DNA of 64,000 nt from Aldrovandia affinis (taxonomy: Eukaryota > Chordata > Actinopteri > Notacanthiformes > Halosauridae). The DNA is taken from contig JAINUG010000018.1 in the NCBI GenBank assembly GCA_029706075.1, positions 682,001 to 746,000 of the forward strand, in the 5' to 3' direction. The first letter of the stretch is position 1; every line of letters begins with the position of its first letter. A program made the translations under genes and the position numbers. Under the pieces are notes generated by a model. That model was not told the origin of the DNA and searched no databases. It saw nothing but the letters and a program-made list of their open reading frames with translations. Of this stretch, positions 1 through 64,000 are shown piece by piece.

Positions 1-2
1 CC

Positions 3-161
3 ATGAAACGGTCTGACCTCGCTCGTATAGAAGACACCGGGAAAGCTGTAACTGTACGACATGTATATTGGCAACCACTTGGACACAGCTGTCCGTTGCG
101 CAATAAGTGTCCCTTGTGTAGCAATCTTGCAAGCAGAGGGTTAAAACGTCATCCCCCTTGA
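3..161 (+). CDS. Unassigned open frame at the left edge (possible end of a gene lying upstream)
   Basis: A frame open from the third base of the window runs 52 codons to a TGA at 159-161. It is cysteine-rich near its end (CPLRNKCPLC), and the DNA here is less AT-rich than the kilobases that follow. I do not recognise the protein family. The frame may enter from outside the window, so the ATG at base 3 need not be a start. A 52-codon open frame can arise by chance, so this is weak. It could be the last coding exon of a gene to the left, followed by 3' untranslated sequence. Confidence 0.18.
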   Translation: MKRSDLARIEDTGKAVTVRHVYWQPLGHSCPLRNKCPLCSNLASRGLKRHPP

Positions 162-347
162 AAATGAGTAGGGACTGGTTGCTTGCAGCTGTGTGTTGTA
201 AGTTTGCCCAAGCCAGAGAACTGTGGTTGTTGTTTGACCTGGTTTGTTTTGGGTTGTTGATCAAGCATGCCGTGTGTTTTGTTGGTGGCGCCAGTCAGGC
301 TGGAGCTGGCGGTTCACACACCCACTCTATTCATTCCTCTTCCACAG

Positions 348-449
348 GTGTGCAGAAAGCCCATCCAAAGCCAGCTATGCCTCGCGAGGGAATCGGGAGG
401 CAGAGTCACAGGAGATTGCAAACCGCTACTGCTAACGAAAAAAAACTAA
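348..449 (+). CDS. Candidate terminal exon fragment, function unknown
   Basis: A pyrimidine tract ending in CTCTTCCACAG at about 337-347 is a good splice-acceptor consensus. The frame starting right after it stays open for 33 codons to a TAA at 447-449. A GTAAGT donor-like site lies about 150 bp upstream (near 198), so a short intron is conceivable. I cannot assign the peptide to any family. The frame is also part of longer unspliced open frames starting at 158 and 267, which I do not believe. The relation to the open frame ending at 161 is not resolved by the sequence. Confidence 0.18.
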   Translation: MCRKPIQSQLCLARESGGRVTGDCKPLLLTKKN

Positions 450-994
450 ACCGTACTAGCTACTAAAGATAAAACAATAGAAAGAACCAAATCTAAAAGG
501 CATCTACATCAGCGGCTAGTAGCCTGCTACTTTTGTCTATTTTCAGATAAGCATAATTGGAACCCTAAAGGCTCTGGAAGGAGGGCACTTCGGTTGCTAA
601 GGCGTGTCGGAAGCTGTCATTTGATTGGCATTCATAAGCACCCAAGATTAGTTAAAAAAAAATTCTTCATTAAATTTTATAAAGACCAGATCTTAAAGCT
701 TTACTAAAAAGTAAAATAGTTGTTCGTTCTGACATCTATTGTTTAAAATAGATGCTTTGTGTTGAACAGGGATTTCCCTGTGATGAACTGTTTAATATTG
801 TAAAGACGTATAACGACTCATAACAATTAATCTTGTATATATAGAGACAGATGTTCTATAAATGTACGTGGAAGAAAATATCTATATGCTCAAATAGACT
901 ATTGTAATTATAAGATATTTTTTATTAAAACCCTTTTATGTAAATATTGCATTTTCACTTTTAAGTGTAGTGGATGAATACATTATGTTCTGCT

Positions 995-1000
995 AATAAA
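995..1000 (+). terminator. Polyadenylation signal AATAAA
   Basis: A canonical AATAAA hexamer is followed within 40 bases by T-rich and GT-containing sequence (ttattttttgtg), the arrangement of a vertebrate cleavage/polyadenylation site. It would close a 3' untranslated region starting after 161 or 449. In AT-rich DNA such hexamers also occur by chance. Confidence 0.25.
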
Positions 1001-1020
1001 GTCTTCACATTATATCAGTT

Positions 1021-3119
1021 TATTTTTTGTGACTCTAATTTAAATAGTTAATGAGCATGCAGCATGCAAGACTTGACAGAAAGCTGAAAATGTAGGTTGT
1101 GCACAGAATTATCTGTATTTTTTTTCATAGTGAAAAAAACTCCCCTCTTCTATAGTTTGCTTTCATCCAGGGGAGACTGTAAGATATTTTTTGTGCATTG
1201 CAACAAAAATGTCCTTGTCGTGCTCAGCATTGCCTTAGCTTTTCAGCTGGCCCTTGTAAAGGATTACACCTTAATATGAAGTAAAATTTGTTTGCGCATT
1301 TCCCCACATCACCTCATTGTTTTTGACAGCAACATTTCATAACAGAGTTGATTTGTCAAAATGGCTTTTCTCGTGTTATTTGACCTGTGCATTGGGGGCA
1401 GTATGCAGCGCAGTATACGAGCTACAGTGAATGGTGCGGAAATCAATAATGTGATGAAAAGTCTCAAATCAGTAGATTTTTAGGGCATGGAAGGGAATAT
1501 ATTGCAATCTCTTTATTTGCCTTTAAACCCAATGACTTATTATGTTATGTCATATTATGACTATTTTGGGTGTCTCAAAATTGCTCTGTTGTGAGATGCC
1601 AGTGAGGTAAACAGTCTAATATGTTATGTACAGTAAAAAAAAGTATTTAAAAAGTGGCCAGCATTTTCCATCTAAAGATTTGCATAAGGTTGGAATGAAA
1701 ACATACTGAAATTTTATCCATAAAACATATTGGGAACAACTGACCATGTTGGCTATGTATATGTAATTCATCTAAATGAGTTCTATATTTATCATGATGT
1801 CATGAGTGGATGTCTTAAATTGCCATGATTCACTCTTGGCCAATAAACAGCCTGTAGAAGACCCATAACATGTATTTGTCTGTGCACTGTCTGTATTGAA
1901 AATGACCTTCGCTCAAGTCGGCTGTGGATTGCTTACAGTTGTCAAAACATTAAAGGGTCATGTTTACAGTTATCCACGTGTTTTGTCTCAAGTTTGTTTC
2001 AAGGAGGGGCCTTCCTCAAGTGTAGCTGATTTGTTTTGTTTTCTTTCTTTTTTAAAGTGAACTCCAGCAGGTATATATATATATATTGACTTGAGATCTC
2101 CAGGAGACAATTGCTGCCTTAAAAAACATTAAGTCCATATTTATTTTGAGCAAACAGAAGCATTTTAGCAACATTGTATTCAGGAATCAAAGAGGAAACA
2201 GACATTTTACCTGTGCAGGATTTCTTTTTTGCATTGGGCTTGGCGCACCCTTGCTCAGAAATGCACCTTACTTTAGAACTTCTATCTTAACTGAGATTCT
2301 TCTGCCTCACAATGAAACACTTTTGCAAACCAAATGTGGCTTCATAAACATAGCCACTCTCCACAAGGTCTGTCGTGAATTAAATGTATATGCAAGCTGA
2401 AATGTGCATAACCTTGTAAATGTTTTGTGAGGTTATAGCTGACTTCTGTTTGAATTTCATTTGAGCTAATTATGTCTACATTGTGAATTATAAAAATAGA
2501 TTGTACCATACAATATAGCTCAGTAGGCAAATAGAGAAAAAAAGATTTTCCTCACATTTTTCCAGATTTTGTCACCAGTCACACATTTCAGTATTTTTTC
2601 AAACCATGGTAGATAAAGCAATGTTAGAAATGACTAATTAAAAACAAATGTAATATATCAATTGAATAAAATGACCGAGCTAGCTATAATTCTACCAATA
2701 TCAAAACAATGGGCAAAAAAGCAAAGACTTTCAAAGAAGTTCAATTCTCAACTGACGTTGTCCAATGAATGTGCTTAATTTTTAGAATGAACGCATCAGT
2801 ACCATTATTTATCCTGGGCTCATTGACAACATTTAAACATTGAACAGTAATATTTATAAAAATAATTGCCTCTCGTGCAGTGTCAATGAAAGTGTGATTT
2901 ATGTATTTTCATCTGCTTGTGATACACTGCTCTCATTTCTGTATAATTACATATTCTGGATGAGAACCATTCTAGTCACATTTTAATGTGTACAACCTAT
3001 AGTATACACAAATGCACAAATAAAGCAAGGTTTTTATTTACTATGTTATTAATTATGGTCATAATTATGTAAAATAATCATAGGTAATATACAATCCATA
3101 TGAAACCTTTTATATGCAA
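1021..3119. other. AT-rich non-coding stretch, no gene seen
   Basis: Only short random open frames are present (longest 84 codons, no recognisable motif). There is a (TA)7 run near 2071-2086 and a further AATAAA at 1842-1847. I see no transposon termini or RNA genes. Confidence 0.5.
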
Positions 3120-3166
3120 CGTGTGTGTGTGTGTGTGTGTGCGTGTGTGTCTGTGTGTGTGTATGT
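3120..3166 (+). repeat. (GT)n microsatellite
   Basis: About 47 bp of GT dinucleotides with three interruptions (GCGT, CTGT, GTAT). The open frames across it in both strands (poly Cys-Val and poly Thr-His) are artefacts of the repeat. Confidence 0.95.
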
Positions 3167-3825
3167 GGACATAACTTGAACTGCACAGCTGTGCTTTATT
3201 GTTTTGTGAAGGTACCTTGTACAGTAAGGTCCGATTGTACATTGATTGAATTTAGTCTTTTTACCAACAGAGTGATACAAGCAAGTTGCAATACTCCCAT
3301 TGGATTTGTACCCATAGTGCATTACCTGGAAATGATCTTTTACTTTGCTTTCCTATCATTTTGTCACTGCCATTTGATAAGTAGTTTCACATACATTTTC
3401 TATACAATGCCAATTATAGCCCTCTTAATGGATTTTTAATTCCTGTTGTTGTCCTATCTGAAAGAGGTGATATTTACTGTATTTTCTCTGACAATCGGAC
3501 ACTGTTGTGGCATGCAGGCACACACACTGTACCAGGCCAAGTGACAGATACCCCACAGAGACAAAGAAGACACAATCATCTCCTTTTTCACTAGGCGTGT
3601 CTCATCTCTTGAAGATGCATTCAGTGCTCAGTGGTGGGGAAATGATTTGGCTGGTGCAGTCCTATCAGATTGATTATATTATACAGGCTGTAATATAATA
3701 AATATGGAATATAGAAATGCAAAATTTCAGACTTACATGGCTACAACATAGTAAACCTGTACTACACATTGTAGTAAAGTCAGAAAAGGGCAAGCAAAGT
3801 CAGCAGATCGAATGAAATTTCCCCT
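3167..3825. other. Non-coding, no gene seen
   Basis: Unique-looking sequence between the GT microsatellite and the GT minisatellite. No motif or repeat boundary is recognised. Confidence 0.4.
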
Positions 3826-4532
3826 TGTGTGTGTGTGTGTGTGGGGGGGCGTGTCTGCGTGTTTATATGTGTGTGTGTGGGTGGGGGGTGGGGGTGTGCT
3901 TGTTTATACCTGTGTGTGTGGGTGTGTGTGAGAGAGTGTGTGTGTATGTGAGGGGGCATGTCTGTGTGTATGTGTGTGTGTGGGGGAGGAATGTGTCTGC
4001 GTGTTTATACGTGTGTGTGTGTGTGTGTATGGGGGGTGTCTGCGTCTTTATACGTGTGTGTGTGTGTGTGGGTGTGTGTGAGAGTGAGTGTGTGTGTGGG
4101 GGCATGTCTGCATGTTTATACGTGTGTGTATGTGTGTGTGTGGGGGGTGTCTGCATGTTTATGTGTGTGTGTGTGTGGGTGTGTGAGAGTGAGACTGTGT
4201 GTGTGTGGGGGGTGTCTGCGTGTTTATATGTGTGTGTGTGTGTGTGAGTGAGAGTGAGTGTGTGTGTGTGTGTGTGTCTGCATGTTTATACATGTGTGTA
4301 GTGTGTGTGTGTGGGGGGCATGTCTGTGTGTTTATATGTGTGTGTGTGTGTGTGGGGGGGTGTCTGCATGTTTATACGTGAGTGGTGTGTGTGTGGGTGT
4401 CTGCATGGGGTGTCGGTGTGTGTGTGTCTGTGTGGGGGGTGTCTGCGTGTTTATACGTGATGTGTGTGTGTGTGTGTGGGGGTTCCTGTGTGTTTATACA
4501 TGTATGTGTGTGGGGGTGTCTGTGTGTTTGTA
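3826..4532 (+). repeat. Complex GT-rich minisatellite, about 0.7 kb
   Basis: The array consists of (GT)n tracts punctuated by runs of G (GGGGGG) and a recurring phrase close to TCTGCGTGTTTATACG. The phrase appears roughly a dozen times at irregular spacing of about 40-80 bp, with variants such as TCTGCATGTTTATACA. Some units add GAGAGTGAGTG. The plus strand is almost free of C outside the phrase. All open frames here (up to 140 codons of Cys/Val) are repeat artefacts. Length is likely polymorphic between individuals. Confidence 0.93.
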
Positions 4533-4757
4533 TGTAACAAACAGGACGGGGTAGAGCCTGAACATTGCACTTCACACGTGTTTGTGAGGGGTTCTTCAGG
4601 TGGTCTACTTTAAGGCTTTTGACCTCGGTTTCAGTAACTAGGTTATATGTACACATCGGATTGACTTAAAAAAAGACACATACTGTACAACCCTGACCTT
4701 TCATGCTCAGAGTTTTGAAAGAAATATTGGTTATTTTAATTCCCGATTCTCCTCTCA

Positions 4758-4778
4758 CCCACACACACACACACACAC
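4758..4778 (+). repeat. (CA)n microsatellite
   Basis: About ten CA dinucleotides, directly followed by a pyrimidine-rich CTCTCTTTCTC tract. Confidence 0.85.
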
Positions 4779-4882
4779 GCTCTCTTTCTCATTCTGTCTT
4801 TCCCTAAAAGGCTTCCTTCTTTGAGCAGAGCACACCTGTTGGATTCTCCCAGGTGCTATCTCCATCTACCTGTGTACACTGT

Positions 4883-4968
4883 GTTCAGACCATGAGAAAC
4901 ACATCACTTCCTGTCTGATAAGAATGTTCAGACCATGAGAAATACATCACATCCTGTCTGATAAGAAT
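4883..4968 (+). repeat. Tandem duplication of a 43 bp unit
   Basis: Two head-to-tail 43 bp units beginning GTTCAGACCATGAGAAA (4883-4925 and 4926-4968) differ at only a few positions. The first six bases of a third unit (GTTCAG) follow. Confidence 0.9.
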
Positions 4969-7900
4969 GTTCAGGATCACAGTAGGACTTCATGACTGCC
5001 ATGCCTGAGCAAGAGTCAAACACTGGGTTGGAAATGAGAGAGAGAGGGTAGTACGATTCACACAAAATTAGTATGAAAATCCAGAATTCAAGTTCTGGGT
5101 TACAATTTACATGTGTGGATTTTAAATGACCACTACTTAGAATATGGTTATAGCACATTAATGAACGGCGTCACTCAAACCGTTGAAGAGCACAGAACAT
5201 GACAGGACAAAGCATTTACAGGAGGTTTGGTTGTTAAGGGTTTAAGAGGGGATGTTTTATATAATTAACATTTACTATTAAAATTATTTTTAAAAATACG
5301 TGCCAGCATGTAATATTTTGGATCATAAAAATACTGTTTTGTCCACTGTAGAGGATGTGACAACATAACCACAGGACATGACCAGAGCAGCCATGGCTCA
5401 CGACCAAAAGCTGCATTCGCTTTAAAAAGCGCACGCTATCTTTGCCTCTGTGTTCATTCCGTTTGTGCTTTACAGCACTCTTAACAGGGCTAAACTCACA
5501 AGCAGTGCTAATTACATCCAGCCATGGCAATAAGTAATGCAGGATGTTTCATGGAATTCAAAAACTGTGTTTTAATTAGACAAATTTGGATCATAACACA
5601 GTGGCACAGCACATAAAATATAGATGTTAGTGGCTCAATCTCTCTTGAATTAACCTTCTGCACATGTTAAACTGCAATAATAAGCTTTGCCGTGGCTGCT
5701 CCTCTCTCCCCATAAGATTTAGCATCACATTATTGTGTTCCACGGGGGCCTATATTCTTGTGTGTTAATCACTGCTTCCCCCTTACATGGAGAAATATAT
5801 TACAAGTGCTTTCCTATAACCACGGATGACAAAAATGTGCTCGCTCTTGGACACTACCTGATTACAGACTAATTGGCCTGGAGTGATTAAATATCTCATG
5901 CTTCTTGCTAATTGCTGCTATTTAAAGCAGCTATTAGCTTAAAATGCCTGCCACCAACAAGCATTTACTCATAAACAAAAATGTGAGCTGCAGTTCAAAA
6001 ATGCAACTCTGCAGTCGGCTCAAACAACAAAGAGGGGAGACAGAGCCGTTATGCTTCACGAAAATACCATTCCGTTTGTATGTGTTATGACACAACAGCA
6101 AGGGAATTAATGAATTTAACTAGAACCTACTTTGCTTTGCTTAGGCATATTCCGTCCATGTGGGGACTTTTTCAGTGCCCAGGAGAATTCAGAATTCCTA
6201 TAACCTTATGAAGGCCTCCTGCATCAGATCATTTTATTATTTTTCTATTCACAAATTTATATTATTTGTATTCACAAATTTCTCATTGGAGCTGATCAGA
6301 ATGAGACTTCAAAGAATGCATACATTTTAAATGACTAACTGACAAATGAACTGGTTATGCCAATCTCACCTTGCACAAATGGTAGGTGTTGAAGCCAAGG
6401 AAGTAAACTGAGGCAAACCTGCACTGCATAGAACCGTCTCGCAAAACATGGCCCTGCTCCTCACTAATGCAAAGTCATACAACTTTGGCAGCCATTTTGT
6501 TGTCCTTAGTGTATCATTATGAAATATAGTAGCAGCAGGATGAGAGGTTGGGCTTTTTTCGATTGGAAGGTTTCAGAAAATGTATTTTTGTACATTATTT
6601 ATTGTAGCTTTTACTGCAGACACAGTTCAATGTGCCTAGATGTGGAAGTCCTTGAAACAAGTATTCCATTGGCCTAATTGATCCACTGAATAACACCATC
6701 TCATTTTAATTGCCACCTATCCTAACTGAATCATTGGGATATTTTAGTCAGCTATAGTTATGAAAATACATAGGTGTGAGACAAATAGCTGCACTAGTCA
6801 AATTTAAATGAAACCTGACTTTCCAAATTAAATAATTCAGTTGCTAGCATATGGCTATAGTTTTTTGTAGCTTCCACAATGGGCTAATGTTATGTTATGA
6901 GTGTGTATTTAAAACAGTCTATTTAGTAATACCTAGCCTGTTAGCTAGTTGGGCAATCAGTATAGCAAGCAAGATGTCTTTGACCTGAGATTTGGCCAAT
7001 ATCGGAATATTGATATTGCAATATTGGTCATATCGGAAAATGAACTGTCAGAGCCTGGTTCTGGTGTGAGGTTATGTTCCCCCTTTTTCAAGATAATGCA
7101 ACTGTGAAAAAAACAAATGGCCACGGTGTAACTCAATAGCGGCTAATGCAAAACATACTTTTACAAGCACATGCACAGGCATTATTTTAGTATTTAAATC
7201 CTCTGGAGATGATTTCTAGGGTACTAATATGTTTAAAATCACCAAAAATCTGTGCAAAATGGCATTTAAAATTAGAATAGTTCACAAACAGGTGTCCAGC
7301 ATCTTTTTTTTAAAGTACAATTTTAAGCTATAAATATTTGTACTATAATATTTTCATTCTACCTACATTACATTTCAGCCAAACAATAAAAAACAAAACA
7401 ACACATTTCACTGGACAAGGTCTTTGCTCTGTAAAGTGTTCTTGTTGCTAAGGTTACAGTAATTCCAATTACTAAGAATATTTTTCTGTACCCATTTTGA
7501 TTTAATTCTCAAACACCCAGATACAATGAAGCTATACCTGATCATGTTTCAACATTGTTGATTTTTAGAGCCCCCTGTGGACACTTGTGTACCTTCAAAC
7601 AACCTAAGGACAGGTTTGACACACAAGATCAGGTGTGAAAGCTGTGATAACCTACAATGTGATATTATTTTCAATTTATGCTTAGTAAAGCAGAAGGTAA
7701 CCCCCTGCATGGACTACATTATATTGCAGTTTAGAATATATTATAATGTATGTGCAACAATGGTGATTCTCTGGTGTGCAACTCATTTTCATATTTAGAA
7801 AAAAACAAGAACAGCGAGTCATCAGCTGTGGTTTATTTATATTTCTGTGTATGATGAGGTGTTGATTAAATGGTGTCTATGCAATTGTTAATCAATGAAT

Positions 7901-10117
7901 TTTTTTTTTCTTGCTTTGAATATCAAATTAACGGCCAAGGGTGTGTATTCGCAGAAAATTTGCATCTTCTGTGCATAGCCAAATTAGCATTAACAGGCAG
8001 GTAATGGTGAGAGAAACAAATGTTAAAAACCATATTTCCATGCACTGACTGAATTAGTTGCCTCCACTTGTTTAACTGACTTTATTAAGCGTGGACATCT
8101 CAATTATTGTTAGCCATTTAGAGCATTTCCCTTGGGTGATTTCCAGCACTCGGATTTGAACCGTGCAGTCCTATCCAATCATTTCTATCAGTGTGTTAAT
8201 ATGTTCAGTCTAGTCAAGGACACATTTCACATTCACATTTACATTAAAGAGAGGACATTCCTATTGCAGTATCATTCCCTGGCGATTCCTTTGTGCTGTT
8301 TATTGTTTGACAAGGACCTTATAGTAACTGCATAATTATTATTATTATTATTGCTTGCAAGTATAATAATAACTGTTTACTTACTTATTTTGACAGAAAT
8401 GTATTAAATAATTCTCAGGTCCAGGTGCAAACCTGAACCAGACCACAATATGCTATTTCTTGATCTTTTGCATTTATATAGTTTTTGTAAGAACATTTTA
8501 AATCTATTTGATGCTTCTGAGAATATAATTTTGTGTAAGCATCAAAAACTTGATTTATCAAAGACTCCTGGAAGGAATTATGTATTGGTTTGGTCTTATT
8601 TCAGGTCAGGAGTTTCTCCTATGGATTGGATAACATTGAATAAAATGTATACAAACAACAAGACAAACTGACGGCAAACCTACTCCTAGTGAATCTGCAG
8701 CTCAAACCATCAAAACCGTAAGGAGAAATGTGTGAATGATAAACTTCTGTCCTGCTCTGCCCATCATATTCCACACACACATCAACGTATTCCTCCCATC
8801 CCTGAATGGAATAATGAGTAGTGAAGTGAATTAAAGAGAGGGGGGAGGAAACAGTTGCTGTCAGTGCCAAACTCTCGGCTCCTGGGAAATGGTCGATGAA
8901 TTACAGAAATGGGATTTCCGATGGATGCCAAGCTTTTTCCAAGCAGGCCTCAGAACAGCAGCCCCCCCAGAGAACACAGTGATTAGAGAGGCAAGGCCAG
9001 GGCTCAGCCAAGCCCCTTACAGGATCAGAGAAAACACTGACTGCTGGGACACCAACCGTGTCATGGAACATGACCCTGAGGTACAGCGATCAGGCAATCA
9101 ATATGTTGAGTTAAATACTGCACAAATCTGGGTCTGAATCCGCAGGTTTGACAGACATGCTATAAGCCATCAGATGCTGTTTCCATTGTGTACACCAGGA
9201 TGGAGGGGGCAAGGGGGCTCCAATGGGGGCCCAAATGTTGAGGCTTTGTCAGGTTTGTGATTAAAAGATATATGCATCTCCTCCAACCAATGCTAGTTCT
9301 CTCCTGTTGTACTGCGTGAACCGTAGGGTGTAAAACACTGACTTGCAGGGGAGTGCATCGAAGGGTAGCATAGTGATAATTTGACAAATACTGATTACAA
9401 ATTGGGTAGAAAAAAGAAAAAAAAGGCTCAAATAAAATAATGTGTCTTTAAAAGTTTGCCATTTTAAAAGGACAATTTTTCCCAAACTGTGTGTTGTGAC
9501 TAATTGTGAAAAGAAGCTGAAGTCTCAAGACCTCAGTATATATCACGACTTTCCCCACAGGTTTGCCATGTTACACATGTTAAGTGTGGGATTGAGGCAA
9601 CATCCATTTTACAGGTAAAACAATTGTGATCTGTGCAAGGAATGATCATTCCTGTTTTGGAATTTAACTCCTCCCCTAAACCCATTGGGGGGAATTCAAT
9701 TAAACATAAACATCATAGGCAAGCAATATTGCGGATTCCAAACAACAGTTTATTACATTTTAAAAGACATTGATTACATTTCATGTTTTATATCCGTAAA
9801 AAAAAAAAAGGTTATGTAAAAATGTACTTGTGTACAAGTGATGGCTATTTTATTCAATTCCTTTGAGTTTTCTTAAATTTGTAAAAATTAAAAATTAAAT
9901 TTGTACAAATATATTTGTAATCTTCTTACATATTGAAGGCCCACCATTTTATACACACATGGGTTTATTTCCACATGAGTGATTACTCCTATCGTCCTGT
10001 TTAAAATAACGATATGGAGCTTGTTAAATGTGGGTGCATTCAGCATTGCATGTTATTATGTATTTGGAAGGAAAATAATGCATGAGTTGAAATATATTTG
10101 AGAACCATTCGTGATAT
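4969..10117. other. Long non-coding stretch, no gene; possible conserved non-coding segments
   Basis: Open frames stay below 100 codons and none has recognisable motifs. The 5650-6110 part is non-repetitive and dense in homeodomain-type cores (TAATTG, ATTAG, CTAATT) and GATTAAATAT. That composition is typical of developmental enhancers, but I cannot show conservation from one sequence. A small dyad (CCAATATCGGAATATTGATATTGCAATATTGG) lies near 6995-7030 when read in two parts. No transposon ends were recognised. Confidence 0.4.
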
Positions 10118-10475
10118 TGAGTACGTTTACATGCACACTAATAAACCAATCATTATCTGTTAAATCTGAAACATACTTGTACATGCCATCACTTTGTCTG
10201 TTACCGAAGTAAGTAGTTATTGTAGCTAACACGTCACCTAGCTATCTGGCTAGTTAAGGCTAACTCAAACAGCAAATGTTAGTTACCAAAATAACAGGAA
10301 GTTTGAGTTTCAGGTCATGTATTTGGTAAGAAATCCAACTAATTGACTGAATCATGTAAACCAGTTTTTTCCGATTATAGCATTACTAAAGTGCATATAA
10401 ACACGTCAATCAGATTATTGTCATTACCTGATTATTCCCAGTTACCGGATTATTGTGTGCATGTGAACATACTCA
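10118..10475. mobile_element. Non-autonomous DNA transposon (MITE), 358 bp
   Basis: The left end TGAGTACGTTTACATGCACAC and the right end (reverse complement TGAGTATGTTCACATGCACAC) match over about 26 bp with two substitutions and one indel, so the ends are terminal inverted repeats. The interior has no coding capacity; the 65-codon frame at its right end is accidental. The flanks do not show a clear target duplication, so the superfamily is not assigned. The phrase GTTTACATGCAC recurs in fish MITE ends. Confidence 0.6.
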
Positions 10476-13400
10476 TTGAAGAATATCTACATTCAACATT
10501 AAAACTGAAAGTAATGAGGGGAATACTTTTTGCATGTTAGTTCAATTTTGTGCATTTTCCTTATTTTCATACTATTGATGACAATTGGGAATCTTAATTA
10601 ATTTGACATAGTATTTAACACATGTTAAATGTGTTAAATGTAAGGCTAGACGCTCTCTCATTCATATAGAGATTATAGGACTGATGGACCAGAATTATGT
10701 TTTTGGACCTAAAGGATGTTCTCAACAAAAGTTTTTGATCATTTATTGAAGTAAACACTGCAGTCCCCAGTTGCATTTTTACTAATCTAATGAGGATAGA
10801 GAGAGAGGGAGAGAGAGATAGTCAAAGATAAGATGTACATTGTTCCTAAAATGTCTGTCTTGTCCAATCAGAAGGCTGGTTCATATAGCATCAAGGAAAA
10901 GATGAACAAGCACAAAAATGTACAGCTCCAAAAATAATGAAAAAGTAGCAGGAGAGAGGATCACGTGCTTCTCTAATGAACCCTTCCTATTGCTGTCTCT
11001 CCCCCTTTCCTTTCTGTCTGGCAGCTGAGTTTCTCAGGAGACGTTTCCTGCAGCTATGAGAATCTGTCGGTTCTCTCTGCATGTCTGACTGAGGGCCCAC
11101 TGCATTGGCTCATTAGCCAAACACAAGAACACTGTGGCTCTTTGAGCAGTGAATTCTGGGCACGCCAAATCTGATCAAGAGTTTCATAACAGTACAATGC
11201 TGGTGCAATGAATGAGTAATGTTGAGTGTTAGTGGACTGCCCAGGGCTGCCTTCGAGCTCAAGTATGAGATAATGGACATAACTTTAATTCACTGCAATA
11301 TTTTAAGTACTAAATATGGATGATGTCTGATGATGACTAGAAATAATGGGTTCTGAAGGATGGGCACTTGTGTAAAAGGCATTCAAAACAGGAGAAGTCC
11401 CACCAGAATTATATAAGTGAAATGAGAAGAGTAAAGGCTTGGATGAAAAAAAAAATCACCCAGTTAATTAGAGACTCCTGAATTTATTTTAATTGAAACT
11501 AGTCTATTGTGCCTGGTATGATAAATGAAAACTTCACCATGTTAAATTTGGTTCTGGATAAGGCAAAAAACAAATGAGGTGTTTGTTGTTGTTTTTTATC
11601 CTTAAATTCAGGAGTCAGCCTTCCAGTCCAGCGCAAGATCATAGATCACACTTCAGTGCCTTCCCACTCTTATTCAACCAAGTAACAACGTCTGACCAAT
11701 CCATGCTTGATTACTCTTTCCAGACAAAATCTTCCAAATGAAATCCGGCATTATACATTTTGTCCTACATCCTTATGGAGCACATGCAAACAACAGCACA
11801 CTCTGCACCAGTTGAAGGTGGGATGGAGTTTGGAGTGCACATTGTTTCATTTCGTTGGTTTGTTGTGGAAGCTCAGTAAAGGTGCCAGCTGTTCGGCTGC
11901 ACATAAAGATGAGCGGAGGCCTGCCGGGATGGGCTGGAGTTGCACTGCGACGATATCCACAATGCAGAGTTATCGGACCCTATCTCTGCTAGGAGCCATC
12001 GCGGTCTCCTAGGCTGCTATCAGCTCTCCCATTATCTGTGTCAGCGAGTGTTGGGGCGGGGGCCCTGCCTGCCTCCCCCGCTCCTCAGCTCATTAGGGGA
12101 GCGGAAATGAAATGTCCCCAGAGCTGGAGACGGCACGTCGTACCAGGAGCGGCGCAGCACATCCATAACGCGCTGCCCGCTGCAGCCTCGGCTTCTGTCT
12201 CATTAACGTAATGGTCTCCCGGGGTGGGGGGGAGGGTGGGGGGTTGCCGACGCTGGGTCAGGAGAGGGAGCGCCAAGCCGCGGCTCTCGCCTCAGCTCTG
12301 TCGGGCTCTCTGTTTCCAGGCCAGTTAGTTAAGTAAGTCGCTGGTGGGGGCGGTGATGATAGTGTGGTGGTCGCTATTGCCCACTCCCCCTGGACCCCGG
12401 TGCCAAGCCAAGAGAGACCGAGAATTCAAGGCCCATCAAGTCTGCCAACAACCACCTCTCCGTGAGACAGCCCAAACTGGGTGGTGACGTGAGAGATGAG
12501 GGAGACACTCAGTGGTTTGAGCAGAGAGCTACAGCACACAGAACGAACCACCAAGCGTAGGGTAACGAGTCAAACTGAACTGGGCAGATTCCTTATTGAC
12601 AAACATCCTTTGATCATGCTTTTTTAGTAATTTTGTTAGAAATCTGTTAAAGATTTTTTTTAAACCATTAAACTAAACTGATGTATATTGCGGATAACAA
12701 GGCACGCGTACTCAATATGAAAAATAAGTAGCATTCTATGGCTGTTCATGTAAAATAAAAAGAGGCTTTGGAATGAATGACAACAACATTAATGCAATAT
12801 TTTTTGCCATACACAAACATAAACACACACCTGCGAAAAGTTAGCAGCAATGCATAGCACAGTCCACAGGTAGAACTGAGCTGTAACATGGGATTTGTGT
12901 AATCTTAAGTACATTTGTGTAATCTGAAGGAATTTCTGTATTTTTTTCAAGACAGTATCAAAAGCTCATAAAGCTGAAGAAATGATTTAATTGGACAAAG
13001 GAAAAGGAATGCCTACATTATGGCAGTTATCAGGGGAGCTTCAGTGAGTCCCTTCATGGTCTATCCCACGGCCTGTGCACCACCCACCCTCCTCTGTGGC
13101 TAACATTGAAGCCGCACTGGATTACTGAGGGGATCATAAATGCAAATTTATGCTGATTCAACCATAAGCTCATTGTGACTGGAAAACACTAAGGGATTCC
13201 TTTTGAGCTGTGTCCTTTTACTGTGAAATCAGAGTAGTCTTCAGTACTCTGAGTCTATCTGGCTCGCAAACCTGCAAGTGAATATTTTGCATCTGCTGTC
13301 TCTGGCTGTAGATCGCACGTTCGGCATCAATCCCATTGGTTTTTGTGTTCGCATGTAAAAACATGCAGGACAAACAAAATAATCATTTATTTTTTATGAT

Positions 13401-13699
13401 TATTCATTTTAGAATCCACATTGCAAAGAGCTCCCTGAGTGTTTCAGACCATTTCATAAAATTATTTTGTAAAATACTGTGTATGCTAAGAATTAATGAT
13501 TTTTTTTTTTTCTATTAATAATTGGAACTTTTAGATAAATCTGAAATCATAAACATCTCATTGGCCAAAAGCTTTTCTACCAGTTTAGATTTAGGTTGAT
13601 AACAATGTTTTTTTGCTTGATGCTGGTGTATTCACAAGAGTTTTTATATTTTTAATACAAATATTTGTCCCATTGAAATAATGTAAATGAGTAGTAACT
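10476..13699. other. Non-coding stretch including a GC-rich block at about 11.9-12.5 kb
   Basis: No gene is recognised. The block from about 11900 to 12500 is markedly richer in G and C than its surroundings and contains a GGGGTGGGGGGGAGGGTGGG tract near 12221-12240, a possible G-quadruplex. The open frames over it (101 codons plus, 63 codons minus) have no family signature. It may be a conserved non-coding or regulatory segment. A purine-rich GAGAGAGAGGGAGAGAGAG tract sits near 10798-10817. Confidence 0.35.
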
Positions 13700-13941
13700 C
13701 AGGGGTCCTCAGCAAAATGGAAAAAATACTTTTTGCTTATATTTTACACATTTCATACATTGCAGCTTGTCCTATATATCCATGATGTAATCACATCACA
13801 ATTTAGACATGCATGTAGCCTACTAGTGTATTAAATAGCCACTGCACTGCAGGCTATAGGGGGTGTTTAATTAACCATTTTATTGAGATGGGGGTCATCA
13901 TTTGTGGGGGTCTTGAGATGAAAAGGTTTGTGAACCCCTAG
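13700..13941. mobile_element. Possible small hAT-type MITE
   Basis: The left end CAGGGGTCCTCAGCAAA and the right end (reverse complement CTAGGGGTTCACAAACC) resemble imperfect hAT-type termini of the CAGGGGTTCTCAA kind. About 240 bp lie between, with no coding sequence. No 8 bp target duplication is visible, so this is tentative. Confidence 0.35.
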
Positions 13942-14252
13942 CTTTATGGAACAGAGGCAGTTGCATGTCTGAATTCCATATGGGTGGGGCACTGCAGCCG
14001 TACTCTTCAGCACTGAAATACCCATAAGCATAAATTAATAACATGTGAAAATAAATAAATAAGCTAGGTAAAACCCCTGGGCAATTGCAACCATCTTAGC
14101 TTAACATGTTGCTAGAACTGTTTTAACAGGATTTAAAATTTCAGACTTGGGATCAAGTCTAATGACAGGACTAGTTAAACCAGAACAAAGCACAAGATCA
14201 TCTTGTTCTCTGAGACCAATTGGAACCAACATTTGGCACATTTCCTTAGCAT

Positions 14253-14644
14253 GGTTGTCGCCTAGCTTATTTATTCACAGCAACAAGGTTTCAGTGCTGA
14301 AGAGGTTGATGATCGTTCTCATCTGGGGATGTCTTCCGCAATTTGTGTTTTTGGATTCTTTCTGGGTGGAGTTTGCATGTTCTCCCGTGTCCGCGTGGGT
14401 TTCCTCCGGGTACTCCGGTTTCCTCCCACAGTCCAAAGACGTTAGGCTAATTGGAGAGTCTAAATTGCCCTGTAGGTATGAGTGTGTGAGTGAATAGTGT
14501 ATGTAGTGCCCTGCGATGGATTGGCGACCTGTCCAGGGTGTATTCCTGCCTTCGTGCCCCAATGCATGCTGGGATAGGCTCCAGCCCCCCCGCGACCCTG
14601 ACCAGGAATAAGCGGCTGAAGATGAGATGAGATGAGATGAGATG
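14253..14644 (+). mobile_element. DANA/HE1-like tRNA-headed SINE ending in GATGA repeats
   Basis: The body contains the signature phrases of this vertebrate SINE group: GGAGTTTGCATGTTCTCCC (14371), GTTTCCTCCGGGTACTCCGG, CCTCCCACAGTCCAAAGAC, TGCGATGGATTGGCGACCTG and GGGATAGGCTCCAGCCC. It ends in (GATGA)n. A degenerate tRNA-like head is recognisable as TTGTCGCC...TCACAGCAACAAGGTTT. The element is in plus orientation and non-coding; the 116-codon plus frame and 95-codon minus frame across it are spurious. The start is approximate because the head is decayed. Confidence 0.8.
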
Positions 14645-14790
14645 GGATTCTGGGTATTTCTCCTTATGCCTCCTTATTTCTCTGCACCAAACGCGTAGTG
14701 ACTGTGTGCGTAGACGTGCATACCATGTCCGTCAGTGAAGTGTAGCCAAAGTATTATAATTAAAATGGGAGTGGATGAGATCATGAGAAC

Positions 14791-14798
14791 CTCTACAC
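14791..14798 (+). repeat. hAT target-site duplication, left copy CTCTACAC
   Basis: The 8 bp CTCTACAC directly precedes the left terminus of the hAT element and is repeated exactly at 17924-17931. Eight base pairs is the diagnostic duplication length of the hAT superfamily. Confidence 0.92.
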
Positions 14799-14971
14799 CA
14801 GGGGTATCAAACTCAATTTACCTGGGGGCCGCTGGAGGCAGAGTCTGGGTGAGGCTGGGCCGCATCAGGTATTCCACAAAAAAAGCTTTGTTAAAAAATC
14901 CAATCTTCTCAAACGTCATTATTAACAGTTCTTTAACTTCAATGGGTTCTTCTGAACATGGCTTCTCTTGC

Positions 14972-16872
14972 CTACTCCTTGCTGCCAGAGACCTGGCAGC
15001 GCTTCCTCTCACATAGCTGAGCAACATTTGGCTTGAGGGAGGAAGCAGTTGAGACCCTCAGTATGGCTTGAAGATGATCATCAGTAAGTCTGGACCTGTA
15101 CTTGGACTTATTGAAGTTCAAGGTGGAGAAGAGCTTTTCGCACAAATATGTGCTCCCAAAAAGGCACATGGTCCGCTTGAACATTCGGGAAAGCTCAGGG
15201 AAGCTGGGGGTCAATTCTCTCAAAAATGTCCCAAGCTTGTCTGCTTTTCCACTCACCTCCCTGAACTTGGCTTTGAGGTCAGAGTTGCACTGCAGGTCAA
15301 TGAGCTCCATTTGAAGCACAGGAGGGGCATCTTGCACATCAAAGGAGAAGGGGTCCGCAAAAATTTGAAAAGTGGCTCTGTGCGTCTTGAAGTCTGCAAA
15401 TCTGTGATCAAATTCCTCCTGTAGCTTCAAAATGGCATCAACATACTTCTCACCACTGAATGGTGTGCCTGCATCCACGAGTGCCTTGCATGCTGGGAAA
15501 TGGCAAAGGTTTGTCTGAGAGAGCTGGGTTTTCCATAACACAAGTTTTGTGGAGAATGCTCTCACGTTGTCATAGGCAGCACTGACGAGCTGCCCCTGGC
15601 CTTGTAACTTGTTCAGTACATTCAGCTCATGCGTGATGTCAACAAGAAAAGCCAAAAGTCCATGAGCCATTTGGGATCACTTAGCACAGGAACAGCCACC
15701 CCATCCTTCTCCATGAAGGCTTTCACTTCTGCTCTTAACTCAAAAAATCTCTTCAAGACGTTTCCCCTGCTGAGCCAACGTACCTCGGTGAAGTAGATCA
15801 CATCCTCATATTCTGACTCCATTTCCTCTAAAAAAGCACGGAACCTCCGGTGCTTTAAGCCCCTGGATCTGATTTGGTTGATGCATTTCACAACGACAGA
15901 CATCACATTGTCAAACTTCAGGCATTTGCTGCAAAGGGCCTGCTGGTGGATAATGCAGTGCAGAGCAATGGCCTCCTCCACACCCTCCTCTTCCAGTTTT
16001 CTTTGAACAAGTGCCACCAGTCCATTTTTCCTCCCTGTCATTGATGGCGCTCCGTCGGTTGTTATTCCAACAAACCTCTTCCATGGCAAACCGGCATTCA
16101 CAATGGTATCACACAGCTGGCGAAATATCTCCTGAGCGGTGGTCTGGCCATGCATTGGAATTACTGTGAGCAACTCCTCCATCACTTCAAAATTGTCATC
16201 AACACCACAGACATACATTGTGAGCTGGGCAGTGTCAGTGATGTCTGTGCTCTCATCAAGAGCGACTGAGTATGCATCGAAACATTTGGCTTTCTCAAGC
16301 AGTTGATCATAAATGTTACTTGACAGGTCAGAAATGCGCTCTGCCACGATGTTGGCAGAAAGGCTGATGTTGCTAAACTGACCTTTCTTTTCCGGACAGA
16401 CTATACTTGCAGCCTGTAATATGCACTTTTTGACAAACTCGCCTTCTGTGAATGGCTTTCCCGCCTTAGCAATCATCTCACTAACCACGTAGCTAGCTTC
16501 GACTGCTGCATTATTCTCTTTGGTTGCTTTCTTGAAGAAATTTTGTTACCTCAGTAGACATGTTTTAAGATTGGCAACCCGGTTGGCTCTCTCATCTCCC
16601 TGGTATTTTGCATACTCCTCAGCATGTCTAGTTGAGTAATGACATTTGAGGTTGTATTCCTTGTGCACCGCAACTTTTTCTGTGCAAATAAGACAAGTTG
16701 GGGTGTTCCTGTGCTCAACAAAGAAATATTGCATCTCCCACTTTTCCTGAAATTGTCTGTGCTCGTCCCCAACCTTTCTCTTCACTGCAGGCTTTGAAAA
16801 AGACATGATTGGGGCTGTGTGACAAGATATATATTCATTCCACTTGGTGTCGCTCTCGCAATAAAGTTTCAA
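14972..16872 (-). pseudogene. hAT transposase, GTF2IRD2/Charlie8-like, broken by one stop and one frameshift
   Basis: The gene reads leftward from 16872. Residues 1-108 hold a zinc-binding N-terminal region with CLIC and a downstream H-X4-H type pair (CHYSTRH). An in-frame TAA at 16546-16548 interrupts it. The same frame continues to about 15650 with the RNase H-like catalytic core: an ALDESTDIT segment (first aspartate), ITTDGAPSM (second aspartate) and ALHCIIHQQALC, a typical hAT block. A frameshift near 15650-15665, in a run of Ts, moves the frame, and the C-terminal hATC dimerisation region with YLCEKLFSTLN follows to 14972. Full span is about 630 codons, normal for the family. Known relatives include the domesticated C-terminal part of mammalian GTF2IRD2. 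With only two lesions the inactivation is recent, or one lesion is a sequencing error. Confidence 0.88.
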
Positions 16873-16931
16873 TCAAGTGTTTAGCCAACCAGCGACGCAC
16901 GGAGAACGTCATTTCCGCTTCTTCTTCCTGT

Positions 16932-17104
16932 AACAACAGCACGGCGGATAATGAACAGCCCGGTAGCAGTCGCCTTTCTTTTTGCGCTCGATATTCATGT
17001 CTTTCATGATGACATGAACATCATGACATTTGTAGGTGGTAGAAAGTACCGGGATAGCGAGCGCAAAAAAAGGCTGTTCATTACCCGCCGTGCTGTTGTT
17101 GTTG
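16932..17104. repeat. Imperfect long palindrome (foldback) inside the hAT 5' region
   Basis: The left arm begins AACAACAGCACGGCGGATAA and the right arm ends TTACCCGCCGTGCTGTTGTT. The pairing continues inward through AATGAACAGCC / GGCTGTTCATT and TTTTTGCGCTCG / CGAGCGCAAAAA. The centre is itself a dyad (CATGATGACATGAACATCATG). The whole about 173 bp could fold into one long hairpin. It lies upstream of the transposase start at 16872 on the minus strand, so it falls in the promoter or 5' untranslated region of the element. Confidence 0.8.
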
Positions 17105-17923
17105 TAAACGTAGTTATAGAAACAAGTGAAACAAATGACATCATATAGAAATATCTTTGTAATGTTTATTGTGTGAGGCATTTACTATGGAGTAAAATGT
17201 TTTGATGAATAAATCTTTTTCCGCAAATGATTCAGTACATTCCATTCACCCAAAAGATTTTTTCGAATAATATATAACCGAGGCGGGTAGACCCGTGATG
17301 AGGCTCCAGCATGGCCCCGACCATCGGCCCCGACGCAGGACGGCGGGCGGGAGCTGGCTGAGTGGCCCCATCGGAGGTCCACTCCCCTCGGTGACATCGT
17401 CAACAGAACATCGGTGTTGGTCGTTAATCTGATCATTAATTTGCAGATTCGTCATGATAACAAATCATCCGCATGGATAGTGGCGATCATATCTCCGTCA
17501 ACTTTCAAACAAATCAGCCCATTTCAACTGATGGAAGAACAAAATACAATCCGCATGACGCCGAATCCAATGCCGGTAACATTGACTTCGTCCAACTCGA
17601 AGTCAAACATGCTCATTTCAAACACAGTAAGAAGTAGTAATTCTATGACGGCTATGCGATGTTACACGGACGCCGCCATAGTTGTTGTGAAATGTTTCTC
17701 TGCTTGCATCAAGCCCGGCCGATGGCCCGCCCCCGGGAGCCATATACCCCACTGTGATTGGTAGGTTCGTTCAGCTCCAGCTTGCGCAATAAAGGGACCT
17801 TCCACACACAACGCGGTAAAGTGCCATTCATATAAAACTCGCGGGCCGCACTAACATTAAACTTTCATATCAAGGTGGGGGCCACAAAATATTGTCTCGC
17901 GGGCCACGAGTTTGAGACCCATG

Positions 17924-17931
17924 CTCTACAC
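17924..17931 (+). repeat. hAT target-site duplication, right copy CTCTACAC
   Basis: Exact repeat of 14791-14798, directly after the right terminus GAGTTTGAGACCCATG. Confidence 0.92.
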
Positions 17932-18802
17932 CATCAGTGAACGTGGCACGTAACAGTTCTGAAGCTTAGCTTTAAGCTTCTGATCTATATTTCTGTGCAG
18001 CACAACAGAAGTGTTTAAAGACAAAAATTGGCTCTAAAACTCTGGATACACATGATTTGATTTATATTGTATGATTATATTACTGGGTGTGTGTCCCTGG
18101 TGCCCTCCTGCACCAGTGGAGAACTAACAGCAGCAGATATTTTAAGAAGCAGCTAAAAATACAGAAGGGCAAGCCTTTTCGTTGCTGTTTTCATCCTGAT
18201 CCCCAATGCTGTGAGGTGAAACACGACAAGCAAGATATCAGGAGCAGTGATCCTCAAATACTGTAAAAGGTATGCACTGACTCCTCTTCCACAATTTTAC
18301 CGACAGATTGAGATCCGTCTGGTCAACCATTAATGACACTCAGAATTGATGTTTGAATCTCAAAGATGTGCAAGCTAAAATAACCAAATTTGCCACTAGC
18401 CAGATTACCCAAATTACTTTCATATTAGCTATTTAGCTAGCTAACATTAGCAAATGTGTCCAGTTTGTCAGAACGTAACTTTAACATTACCTAGCTAGGT
18501 CATCAGCTAGCTAGCAAACTAATGCAGGTAAGAGGAGAGGGAGGGGGAAATCAACTGTTCATAACTACAACCGTGCAGGAGAAGTAAACATGAGAAGGAT
18601 GGACAAGACCAAGTTAATTGCAGAGAAATACAAGGAGCTGACCCAGCCACAGAACCAATTACACAATTAATTAAGGGCAATTCAAAAAAGATTTGCTTGG
18701 AATGCCAGGCATGGCTATTGGAACATCTTGTAGGTAATGTTTTGCTAAAATATTAATATAATAACCAATATTAGCAATAGTGGTGCAGCTTAGCTAGAAA
18801 TT
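17932..18802. other. Non-coding, no gene seen
   Basis: AT-rich sequence with several GCTAGCTAG-type runs near 18425-18520. No recognisable gene or transposon terminus. Confidence 0.4.
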
Positions 18803-19886
18803 CCATAAGGATTGTGCATTTTGTGATAAAAGCATGAAATTTGGTACACATATAGTTAAAGGCATTCCAAAAGATTTAGATGTGGAGCCATCATGAATTT
18901 TCAATATGTCGCCTATGGCAACCAAAATGGCCGCCATTGGTCACTATTGATAATTGTTTCTGATAAATGTTCTTATCAGGGATGGAAATGTAATGATATT
19001 GAGGACATAAGCTCAATTTATCTAGTATACATAGTTCTTATGAATTGACATTTGGATAATACAATTTTCAAGATGGCGGCCATGACTGGTATGACAATTG
19101 TAATTGCAATAAAGTTGCATAGATTATTTTGATATGGATGATCTCGAGGTCAAATTATACATAGGCCTACAATTTTATGATTCAGACTTCAAATTTGCAA
19201 CTATAGAATTACAGAGAAGCTGCATTTTATCATATAATTCAAGAAGATCTTTTTTATGTGGCGGCCAACATAGAAATTGTAATTCCAATAAAATAACACG
19301 AAAGTCCAATAAACTCACAAGTCTGCAAAATGAAGAATAATTACTGTACATGTGGCTATGTTTTACAGAAAATAGTACAGTAATAGAGTGGATGTCGAAG
19401 CACAGCCAGGGCACACTGGTGACACCACTGCTGTGAAACTCAGCATGGGGTTCAGTGTCAGCTAAATACACTCTACTTTATGCTTTCTGTATCTGCATGC
19501 TGTGATAGTTTAGTAGTAGTGTAGTTTAGTTTCCTAAATGCTATCTAATTTTAGCCCCACATCTACAGTAGTTAATATTATGCATATTTAGATGTAGTTA
19601 GATAGCCGCACCTGAATTGACAGGATGTGCCAGCGTGGGAGAGCCGAGCCAAGGGTAACGGGGCTTGAAAAGGGAAGGACACCCACAAAGCGTCTAAACT
19701 TGCTGAGTGCTGAACTTTAATACAAATTACACATGCTGAGAACAACGTTTTTGTCCTTCACCATCATCATCAGAAGCTACAATTTAAGACTCAAAATAAG
19801 TGATAACAATGACCCGCCAAATATAGGGTCTATCACATCAAAGTCTATTTAGCACTCCCCTTCACAGCAACAGAGGGCTGTGCAGT

Positions 19887-20773
19887 CTAATGCAGCTTTT
19901 TGCACTTGCACTGCCTAACACAACCCTTCTTACATTTGCAAGAGACAAGTTCATAGCTGGAATGGCCTGCATCTGGTAGGCATGTCCAGAAGGGTTCGTA
20001 CCCCTCAGATGTCTTTGACCATCCCCATCTACACGGTGAAGGTAGTTTTGGTGTGGACACTAGCATCTGACCCCACACATGGCCTCCTTGATACACTGCT
20101 CTCTTCACATGCTCCTCTAAGGCAGCCTTTGTTGGAGGGATTGACAGCACATTGTGCCTCTTCGCAAACATCTTCCTCCGTGCCTTGTCTATTTCTTTGC
20201 ATGTGCTGGTTCGGTCATAAAGAAGGATAATAAACCTCTCGATTGTGGCCATTACCTCTTGTGGTATGTCGTCCGGGGCAGAAGATAGTTTCAGCAGGGC
20301 ATGTGTCAGCTCAGGAAAGACAGCCCAAACAGCCCACCCTGTCTTCTTCCCGTGGCCAGCAAAGCTTGATACAGTATCACAGCCCGTCAATGCATGGAAC
20401 ATGGGAAGAGCACGTGCCTTTTCAGGCCCTAGCCCTGCTGCAATTTCATGGGCTGCGAGGTATCGGAAATTCTTTCCAGTTCCAAATGCCAACCAAAGCT
20501 CATTTTCTGGGTGTAGACCTGAGCCACTGCCACAGCCATCACCACAACATCAGTATCAACAGTTTGAATCATGATTTTCTGATGGCCATTTCTTGCTGCA
20601 TGGGCCACATGTAATAACATGCGACTATCAGCTTCCTCGTGTGTACATGGAGCAACTGAAGACGGATCTGGAAGTTGTGGCTTGCTGAAGACTTCCACAT
20701 CATGTGTGACAACAAGCTGTTTGTCTTCCTGCACAAACCATCTAAGCAGAGCATCTGAGAGTAAGGTGAACAA
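19887..20773 (-). pseudogene. XPG/FEN1-like domain protein of a transposon, C-terminal part, frameshifted
   Basis: Two overlapping minus-strand frames (20773-20429 and 20492-19887) form one protein of about 290 residues with a frameshift near 20520. In order they show EEADSRMLLHVAHAA, then TVDTDVVVMAVA, then MAFGTGKNFRYL, then HALTGCDTVSSFAGHGKKTG, and a cysteine/lysine-rich end (CKCKKGCVRQCKCKK). The acidic spacing (E-E-A-D, D-T-D, GCD) parallels the catalytic acids of the XPG/FEN1 I-region (EAEA, DxD, GSD). This kind of protein is repeatedly found, usually uncharacterised, in fish and invertebrate genomes in transposon settings. The N-terminal part is missing or too decayed to see. No transposase (DDE) segment is recognisable in this copy. 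Confidence 0.6.
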
Positions 20774-20979
20774 CTTAGGAACAACAACAAGGTCTTATTG
20801 CTGCTACTGCAGCTCAACATTGAAGGCCTTCACGCTGCTAAGGTCAATGTTATCAAACAGATTGCCGGACCTGGACAATGACACAGTAGCCTGGCTCACC
20901 TCAAGCGAACAGCAGGTCTAAAAAAAGGCGTACGACAGAAGAAGAAAATTGATAAGAAAACAGTTGTCACTGGTGCCCA

Positions 20980-21422
20980 CTGGCGGCCATTTGAAAAAAA
21001 TGGTTGCATGGGTGACATATTGAAAATTCATGAAGACTCAACAACCAAATCTTTTTGGAATGTCTTTGGCTACATGTGTACCAAATTTGGTGCGTTTATC
21101 AGAAAATGCACAATCGTTGTGGTTAACTGGCGGCCATTTTGGAAAAATGGTTGCCATGGGCGACTATATTGAAAATTCATGATGACTCAATATCCAAATC
21201 TTTTGGAATGTCTTTGGCTACATGTGTACCAAATTTGATGCTTTTATCAGAAAAAACACAATCGTTGTGGTCATCTGGTGGCCATTTTGAAAAAATGGTT
21301 GCCATGGGCGACACATTGAAAATTCATGATGGCTCCACATCCAAATCTTTTTGGAATGTCTTTGGCTACATGTGTACCAAATTTGATGCTTTTATCACAA
21401 AATGCACAATCGTTGTGGTTAT
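20980..21422 (+). repeat. Three tandem copies of a 147-148 bp subterminal repeat
   Basis: The units at 20980-21126, 21127-21274 and 21275-21422 each begin CTGG(C/T)GGCCATTTT and end near CACAATCGTTGTGGT. They differ by scattered substitutions and 1-2 bp indels. One further copy sits inverted at 18803-18940, and isolated GGCGGCCA phrases occur near 19073 and 19260. Plus-strand open frames through the array (up to 128 codons) are repeat artefacts. Confidence 0.9.
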
Positions 21423-21929
21423 CTGCCCCACTACAACAAATTGTTCATTATTTTCAGAATTAATGGAACAAATTGTATGTTCTCACTCCAGACTGAAACA
21501 AAATACAACTGTGAAAAATATGTAGCCCACTGGAAACCTGGAGAAGAGTGCAACCCAAAACAAACAAATCTAGGTGCCACTCACATGCTGTGCGTGGTAC
21601 AAACTGGGGATTAGCCTGTTGTCCTAAAAAGTTCCCGTGCTTTAAAGTTAAACCTGTAGTATATTAGTCTCCTTCAAGGGACACCAAGAAATTTAGATAC
21701 TGTTGTATTTTGGGACTAAAATATATGAAGCTGGGTATTAACACATGTGACCAAAACAATTAAAACATTTGTTGCAACTGGGTTTAAGTCTCAAAGATTT
21801 AAATAGACACTAACAGTGGATGATCTTGTGCTAAACCATAACAAAGAAGCAGAAAAGGTTCGGTTGCAATTGCCCATCTATGGGTAGGGGATAGTGTTAG
21901 GGTCTGAGTGTTGATAAGCAAGACTTAAC
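21423..21929. other. Non-coding, no gene seen
   Basis: Short unique-looking spacer between the decayed DNA transposon and the L2 LINE end. Nothing recognised. Confidence 0.4.
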
Positions 21930-22636
21930 TTAACATGGTCCACCCACCACCTGAAACTGAACCTGGGGAAGACGGAGCTGCTCTTCCTCCCAGTGAAGGG
22001 CTCCCCGATGATTGATGCTTCAGTCACTGTGGAAGGCTCCATAGTGTCTCCATCCCAGTCTGCCAGGAGTCTTGGAGTGACCCTGGACGACCAGCTGTGC
22101 TTCTCGGGCCACATCGCAGCGATTACCTGAACCTACCGATTCTCCCTCCATAACATCCAGAGAATCTGGCCGTTCCACCCAACTCCTGGTCCAGGCCCTG
22201 GTGATCTCACGTCTGGACTACTGGAATTCCTTGCTGGCAGGCCTACCGGCCTGTGCCATCAAGCCACTGCAACTATATAGAATGCTGCTGCACGTCTGGT
22301 GTTCAATCAACCCCAGTTCACCCCTGTCACCCCTCTACTCTCCTCTCTGCACTGGCTCCCCATTGCAGCATGCATCAGATTCAAATCACTGGTGCTGGCT
22401 TATCAAGTGGCTAGAGGAACTGCTCCCCCTTACCTCCAGACACTCATCACACCCTCCCCCCAGCCAGACCCCTCCACTCCGCCTGGCAGCCACTCCTCGT
22501 GGTTTCGCGTCTTCTCTCTCCTGACCCCTCGGTGGTGGAATGATCTTCCGCACTCGGTCAGGACCGCGGAATCACTCCAGATGCTCTGGATAAGAGTATC
22601 TGCTAAATGCTTAAAATGTAAATGTAAAATGTAACA
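21930..22636 (+). pseudogene. L2-clade LINE, 3' end (reverse transcriptase C-terminus and tail)
   Basis: The sequence translates, across several frame breaks, into the C-terminal part of an L2 LINE ORF2: HHLKLNLGKTELLFLP, then LGVTLDDQLCFSGHI, then SRLDYWNSLLAGLP, then LHWLPIAACIRFKSLVLAY, ARGTAPPYLQTLI and RWWNDLPHSVRTAESL. It runs into the fish L2 tail CTCTGGATAAGAGTATCTGC with TGTAA-type repeats to about 22636. It is 5'-truncated, as expected for target-primed reverse transcription. The shared tail resembles that of the eel element UnaL2 and its SINE partners. It is inactive. Confidence 0.88.
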
Positions 22637-22664
22637 TTATCTGTGGTATAATTTTCTACAAATT

Positions 22665-22947
22665 GGCATCCAGAGCGACTTACAAGATGTGCATTAATAC
22701 ATGGTAAGAACAATCATTGTTCGCACACGAGATCAGTGCAGTAATACAGCGCCATTGTTGGCGGCTGCACAGAATTCTATACGTACAGAATTCAGTGGTA
22801 GTGGAGTCTGAAAAGGTGGGTTTTGAATCTCTTGTGAAAGATTGCAAGTGACTCCGCAGTCCTGACTGGGTGCGGAAAATCATTGCACCACCGAGGGGTC
22901 AGGACAGAAAAGAAGCGAGACCGTGAGGAGCGGCTGCTGGGCGCCTA
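22665..22947 (-). pseudogene. L2-clade LINE, 3' end, opposite orientation
   Basis: On the minus strand the segment encodes the last residues of L2 ORF2 (LTPRWCNDFPHPVRTAESL, then FKTHLFRL). A 3' untranslated region follows with GTGTGCGAACAATG and ATGTATTAATGCACATC, then the tail CTTGTAAGTCGCTCTGGATG. It meets the preceding plus-strand L2 tail to tail. Two further copies of the same 3' untranslated region lie near 51.5 and 55.3 kb. Confidence 0.8.
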
Positions 22948-23364
22948 AATAATGTTTTTATATCAATCAAGTCCATAAATAAACATATTTTAAGCCTATT
23001 TTCACATGGGAATTGTACTCTCCTACTGGATGGGTGTGGTGATGGTATTCATTCCCCCAACTGCCGCCACCTACCCATACCAGCATGGCTACTACAGGCT
23101 AACACGGGGCGGGTACACTCCCTTTGAAATGCGTGGTTAAGGGTACTGCTATTTTTAAAAGGCTAAACAACCTTCAATTTTCTTATCAGCGCAAAATAGC
23201 CTATATCCACTTATAAAAAATGGGATTGCGGAAATAATGACTCACAGCTCATAGCTTTATTATTCCAGGAGATTACGTTCTGTGGAAATATAGCCCAGCT
23301 ATGAAATGAACTGTAATTCTTAGATCAATTAAGGTTATTTTACATGGTTTACTATATAATATAT
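22948..23364. other. Non-coding, no gene seen
   Basis: Unique-looking spacer between an L2 3' end and a SINE. No features recognised. Confidence 0.4.
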
Positions 23365-23516
23365 GTCATTTAGCAGACTATTTTATCCCAAGCAACTTAC
23401 AGTAGTGAATGCATACATATACATTCAGTATAGATGGCCTCAATGGGAATCTAACCCACAACCTTACCATTGTCAGTGCCATGCTCTACCTACTGAGCCA
23501 CACAGAACCACAACGT
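23365..23516 (-). mobile_element. tRNA-headed SINE with L2-type tail, copy 1
   Basis: Read on the minus strand it starts GTGGTTCTGTGTGGCTCAG, has an A-box-like TGGCTCAGTAGG and a B-box-like GGTTAGATTCC (mutated from GGTTCGATTCC). It ends in the L2-like tail CTGTAAGTTGCTTGGG...AGTCTGCTAAATGAC. A second, better preserved copy lies at 32086-32228. The shared tail suggests mobilisation by the L2 machinery, as known for the eel UnaSINE/UnaL2 pair. Confidence 0.8.
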
Positions 23517-24968
23517 TTCTAACCTTTGCTTTTCTTACCAACTAAATAGTAGATACTAAATACCTTTAAATATACAGAATGCAATTGTACAGGGGCTACA
23601 CTTATATAGATATTTTAAACAGAAAAATAATAATTCATAACTTTTAAAAAGTGGAGGGGACAAAATTGGGCCTTTAAAATAATGATGGGGACATTGTCCC
23701 AGGTGGAGCCCCTGCTTACATAATTCATTTGTCACTAATACATTCCACTTGATTCCACAATAACAATAATCAGACTGTCTGGTTTGGTTTGAGGGTCCCC
23801 TCCCCTTCGTGACATTTTATGGGGGTTTGTTTCGGAATGTTTATCATGTTCACTCAGCACATACTTGAGCAAGGCATCCTTATTGTGGCACATTCACTAT
23901 ATTATTGACCAATAATTTATTTGTATATATATTTTCCATGAACTGGCCAAATCAATCATTTAGAAACACCAGGAGGGACAATCGAACAAGCAGCAGACAT
24001 GCCTTGTACCTTTTCAGTTTGATTTCCTGAAGAATGCGCGCAACTCAGGATGTGCAGTGCATCTTCCATCTACATCTCCCTAGAAAAGGTGCCCGTGGCA
24101 AACGCCTCGTCGCCTCAATTATCCGTCTCGTATTTCTGTAGGTAGTCAAGCGTGCTCTCGACAACTATAACCACTGACACGTGGACATACTACAGAAGCA
24201 TATTTATTTATTTGCTTCTTTATTTATTTCAATTTACATCCTAGTTAGATTAATTTCTATCTTCCGTTGCAGTAACACACTGTTTTATAGGAGGCACAAT
24301 AAATCTCATGAGGTGTTCCGGTGTATTCCTAACACGCTCAGACAGCAGAATAGCATGCATTATTTATCATATGCACAATTTCTCCATAATATATTTCCTG
24401 AAGATAACTAAGATATTGTTGCAATATCCCGGCCCCATCTCCATGGTGAAAATAATCAAATGGCTTGTCCCGTTTATGAAACAATATCCATCATGATTAT
24501 AGTCACAAACTGTATTCTTTTGGATACATTACTTAAGCATAAAGGATTTCACTACGTTGCCTGGGGAGTTACAATATTTAAATGTTAAAAGCTGCTATTT
24601 CAGAGCTCTCACATGGGCACAGGGATGGCATATTCACAGCACCTTGCATTCGAAAATAAAATAAACTTGTTTATGTTTACTTACAGTACGGTCAATAAAT
24701 CACTGCACATTTGTTCACAGTTTTTCATGTCTCAGTTAGATCTGTCACATTGTACACGGAAGTCATATTAGAAGCAGTTTGAAAGGAAAACATTCCAAAT
24801 ATTCAAGGACACAGCACATCAAGTTAATCGTTCTTTCCATGTTATCATCAGGGCGTTGGCTTAAGATTTCTATTTCAGGTAAAAACTTCTGAAAGATTTA
24901 TTCAATCTGTGACATCCATGGAAACATGAGTCTGAATAAAGGCATGTTGTTTGACCTCTGTGTCTTCA
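23517..24968. other. Non-coding, no gene seen
   Basis: AT-rich sequence; short open frames only. No recognisable repeats or RNA genes. Confidence 0.4.
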
Positions 24969-25020
24969 TAGTGTTATTATTGTTATGTCACATATAGTGT
25001 TATTATTGTTATGCCACTTA
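24969..25020 (+). repeat. Tandem duplication of a 26 bp unit
   Basis: ATAGTGTTATTATTGTTATG(T/C)CAC... occurs twice head to tail with few differences. Confidence 0.85.
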
Positions 25021-25529
25021 TATGGACCGATGTGTTTGTATTAAGACACACGAGTCAAAGATGAACTTACAGTGCCTATAGAAAGTCATCATACCCTTTT
25101 GAAATAGTCACTTTTTTTTTGTCTTACAGCCTGAAATGAAAGTACATAAAATCCATATTTTTCCAGCTTCATTTACACATTTTGCCTTACAACATTCAAG
25201 TGAAAAAAAAGGGCAAAATTTCTGATAATTAATAAAAAATGAAAAACTAGAATAACAGGGTTGGAAAAGTGATCAGTCCCCTTAGAATAACCATTATAAA
25301 CTTGCTCAGGTATAACCAATCACCTTCCAGATCACACACCAAACTAATTGGCCTCCACCTGTTATCAATTGTAGTGTTCCTTGAGGGTTCCACCTGTTAT
25401 CAATTTACCATGGCTGGAAAGTGTTCCGGGATAAAGTTGTGGATAGGCACAAGTTAGAGGTTATAAAAAGATTTCAAAGGCTTTAACTATCCCTCTGAGT
25501 ACTGTCCAGAGTATTATTAAGAAGTGGAA

Positions 25530-26396
25530 TGTTATGACTGATACACAGATTGGCCCCAAATGCAGACACTGACACAGAGGATGAGATAAGGTGAGGGCAG
25601 GGACTGGGGCAGGGAAACGATGGTGAGGGAAGGAGGCAGGCAGGCAAGAAAGTGGGCAGGCAGGCAGGCAAGGAAGCGGGCAGGCAGGCAGGCAAGGAAG
25701 CGGGCAGGCAGGCAGGCAAGGAAGCGGGCAGGCCGGGAAGCTGGCTGGCAGGCAGGCAAGCAGGGAAGCTGGTTTGTAGGCAGCAAGCTGGCTTGTAGGC
25801 AGGCAAGCAGGGAAGCTGGCTTGTAGGCCGGCAGGGAAGATGGCTGGCAGGGAAGCTGGCTGGCAGGCAGGCAGGGAAGCTGGCTGGCAGGCAGGTAGGG
25901 AAGCTGCCTTGTAGGCAGGTAAGCTGGCAGGCAGGCAGGCAAGGAAGTGGGCTGGCTGGTCCATGGGCAGGCAGGCAGGATGGCAAGCAAGTGAACAAGC
26001 AAAACAGGCAGGCGAGAAGTTAACCTGAACACGGGGGGAAAAGGAAAACACATATAAACCGACGAAAAGAATAAACATGGAAGAAATCACAGCTTAGAAA
26101 GGTCTGCTGCATGTAGCTACCACTGAAGCGGAGAGACAGAACGATCTGACGAGGAATGAAGGAGAAACCGGGGTTGATATACACTGCAGGGCTGATGATA
26201 ATTGATGGCAGGTGAGTAGGCAGCACAGGTGTTGCAGATCTGTCGTAATCAAGGACGGAGCCGGAGAATGCAGAGGAGGAAGCTGCGCCCACATCACACA
26301 CAGACAAACACAACAGGGAAAACAGGAACACAGGGAAAAGGGAAGGGAAAAACGCGAGGAAACAAAAATAAACAAGTTGCGGCCATGGCCGTAACA
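25530..26396 (-). mobile_element. Solo LTR, 867 bp, with 5 bp target duplication TGGAA
   Basis: It starts TGTTATGACTG and ends GGCCGTAACA, with inverted ends TGTTAYG. TGGAA flanks both sides (25525-25529 and 26397-26401). No internal coding region or second LTR is present, so it is a recombination-derived solo LTR or an element of that form. By analogy in composition with the LTR at 39.4 kb (pyrimidine-rich sense strand) I place it on the minus strand. It contains a large GGCAGGCA-type tandem array. The minus-strand frames up to 209 codons (Pro/Cys/Leu-rich) come from that array and are not genes. Confidence 0.82.
25628..25990 (+). repeat. GGCA/GGAAGC tandem array inside the solo LTR
   Basis: The array is built from GGCAGGCAGGCAAGGAAGCGGG units (about 24 bp, regular at 25650-25735) and then more variable GGAAGCTGGCTGGCAGGCAG units. 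It is purine-rich on the plus strand. It yields long repetitive open frames in several frames. Confidence 0.9.
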
Positions 26397-26949
26397 TGGA
26401 AGGCATATGGCACCACCCACACCTTGCCAAGATCGGGCCGTCCCTCCAAACTGGATGACCGAGCCAGGAAAAGATTGATCAGGCAAAAGGTTATATGGTC
26501 AGATGAGACCAAGATTGAACTTTTTGGACTGAACTCCAAGCGCTATGTTTGGCGGAAACCAAACACAGCACACCACCCAAAACACATCATACCTACAGTG
26601 AAGCATGGTGGTGGCAGCATTATGTTGTGGGGGTGTTTCTCTTCAGCGGGGACTGGGCAATTGGTCAGGATTGAAGGGAAAATGGATGCTGCTTGGATGG
26701 ACTTGAAGAGTGCAGTCCATCGCCGCTCACCACTTCAATTAAAGCAAAAGGTGCCTCTACAAAGTATTAAATCAGGGGACTGATCACTTTTCCAACCCTG
26801 TTATTCTAGTTTTTCATTTTGTATTAATTATCAGAAATTGTGCCCTTTTTTTCACTTGAATGTTGTAAGGCAAAATGTGTAAATAAAGCTGGAAAAAGAT
26901 GGATTTTATTTCAGGCTGTAAGACAAAAAAAGTGACTATTTCAAAAGGG

Positions 26950-26962
26950 TATGATGACTTTC
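26950..26962 (+). repeat. SINE target-site duplication, left copy
   Basis: TATGATGACTTTC, repeated exactly at 27360-27372. It belongs to the right inverted repeat of the Tc1-like host element, which proves insertion of the SINE into that element. Confidence 0.93.
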
Positions 26963-27359
26963 TTTTTTCTTTTTTTCTTTTTTTTAATGTTATTTCAAAT
27001 TTTTTCCCGTTTTTCTCCCAATTTGGTTGCCAATTATACCCTCTATTTATTTCAATTCCCCACCCCGACAAGTCCGCCGCCCGTCCTCCGGGAGCGAGAC
27101 ACACATTCCGGGCCAATTGTTCCTGCCTCTTCCGAGACGGAAATTCTTCCACGGACGCCTTTTACCTTCTCCTCGACGGACTCGTGCCGGCTCACCCTTC
27201 CCCCTCCCCCGTAGGCAGACAGCCAAATGCCGCCTCCGATCGGGGCTGACGACCAGGGCCGGACTGGTAGAGACGCGGGTTTCGAACCGCGTCCCTGACA
27301 GGCAAGGCACACCACACCAAAGTGTGGCGTGTTAGACCGCTACGCCATCCGCCGCCCCG
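26963..27359 (-). mobile_element. tRNA(Leu-like)-headed SINE, 397 bp, copy 1
   Basis: Read on the minus strand, the head contains an A box (TGGCGTAGCGGTCTAAC) and a B box (GGTTCGAAACC) separated by an unusually long stretch, as in tRNAs with a long variable arm. The A-box segment closely resembles tRNA-Leu (TGGCCGAGCGGTCTAA). The body includes CCGGCCCTGGT and a tail with GGGTATAATTGGC...CCAAATTGGGAGAAAAAC ending in A-rich sequence. A perfect 13 bp duplication TATGATGACTTTC flanks it. Related copies are at 28752-29125 and 41432-41770. Confidence 0.9.
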
Positions 27360-27383
27360 TATGATGACTTTCTATAGGCACTG

Positions 27384-27921
27384 TACATTTTATGTTAATT
27401 TAAATGACAATAAAGCCTTTTGGATGCTTAAATTGTATTCTATTTTTATAAAGAATCTCAACCAGCATGTTGATATATGCTTTATATTTTGAGGGGAAAC
27501 ATTAAGATATGTACTTTTCATGGTCTATTCCTGACTTTAACAAGTGGGAAGTGTAGTAGGTTGACTAAGGGTGGATGACAGAAAGTGGTCGAGACAGCTG
27601 TTGTGTAAACCCAGTGATGCTTTTACTTTATTTTGTTCCCCCCAAAAAAGTACCCAAAACTTGCAAATATTATAGTGTTCACAGGAACAAAACAATAACA
27701 AAAAAAGGCTACATGAAAGAAAGAAAAAGTGACTTAGGCTAGCTCGGGTTCTGACTCTGTCCCTGTGAACCCAGCTCCACAGCGCCTCCTGTTGGCTCGC
27801 AGCATCAGCCCAGAATCCCCTCAAGTGGCCTAGCGCAGCCCCTCCCACTGATCCAATGCTCCTAAAAATGCACCAAAAATCTACATAAATGAATATCTCC
27901 ATATACGGTATGGAAGGCTTT
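27384..27921. other. Non-coding, no gene seen
   Basis: The 121-codon minus-strand frame at 27537-27902 shows no family motif and is not supported. Confidence 0.4.
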
Positions 27922-28116
27922 ACCGTTCGCGAACTATGACTCGGAAATGTTGTAATTCTCGTTCAGAGGCGGGTTAACGGTTTGTGAACAACAATAACTC
28001 GAAAATGTTGTGATTCTCCTTCAGAGCTGGGTTAACAGTTTGTGAACGATGGCTCGGAAATGATTTGATTCTTGTTCAGAGCCGGGTTAACCGTTCGCAA
28101 ACGATTCGTTCAGGCA
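27922..28116 (+). repeat. Minisatellite, 55-58 bp unit, about 3.4 copies
   Basis: Units start near 27922, 27977, 28035 and 28090 with AC(C/G)GTT(C/T)G(C/T)GAAC and contain CTCGGAAATGTTGT...TTCAGAG(C)(T/C)GGGTTA. The last unit is partial and runs into CGATTCGTTCAGG. GTTCGCGAACG-type palindromic cores recur. Confidence 0.85.
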
Positions 28117-28386
28117 CGTTATTATAGCAAACACAACTAAATAATGTACCCGATTAAAGGAACTCAAGAGTTGTTATTCTCAAGCCCCAAAAGAGTTGTG
28201 ATTGTTGTTCATTTCGTTCAGTAGCCTAGGGTAATGCCCATTTGTTCACTCATAAAACACAAGTTTAGGCAGTCAGCAGCTAATGGGTTTACTTTTGGTT
28301 TTATAATGTTACATTCTGCAACATCGCGTCATTTAAATGCTTTTGCACAATGCGATAAATTATTGTAACGGTGAGCAGCTAGCTTA

Positions 28387-28578
28387 GCTAAACTTAGAGC
28401 TAAACAGGAATGCTGAAAACCAAGATGCTGCCCCTTTTCCCATTTGAGTTCATGTGCAGCATGCTAGGTAGTTACATATTCGCAGGCCACGGGCTTTAAA
28501 AGGACATCACATGTCCCAGAAAGCCAGAAAGAAGCAAAGCAAAGCGAAGCGAAGCGCCAGCTAAACTTAGAGCTAAAC
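28387..28578 (+). repeat. Direct repeat GCTAAACTTAGAGCTAAAC, two copies
   Basis: The 19 bp occurs at about 28387 and 28560. In both places AAAACCAAGATGCTG follows within 50 bp, so the two segments are an old local duplication. AAGCAAAGCGAAGCGAAGCG lies between them. Confidence 0.7.
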
Positions 28579-28751
28579 GGCTAGTTATGTTCATAAATAT
28601 TCAAGTATGAAAACCAAGATGCTGTTTGAGTGACAGCCTTTTTCCCTCATACGAATGATGTGTGTTTCAGTGTATGTGACGTTATCACTGTCACTGGTTG
28701 TGTATGCGTTGAGAATGACGTAGGTATCAAGAGCTGCAGAGACACAGATCT

Positions 28752-29125
28752 TTTTTATTTAAAAATTTTGTATTGTTTTTCTCCCAATTTAGTGGCCAAT
28801 TATACCCTCTATTTGTTTCAATTTGACCTCCCCACACAAACTCTCCGTCCATCTCTATGAGGCAAGCTAATTCTCCGAGGGCAGCTAACTCTGCTTCCTT
28901 CGACATGGAATTTGCCCACCCACATTCTGGAGATACCCTTACGTGCTTCTCAGCGAATTCATGTTGACTCACCCTCCCCCTTACCCCTGGGGCGGACAGC
29001 CAAACGCCCCACCAGGGCCGGTCTGTTACAGTCGAGTTTCAAACCGTGACCGTGATAGGCAGTTCACACTCGTAAAGGACCAGCCAATACGGGTGCATTA
29101 GAACGCTATGCTATCAGAGGCCCCC
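28752..29125 (-). mobile_element. tRNA-headed SINE, 374 bp, copy 2
   Basis: Same family as the SINE at 26963. The minus strand has a degenerate A box (AGCATAGCGTTCTAA) and B box (GGTTTGAAACT), CCGGCCCTGGTGGGG, and the tail GGGTATAATTGGCCACTAAATTGGGAG in two parts. A 14 bp duplication AGAGACACAGATCT flanks it exactly (28738-28751 and 29126-29139). It is more diverged than copy 1. Confidence 0.9.
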
Positions 29126-29139
29126 AGAGACACAGATCT

Positions 29140-30189
29140 AAGCCTAACCCTCTCCTCCGGCCCCACACTAAGTCTATGTATCTCTCGCCGGCTACCTGCT
29201 GGCTTGGTGTAGTCCATGTGGGTGCCAAACAGGAATCATATTATGCGCCGTATACATAGCTGGAGAAGTTGACTATGAAGCTATGCAGCTGGAGTCTTGC
29301 GGCCATTATCACCCTTCCCATATCTTAAATAGCTGGGGCTGAAGAAAGCCAACGAGTTACACAATTCCTCCCTGTAAATCACAATCCTATTAACATCTCT
29401 GGTTGTTGTTTCTGGCTCCCGCGCAGAGCTGGAAATTCATTTGCAGATTTTAACCCTGTGTTTTTAATGACTGTGGCTCAGCGCGAGCAAAAAAAATTGG
29501 TTGTCAGCTCAGATCATCTGAAAAAACCCAGAGTTCAGTCAGGGAGCGTGCATACTGATGAGAAGAATGCATTTGCGTCAGACGGAGCACTAATTGTTTG
29601 ATTATACAGGTCTCCACGTTAATGAATCGCTACTCCACGGTTTGGGAACATGGCGTGCAACCGAATTACCACCCCAACACTCAAGCTGTGAAAGCTGATT
29701 ACTCATTAGCCAGTGACTGAGTGGCAGAAACAACACCCCCCCAACCCCAACCCTAAACTCAGAAACCAAAATCATTATTTTGTGATTAATTGTAACACTC
29801 ACTACCACCTCTGCTACAACATCAGTCCAGTTGTTGAGTGCCCTTTTCCTTTTCATACACAAATAAGAGAGTGTCATCAAGCATTTCTGGGTGATGTGAA
29901 ATATCTCAGAATTTTCGTTTTTAATGGGGGTCTTATAAGATAGCGTGTGCAACGTCATCTTCCAGCCTTTGCCAGGGATAAAAGAAGCAAAGAAGAATGC
30001 CCAGAGAAGGCAAGTTACTGCAGCAGAAGGGGAGACAGACAGCCGGATAATAAGGAGGGCATGACTGTTGCAACAAGACAGAAGTTAATGAGGTCTGAAC
30101 ACTGCAGCAGAGAGGGCTTCGCCTTTGTGAGCGCACTCCCAGAGCTTTATTAGCGGGATAATGCAGCCAGGATTTAAGTGTGCAGCTGC
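29140..30189. other. Non-coding, possible conserved segment at 29.3-29.5 kb
   Basis: No gene recognised. The 29340-29480 part is unique, of mixed composition, and lacks repeat signatures, as vertebrate conserved non-coding elements often do. This is only an impression. Confidence 0.3.
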
Positions 30190-30250
30190 AGGGAGAGAGA
30201 GAGAGAGAGAAAGAGAAAGAGAGAGAGAGAGACACACAGAGAGAGAGAGC
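30190..30250 (+). repeat. (GA)n microsatellite
   Basis: About 60 bp of GA dinucleotides interrupted by AAAG and CACAC. Confidence 0.93.
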
Positions 30251-32085
30251 ATCTTCTCAACATCAGCTCTCGCCTTCTTTCAGGAAACAAACAAACAGTT
30301 ATTTCAGCTACAGTTATTTATTTCCGGGGAGGTCGATGATTGTATTTTATGGCCAGTGATTGTGTTTTAACCACAATGTGTGGAATGGGAGCACTTAAAA
30401 AAGAGGTTGTGGTTCAAAGATGCATGTGATGTTATCCTCGTGCACTACATCTCTGCCATTGGGCACAAGGGATGCTGGAAGGAGTGCTAGATTTAAATGT
30501 GATCACCAAGGTTCAGTGGGAGAATCAGTGGCCTTTGTCATGTCTACCCCCCACCCCACCCCCACCCTCATGGCTCTTGATTGGGTCACATGACTTTTAC
30601 AGATGTCTGAGGCTGACCTTTGTTACAATAAGAATGTTTTTTCCAAGAGATGATTCTAGAAATGAGCAGAGTGTGGGACAGATCTGCTGAGAAAAGAAAG
30701 AAACAAGCCTTTTCTTCTAAACAGAAGTAGACAGCTTGGTTTGGGAGTAAAATGCAGGTGTTCATTATTAAGAACTTAGGCAAAGAAGGGTTTTTATCAT
30801 CAGAAAGGGGGCTTACCACACTACACCATTATCTTTATTTATACTTTGTTTATTGAATAGGGTCCTAAGATGTATCACGTATATAGTATTTTGTACTAAA
30901 TTACATATTACTACCCTATAATAAACATTCCATAAACCATTTTCATTTCCATTTTTCATCACCACATTAATCCTGAATATAAACAGTTCAAATAAATATA
31001 TATATATATAATCTCCAGTTATAAAAATGGTGGGTATGGGGTATGGAATATAGTATAATAAGAATATAAGTAGGGTATGTTATCGTAATATTTTTTCCCC
31101 CCTTCCTTTCTTCTTTCACAGACTAATTAGTAACCTGTTAATTGGCGCAGGTGCAATCATCTGAATCCAGGGCATCGTTATTTATTAAATGATCTCTTTA
31201 GACCTCCCAGGGTTTGAAATTGCCCCTTGGCCTGGCTGTCGGTTACTCAGGTGTGACCTCATGAGGCTCCGCAAATGGCCAGGACAGGTGTCTGTTACTG
31301 TGTACATGGCAATTATGAGGCTCCCCCTCCCCCTCTGCCAGAGCCGGCTGTAAAAAGCCGGGCCTGTGGCACAATGATGGCCATCGGCGTGGAGTGTGGC
31401 AGGGGGGGCGGGGGGGTTCCAGCTGGGCCATTACCCCTGCAGAGGGAAAATACAGACACCTGACAGATGCATGCTGGGGAGCTTCATTACCCAGCGAACA
31501 AAGACACATTGCAATTAATGCCGCGTAGGCGAGAAAGCACCTCCCTGCAAAAATGGCCGTAGAGGTGCTCCATGATCATTTTTTGATGTTTGCGTTTGCT
31601 TTTTGCACTGTGGTCTCATTCGGAAAAAAACACAAATATTGTGACTGTATACCCGGCGATGGCATCTTGACTTACATCTCGCGCATGTTCTGCTAGGCTG
31701 AAAATTAAGCCTGCCAAGTCATTGCGCCTGTCATGTGTTTTTCCTCCCATCTGAACAAAAATCACAGAGGCATGGTAGAGAAGACATGGTTTTCAAATAG
31801 TCACAAAAATGACATCATAAAATTACATACATGCAAAATTATATTCACACAAGATAAATGATGCAGTAATACAATAATAGTGTTAACAGCATGAAATACC
31901 AAATATAAAACAATAATTCAGATTAAACAAAGGCCATGCTGTTATTGCTTTATTGTCTTACAAAATCAGTTTTGGCATTTTGACCATAATCACATGAATG
32001 CTTTTTGAACAGTGTTGAGTGTGGTTGTGCATGACAGTGTGATGAGACTGAATATTCTACAAGCATTTACCACATCTAATATGTG
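30251..32085. other. Non-coding, no gene seen
   Basis: Contains a (TA)7 run near 30997-31010 and a less AT-rich stretch at 31210-31500 with overlapping open frames (88 and 62 codons) lacking motifs. No transposon ends recognised. Confidence 0.4.
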
Positions 32086-32228
32086 CCATTTAGCAGATGT
32101 TTTTACCCAAAGCGACTTACAGTAGTGAATGCATACATTTTTCAAGTATATGTGGTCCCAATGGGAATCGAACCCACAACCTAAGCGTTGTCAGTGCCAT
32201 GTTCTACCTACTGGGCCACACAGAACCA
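32086..32228 (-). mobile_element. tRNA-headed SINE with L2-type tail, copy 2
   Basis: On the minus strand it reads GTGGTTCTGTGTGGCCCAG, has an A-box region TGGCCCAGTAGG and an intact B box GGTTCGATTCC, then CATTGGGACCACATATAC, and ends CTGTAAGTCGCTTTGGG...CATCTGCTAAATGGC. It matches the copy at 23365 along its whole length. Confidence 0.85.
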
Positions 32229-32368
32229 CCTATTTACATCTATTTACAACACTGTTGTTTAATTGGGACCAGTTTACAGTACAGATTTAACAAATGGCAT
32301 GAATAAAAATGTAAAGATTTAGTATCCATATAAAAGGGTATACATTTATTTAGGAACATGACTGATGG

Positions 32369-33170
32369 ATGGAAATGTGTTTATTTATTTCCCTGGTGAA
32401 GAAAAACCCCTTCCCAACAGTTGGCCAGATCAAGAACACCCTCCAGGAGGTAGGCGTATCTGTGTCAAAGTCAACAATCAAGAGAAGACTTCACCAGAAT
32501 AAATACAGAGGGTTAACCACAATATGTAAACCATTGGTAAGCCTCAAAAACAGGAAGACCAGCTTAGTTTTCAAAAAACATTTTTTAAAAGCCTGTACAG
32601 TTCTGGAACAACATCCTATGGACAGATGAGACAAAGATCAACTTGTACCAGAATGATGGGAAGAGAAGAGTATGGAGAAGGGAAGGAACTGTTCATGATC
32701 CGAAGCATACCACCTCATCTGTGAAGCATGGTGGAGGTAGTGTTATGGCGTGGGCATGTATGGCTGCCAATGGAACTGGTTCCATTGCATTTATTTATGA
32801 TGTGACTGCTGACAAAAGCAGCAGAATGAATTCTGAAGTGTATAGGGCTCTATTATCTATTATTATTCAGCCAAATGCTTAAAAACTCATTGGACAGTGC
32901 TTCACAGTGCAGATGGACAATGACGTGAAGCATACTGCAAAGGCAACCCAATACTTTTTTAAGGCAAAGAAGTGGAATGTTCTGCAATGGAAATCACCTG
33001 ACCTGAATCCAATTGAGCATGCATTTCACTTGCTGAAGGCAAAACTGAAGGCAAAACGCCCCAAGAACAAGCAGGAACTGAAGACAGCGGCAGTAAAGGC
33101 CTGGCAGAGTATTACCAGGGAAGAATCATCTGGTGATGTCTATGGTATCAATGTTTTTAAAATAAATTAG
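32369..33170 (+). pseudogene. Tc1-like transposase, second lineage, broken
   Basis: Three consecutive frames cover most of a Tc1 transposase. The helix-turn-helix segment is TVGQIKNTLQEVGVSVSKST with IKRRLHQNKYRG. A frameshift near 32610-32640 crosses the region that encodes the first catalytic aspartate (WTDETKINL-like). Then come KRRVWRREGTVHDPKHTTS and VKHGGGSVMAWACMAANGTG. An in-frame TAA at 32880-32882 follows, then VQMDNDVKHTAKATQ (second aspartate; the usual proline after DND is valine), SPDLNPIEHAFHLL (catalytic glutamate) and VKAWQSITREE. All three catalytic acids are still encoded. I could not locate terminal inverted repeats. Confidence 0.9.
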
Positions 33171-36100
33171 CTAGAGGTATTTCTTTGTGTCATTCTCAAT
33201 ACTCTTCAAGACACTCGCAAAACTTGTTGTAGGTGCCCCCTACCCCACCTGTTGGAGAAAAAATTAAGAAAAAGAAGCACCAGTGGAAGAGAAGATGAGA
33301 CTATAATGAATGAGCTGAAGTCAAACAGCAAAGGTCAAGTGATACGGGGAGCCGTGGTATAGCATGCCTAAGACAGCAGATCCGTATGACTGTTATAATC
33401 ATGGGGGGAAGGGCTTCCACTCCCTGGAGCATCATCAGACATGCACAGTCCACTACACAACTGCCAGAGCAAAAATGTTTGCCATAAAGAATTGATGCCA
33501 TTGTTGAGAAGGGAGTACTTGTTTATCCTGTGGTCGATTTGGTTGTCAGGGCAATTGTTTGTGTTTGTGGCCAGATGCCAGCCTTGGATATTGTTAGGCC
33601 AACATGATAATAGGATTATTATAATTTTAATATCCTTAAGAGACCAAAGTCCCCTGAACAAAAACCCAATCTCTGACAGGTCCTCAGAAACACCCATGGT
33701 GCACACCTTGAGGGGTAAAAAGAGCACCCTCATCATCAGATTAACACTTACATAAAATCCAAAAGATCCATTCTGCCTCAGTTCATATAATTATGTTTTC
33801 TGTCATAATGTAATTCAAATTACAGAATGGATGTGTTTTTCAGAGCCAACTGCACGCCCCTGATTGAATGAATTTGTATTCTAAAGTGCTCAAAGCTGTG
33901 AGTGATTTAATCACTTCAGTTCTAATTGAAATATTCACCTGAATCCGTTAGTCTGTTTCTCTATCACACCGTGTCTGAACTTTCATTGACACACAAACAC
34001 TTGATACTTTTTTAAAAATTATATATTTTTAACTGTCCTTAACAGCTTGGGACTGGAGCCCCCTGCGCTTTATTCAATAGCCTTGTTCTGTGCCTCACTA
34101 CCACTAATGCAAAGGTCATTAGCATATCGTTTGATGTTGAGTTAGAAGACATTTAGATGCTCTCTGTCTAACAGCTGTGTCAAGTGTTTGCGGTGTCTAT
34201 TTACTTCAATAACAACATCAAACAATGAGAGCTGCAACAATGCTTGGGACAACAATGCTACACTGAAAGAAACGGGCTAAAAGTGCGCTGAATAATGAGC
34301 ATGGCCAGGCCACCACAGCCTTCATTAAGGGCCGAGAGGACATCTCATTCTCAGCTGGCTTTGCATTCATGAGATTTATATGTTTGTACTTTATTTGTGT
34401 ATCAGTTTTGTCCCTCTGCGGCAGATAAAAAGAGCCATGGCGCTCTGCGGACAGGCTGGCCTGATGAATACAGAAGGGAGGCTGTATCGCCGTGGAGATT
34501 AGGCGGCCGGCCCCAGAGAGAGCTCTCTGGGAGAAGGGAGATAAGAGGGAAAAGGTGAACGTGAACACTTGTCACAGCAGATGCTGGCCCTGATTTTCTG
34601 TGTGTGTGTGTGTGCGTGTGTGCGGGCTCTTATGCACCACAATGCATTGCCCTGAAGCTCTCTGTCTTTGACCTCTCTGCATACCAGTAGACTCAGGTTG
34701 AGACCAAGTTATTCACATGGTTGGGTTTACTCTGTCCTTAAGTTTCAACAAGCTACTTGTAACCAATGAATACCATCCCTACCCCAACCCCCCACAAAAG
34801 AAGATGTAGTTAACATTCATTATTGGATTTGTGTCAAAATCTGTTTAGATTTTTACATTAACATTAATTAATTCCATTAATAGTGCTTCTGTTTGAATAA
34901 GCCCCCAAAAAGGTATGATATGAAGGGCTCTCTCCCATTTTATTGGCCCACTGAAGTCTCAAGCATACTTTTAACAGTGTTTGAAGAGGGTGGGTGACTG
35001 AAATCTCTGGCAGGGATGCCTTACTCCTAGGGTCCAGCTGTTCACACCGTGTCTCCCTGGCCAAGAGAACTTAGCGACAAACATTAGCTGAAGAGAAATG
35101 CCTGCATTCATAGGTGCCACAAAAAACCCATATGGGATGGAAATTTAACTAAATTAGGCTGTGATACCAATATCTAGCTCCTTTGAGGTGGTGTCACTGC
35201 AATGGCATGATTTATTTTTATTGTATGATGGCCATGTGTACGATCATGAGACGGGGATGCACAACATTCCAGGTCATCACTGCAGCTCCATGGCTCTGCA
35301 GGCAAGCAGCTCTCAGTTTGTGTCTTCCTGACAATATTGACCAATACACTGGGTGTACCACTCTGAACTCTCTGTAGGTTTCCTTGTCTTTTGTGTGGCA
35401 TTTCACACTTAATCGTGTTTTGCCATCAATACAGTCAAAGACTGATCACAATCACTTGCGTTTGTGGCATTTTTGACAGTAGATGATGAAGGATTCGACT
35501 CTGACCCCGGATCCGAAATATGAATGTTTTGTTCATATGGAAAGTGCTCTTCCTGATGTTTAGATCTTTTGAGAATAGCCACTATGTTAAACTCGGCTCT
35601 CCCGGGGAGCAGAAGCGAAGCCCGTCTTGTTTTCGCAAGGAGTGGCGAGAGAGGGATGAAGAGCAAAAGAGTGATGAAGAGCGAGTGATGAAGAGCGAGC
35701 TGCCAGCCCTCCTCCTGCCACACCTCTCCGGCAACCGCTCCACTCCAGGGGTCCCGGACCCTTCAAGCAACACGCGTGTGGCGCCCGCCGCATCACTGTG
35801 GCCAGAACAACGGGGCAGGGCACTTTTGGGATATGGGGGAGCAGCAAAGGTCCTTGACTAGAGGTTGATATACGTCAATCAGTTTTTAAGAGCGGAGCCT
35901 GTCAGGCACCTATTCTCAGCCCCTGTGAATCCCCCACGCTGATAACACTCTAAATAACAGGTGAGCGACTGCTGGCAGAAAGGAGATTGTCTGACCTTAT
36001 TGTTTGCCTTCTTCTCCTCTTTGTTCTTCACAAATAAAGGTTTTTTAATAAACTGAAAGGTCCGCTGCTGCAGCCCTGTGAGAAAATGAAAGGAGGCAGT

Positions 36101-36300
36101 GAGGTATGGTACAATGTGGCAGCGAAAAGGGGCAGCTCATCAGAAAATAACAAAGGTGCAAGTTAAAGATAAGGCGGCTGTCAGAGATTAATCCTACCAG
36201 CTTGATTGTTTTCTTTAATACCAGTCTTGCAATGGCAAGCGATAAGTTTGCTGAGTAATTTGGTTTTTGGCGGGAGGAAATAATATTCAGGTGTGCGCCG
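33171..36300. other. Non-coding, no gene accepted
   Basis: Several overlapping open frames of 100-120 codons in both strands (33368-33755, 35409-35861) carry no recognisable motifs and contradict each other. A (GT)n tract lies at 34601-34622. Segments near 34080-34560 and 35900-36030 look unique and may be conserved non-coding DNA. Confidence 0.35.
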
Positions 36301-39300
36301 TAATTGATTTCCCCCCCCCCCCGTTTTTCAAAAAATAAAATGAAACACAAAACTGCTTTCACTCCACTTTCTTTCTTTCTTTTTTCTGCCTCCTTTCTCC
36401 CTTGGATTAATAAACTTGCTTTATTCAAGTCAAAAAGGGGGAGGGGAAGGGGGGGTGCTTGAGTGTGCAGATTTTGTTAAGGCAACAGGCCTATTGTGAT
36501 GATTTCTGAAAGCCGAGGACAGCGGTCGGCTGTCTGACATTTTGATGAGCTTGAAGAAAATTAAGGCGAAGAACAAAATATTAAAATCTATTAGTGCTCT
36601 GATGAAAGGACATGCGGGGTTGGTTTGCCATTGCTAATTTTGATTGTAAAATTGAAATATGTAAATAAGGCAGAAAAAAATGGAAATAGCTGAAAAGGAA
36701 ACCACTGGTTCAGCACAGAAGCTGAGGAATAACGCACTAGCAGTAAGGTGTTCGGCTTGGAACCATTATCAGGGTTTCTGAGGGCAAAAACTGTAAACAG
36801 CTCTTCAAACCTGTTCCTTAGCTGGAACAATGAAAAAGGGCTAATCAACCCTGACTGGCAGGTGACCATTGTTTCTTCTCCAACCTTCACTTGCTTCTCT
36901 TCCAATGGGCGCTAAAATATGTCCTAGAGGCGCACGCCAAAACCACAAGGTTTGGGAATGGCTCTGAACCCTTTCGCAGTTTCTGCTTCCAATTACATGG
37001 TCAGATTATGTTCGCTTATTAGAAATTACACACTTCTAAAAGAAGGGTTTCCTTAACAAAACTATTTATTGACTAATTACTGTACCCTGAGATTTTTCCA
37101 CATGAATTTGTATCTGAATATTTGACCTCCTCCTTCAAACTCAGCAGGAATGTGTTGTTTAGTGTGAAAAGAGTAATGCGCAGACATACGTTTCACTAAA
37201 TTTTGACACCACTAATTCTCTCAGACTAACATGCGACCATGAAGGCAATGTGTAGTACAATACTATAATCAGATATGCGCTCTGCCAATAAAGCCCCCAC
37301 TTGATAAAACGGGGGAGGGGGCAATTTGATTTGGGGGAAGTTGACCAGAGTGCACAGCTGGTCCAAATTCATCCACACCTCCTTAGCATGCTTTACAGAC
37401 AGCGCAGGCCTTTGCGCAGTCTCTGAGCAGACAGACTGATTGATTAGTCCAATCTGGTCCCATCCCTGCACCCCCAACTCCACTTTGTTTGCCATCTCCT
37501 TCACTGATGACCTCACCTAAATGAGCACGACACCCAGTCCTTCCAGGAACGGCCAAATAGATAGAGAGAGAGAGAAAGGAGCAGGTGCAGGGACGAATTC
37601 GGCCGGAGGAGACAGGAGAGCAAGTCCTGGCCTGCTCCATTTGCGGCACTCACCACAGCACTTCTGAAGATGGCTGCACTCCAGGGCTGTTTTCCAATTA
37701 CCACCCAGCCCTTTCAAGGAAGGTCATTATAATTAGAGCTCCATTTAGCTTTTGTGCGAAAAGCAGAAAATAATGTTTTGCGATTGTGGTCTGCAACTGC
37801 TGTAATGTCAATGTGCCACACTCAAGTGGGCCTATTATGAGTGCAGACTGCATGCATTAATGGTCCTAAAGATTGGCCTTACATTATTGTGCGCGAATAG
37901 AAAAACAGACATTTTCGAAATAGCTCTCAAAATCAATAACGCGGCCTGTCCTTTGTATGCCGAGCAGCACAGAATCACCTTGTCAGAGTGGTGATAATGG
38001 GCACAGAACAAGGAAGTCTTTAATAGGTTATGAAGAGAAGCTGTTTTATTTAATATCATCTTTGATGGAGGGGCATGTCCACTGCATGCTTGTGCTGAAC
38101 AAATGTGGGAAATGGAGTACTATGACCAGAGCTACCCTTCTTATAATATTCAGTGATCCAGGGGCATCCAGTCACCCAAGCCGGCTTGTACAATATTTCC
38201 ACTTTGAGCTGGGAAACATATTCACTCATTCACAATGCCTCATGGATTGTGTTGCATTTTATTGTCTGTTAAAATCAAATTATGTGTGAGTGCATTAACT
38301 ACACCACAAGACAGAAAGGCACATGCTGCATGGTTGTTTTGTGAGAAGCGAAAACCCAAAACTTGAGTCTTGCATTTACAAACCTGCGCAGTAAGGGCAT
38401 ACTTTTCCTTTGGTGTTACGTTTTAAAAACATATATTGCCTTCCAGAGAATGTCAAATCAATTTCAGAGTCATTTTAAATGCACTGTACTAACAAAGTGC
38501 ACTGAGGTGCATTCAAAACTGTGAGGGAAGGTGCCAGTGATTTATTTTAGGGAAGACCTAAAGACCTAGAGCTGTTGTTTGAGAGAGGTTGTGTCGGAAG
38601 CAGTGGGATACGAGAGGGAAGTAGCGGGGCGGACCGCTCACGATGCGGTGTCTGAAGCAAATGTTGGAGAAGCCGCCCTCCGCCGCTGCAGTGGGACCAG
38701 CTAATTGGTTTAAATGACTCGATACAGGATGGCAGAAACCGGCATTCCTTTGCAGTCTATTTGTCTTCTCCTGCAATTATCGCATTGATTGCTGAATGCT
38801 AATTGAAAGACCCATTATTATGGATCTGACCGGATTCACAGTCGCAGTGCTCAGTAAAGGAACCCGATATCACTTTCTTATGCCAGATAAAATACAATGA
38901 TATTATGATGGAATAACAGATTTAAGTAAATCAGTGGCCTTATGCCCACACAAATAACACAAGGCCTTTTAAAGTGTAATGTAGAACTACTGTTACCATT
39001 AAGTTACAAAAAAGATAATGATATTAAATGATGAAAATGAGAATTACATACACTTTGAACAAATAATAATAATAATAATAAAAACTTGCATAACATGCAC
39101 AGTGCATTGTGTCATAACATGAGTAATGCCATATGAAGTACTAGCTACCTACTAACAAAAGGCATAAATTCATAAAGCTTATCAACTTTCATAATTATTC
39201 TGAAATATTCACAGCCATTTACTGTATTAACCTTAACATCAATGGTCAAAGAGCATAGTGTGTTCTAATGCATCAATTAAACAGTTATTACAGTTTATGT

Positions 39301-39437
39301 CCATCATAATAAGTAGTTATGAATGTTAACGTATGACAATGAATACTGATGTCTTACTAATTGTCATGAATGTTTATGAAGACAATGGACAAGTGTAATT
39401 CATTGTTTAACAAGGTTTTCTACATCTGAATAACCCT
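36301..39437. other. Non-coding; homopolymer C tract, (AAT)n run
   Basis: A run of C occurs at 36311-36321. The 37690-37760 part is rich in CAATTA and ATAATTAG homeodomain-type cores. A short (AAT)n lies near 39064-39083. No gene or transposon is recognised. Confidence 0.35.
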
Positions 39438-39442
39438 AAATG

Positions 39443-39751
39443 TGTCACGTCTCGTGTTCGTGTTCCCCGTAATTAAGTGTTTTCATTTATTCCATGTTTT
39501 CTTGGTTGTCTGGTCCGTGTTTTCCCTTTCACTTACCTGTTCCCAGTCTTGTCATTGTATTATCGTTTTCACCTGTTCCTCATGTGTCTGATTGCAGTTA
39601 GCTGCATTCCTGTTAATTCCTGATTGTTTCTCGTTATGTCTAAATGTATTTAAGCTGTGTGTTTTCCCATGTCGTTGCCAGATTGTCTTGTGCTTTGCGT
39701 TATGCTCACATTACTCTCCCGCGTTATCTCTGTTTCCCAGCGTTTTGTTGC

Positions 39752-39847
<96 letters not shown>

Positions 39848-40124
39848 CTCGTGCTCCAGTGTTCGTCATTACCCCAGTCTCGTTCCCGCTCCTCCCTGTG
39901 TTCCCTGGACTGCCTTCTCGTTTTCGACCTTCGCCTGCCCACTGACCACGCCTTGCCTGCCCCTGATACCCCTGAAGCCCGCAACGAACTCTGCCTGTCC
40001 CCGACCATCCTTTGGATCTCTGCATTGCCCTGATTACTCCTGCCTGACCTTTGCCTGTTCACCAAATAAAAGAAGTTTCTGCATTTCTGGGTCCGCGCCT
40101 GGTTTTCTGGTCCCTGCCGTGACA
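39443..40124 (+). mobile_element. Solo LTR, 682 bp, with 5 bp target duplication AAATG
   Basis: It begins TGTCACG and ends CGTGACA (perfect 7 bp inverted ends), with AAATG directly on both sides (39438-39442 and 40125-40129). A CAAATAAAAG polyadenylation-type signal about 65 bp before the end supports plus orientation. No coding domain or partner LTR is present. The 171-codon frame and its neighbours are produced by the internal hexamer array. Confidence 0.88.
39752..39848 (+). repeat. (GTGTTC)n hexamer array inside the solo LTR, about 16 copies
   Basis: Nearly perfect tandem GTGTTC from 39752 to about 39846, ending in GTGCTCGTGCTCC. Its purity suggests recent expansion and length polymorphism. 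It yields long FVFVFV, RVRVRV and CSCSCS frames. Confidence 0.95.
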
Positions 40125-40129
40125 AAATG

Positions 40130-41431
40130 TTTAACCCCACACCCCAAAAAACCTGGCAATGATAAAACTTGAAGCATTAAATTACATGAGTAAACATGAT
40201 TAAAAGCACACGCTTTCAATATAATAATTTGTTATGTAATTTGATATGATATTTTGTAAATATCAGGAGTTGAAAGGGTTGGCATTTGTTTTGTTTTTTT
40301 GTTCTGAAAGGAAGCCGAAGCTTCTTGTGAGATAGAAATTCAAGGTAAGATCCACGGAACATTTCCATCATGTCATGCATTATAACAGGTTATAAAGGCA
40401 AACTGCTGACCACACACTATTCCACCCAACTGCCCCATTGGTGTGCAGGGTCTGCCATAGGCCTTTTTCAAAAACTGACCTTCTCAGCCTCTAAGTCTGA
40501 AAAATAACCTCAAAGAATAATAAGGGCACCAGACATTAATTAGATGCTCTATTTAGATAAATGTCTGTACAAAACGTGAGGCAATTATACATTTTTCATA
40601 TTAAAATAATGAAATTACATTTTGCATATCTGGGAAATGGCACCTCTGTATTAGTGAGTGTGGCCTTCATTTAATTTTTTTAACATTTTTTTGTTCTCAC
40701 GTCTGGTATTTTTTTAAAGCTTCGCCTCTCTTGCTGATTTGGTTGGACCAGCAGCTGGTTGTGGGGGCTAAGGAAATGACTGTTAATTAAAGAGCTGACA
40801 GTTCTCATACAGGGGCTGGCGCAGATCTCTATATCTCAGGTGCTAGTGAACACGCACGGTAGGGGGGGTGCGTGTGTAATTGGCATGTGGAGTGACCCTG
40901 TGCAAATAGGTTTTGTTACCCCTGGCAGCAGTCAGAACTGTTTTGGCGTGTAACTCAATCCGGACAGCTGGTGTTTGGCGCAGAAGTGTGCGATCATGCC
41001 GAGCTCTGATCGGAGCCGGTATCCATTGCGTGCTCGTAACCCGTTGTGGATGACGTTGACCCCTGGAATTTAAAAGTGTGGTAGTCTGCCACGCAGGAAA
41101 TCCAACTCGGGTCTTTGGGCACTGTTTGACAGCATTTTTTCCCAGCCCGATGCCTTGACAACCTAAGTGGAGCCTTTGACATCCTTGCAATCAGCTAATA
41201 GCAGTTGTGAGGCAACAGAAGGCTCTGCTGGGATGTCGCCAGGGTAACAGGACTGAGGGAGGAGCGGTCAGCTATGAGAAGCAGGAAATGAGAATTAGGC
41301 CAATAAGCACTGAGAGTGGAGACCTAAGGTCACCCGTCAGGTTGCGTCTGTAAATATTCACTGTCCTCACTCATCCCCCACTGAAGAGGGAAGTCACCCA
41401 TGCTTGCCTTCCTGCAAAAAAATATAAATAA
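40130..41431. other. Non-coding, no gene seen
   Basis: The 115-codon minus frame at 40843-41190 has no known motif. The 40830-41380 part is less AT-rich and unique-looking. Confidence 0.35.
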
Positions 41432-41770
41432 GGCCTCAGGTGATGTAACGGTAAAAGCATTCACCTGGAATGCAGGTTGCCCACTGCAGCTGGGGTTCGA
41501 TCCTCAGCTGCGCCAGCCCGGCTCTGGCTGGGTGCCCCGTTCGGGGCCGGCGGTTGGCTGTCTGTCCCAGGGGGAGGGGGGAGGGAGAGCGTAAGGGTGT
41601 CCCTAGAAAGTAGGTGGGCGAGTCTCAGAGGAGGCGGATCATCCCCGGCCTCGGGTTATTGGCTTGTCCCATAGAGATGGACGGTGGGCTCATGGGGGAG
41701 GGTGAATTGAAGAAATAGAGGGTACAATTGGCCACCAAATTGGGAGAAATACAGGGAAAAATCTGAAATA
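41432..41770 (+). mobile_element. tRNA-headed SINE, copy 3
   Basis: Plus orientation. A-box-like TGATGTAACGGTAAAAGC, an exact B box GGTTCGATCCT, then a GC-rich body and the family tail GAGGGTACAATTGGCCACC followed by AAATTGGGAGAAATAC. It shares body and tail with the copies at 26963 and 28752, while the head differs. No clear target duplication is visible, so the ends are approximate. Confidence 0.78.
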
Positions 41771-42176
41771 ATATATACTTTATTTTTAACTGAAGAAAAT
41801 TGAAGAAAGGAAAAACACATTAGCACAGCGATAACAATAATCAGGTGATTTCAGAATAATAAAAGCATGAAATGCTCACTGTAAAGTATTTTATAACAAT
41901 ATTTTATTTATATATTATATATATATTGTATTGATGGCATATCCTTGGTGCAGTGATGTATAATCTATGGTCCTGACTGTGTCAGCTGTGGCTGGGATTG
42001 CCCCAAGCTAAACATGATTGGCTTAAAGAGTCGGCACAGGCAAGACGGGCCCCCCGCCAGCCCTCTCATCCCCCCGGGTTACCAAAGCATGCCTACACGT
42101 ACCTGTATATTACTTAAAAGAAAAACTTTGAACTTTCACAATATCTGCTCATAAGAATATACAGAGTTATATATAG
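41771..42176. other. Non-coding, AT-rich
   Basis: Contains a TATATATTATATATATATT run near 41910-41930. No gene seen. Confidence 0.4.
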
Positions 42177-42181
42177 TATAT
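42177..42181 (+). repeat. Gypsy target-site duplication TATAT, left copy
   Basis: TATAT precedes the left LTR and also follows the right LTR (47205-47209). Because the site lies in TA-rich DNA the match is less telling than usual. Confidence 0.7.
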
Positions 42182-42678
42182 TGTCACACGCCACGTGACA
42201 CACCCTGGACGGGAACAGAGTAGTCCAGACACGGAGTGGAGTTTTTCGGCCTACGGACCGGACTTTTATTTATCTTTGTTTTGGACGCGTTCTCTGTTAC
42301 CCCACTGGGCCGAGAACGAGCACCGGGAGCGTAAAATAATAAACACAATTAAACACGTTACCCTAATTGCCGCGAAGCTTTCCGGGTAACTAAACGAAAA
42401 AGACCAAAACTAAATCATACAATATCGAACCGGCTCTTTCTTAGTCCGTTCGATATTTCCTTCACTTTGGTTTGGTTCGCTTTTCTTCCTTGTCCTTTCC
42501 TCGCTCCTCGGTCTCAAAACGCCTCTCTGGTTCCAGCCACCTACTGAAGGGAACAGAGCAGTCTTAAAGCACACAGATGTAATTATTATCGACAGGACCG
42601 GTGTGTGCGCTTACTGCTCTGCCAGTAGGCGTGGCCGCTAATCGTCCTGATTAGCTGCTGAGACCGACGCCTTCCACA
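42182..42678 (-). repeat. 3' LTR of the gypsy element (497 bp)
   Basis: Nearly identical to 46718-47204. About 290 bp at its right side are indistinguishable. The left 200 bp differ by one substitution (C/A) and nine small indels, eight of which are single bases inside short homopolymers, always longer in this copy. LTR ends are TGTGGAAGG and GTGTGACA on the coding strand. Confidence 0.95.
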
Positions 42679-44073
42679 CACCTCCATCGCCAGAATGTGG
42701 CCAGGGCCCATTCGGTTCGACAGACTCCCCCCCCTCCCTGGAGAGGAAGTCTGCGCACCCATTCGCGGACCCTGGCCGATGGATCACTCGGAAGCAAAAG
42801 GGCTGTAGCGCGAGATACCACCGAGTGATCCTGGAGTTGGTGTCCTTCATTCTGTGTAGCCACTGGAGGGTGCATGGTCGGTATAGAGGGTGAAGGCCTT
42901 GCCCAGGAGGTAGTACCGGAGGGTGAGAGAGGCCCATTTGATCACCAGACACTCCTTTTCTATGGTGCTGTAGCGGGCCTCTCTCTGAGAAAGCTTCCGG
43001 CTGATGTAACATACCGGTCGCTCCTCCCCCACACGCTCCTGGGACAAAACTGCACCCACCCCCCTATCCGAGGCGTCGGTCTGTAAAATAAAAGGCAGAG
43101 AGAAATCAGGGCTGATTAGCAGAGGGCCGCCACATAGAGTCGCTTTTATACTCACGAACGCCGCCTGGCACTGCTCCGTCCACTGGACCGGATCTGAGGC
43201 TCCCTTTCGGGTAAGATCAGTTAGGGGACTGGCTAGTGCCGAAAAGCCCGGAATAAACCGGCGATAATAATTTGCCAGTCCCAAAAAGGATCTCACCTGT
43301 TTTTTAGACTTGGGCTGTGGGCAGGCAGAAATGGCTGCGGTTTTATCAATCAAGGGTCTGACCTGCCCCCCGCCCAAGAGGAACCCCAGATACCGTACCT
43401 CTCTCCGCCCAATAGCGCACTTACCTGGGTTAGCAGTGAGCCCCGCTCCCCTCAGCGTCTGTAGGACGGCCCGCAAATGCTGCATATGCCGCTCCCAATC
43501 ATGGCTATAGATGACAATGTCATCCAAATATGCTGCGGCATATGCAGCATGCGGTCAAGTAGCCTATCCGTTAGGCGCTGAAAGGTGGCCGGAGCCCCAT
43601 GCAGACCGAAAGGCAAGGTCAGGAATTGGTGTAAGCCGAGCGGAGTAGAGAATGCCGACTTTTCCCTGGACGCTGGAGACAAGGGAATCTGCCAGTAGCC
43701 CTTGGTTAAATCCAGTGTCGAATAAGCGAGCAGTGCCCAACCGATCCAGCAGCTCGTCAACCGGGGCATTGGATAGGCATCGAATTTCGATACTGCGTTA
43801 ACTTTCCTGTAGTCCACACAGAATCGAACCGACCCATCAGGTTTAGGCACAAGCACAATGGGGCTGCACCAGTCACTATTAGACTCCTCTATTACCCCCA
43901 TGTCTAACATTTTTTCCAATTCTTCCTGAACCACTTTTTTTTGTGTTCAGGCAAGCGATATGGCCGGCTCTAATCACGGTGCCTGGCGGGGTCTGAATGT
44001 GGTGTTCAATCAAGTCCGTTCGCCCGGGTAAGGGAGAAAACACGTCAGAAAAACAGCGTTGTAAACTACTCAC
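42638..44073 (-). pseudogene. Gypsy-type reverse transcriptase and RNase H
   Basis: Read leftward from 44073. The first part (FSDVFSPLPGRTDLIEHHI) is the usual gypsy reverse transcriptase entry. After a frameshift near 43950 come VIEESNSDWCSPIVLVPKPDG, VRFCVDYRKVNAVSKFDAYP, STLDLTKGYWQIPL and FGLHGAPATFQRL. A further frameshift precedes the catalytic YLDD at 43519-43530, followed by DIVIYSHDWERH. The connection and RNase H follow: FLGLANYYRRFIPGF, LQTDASDRGVGAVLSQ (catalytic aspartate), YSTIEKECLVIKWA (glutamate) and YTDHAP (aspartate). After one more shift near 42860 the end reads VIHRPGSANGCADFLSR. Only about 50 codons remain before the 3' LTR, so there is no room for an integrase downstream. 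Confidence 0.93.
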
Positions 44074-44250
44074 CTCTGCTCGCTGGCCCGGCGTAAGATG
44101 GCTGCCAACGGGACCGGAAGTCCTGTGCTTTCAATTGGAATTTCCGGTCCCAGCTCATCTCGGGGATTTTCTGGCATGGCAAGCGAAACAGGGTCTACCA
44201 CCTCCCACCGTTTTAATAAATTTAGGTGGTATATCTGACGTGAGCCACCT

Positions 44251-45384
44251 CTATCCGGCGAATGACTTCATAATCAACATCCCCACTCGCCGTGTAACCT
44301 CAAAGGGCCCTTGCCACTTTGCGAGCAGCTTAGATGCTGACGTTGGGAGTAATACTAGGACTTGATCTCCCGGTTGAAAATTTCGCAATTGTGCCCCCCT
44401 GTTATATTGCCGTCTCTGTCGTTCCTGGGCCTGGAGCAAATGTTCTCGTGAAATTTGTCCGAGTGAGTGCAGCTTTGCTCGTAGGTCCATGACGTATTGA
44501 ATTTCATTTTTGCTGGGGCTCGGATTTTCCTCCCAAGTTTCTTTTAATAAATCCAGAATACCCCTGGGACGTCGCCCATATAATAATTCAAACGGGAAAA
44601 CCGGTGGAGGCTTGGGAACCTCTCTGACGGCAAACATCAGCGGATCAATTAGTTTATGCCAATTCTTTAAATCGGTTTGAAAGAACTTACGCATCATGGA
44701 TTTCAATGTCTGATTGAACCGCTCTACCAGCCCGTCAGTTTGTGGGTGGTATACGCTAGTTCGAATCGACTTGATGTCCAATAATGCGTACAGTTCCTTC
44801 AGTGTTCGTGACATAAATGAAGTGCCTTGATCAGTGAGAATCTCTTTCGGGATTCCCACCCGGGAGAAAAAGTGGAACAACTCCTCCGCAATAGTCTTTG
44901 CAGATATATTGCGGAGGGTACAGCTCAGGGTATCGCGTTGCGTAGTCTACGATAACTAATACAAAGCGGTACCCTTTGGCACTCCGATCAAATGGCCCGA
45001 TAAGGTCCATTCCAATTCTTCGAAACGGAACCTCTATTAAAGGCAAGGGGTACAATGGAGCTTTTGGAATTGCCGCTGGGTTTACTTTTTGACATTCGGG
45101 GCACGCCGCACACCACCGACGGACGTTATCTCGAATGCCCGGCCAATAGAATCGAGCCATTATCCGGGATAGTGTCTTATCCTGTCCTAAATGACCCGCC
45201 ATGGGATTGCTATGAGCCGCCTGGAAAACCATTTCCCGACGGCTTTTGGGCAGTAATAACTGTGTAAGTTCTGCTCCTGTATAGGCGTCCCGACACACGC
45301 GATACAGTCTATCCTGTAAGATACAAAAATAGGGTATGTCACCACCCGCTCTGGATAAAGCAGCTGGCCATCAATCTTAATCAT
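44251..45384 (-). pseudogene. Gypsy-type integrase, located upstream of reverse transcriptase
   Basis: Frames 45384-45187, 45298-44831 and 44880-44251 together form a full integrase. The N-terminal HHCC zinc module is visible (AHSNPMAGHLGQDKT and CAACPECQ). The catalytic D,D,E residues lie in IGMDLIGPF, LTDQGTSFMS and HPQTDGLVERFNQTL. A C-terminal GPF module is present (AKWQGPFEVTRRVG). Frameshifts sit near 45340, near 44870 between the first two catalytic aspartates, and near 44290. This is a gypsy-type integrase by its HHCC spacing and GPF module, but it lies between protease and reverse transcriptase. No chromodomain is seen. Confidence 0.92.
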
Positions 45385-46050
45385 GGTCAGCTACTCGACT
45401 GAGCGTTTCGTCCTGCGACTGTTCGAGTGAAAAATCAGTCACTCTGGTGAGTCGGGAGCGCCGGCCCCGCCCGCGTTTCCCGAGCGGCCTTTCGGTCACC
45501 TCGGGTTGTTGCGGGGCGATAGCCGACGGCCCCTCCCCTGGGTCGTTGTCATCTCTGACGTCCTCCCCCAGTTGCCACAAGACGATAGCGACCACACCCT
45601 GTCGGGCCCCTTCCGCAATCCCCTTTCGAACTGTAGCTCTAAATCCCGGCCAATCGTGCCCCAAAATCAGCGGAAGGGGGTGCGGGAGTAACCCTGCCAC
45701 CATGCTATGCTTTTTCCCCCAATATAAAATTCAATCCAGCGCGGTTGGATAGTAGTGTACATCCCCGTGTACGCACCTTATCGCCACCTCTGTGAGCCTG
45801 TCCAATGCCTCGGGTTGAACCAGACGCTGATGCACAAAGTGCGAGAACAACCCGTGTCCAACAGCGCCTGGATTGTTTTCCCTTTGATACTTACGGGTAC
45901 CAAAAACGACTCTGCTGGTTCGGGGGAGTAGTGCTGGGCAGCGGGGCGTCGGCGATGTTTACATCCCTCAAGGGCCAGACTCGGCGGATGCGGCCAGGAC
46001 GCCCACACTGCCAACAGTCCTGCCCCGCCGTCCGTGCAGACCCTGGGTGA
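45377..46050 (-). pseudogene. Zinc knuckle remnant and aspartic protease of the gypsy element
   Basis: Read leftward from 46050. A CWQCGRPGRIRRVW segment has the start of a CCHC knuckle, but the histidine position is arginine and the last cysteine position is tryptophan. The retropepsin follows: LVPVSIKGKTIQALLDTGCS with the catalytic DTG. A frameshift just after CSRTL moves the frame, and another occurs before the second frame (45703-45377), which contains PLPLILGHDWPGF, the flap-distal conserved block of gypsy proteases. A hydrophilic linker with many Arg and Asp leads to the integrase. Confidence 0.82.
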
Positions 46051-46098
46051 CCTGGAACCGAGAGGTTAGGACGATTAAAAACATGGTCTCGGGGAGGG

Positions 46099-46716
46099 TT
46101 ATGGGTTCGGGACGGGGTTCGGGAGGGCGTAGACTTGGGTTGGGGCTGGGAATGGACTGGGGAAGACGGGAAATAGGGACGTTGGGGGCGGGAGCTGTAC
46201 CCTGGGCTTCTCAGCCCTCCTGCTTTCTGGGAAAGACGGGGAATAGGGACGTTGGGGCGGGAGCTGTACCCTGGGCTTTTCAGCCCTCCAGCTCTCTGGG
46301 GAAGACGGGAATAGGGACGTTGGGGCGGAGCTGTACCCTGGGCTTTTCAGCCCTCCAGCTCTCTGGGGAAGGCGGGGAATAGGGGCGTTGGGGCGGGAGC
46401 TGTGCCATGGGCTTTTCAGCCCTCCAGCTCTCTGGGAACATCTCCCCGTATCCCCACGGACCGCCAGGCGATTCTCCGCCAGCTGGACGCCTGCAGTCAG
46501 CCCCTGCAGCTCCTTGTTCTCAATCCGCAGTTTGGAGATCTCTTTATCCTTTGCTTCCATTGCTTTGTGCAAGTTCTCATTCTCCGCAGAACATTGTACA
46601 GAGCTTTCTGCCGTTCTTCCGCCACCTCCTTCCAGTATGTGGACTTCATTTCGGCTCTCCACAAACAGAACGCCAAGACAATCTGCTGCTCTTTCCTCCC
46701 CGGGTTTCGGCACCAC
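46099..46716 (-). CDS. gag-like open frame with internal 22-23 residue repeats
   Basis: A 205-codon frame begins right after the 5' LTR, overlapping the primer-binding site. Residues about 40-90 are charged and heptad-like (LHKAMEAKDKEISKLRIENK), a probable coiled coil. The rest consists of about four copies of a Ser/Pro-rich repeat (RAEKPRVQLPP and variants), the translation of the tandem DNA repeat at 46160-46435. No capsid major homology region is recognisable, so the gag is short compared with typical gypsy gag. Either it is a divergent gag or the capsid part has been lost. Confidence 0.55.
   Translation of the reverse strand: MVPKPGEERAADCLGVLFVESRNEVHILEGGGGRTAESSVQCSAENENLHKAMEAKDKEISKLRIENKELQGLTAGVQLAENRLAVRGDTGRCSQRAGGLKSPWHSSRPNAPIPRLPQRAGGLKSPGYSSAPTSLFPSSPESWRAEKPRVQLPPQRPYSPSFPESRRAEKPRVQLPPPTSLFPVFPSPFPAPTQVYALPNPVPNP
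46160..46435 (+). repeat. 67-69 bp tandem repeat in the gag region, four copies
   Basis: Units beginning (G)GAAGACGGGGAATAGGGAC start near 46161, 46229, 46299 and 46366 and end in CAGCCCTCCAGCTCTCTGG. Units differ chiefly in G-run length. Confidence 0.88.
46699..46715 (-). other. Primer-binding site complementary to tRNA-Phe
   Basis: On the minus strand, two bases after the 5' LTR, lies TGGTGCCGAAACCCGGG. It is complementary over 17 bases to the 3' end of vertebrate tRNA-Phe (CCCGGGTTTCGGCA plus CCA). This fixes the 5' LTR as the right-hand copy and the direction of transcription as minus. Confidence 0.85.
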
Positions 46717-46717
46717 T

Positions 46718-47204
46718 TGTCACACGCCACGTGACACACCCTGGACGGAACAGAGTAGTCCAGACACGGAGTGGAGTTTTCGGCCTACGGACGGACTTTT
46801 ATTTATCTTTGTTTTGGACGCGTTCTCTGTTACCCCACTGGGCGAGCGAGCACCGGAGCGTAAAATAATAAACACAATTAAACACGTTACCTAATTGCAG
46901 CGAAGCTTTCGGGTAACTAAACGAAAAGACCAAAACTAAATCATACAATATCGAACCGGCTCTTTCTTAGTCCGTTCGATATTTCCTTCACTTTGGTTTG
47001 GTTCGCTTTTCTTCCTTGTCCTTTCCTCGCTCCTCGGTCTCAAAACGCCTCTCTGGTTCCAGCCACCTACTGAAGGGAACAGAGCAGTCTTAAAGCACAC
47101 AGATGTAATTATTATCGACAGGACCGGTGTGTGCGCTTACTGCTCTGCCAGTAGGCGTGGCCGCTAATCGTCCTGATTAGCTGCTGAGACCGACGCCTTC
47201 CACA
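46718..47204 (-). repeat. 5' LTR of the gypsy element (487 bp), promoter-bearing
   Basis: Partner of 42182-42678. As the 5' LTR of a minus-strand element it should contain the promoter. I did not identify a confident TATA box. Confidence 0.95.
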
Positions 47205-47214
47205 TATATATATA

Positions 47215-47767
47215 CACTACCGGTCAAAAGTTTGAGTACACCTGCTGGAAACTAGGTTTATCTCATAATTGACAATGCTTTACACCGTATACATTTCTGT
47301 AAATACTTTAAAATGACAAAAAACACATGTAACAATGAACAAAATGAACATCAAAGAAATGTTCAAGAAAATTATATTGAAAATTGAATCTTGGATTCCT
47401 CAAAATAGTCACCCTTTGGCGTGAGAATAGCCTCACAAACAGTGGCCATTCGGTTAATACGTTTTAGCAGGAAATCACCCGACATGTTTTCCCAGCTATC
47501 CTGCAGCAATTCCCAGAGAAACTTGTGGGTTGCTTTGCTTTGACTCTTCCTTTCCAGTTTGTCCCATACAAGTTCTATGGGATTGAGGTCTGGACACTGG
47601 GCAGGCCAGGTCTTTAGTTTGAGTTGTTGTTCACATTCCTCCTTCACCAGATAGTTCTTGCACAACTTCAAGGTGTGTTTCGGGTCATTATCTTGCTGAA
47701 GAATGAAGGAGTGCCCGATTAGCCATAGTCCAGATGGAAGGTGTACTCAAACTTTTGACCGGTAGTG
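47215..47767 (-). mobile_element. Tc1-like deletion derivative, 553 bp, copy 1
   Basis: Both ends are the same perfect 29 bp inverted repeat starting CACTACCGGTCAAAAGTTTG, flanked by TA (47213-47214 and 47768-47769). It lies ten bases from the gypsy LTR. The interior keeps only the C-terminal third of a transposase. A sister copy sits at 51576-52127. Confidence 0.95.
47372..47671 (-). pseudogene. Tc1-like transposase C-terminal fragment, copy 1
   Basis: A 99-codon minus-strand frame reads KLCKNYLVKEECEQQLKLKT, then WPAQCPDLNPIELVWDKLER (the catalytic glutamate lies in the DLNPIE block) and SGDFLLKRINRMATVCEAIL, ending near the left inverted repeat. The helix-turn-helix region and both catalytic aspartates are deleted, so it cannot act alone. 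Confidence 0.9.
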
Positions 47768-47769
47768 TA

Positions 47770-50700
47770 TATAATGAAATACAAAACCGGTTATAAGAAA
47801 ACAAACCAGGCAGTGAAACTAGTATGTGTATGTGTAGATATATTTCATGCACTGTTTCAGGCATTAATGTAAAATGGAAGAGAGGTCATCCCCTTGTGTA
47901 GAGTATTACAGTGACTCCTCATTGAGCTGGTTGAGTGGGCACCTATTCACACACGGAGGGGGCACCTCATCTGGCCTGGCACTAGCACTGAAAAAAAATC
48001 TTCCAAATTATTTTTCCAACTGCACAAAGTAAAATAATCAGTCTAAGTTCAATGTGAAAACATTTGCAAACACGTGGAAACATGTGACATGAGCACAGAA
48101 CGTACTGCTCATGGTCAAAAATCGAATTACAATACTTTCTTTTTGGGCATTGGAACAGATGATGAATTTGTGTACTACAGTCAATATTCATAGAAATAAA
48201 TATTACTAGTAAAGCAAGCAAAGTCACGCACGAACAAACAAACTGTAACTAGTATGTGCAGCTAGCACCAGTAGCAAAGTTAATTAGCTGCATGCACCAG
48301 ATATCAGCCTGTTAAAGCAAGCCAATAAATCACAGTGAGGATTCCACATAATTATTTCATCCCTTGGCCCAGGGACGAGAGTACATGTTTTAAATGGCCT
48401 AGTGGTGAGAGTTTGCAGATGTAGAGGTTAAGCTCTGAATATCGAAGAGTTGTCTTTACTATACTATGTTTCAGAGCATGCTGATGTGTCACTTATTAAC
48501 ATATCCGGTGTCAGTTTTGATCTAGGGCTGTGCGTGTGTTTGGATGGAATATAACTATTTTAGTAAAGTCATCCTAGGTGGTGGAAAATCTTCGAGCTCA
48601 CTAATACCCCCAACTCCTCTCTGTGAGGTCAGGGAAAACTATTTTAAAATAAGAAGGACAGAACAGAGTGCAACCATGACTAAATGTGAATGAGTAATTC
48701 TCGTGCAGCAGCTTGAAAAGCAGGTTTCCCGAAACCCCTTCCTGTTATACAGACTTTTTTCAGATCTCTTGGGTAGGGTTGTGATATTATTTTCCTGTAG
48801 GATACTTTTTTGGCTGGAGACCATTTGGAGAAGTTCCATTCGCATTTCCCCTGTTTATTTAGACCTTTTTTTGGCTCTGCGCCTCATGAGTGTAATTTGG
48901 ACGAGTGCAGCTCATTCGCCTTTGGGCTCATTAAGAACAATATAAACAGTAATTACAGTGATTGCCTAATTAATTCCTTTTTTTTAATAGCGCGTGGTTA
49001 GGATGCATGAGAAAATCTTTTCTGCGATAACAATCCAACAGAAACACTGTTGACATAATTAGCAATTATATGCAGCAAAACATGAGTGAAATCATTGAAA
49101 ACTGTTAAATTCCTTTTCATATATTTCCATTTTTATGATTCATTGCAGTTTATAAGACTGCTGTTTTATATAATTATTCTCTTTCTGTGTGACAGCTTTG
49201 CTCAGCTGATAAATCTAATTCTCTCCCCAGACAATTTCTTTTGTTTTAATGCCATTTATATAACCCTCTGATCACCGGATGGCAGTCAGTGATTATTGTG
49301 CTGAAAGAATACCCATTAGGGGTTTAAATGTAGCAGTATTCATAGCTGGTTAATTGGTCAGTTAATTATGGACCGAGTTAACAATGATTAGCATTCAACA
49401 GTATAAAGAGGAGTTTGTTGTGTGTTTGGGTGATATGGGAATGTAAATAAACATCGCCATACATTTGATAGCATTTTCATGATATAATGTCACCAATTAT
49501 CTGCCAGGCTATTTGGTTGCATTGTGTGCCAGCAGTGTAGCAAGGTTTTAAACCTCACATGTTCAACTCTGAGATCATCTTATTTAGACAATTGCAACTG
49601 TCACATAAATGGGAGAGTACAGTCTTCAGGAGACAGAGCACATACTGTAAAGAAATCCAAAATTAAATGTGATGTTATACCTCTGTGAGTGTGTGTGCAT
49701 TCCTGTCTAAATCTTCAAATGTAATCCCTCATATACTGTATGTGCAACCCCCTATGTACCAATAATACATGCAAATAATACATTTTTTAAAAGACAGCTT
49801 TTTATTTTTATTCAAAAACAGGAGTGGTTTTTCAATTTGTGGTCAACAGTTTAGAAAAACCTAGGCAGGATTCTCAATGATAAGAATAAGACAGTAAAGA
49901 ACAACCTTTTAACAACATGGTGCACACATAAAACATGTAAACATGTAGACCATATTTTAGGACAGCTGTTTATGTCACTATGAAATGGTAAAGTGGTTAA
50001 CTGAAGAATTTTGCCACAATGAGTTAAACCTTAACAATGCCAAAATCAAGGCATTGTACAGGTGTAATTATAGTATACACACAGCTCTGTTTACCAACAG
50101 CATTATGTCAAAGCACAATGCCATGTCATGCACTATATCAACCACAACAGCTACATTTTAGAATCTAGGTTTTTGATATTATAACGATGTGTTAGCATTA
50201 TGTTTTTGGATGATAATTAGTTTTAGATTCAACTACATTTTTGACAAAAGTGTAGGATTTACAAGATATTATTGTGACTTCCCTAAATTGTATAAAATAA
50301 GTACAAGAATGAATATGCATAATGGTGGCATGCATACAACTGTATTTACAACTTTGTATGGGTCTCCAAATGGTATATGACATCAGAATGGCTTAAGTGT
50401 GAAGAAACTATAACTATAACATGTATTTTGCCAACATCATATTTATTTTTAGTTTGTACTTAATTTATAAGCATATATATGCTTATATATTTATATATTT
50501 AATGAAATTCTTATCAAATCTAATGTGAGAGATCATTTGAATATATTTAATAAGATTGCTAATTGTGTTACAGGTCAAGGGGAAAAATATATTTTAAATA
50601 TATTTATTCATTATACCAACGTTACATATTATCAAAGCAATTATAGTTCATTATAGTGAAACCTACAATATGAATGTTATCATTGTAAAAAAATATATTT

Positions 50701-50964
50701 TAAAATCAATTCATGGTTAAATAAATCTTAATTAAAATTGTAGATACTAATTAGAATTTCCTATTTCAACTGTAGGAAAAATAATTACAAATGGATGATA
50801 GATCTTGGTAAAAGTAACTAGTTCCAATTGTTAAGGTCTCTACATGCTTGAGCAACTGCAACACGACTGCAATGCGACATAGATGTTGCACAGCATTGAT
50901 TGGTTGGTTAGCGAATGGAGGCGGAGCTGTCATAGTCATAGTTCATCGAGCTAGTACATCATTT
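47770..50964. other. Non-coding stretch, no gene; possible conserved segment at 48.7-49.0 kb
   Basis: No transposon ends or genes recognised. The segment 48850-48990 has mixed composition and homeodomain-type cores (GTAATTAC, CTAATTAATT). The 50440-50760 part is very AT-rich with TATATATGCTTATATAT-type dyads. Confidence 0.35.
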
Positions 50965-51015
50965 TTTTACATTTTACATTTTAAGCATTTAGCAGACAGT
51001 CTTATCCAGAGCGAC
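50965..51015 (-). mobile_element. L2 LINE tail fragment
   Basis: TACATTTTACATTTTAAGCATTTAGCAGACAGTCTTATCCAGAGCGAC (read in pieces) is the reverse complement of the fish L2 tail with its TGTAA-type repeats. Only the extreme 3' end is present. Confidence 0.7.
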
Positions 51016-51417
51016 ATCCAGATTAGGGGAGAAAGATAAAAGCAGCGATTTTTTTTAATTCTGTGAAAAAGACCATCCTTAATTTCCTCTAATACATTAA
51101 CATTCTTTTCAAGAGTCGTACTCTATTATTTTAATGCTATAAAGGTGAGTTGCTCGCACACAAGCTGCTTTCATGACAGGCGTAGGCCTACTTCCTTTTT
51201 TTCAAAGGTTTTAAAGTGTATTGTACTGACAATACATTCAACTCGGAGATTCTGCAAACAACGAAGGATACACTGTGGTCTTCACGTCATTCGAAATGAT
51301 ATATTTAAGGTTGCAAATATCCAGATGTTTTGTGTTGTGCTTTAGATTACATATAAATGCAACATGTCACTACAACACCTTAATGTGCAGAAGAAAACAA
51401 AGAAAAAGCAAGGTACA

Positions 51418-51575
51418 TATACATTTTTTTAAGCATATAGCAGACACTCTTATCCAGAGCGACTTACAATATGCACATTAATACATGGTAAGAACAATCA
51501 TAGTTTGCACAAGAAATCAGTGCAGTAATACAGCGATAGACATCGTTGTTGGCAGCTGCATACCATACCTGTATA
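51418..51575 (-). mobile_element. L2 LINE 3' untranslated region and tail, interrupted by a Tc1 derivative
   Basis: AGCAGACACTCTTATCCAGAG, then ACATTAATACATGGTAAGAAC and GCAGCTGCATACCATACCTG match the L2 3' ends at 22665 and 55190. The match ends exactly where the Tc1 derivative begins. Confidence 0.8.
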
Positions 51576-52127
51576 CACTACCGGTCAAAAGTTTGAGTAC
51601 ACCTGCTGGAAACTAGGTTTATCTCATAATTGATAATGCTTTACACCGTATACATTTCTGTAAATACTTTAAAATGACAAAAAACACATGTAACAATGAA
51701 CAAAATGAACATCAAAGAAATGTTCAAGAAAATTATATTGAAAATTGAATCTTGGATTCCTCAAAATAGCCACCCTTTGCCGTGATAACAGCCTCACAAA
51801 CACGGGCCATTCGGTTAATAAGTTTCAGCAGGAAATCACCCGATATGTCTTCCCAGCTCTCCTGCAACAATTCCCAGAGAAACTTGTGGGTTGCTTTGCT
51901 TTGACTCTTCTGTCCAGTTTGTCGCATAAAATTTATATGGGATTGAGGTCTGGACACTGGGCAGGCCAGGTCATCAGTTGGAGTTGTCCTTCACGTTCCT
52001 CCTTCACCAGGTAGTTCTTGCACTACTTCAAGGTGTGTTCCGGGTCGTTATCTTGCTGAAGAATGAAGGAGTGCCTGATTAACCATAGTCCAGATGGAAG
52101 GTGTACTCAAACTTTTGACCGGTAGTG
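51576..52127 (-). mobile_element. Tc1-like deletion derivative, 552 bp, copy 2
   Basis: Same 29 bp inverted repeats and same internal deletion as 47215-47767, flanked by TA (51574-51575 and 52128-52129). A minus-strand frame (51957-51733) encodes the transposase C-terminus (SGDFLLKLINRMARVCEAVI). It starts downstream of the lost catalytic glutamate block because of a frame change near 51930. The copies differ by scattered substitutions. Confidence 0.94.
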
Positions 52128-52273
52128 TATATCTATGTTAACATTAGCTAAGCAAAACTATCAATATCTATCTAGCTAGCTACCTAGCAACCTGGTATCA
52201 TGGCCAAATAAAGCTTGCTAAGAGTAGCTAACGATATAGATAGCTAGCATAATTTGTTTGACGAGGTAAAAAA

Positions 52274-52597
52274 ATGAATCAGCTTCAGGAAAGATTGGCA
52301 GAAGAAGTTCAAAGGTACAGGAGTTTCCCTGCTTTCATGAAAACTTTACCGACCTTGTTCAATACATTGATGCCTACTAGTGTACAGAAGTGTAAGGACA
52401 CCATGTGGCATAGGTTGCACAGAAGTATTAATTGCAGAGTGCTTGCGAACCGCAAAGATGTCGCACAAGTTACGCAGAAGCATGTAGAGGCCTTTATTGT
52501 AAGCCAAGATACTGTTGCTTTGCTTTATGATGCTAGTTATGCAGGGCAGACTTCTGGGTTACTCTTGATCACCTTTTGCAAAAAGAAAATAGCATGA
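52274..52597 (+). CDS. Unassigned 107-codon open frame
   Basis: It begins MNQLQERLAEEVQRYRSF and has no recognisable catalytic or binding motif. The amphipathic start faintly recalls MADF/Myb-like transposon accessory proteins, but not enough to assign. No promoter or splice context is visible. Chance remains the simplest explanation. Confidence 0.15.
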   Translation: MNQLQERLAEEVQRYRSFPAFMKTLPTLFNTLMPTSVQKCKDTMWHRLHRSINCRVLANRKDVAQVTQKHVEAFIVSQDTVALLYDASYAGQTSGLLLITFCKKKIA

Positions 52598-54284
52598 CCT
52601 ATATACAGTACATAAATCAATGAATATCTGAAGATTTTCTTTTATCCCTCACCAGTTTGTTAGACATGTTTATACCCCTGTTAATGTTCAAGTGTAATGT
52701 CTCATTCTCTATAAACAGTCTGGTTAGTGAGTGAGTGGTGAATAAGCACTGACCTGTGAACACTACAGTAGTCAACCCAGGTCCATCTTTTTGCTCTCCC
52801 ATGCAATCCACTGTGCAGCAAAGCAGACTGATAAAGAAGCTAAATGTCATTACAAAGTAAACAAGGCATTATTGTATGGCAGCCATATTGAGTAAAATAG
52901 AAACTTAACAAATACATTTTTATTCAATTCATCTTTATTTTACTTCATGGTGGACACTTTCCAGGGGCCATACAAATGAGGAAAACCCAGCTAAGTAAAT
53001 GAGGGAAAACCTGCAGAATAATTTTCTGACCTCAATCTGGTGATTGAATCTAACTCCTGGGAATAAAAATATTGCTAAATAAGAATAGCATTGTTAAGGC
53101 ACTGAAACAATAAACGGATAGATACAAAAGAAAGACAAACAAAGAATATAAAGCTAGATAAAGTGAAAACCTATTCCTCACAATTCCATTGACCTTACGC
53201 GAATGTGGCTGCACGCTAAAAGACGATTCAGAAGCAAGAAGTTTTCCCATAATTAATACAAATTGTCAACAATCCTATCATGGCATGGCATGTTTTTTGT
53301 GACCTTGTTGGTTGAAGTGAATGGCCTGAACAGCAGAGACGGTGGTATTTGAATAAATCTGTGTGGGCTTTTATGTTGTGGATGCCTGCATCTGTGCCAA
53401 CACTAGTAGTCCGGACGTCCGCATGTCAAAATGTAGAGAATGTGTTTGGCACATCCGTCCTCCTGGGATGGCCAGTGCTCTCTGTTATGTTTGTGCTGCT
53501 CATTTAATGGTGAAAATATCCAAGAGGTTCTTTCTTGAATGCAAGATTGCCTTAATTTGCCTCTCTTTGTGAAAGCTTTACAGTATTTATGGAAGATGCC
53601 AAATGGATTTCTAATGATCAGGGAGAAATGGGAAGTGTGTAATGAGATTATCCACGGTATTAGATTAAAAGAAGGTAGTGTGTCGTACTTCACTGCCACC
53701 TTCTGGCATTGTGCATTATTGCAGCAGTCATATTTTGGAAAACTACATTTGTCTGCTTTAGTTTAAGGCTGTCTACCAGAAAGCTCTCAAAGTATGAAAA
53801 TTGCCTGCATATATTTGATATCAGCATTCTAAATCAAGTTTTGTTGCATAAACTTGTTACACTTTTATGTAAAACTGATATTTTTGTTTTACATGGAACA
53901 AAAATAAGTCACTACATCTGGAGATAAATTATGACAATAAATCTCACAAAGGTCTATGAATATTAAACGTTTTCATTTGTACCAATTGCATATTAATGTC
54001 AACATGACAGTAAATATTTGAATATTTGAATATGGAAGCAATTCAAATATGTTATTTCGAAATTAAAATCCATCACTAAACCTGAAAACTTTTAATTTCA
54101 AAAGATTGTTTCCTGTGCTCTTCAAGTAGCACATTTGACACATTCATGTGTTTGTTCTGGGGTCTTGGTGTAAAGCAGATTGTCTGCTTTACATTTTCTA
54201 TTGATTTCACTGCGTTCCAGATTTGGCAATCTCTGAAACTATCAAAAAATGTTGCACAATGTCATGTATATATATATATATATA
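52598..54284. other. Non-coding, no gene seen
   Basis: Open frames up to 98 codons without motifs (53403-53766 both strands). A TATATATATATATATATATA run at about 54267-54286 leads into the next Tc1-like element. Confidence 0.4.
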
Positions 54285-54565
54285 TAGTGCCTTGCAAAAG
54301 TACTTAGACCCTTGCACAATTTTCACATTTTGTTGCTTTCAAGCTTTCATTTATAACACTTTCATTTAAGAACTAATATCTGTTATAAATACAACTTTAT
54401 ATGTAAAACTCCTCATATTTGTAAAAATGTTTTGTGAAAAAAGTATAGATATATAAAATAAAATAAAAATGGAAAAATGCCCTCAAACCCTGTACTCTGG
54501 CAGCTGTAAGTTAATGCGGGTGCAAAACATTACTTTAGCGAGCCACACAATGAGTCGATTGGCCT

Positions 54566-55560
54566 GTGTGTGCCATAACAGTGACTGCCATGATTTCAGG
54601 ATTAAAAACACCTGTCTTTGTGAAGATAATTGGTCTGGTAATATCTAAGGGTTTGGATATCCCAATGATCACTATTGGCTCAATAATCAAGAAGTGGAAG
54701 CTGCAGTCACTACTTAAAGCGAAACATCTCAAAGCCCACCTGGAGTTTGCTAGAGTGCATGAACGATCCAGCTAAGATGTGGGAAAATATTTTGTGGTCA
54801 GATGAGACTAAAATAGATTTTTGGCTAAAATGCAAAGCGTTATGTATGGAGCAAACCTAGCACTGCCTATGCTCCACGTAACACCACCATGCAGTATCAT
54901 GCTATGGGGATGCTTCTCTTCAGTAAGGACTGCAAAACTTGCCAGAATGGAAGGAATAATGGATGGAGCAAACGACAGGCAGATACTGCAAGAAAACAGT
55001 CTCAGTCTCCCAAAAAACTGAAGCTGGGGCAAAAATTCACCTTTCAGCAGGACAGCGATCCAAAGCACAGGGCCAAAGCTACATTGGAGTGGCTCAAGCA
55101 TAAAAAGTCAAAGTCCTGACCTGAACCCCATCGAGAATTTGTGGCACAATTTGAAAATGGCTGTCCATAAGCAATGTCCAAGCAACTTTTACTTTTTTTA
55201 CAAAAAATTTAGCATTTAGCAGACGCTCTTATCCAGAGCAACTTACAAGATGTGCATTAATACATGCTAGGAACAATCATAGTTTGCGCATGAGGTCAGT
55301 GCAGTAATGCAGCGACATACATCGTTGTAGGCAGCTGCATACCATACCTGTAACACTGGGAAGGAAAAGGTTATAATTTATTTATTTATTTTTATTAAAT
55401 GAGAAGGCAGGGATACATAGCCTATACAAGAGGGCTGGTATAGCAATTCTGTTCTAAAGAATGGGTGAGAATCACCTCCAATCAGTGTGCAAAGTTGGTA
55501 GAAACTTACCCAAAAAGACATAAAGCTGTTATTGCAGTGAAAGGTGCCTCCGCCAAATAT
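54566..55560 (+). pseudogene. Tc1-like transposase remnants, third lineage
   Basis: In order along the plus strand are IIKKWK (end of the helix-turn-helix region), HLEFARVHERSS, a frameshifted segment encoding a SDETKIDF-like block (first catalytic aspartate, about 54800), SIMLWGCFSS, KFTFQQDSDPKHRAKATLEW (second aspartate) and DLNPIENLWHNLKMAVHK (glutamate, about 55130). The gene is then interrupted. The last piece, VGRNLPKKT-like in one frame, corresponds to the usual LVETYPKRHKAV end at about 55500-55550. Multiple stops and shifts make it inactive. Confidence 0.82.
55190..55375 (-). mobile_element. L2 LINE 3' untranslated region and tail inside the Tc1-like gene
   Basis: TTTAGCATTTAGCAGACGCTC, TTATCCAGAGCAACTTACAAG, ATGTGCATTAATACATGC and GCAGCTGCATACCATACCTG match the L2 ends at 22665 and 51418. 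It separates two halves of a Tc1 transposase C-terminus, so it inserted later. Confidence 0.8.
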
Positions 55561-55580
55561 TAATGTGAGGGGTCTGAATA

Positions 55581-56870
55581 ATTATGCAAGTATATTTCAG
55601 TTTTTGATTTTTTCTTAAATATATGTGCTGACATAACGAATTACTTCTTTATAAAAATTCAGTTTGAGTATGTGATTTTTGAATAAAAAAAATATTACAT
55701 GGAAAATAAATGTTAACGTATCATTTGTAATCCTGAAACACTGGAATCAACCACAGAATGGGGGCCAACCGTGGGAAAGTACAGTACTTCACATGTGGGA
55801 GCTCTTCCCACATCTAAACATCCTCACAGTTTCCCTATTTCCCTTTGACATCGCAGCAATGCTGTCACAATGTTAAACAAATGCGACAACATGGACTGCA
55901 CTGCACATCAGACAAGGTACTGCAGAGAATCGAGCACATTCCCACTCAAAGTGGCCAGTCATTTTCAGATGAAACACAATAATATTCACTTAATTTAAAC
56001 CATGAGGTAGGGACCCGAGAGTGTGACAAAATCCCCACAAAATACTTCAAAATAATCTTCGCTGACTGGAATTATGATTGGATCTGTTACATATTCCATC
56101 AGTGGATAATCAGACAACTCTTTATATAACATGCAACATTTTCTTTTCATTTCAAACCTAACAAAAATCATAATACATCAGAGGCGAAACAAAGATTCAA
56201 TAGCTAGTTTACACATCAGTTAAGGAATTGCATGTCCCATTACTTGATACAGCACGTATGATAACATAATGCAACGGCGCTGTAAGACTCTGTAATACCA
56301 CTTACATACACTTGGTGGCAATGTCCATCTTTCATGGAAGTTGCACTATCTGAACAGTTATTTTACCACCATAATAACTATAACCACCTATTTATGTTAG
56401 TGTGTAGAATCTGTGATATAACACAATTCCCCTGAAACCATATGCTAGTTGTTAATTGACACATTGTTAACTAGCAGTTTGATACCGTTTGTTGTTGATT
56501 TGTTGTTGTTATTGTAGTCTATAGCTACTGCAATAATTGTATAGTGGTTATCTTCACTTGTACCAAATGTACAAAAAATATAAAAACAGCTTATCAATGT
56601 CAAACTGTACAGCCATATATTTTCATATTGTAAAATATTACGTTAGTTCAATAATATTACTAATTCAAACCATCGGCATATGATTCACATAAAACTGTTG
56701 GCCTGAAATGCTGCATGCAATAGGAGGTATAGCTAAGTAAGAACTGATTGTAGTACGCAATTCCTATAAACGAATTACAAGCTGAAGTTACTGAAAAAAT
56801 TAACGTTACTGTTACGTTATTAATTGCGGTACAGTAAGCCACTGATGCCGCGGTGTTGGTGCGGTTCGCT
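55581..56870. other. Non-coding, no gene seen
   Basis: AT-rich, with short open frames only. Nothing recognised. Confidence 0.4.
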
Positions 56871-57092
56871 CGGAAGCCACGCCTTCAGTCGAGGAACAGC
56901 GTGACGTCATAAACCAGCAAGCAATATTTTTATAAAGTATGTACATGCACAGCTGCGAGAGCCACAATACGGGTTAGATATATCATTTAATAAAACAAAG
57001 TCCAGCGTTGCCTCTCCAATTTTTTCCACCAATCGTTGGCTCCACGTAGCTAGCTTGCTACACAAAAGAACGACACAAATCATACAGTAAGT
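56871..57092 (+). promoter_or_regulatory. Candidate promoter with CRE, TATA-like box and splice-donor-like site
   Basis: A palindromic CRE (TGACGTCA, 56902-56909) lies 22 bp before TATAAAG (56931-56937). The upstream 60 bp contain several CpGs (GCCGCGG, GCGGTTCGCTCGG) in otherwise AT-rich DNA. An ACAGTAAGT donor-like sequence follows at about 57085-57093, the layout of a short non-coding first exon. A CCAATCGTTGG dyad lies at 57031. No downstream coding exon is recognised within the window; a small ATG-led frame at 57762 ending in a GTACGT donor-like site is possible but unsupported. Confidence 0.3.
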
Positions 57093-58654
57093 GGTCTAGC
57101 TAATTATTTAAGATAACTAGCCTGCTACCTAGCTGAATATTCGTTGGTAAGTTAACTTGGCAAGTTAGCTTGCCAGCTAGCTATCTAGTGTATCTCTTAA
57201 ACGTGAAATATATTGGTTGTAGCTTGCAAGTGTGGTAGCAACAATTTACAGCTGGATAGGTAACATTACTACTAGATGAACTGTTAGAGCATTCTAAGGT
57301 TGTGTTTTGTAACATTTTGTTAACATTACTAGGCTAACGTTACATAGTGAAAATAACGTGTGTTAGTTAGCAAGCAAGCTGGGTAGCTAATATTATTGAC
57401 ACGCACAGTCATCTTGGAGATTAAATATATTATTAGAAAGTTATAACTTTCTCAAACGTTAACTATTAAGGCGAGAATGTTCCATGGGTGAACCTATCAT
57501 TATCTAGCTAGCTATTTAGCTTCAGATAGTAAGCTAGCTTTAGATGGTAAGTTAAGATAACTTAACTACCTAGCTCGCATACCTTGCATAATAAACAGTT
57601 GACAGACGTTAGCTAATTAGAGGCTAAGTTACGGTATATTCATACGCGCTATTATAAATCAGTTTGCTGGCTTGGCAGCGTTAAGTTAAATACATTACTT
57701 TTGCAAAGTAGCCGGCGACGTGTTAACTAAACTGAGATTCTTGAAAGCTTTGCTACCATTGATGGAGCAGCTTGTGTTTTTATTTGCCAAGATGTGCATC
57801 TGTCATCTTGAGAGTGCACTCACTTGCAACAGAGAAGTACGTATTATTCACGTAATTACTCATTGTATGTAGCGAGCTAACATTACCTAGCGTTAGCCAT
57901 TCTACTTCTTTCCGGCGTTGTATTACGTGAACGCGTGTTTTCTCTGAAGCCACGTGTTGAATGTGTAAATAGCACAGGGTATTGTGTTAAAAACGTCCAT
58001 ATGCTATTGCAACATAATTATTTAGAATGTAAGTTTTGTCATGAGTTTTCATTTTGTGGAAACATGGCACGGCCATGCTGCGCTAGTCGATTAGTGATTC
58101 GCTGACAGTGAAACGGAAGCAAAACAGCGATTTAATTCAAATGATTTCCAAAGTTGTTTGTTAGTGCAACCAGCACAGCACTAGAGCACAGATTTAAGTT
58201 TCGTGTTCTGGACAAATTAATTAGTCAAATTATTGCCGTTCGAAAGGTGGTAATCCTGTTGGTCACGAGAATGTGTGGAGAGTGCATCAAGAGTAATCTA
58301 CAAATGTGTACAAATGGCTATGTGTTATCCAAGGTTTGTGAATGCCACAGTAATTGCGGGCGTTATACATTGTGAAGCTCTGTTGACAATTCTTTGAAAA
58401 GCTGATCAGAGTTTGAAATTTGGGCAACCCTGAAATTCCTGTTCAACCCCCACAATCTCCCTCTATTAAAAAGCAGGATGGGTCCTATCTGTCCCACCTC
58501 ATATCTGGTTCAGGTGAAACCTTCATACATTGTAGTGGACATGCTGTATATTTTTTAAAAGGTGACAGTTCTCCTGCCAGGTTTCCATAGCAAGGTTTCA
58601 CTCCTGAGTAAAGTGCTCAGTGTTTGGGGAAATGTCAGGAAATTCATGGCCGAC
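57093..58654. other. Non-coding, no gene seen
   Basis: Many GCTAGCTAG-type runs between 57100 and 57600. The 73-codon frame at 58154 has no motif. Confidence 0.35.
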
Positions 58655-58656
58655 AT

Positions 58657-58696
<40 letters not shown>

Positions 58697-58780
58697 CATT
58701 TTATTTGTATAGCACATTTGATAGAGCAAGTGCAACTCAAAGTGCTTTACACAAAATGATTCAAAAAGGGAAATAAAACA
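58655..58780 (-). mobile_element. 3' end of a non-LTR element with (AATC)n tail
   Basis: (AATC)n (about nine copies, 58659-58695) is followed by ACATTTTATTTGTATAGCAC and CTCAAAGTGCTTTACAC. On the minus strand this is the common fish LINE/SINE 3' end GTAAAGCACTTTGAG...GCTATACAAATAAAATGTGATTG. Only the end is present and the family is not assigned. Confidence 0.6.
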
Positions 58781-61509
58781 TTTACTCAACATTTTCCCAA
58801 CGTTCCTCGCAGACGTACACATGTACGTGGGGTTTCCCACTCTTGCCATGAGAACCTGACCCACAGGTATAATTTGCCCCAGGTCTTACTCTGGGTCCAA
58901 ATTCTGCTGATGCCGCCCATTAAAGAGCTAATAATTCCAAGGCAGTGCAGTTATGTGAGGTTACCTGCAATAAACCACAGCCAACTATTTTTTATCCCCA
59001 ATAAATTGGTATTTGGACTCCAAATTTGAGAAGCATTGACCCTTTGGTGTAGGAGTGGTTTATTTGTAAAGCCCACAAATTGTTTGGCTAATGACGACTA
59101 TCTCTGAATTTTTCCTGCACAATTTTGATCAAAATTTGTGCAGAGAGTACGCATGCTACATTTTGTGACAATTGAGGCAATGAAAAGATGACATTTTCAT
59201 TGCTAAGTGGTGGAAAATCCAATACAACAGACCATGCTAATGAAAGAAAATAAACATTTTGGAAATGGGAATGTGTGCAAAGTGGTCCAAGCCTGTGACC
59301 TGAGGTTGCTTATCGGTAACTATCTGTATTTTTAACCAGTAGTTTCTTCCTACCTTCACTACAAGGTCGCTATAGTCTATTTACAGGCCTCTGGTTAAAC
59401 AATCATCCCATTGCAGTACTATATCCATCTCAAATAATCATTGATTACCACAAATTAAGCTCCTAAGCATGTGGATTGACTTTGAATTAAATGTGTACCC
59501 ACACTTTATCATTTACTGTTCTACTCAACGGTAGGGGTAGACCATGCAGTAAAATTAAAACAGAGGAACAATATTGCATAGCCAACTTGCTTAGAGTCAA
59601 AACTCCTTACTGCTTTGATAAATTTGTGAGCTGAACGAAAGAAGCGTAATTTATTTTTAGCTGATCAGGTTTATAGTATTGCAGTGAGTTTCAAGTTTTT
59701 AGCATATGTTTTCTTACCCTGTCAATTTCATTTACTTATTCCTTTTTTAATTCAATAAATGTATGTTCATTCAGAATACATCTGCTCGCAAATTGTAACG
59801 ACATGACTTCATCCATGTTACACTACTGGGAAAAATGATCTGAATGGGAAGACACTTACAGTTACTGTGCTTTAACCAAGAGAACATGATTGGGTATTGT
59901 GAGATTGTGTTTTACATGCATTGACAACAATGCCTTTTTGAATGAATTCACAATTAATTAAAAGGACAATGTCTGCTTTGTTATTCATTGTGTTAATGAA
60001 ATATTTACAGTGATAAATCAAAACCGTTATGTAATACTGGCTCTCTAAGCATGTTTTGCACAGTGTGCAAAACAAATTAGGGTATATCCATCAGTGTGCA
60101 GCGAACCAGGTGGATATTGTTGTCCTCTAATATTTTTTCATTGTAGTTTGTGCATTCATGTTACGCTTTGTTCACAGTTCCCTTTAACTGCTTCATAATA
60201 CTGAATTGTGCTGACAAACCTTTTCTAATTCATCCTTGATGGTATAGGCTAATTGGTAACTCACCTGTGGTGTTTAATGATTTCTGAGATCAAGAGTGAG
60301 GTTGAAGAGACAGTGACGCCTTGAGGATTGGGGTTGAAACACTGGTCACATGCCTGTCAGGTAACATGGGCAGGGATTTATATGAGCCCTACTTAGCAGG
60401 TCTCATAAGACATAGCTCAAGGCTCCACAAACCATCTCACTGGTATTCACTGTGCCCAAAATGTCCTATCATGCATGCTAAGCTAGTGTAGTGGGCCAGC
60501 TAGCTTGTGTGTGGAAGACCACAATTGAGCAAACTCCACAATTACAGCAGTTGGTTGGTGAGCAGATAAACTAGCTAACATTGCAACCTGCAACCTGACT
60601 GAAGCTAGCTAGCATGTCATAGCAGATACTAGTATAAGCTGGTATCCTTATCAACAGCCCTAGTAACAAGAATTTCCGGGACAAAACTGGGCTGGAAGGC
60701 ATTCAGTTTCAATCAGACATCAAATAAAAATAAATAATGATTAAAACGTTGAAAAAAAGGCCTGCAAGATTATTTCTTGAATTGAAGATAAGCAAACCCT
60801 TTTATTAAAGAATTGGGTGATCGACATAAAAAGTACAAAATTAAACTACAACCGCAGGTCCCAACAGTTGCTATAAAACGTTGCCCTCTCATGGGAGCTA
60901 TAGTTTAATTTAGCCGTTTTACTTCTGCAGTTTTGGGGTTTGTTTATCTCCAATTAATTCAACAACAACAAATATTAGAACTATCCCCAAGCCTTCTTTA
61001 AATGTTTTTCATTGTTACTTTCTTCAATATGAATGAATGGCTTCAAAATGCAGATCCATCACAGAAACTGGCTTAAGTTTCCACTTTCCCAGAATATTGT
61101 CCTCTCTGTTAGTAGCTGGCCCTAAAAGGAGGCGTGTCTCTCATTAAAGAAAATTTAAGCAGGGTTATCATATATGGAAGCTTAAACTGTAATGACAGTG
61201 CCCTGTGTATGGCACCTAATACTGCTCTGTTGCTGGAAAGGCATTATGTTCAAATACCAGTCAGTTTACAGGAGGAGCAGATTCAAAATCACTGACTTTG
61301 CTGTTTACTGCCACACATTATAGGATTTTAATTATTTTAATTATAATAAAAATGTGTTTAGATTGAAAGATCATATTTTTTAAAGTTTTTAAAATATTAT
61401 TTTGGATCTGAATTTTTCTTATAAATGGGACATTCCATGCAGACTCAACCTGGGCCATTGCCCAACCCTCTCAAATGTTTCTAGGAAAATTCACCTGGGG
61501 GCATTTAAG
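58781..61509. other. Non-coding, no gene seen
   Basis: AT-rich unique sequence with short open frames only. No transposon ends recognised. Confidence 0.4.
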
Positions 61510-61690
61510 AGCATGTACATGATACATAATGACGAGAACAGGCCATTTGGCCCATCTAGGCTTGTCTAAAGAATATCCAGTACTGCATCAAGCTTGAACG
61601 TCAGCACCCCAAGTGTTTCTGCTTCCACTACATTTAGGTGCAGCAAGATCAAAGCTGCTCTCTTTATTTCCCTGTTGACATGTGACCTGA
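61510..61690 (-). mobile_element. Possible ancient dispersed repeat fragment
   Basis: ATAATGACGAGAACAGGCCA, TTTGGCCCATCTAGGCTTGTC and TCTGCTTCCACTACATTTAGG resemble an old repeat seen in many fish genomes with the phrase AACAGGCCATT(C/T)(G/A)GCCCATC. Family, limits and orientation are from memory and uncertain. Confidence 0.35.
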
Positions 61691-62427
61691 CAAAGGTCAA
61701 CCTAAAGTAAAAAACAGACCTTGACAAGAACAATGATCAAATTCATACAATAGCATAGCTCATTACTGAGTTCAGTAGTGCATGCCATTCTGGTAGCGAC
61801 AATATGTTGAGAGAAAGTTTAGTTTTTGAATTAAAGTGCTAAAAATTCTAAAGTTTTAACTGTCAACACTCAAGCACTGGCAAGGCTTGAAACACCCATC
61901 CCTGATTTATAAAGTGTTGTCTGGTTTTGGGGTATGTTCCATGTCTGCCTTGGTTGGACAGATTTGTGGCAGATTTGTTGGACCCTGGGATTTGGCATGC
62001 CTTCAAATGACATGGATGGTATTCTCTGCCAAAATTCCCTGCCCCTCTCCGGTAACTTGAAGAAAGGAGGGATTACTGTCGTTTTAATTGAGTATTTTGG
62101 TGTCTGGGGGATGGTGATATGCTGAAGTGCTCCAAAGCCTTTTTGGAAATTAGTGGATGTTTAGTTTTATTTTTTGGTAGCACTAAACTTGTGTACAGAT
62201 ACATAACATCATTTCAAGAACAACAGCTCTTGTCTGTAAATATTGTTTGTGTGTCATGTGTTTGTGTTTTGACAGAGAATTTTCCTTTCCTTTCCTGACC
62301 TTTACAACACAGTGTTCTGTTATTCATAAGGCTCACATGCAGAACTCATTTGAACAGAGAAGCAAATTGAAAACAATTAAAGGTGAAAGAGATGGATCCT
62401 CTCATGTGCCATTTCTACCTTTTCCAG
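61691..62427. other. Non-coding, no gene seen
   Basis: Nothing recognised; short open frames without motifs. Confidence 0.4.
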
Positions 62428-62432
62428 ATTAA

Positions 62433-63044
62433 TGTAGTGGGGATTGAAGGTGGAAGAGCCACACGCAGATATCACGAGTTTCTAAAAGCTGAACACGAGC
62501 GATCAGCCACTAAGTCTGCGAACAGATTAAGGAGCGGGGAGAAAATGGAAAGAAGAAAAGATGATTCAAAAAGTCTGCAGGAAATAAATCAACAGAAAAC
62601 CCAATAAGGGTGAAAACTCTTCTCCGAAGAGTTAAGAAACTAAATGGCTTTAGAGACTTTAGCTCTGGGGAACTTTAGCCCAATAAACAAAGAATAACTC
62701 TCAAAAGGAAAAACCACCAAAGTGGCAAGCTTAAAACCTTTAGGTCGGAGATGATAATTCTCCCTAAAAGGCTACCACAGAGTGGTGACGCTAAACCTTA
62801 GTTCAGAATACCGGCTAGAGCGTAACAATAGTTTACACAGAAGCGTTTGCATGAGGGAAACAGAGACCTTAAATAAGAGGCAGAATTAACACTGATAGCC
62901 CTCAGCTGAAAATTATCAGAAAACTCACTGACACAAGACCATATAAGGACGACGGAAATGACAATGATTCCTCAAGCAAACGAGGGAAATATGCATCACA
63001 TGATCACGCGCCCTCCAGAGGCCGAACGAGGTAAAACCGTGACA
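62433..63044 (-). mobile_element. Solo LTR, 612 bp, with 5 bp target duplication ATTAA
   Basis: It starts TGTAGTGGGG and ends ACCGTGACA on the plus strand, and is flanked by ATTAA on both sides (62428-62432 and 63045-63049). On the minus strand it begins TGTCACGG, the same start as the plus-strand LTR at 39443, and has TATATGG- and TATTTAAG-like boxes within the first 230 bases. That favours minus orientation. No internal region is present. The exon-like frame at 62383-62607 runs into it and is not a gene. Confidence 0.8.
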
Positions 63045-63560
63045 ATTAAACCTTTTAACAGTATTAATGTAGCATTTGGCAATGGCCGTAGCCTTTTCTA
63101 GGCCCCCGACTCACCTGAAAGGTCCACTTGCAAAGCAATGAGTGACCCCGTTTTGGTGGTTTTGATTTCACTTGCCCCCCCGTGGTTACCCAGTATTGAT
63201 TCCCATCCATGGTATGATAAAAATTGATGAGCACGGCCTGATAAGGATTACTCATCTGTGCGTCAGACCGCTGCCTAAAGGCTCAGGTTGCATCATCCCT
63301 CTCCCAAATTGCCTTTGTTAAGAAATAATGAAAAATGTCTGAGGTTGACTTCAAGCGGGTCCCTTAGCTGGTCGACAGGAATAATGTGAACTCCAGTGCA
63401 GCTCTGCAGATCTTTGCTGCTGTTCTGCTGATTCGATTTTAAGTCTCAGTTAAATGATAAAACAGCCAAGCATACCAGCTGTGGAGCAGGAGATACATGC
63501 TTTGTGTCCATTCCAATACCCCCGAGGTGAAGCAATGGAAAATGATGTGTCACTCTACAG
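63045..63560. other. Non-coding, no gene seen
   Basis: Unique-looking spacer ending in CTCTACAG, which directly precedes a hAT-type terminus. Confidence 0.4.
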
Positions 63561-63751
63561 CAGGGGTGTCAAACTCATTTTCACCCCGGGCCACATCAGC
63601 ATTATGGTTGCCCTCAAAGGGCCGGTTGTAACTGTAAGACTGTATAAATGTAACTGCTCCTTAACATATTGTTAAATAACTGTCTCTGCATTTGATTATT
63701 ATTTATTAAAGTGTACAGATATTGTACATGCATTTACATAAATGTAAAAAT
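63561..63751. mobile_element. hAT-type transposon left end, probably truncated or interrupted
   Basis: CAGGGGTGTCAAACTCATTTTC is a textbook hAT terminus and matches 15 of the first 16 bases of the element at 14799. CGGGCCACATCAGCATTATGG and CAAAGGGCCGG follow, a common fish non-autonomous hAT subterminal sequence. The other end is not in the window, or lies beyond the next element. Confidence 0.7.
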
Positions 63752-64000
63752 TAGGGCTGGGACTTTAACGCGTTAATTTCGATTAATTAATTACAGAAAA
63801 AATAACGCGTTAAAAAAATGTATGCATTTTAATCGCATTTTAATCGCACTATATTTTTGCACTCCAGACACCACGGAACGTTTCTCAGTGGACGATCATA
63901 CCGATGCACAACGTGCATTGAGTGACGTCAGACAACAAAGCCCCACTCTGAGTAGAGCGTTGTAGGCTAACATGGAAGAACCAGATGAGACCGCGTTGTT
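63752..64000 (+). mobile_element. Second DNA-transposon terminus (hAT-like) running off the right edge
   Basis: TAGGGCTGGGACTTTAACGC with repeated AACGCGTTAA and TTAATCGCA phrases is the start of a widespread fish DNA transposon, probably hAT. An ATG at 63971 opens a frame (MEEPDETA) that continues out of the window and could be the start of a transposase. The end is cut by the window edge. Confidence 0.5.

What the first reader, a model, noticed from the sequence alone, without database searches (positions are those of the whole stretch)
42182..47204. Gypsy-type retrotransposon with integrase upstream of reverse transcriptase
Along the minus strand the domains are protease (about 45.4-46.0 kb), integrase with HHCC, DDE and GPF module (44.25-45.38 kb), reverse transcriptase with YLDD (about 43.5 kb) and RNase H (to 42.7 kb). 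After RNase H there are only about 50 codons before the LTR. Ty3/gypsy elements normally have integrase last. The Ty1/copia-like order inside a gypsy-type element is known for the deuterostome Gmr1-like group, so this is a rare architecture and not unprecedented. Both LTRs share a target duplication, which argues against a local rearrangement of the assembly.
Basis: partly seen in the sequence, partly recalled or inferred. Interest (0 to 1): 0.7.

Follow-up and report, generated by a model that had tools for sequence, protein, structure and literature searches.

The report
Retrotransposon carrying captured host geminin
A jumping gene in this animal genome, of a known type with an unusual order of its enzymes, has replaced its own particle-coat gene with a piece of the host's geminin messenger RNA, a regulator of DNA replication, and has spread that hybrid to dozens of places.

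Summary
Window 42182-47204 (minus strand) is an LTR retrotransposon ordered protease, integrase, reverse transcriptase, RNase H. Of 20 sibling loci fetched, 17 hold both domains and all 17 have integrase first; a neighbouring gypsy element has it last. This fits the known Gmr1-like group.

Many siblings carry a SCAN-type capsid. In this copy it is replaced by a geminin coiled coil, here split by a frameshift. The host geminin gene has an intron inside that coil. The longest element copies carry about 73 codons from three host exons, exactly spliced, 91-94% identical, joined to the gag tail. Of 48 non-host geminin places found, 40 were read: none matches host introns, 38 have the element's gag tail. 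A tree of the protease region puts them on one side of a well-supported branch. The insert was shortened in steps to about the seven-heptad dimer coil; the zinc knuckle decayed.

Shown: capture of spliced host mRNA and amplification; one origin is strongly supported. Inferred: template switching, mobilisation by SCAN-capsid siblings. Selection on the coil was tested and not demonstrated. Four searches of open papers naming geminin listed no earlier description.

The parts
46718..47204 (-). 5' LTR
   Evidence: TGTGG...GACA; 1 substitution and 9 gap events against the 3' LTR, all gaps in this copy
46698..46715 (-). primer binding site TGGTGCCGAAACCCGGGG, two bases after the LTR; resembles the complement of the 3' end of tRNA-Phe (tRNA identity recalled, not from a call)
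46504..46649 (-). captured geminin coiled coil (host geminin exons, spliced), broken by one frameshift near 46585
   Evidence: Pfam PF07412 in two frames: E=2.7e-8 and 7.2e-8; geminin chains of the PDB match both pieces; 87% identical to the host geminin cDNA
46100..46503 (-). remaining gag tail: end of the old capsid region, then proline-rich tandem repeats of about 67-70 nt
45975..46016 (-). degenerate zinc knuckle (histidine and last cysteine replaced)
   Evidence: same change in siblings
45377..46014 (-). protease region (two frames), DTG active site
   Evidence: weak Asp_protease_2 (E=0.0016) and RVP (E=0.0039) matches
44251..45298 (-). integrase (two frames): H2C2 zinc domain, DDE core, GPF module; upstream of RT
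   Evidence: PF17921 E=1.6e-22, rve_3 1.8e-4, PF00665 9.2e-4
43183..43934 (-). reverse transcriptase with YLDD (two frames)
   Evidence: PF00078 E=8.1e-13 and 2e-9
42796..43182 (-). RNase H
   Evidence: PF17919 E=1.1e-32, PF17917 E=7.4e-29
42182..42678 (-). 3' LTR
42177..42181 (.). target-site duplication, one side (ATATA on the minus strand)
47205..47209 (.). target-site duplication, other side

Best explanation
The element is a young copy of a Gmr1-like Ty3/gypsy LTR retrotransposon lineage (integrase before reverse transcriptase) that once copied a spliced host geminin mRNA into its genome. The captured stretch replaced the start of gag and the SCAN-type capsid, and was joined in frame to the last part of gag. 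The product would be a polyprotein of geminin coil, gag tail, protease, integrase, RT and RNase H. The lineage then spread: 40 places confirmed of 48 found. Successive deletions trimmed the insert from about 73 codons to about the coil alone, and the zinc knuckle decayed. With no recognisable capsid and no intact knuckle it probably cannot package its own RNA. It most likely moves in particles built by co-resident SCAN-capsid siblings, with the geminin part supplying the start and a dimerising N-terminus of the enzyme polyprotein. Shown: order, capture from spliced host mRNA, amplification. Strongly supported: one origin. Inferred: copy-choice capture by RT, trans-mobilisation, role of the coil.
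For: Host gene: exon parts at L050:626-682, 1135-1218 and 1686-1796, with GT-AG introns between them. L051, L052 and L053 carry 218 nt of exactly these exons joined, at 203-204 of 218 identities; the same alignment for L054 gives 197 of 218. Pfam geminin E=2.7e-22 in L014 and 3.8e-23 in L023, in one frame with the gag tail and protease. Of 40 geminin-bearing places read, 0 of 40 match probes from the two host introns and 38 of 40 have the element gag tail beside the coil. In a tree of the protease region the 14 class B rows (of 37) are one side of a 100/99 branch, and so in 100% of 200 bootstrap trees. Of 40 fetched loci 13 have the coil, 22 the SCAN capsid or class A N-terminus, 5 neither, none both. 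The knuckle histidine is replaced in 12 of 12 class B loci with a readable knuckle. Independent insertions: unrelated flanks and 5-bp duplications in 9 of 11 elements, including class B copies L015, L023 and the window. Possible helpers: SCAN matches, 150 scored of 913 candidates, with open frames up to 1503 aa. LTRs of class A copies L012 and L029 differ by 0 of 424 and 3 of 427, about as young as the window copy.
Against: Trans-mobilisation is not tested: no RNA, particle or retrotransposition data, and no intact SCAN-capsid sibling was demonstrated (L012 has broken gag frames, L029 an insertion in integrase). A cryptic capsid in the remaining gag tail is not excluded. L028 and L076 of the 40 lack the tail; L053 appears to run from the gag tail straight into 3' LTR-like sequence. 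L013 lacks a target duplication. The tree has no root of its own, so that SCAN came first rests on its spread in the family. Many frames in this assembly are broken by single-base gaps, so intactness cannot be judged. Eight of the 48 places were not read.
Confidence: 0.8

Rival explanations
1. The coil is kept because it works. It dimerises the gag-like protein in place of the SCAN dimer, or it binds Cdt1 or host geminin-family proteins and, lacking the destruction box, alters replication licensing to the element's benefit, as cell-cycle genes captured by retroviruses are thought to do.
For: The trimmed insert matches human geminin about 96-142 (numbering from the 2wvr alignments), close to the seven-heptad coil 96-144 (PMC3814758, passages). 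The stronger Cdt1 site lies within the coil (PMC4488664, passages; Xenopus numbering, not mapped here). 33 of 35 ungapped coils have no stop. Pairwise mean dN 0.083 against dS 0.175 over 41 non-independent pairs of 13 copies. The host exon with a destruction-box-like RRTL is not captured.
Against: Seven independent pairs give 28.5 nonsynonymous and 12.5 synonymous changes, no significant deficit (P 0.08 to 0.52 by assumed transition bias). A codon model with the ratio free is no better than with it fixed at 1 (-493.103 against -493.107; the fitted ratio was not printed). The site before the coil was lost in the young copies, and shortening the end of the coil is reported to destroy inhibition (PMC4488664); the captured coil stops near residue 142.
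Confidence: 0.22
2. It is only a Gmr1-like element with the known domain order, and the geminin resemblance is a chance coiled coil.
For: Order and the siblings' SCAN gag are those of the group.
Against: Two colinear Pfam geminin matches, 87-94% nucleotide identity to the host geminin exons in 40 of 40 places, and exact joins at two splice junctions.
Confidence: 0.01
3. A processed geminin pseudogene or an assembly error lies next to or inside a few elements.
For: The assembly shows many single-base gaps here.
Against: The junction with the gag tail recurs in 38 of 40 places, on one side of one branch, at sites with unrelated flanks where tested.
Confidence: 0.01

Closest known systems
Gmr1-like Ty3/gypsy retrotransposons (Gmr1 of cod, Butler et al. 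2001; Goodwin and Poulter 2002; neither paper looked up, titles seen in the reference list of PMC4131045)
   Same: Integrase upstream of RT; SCAN-type gag in siblings; LTRs
   Different: Capsid part of gag replaced by host geminin; zinc knuckle lost
CrocERV29 and CrocERV31, crocodilian endogenous retroviruses that captured KIT-ligand and nectin3 mRNA (PMC4299795; abstract and sections 9 and 15 read)
   Same: Host mRNA captured and amplified in several copies; nectin3 at the cost of a viral gene (env)
   Different: Retroviruses, not Ty3/gypsy; insert between pol and env or in place of env, not in place of the capsid; purifying selection reported there, not found here
Cyclin homologues of walleye epidermal hyperplasia virus and Src of Rous sarcoma virus (named in PMC4299795 section 15)
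   Same: Cell-division regulators taken from the host
   Different: Infectious retroviruses; here function is untested
Geminin of the host (L050)
   Same: Source of the captured exons; dimer coil
   Different: The element copies read carry no destruction-box exon, no C-terminal part and, in young copies, nothing before the coil

Membership tests
Gmr1-like Ty3/gypsy elements | Integrase upstream of reverse transcriptase within one element | tested here: met
   (17 of 17 loci with both domains, of 20 fetched); usual order seen in L021 and L001
Gmr1-like Ty3/gypsy elements | SCAN-type capsid in gag (common, not universal: over half of frog Gmr elements, PMC4131045) | tested here: not met
   Not met in the window copy or the 13 class B loci, where geminin takes its place; met in 22 of 40 sibling loci (SCAN E=1.4e-18 in L029)
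Gmr1-like Ty3/gypsy elements | RT phylogeny with Gmr1 itself | not testable with these tools
   No Gmr1 sequence held. A rough RT tree in which the bootstrap had not settled separates integrase-first rows from two other gypsy rows with 90/88 support (the order of one of the two was not seen)
LTR retrotransposon (Ty3/gypsy) | LTRs, primer site, gypsy-type RT/RNase H, short target duplication | tested here: met
Geminin family | Geminin coiled coil by sequence | tested here: met
Geminin family | Cdt1 binding and replication inhibition | not tested
   Needs a bench assay
Host-gene-transducing retroelement | Insert derived from spliced host mRNA, amplified with the element | tested here: met

The most novel reading that the evidence does not exclude
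A Ty3/gypsy retrotransposon traded its capsid for a degron-free geminin dimer coil whose product acts on Cdt1 or on geminin-family dimers. The element would then tie its own movement to replication licensing while borrowing particles from capsid-bearing siblings.
Probability: 0.15. Interest if true: 0.92.

Novelty: new variant of a known kind. Interest (0 to 1): 0.72.

Why it matters
Host gene capture is well known for retroviruses but is seldom seen caught in steps. Here donor gene, capsid-bearing siblings, long inserts, intermediates and young trimmed copies lie in one genome, so the route of capture can be read directly. It also raises a testable question: how a retrotransposon without recognisable capsid and with a broken knuckle keeps multiplying, and whether a piece of a replication regulator helps it.

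Tried and rejected
Assembly artefact for the domain order was rejected: independent loci and relatives with all domains in one frame show it. Chance coil or pseudogene was rejected. Relatives in viral contigs were sought with INT, RT and the coil and none was confirmed. Genome contigs gave one gypsy element on a bacterial MAG contig, with the usual order. Plasmids gave two records with distant RT hits. Selection tests were inconclusive. A probe for the origin of the roughly 50-nt leader between primer site and geminin, run only against the window and the host geminin locus, found the element's own leader and the start of the geminin exon; its origin is unknown. A genome-wide count by junction DNA did not complete, nor was a genome search with the RT piece. 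Literature: four searches naming geminin (only 82 listed all its papers, 6 of 6; the others showed 25 of 118, 20 of 1,046 and 12 of 1,959) and two on SCAN/Gmr1 and host gene capture (15 of 28 and 12 of 225 shown) listed, by title and abstract start, no paper on geminin inside an LTR retrotransposon. The SCAN/gypsy original is not held; other originals were not looked up.
Full report
The observation. The window lies at C890:682001-746000 of a 1.22 Gb assembly. The element occupies 42182-47204 on the minus strand. The two LTRs (42182-42678 and 46718-47204) differ by one substitution and nine gap events, all gaps in the 5' copy. This copy is broken by at least six frame changes. Gaps so far outnumbering substitutions suggest sequencing or assembly error in part of it; this is inference.

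Is the order real? I fetched 20 of the best integrase matches in the same genome with 9-10 kb each. Seventeen contain both integrase and RT of this family, and in all 17 integrase comes first on the same strand; L019, L027 and L028 lack RT. Weaker matches in L021, L024 and L025 belong to other gypsy elements and were set aside in this count. Two diverged relatives chosen for long open frames, L077 and L078, have SCAN, integrase, RT and RNase H matches in one reading frame, in that order; the short protease probe matched only L077. By the same method a neighbouring gypsy element (L021:6696-8231) and a gypsy element on a bacterial MAG contig (L001) show RT, RNase H, integrase. So the architecture is genuine and shared by the family.

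Family. Siblings called here class A have a SCAN-type gag (PF02023, E=1.4e-18 in L029). SCAN matches in the genome number at least 150, all over the cut-off, from 913 candidates of which 150 were scored. SCAN is reported as the gag of Gmr1-like elements (PMC3424704 and PMC4131045, passages seen). Integrase-first order plus SCAN gag in siblings place the family with Gmr1-like elements. A direct tree with Gmr1 could not be made. A rough RT tree, with some long rows and an unsettled bootstrap, separates integrase-first rows from two other gypsy rows with only 90/88 support.

The first frame after the 5' LTR matches geminin (PF07412, E=2.7e-8), and the adjoining frame matches the preceding part of the same coil (E=7.2e-8). 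Solved geminin chains match both pieces colinearly. In sibling copies L014 and L023 the coil is whole and in frame with gag tail and protease (E=2.7e-22 and 3.8e-23). I call these class B. Of 40 fetched loci, 13 carry the coil, 22 carry the SCAN capsid or the class A N-terminus, 5 neither and none both. The loci were picked by me, mostly from the top of the match list, so these are not genome-wide proportions.

Source. The genome search found one intron-containing geminin locus, C2134:682913-684395, as four exon matches. Its coil is split by an intron (L050:1219-1685) and another intron lies before it, both GT-AG. The longest class B copies, L051-L054, carry the three exons joined exactly: 203, 204, 203 and 197 identities of 218. 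The host exon with a destruction-box-like RRTL motif (motif recalled) is not included. Of 54 matches, four are host exons; the other 50 lie at 48 places. I read 40 of these (39 loci and the window): none matches probes from the ends of the two introns, and 38 have the gag tail next to the coil. The exceptions, L028 and L076, have deletions there. Eight places were not read.

History. A tree of the protease region, which lies outside the swap, used 37 rows (L018, L020 and L039 dropped as too short, L026 no hit). It puts the 14 class B rows on one side of a branch with 100/99 support, so in all 200 bootstrap trees. Two unlabelled rows, L017 and L027, fall with them and share the altered knuckle. 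The tree is unrooted; that SCAN gag came first is inferred from its spread and from the SCAN-end remnant still present in class B. Insert length falls in three states: from host cDNA position 1 (4 places), about 50-57 (6 places, among them L076, and L048, which keeps an earlier piece beyond an insertion) and 69 (30 places). The last step ends at a repeated TCCACA, as expected for a deletion between short repeats (sequences). What is left, about residues 96-142 in human numbering, is nearly the seven-heptad coil 96-144 (PMC3814758, passage). The knuckle has lost its histidine in 12 of 12 class B loci with a readable knuckle; the last cysteine is lost in most, but kept in L037, L054 and unlabelled L027. 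Insertions look independent: 22 flanks of 13 elements share only one 106-nt repeat at 73%, and 9 of 11 elements have a 5-bp duplication; L013 and L025 do not.

How it probably works. The join is in frame, so the coil, the gag tail and the enzymes can form one polyprotein. With neither a recognisable capsid nor an intact knuckle, self-packaging is unlikely. Class A siblings with young LTRs (0 of 424 and 3 of 427 substitutions) are present, so borrowing of particles is the simplest account, although those two copies are themselves damaged. Capture by template switching during reverse transcription is inferred from the spliced insert. Whether the coil does anything is open. Pairwise dN/dS averages below one, but independent pairs (28.5 nonsynonymous, 12.5 synonymous) and a codon model give no support for selection. 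Two of 35 ungapped coils hold a stop. Published work says the coil and the sequence just before it suffice to block licensing, that the site within the coil matters more for Cdt1 binding, and that shortening the end of the coil destroys inhibition (PMC4488664, passages). Young copies keep most of the coil but not the sequence before it.

Novelty. Host mRNA capture is known in crocodilian endogenous retroviruses (PMC4299795, abstract and two sections) and in retroviruses. Four searches naming geminin and two others (39, 83) listed no report of geminin in an LTR retrotransposon; only listings were seen and most were cut. The library lacks most subscription papers and I could not consult repeat databases, so an existing description is possible. 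I rate it a new variant of a known kind.

Noticed in passing
L014:2607-9962 and L016:39-7633; also C1569, C1269, C2355 and C633: Class B copies occur in head-to-tail pairs about 4.5 kb apart; in L014 and L016 the two units share an LTR, elsewhere only the spacing was seen. This suggests LTR recombination or tandem insertion.
   Followed up: partly
46718-46965: The 5' LTR of the window copy has nine gap events and one substitution against its partner; L012 has identical LTRs yet a gag spread over three frames. This looks like indel error in the assembly.
   Followed up: partly
47209-47773: Perfect 35-nt inverted repeats around a transposase-like frame (47372-47671), right beside the 5' LTR; Tc1-like by eye (family name recalled).
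   Followed up: no
14972-16488 and 19887-20492: Long transposon-like frames, the first by eye hAT-like; not searched.
   Followed up: no
L001 (MAG contig JAEEHM010000102.1) and NZ_CP087956.1: A Bacillota MAG contig and a Wolbachia plasmid record hold gypsy-type RT/RNase H, probably eukaryotic contamination.
   Followed up: partly
L052, L054, L055: leader between primer site and geminin: About 50 nt including the start codon do not resemble the class A gag start and found no match in the host geminin locus; origin unknown.
   Followed up: partly
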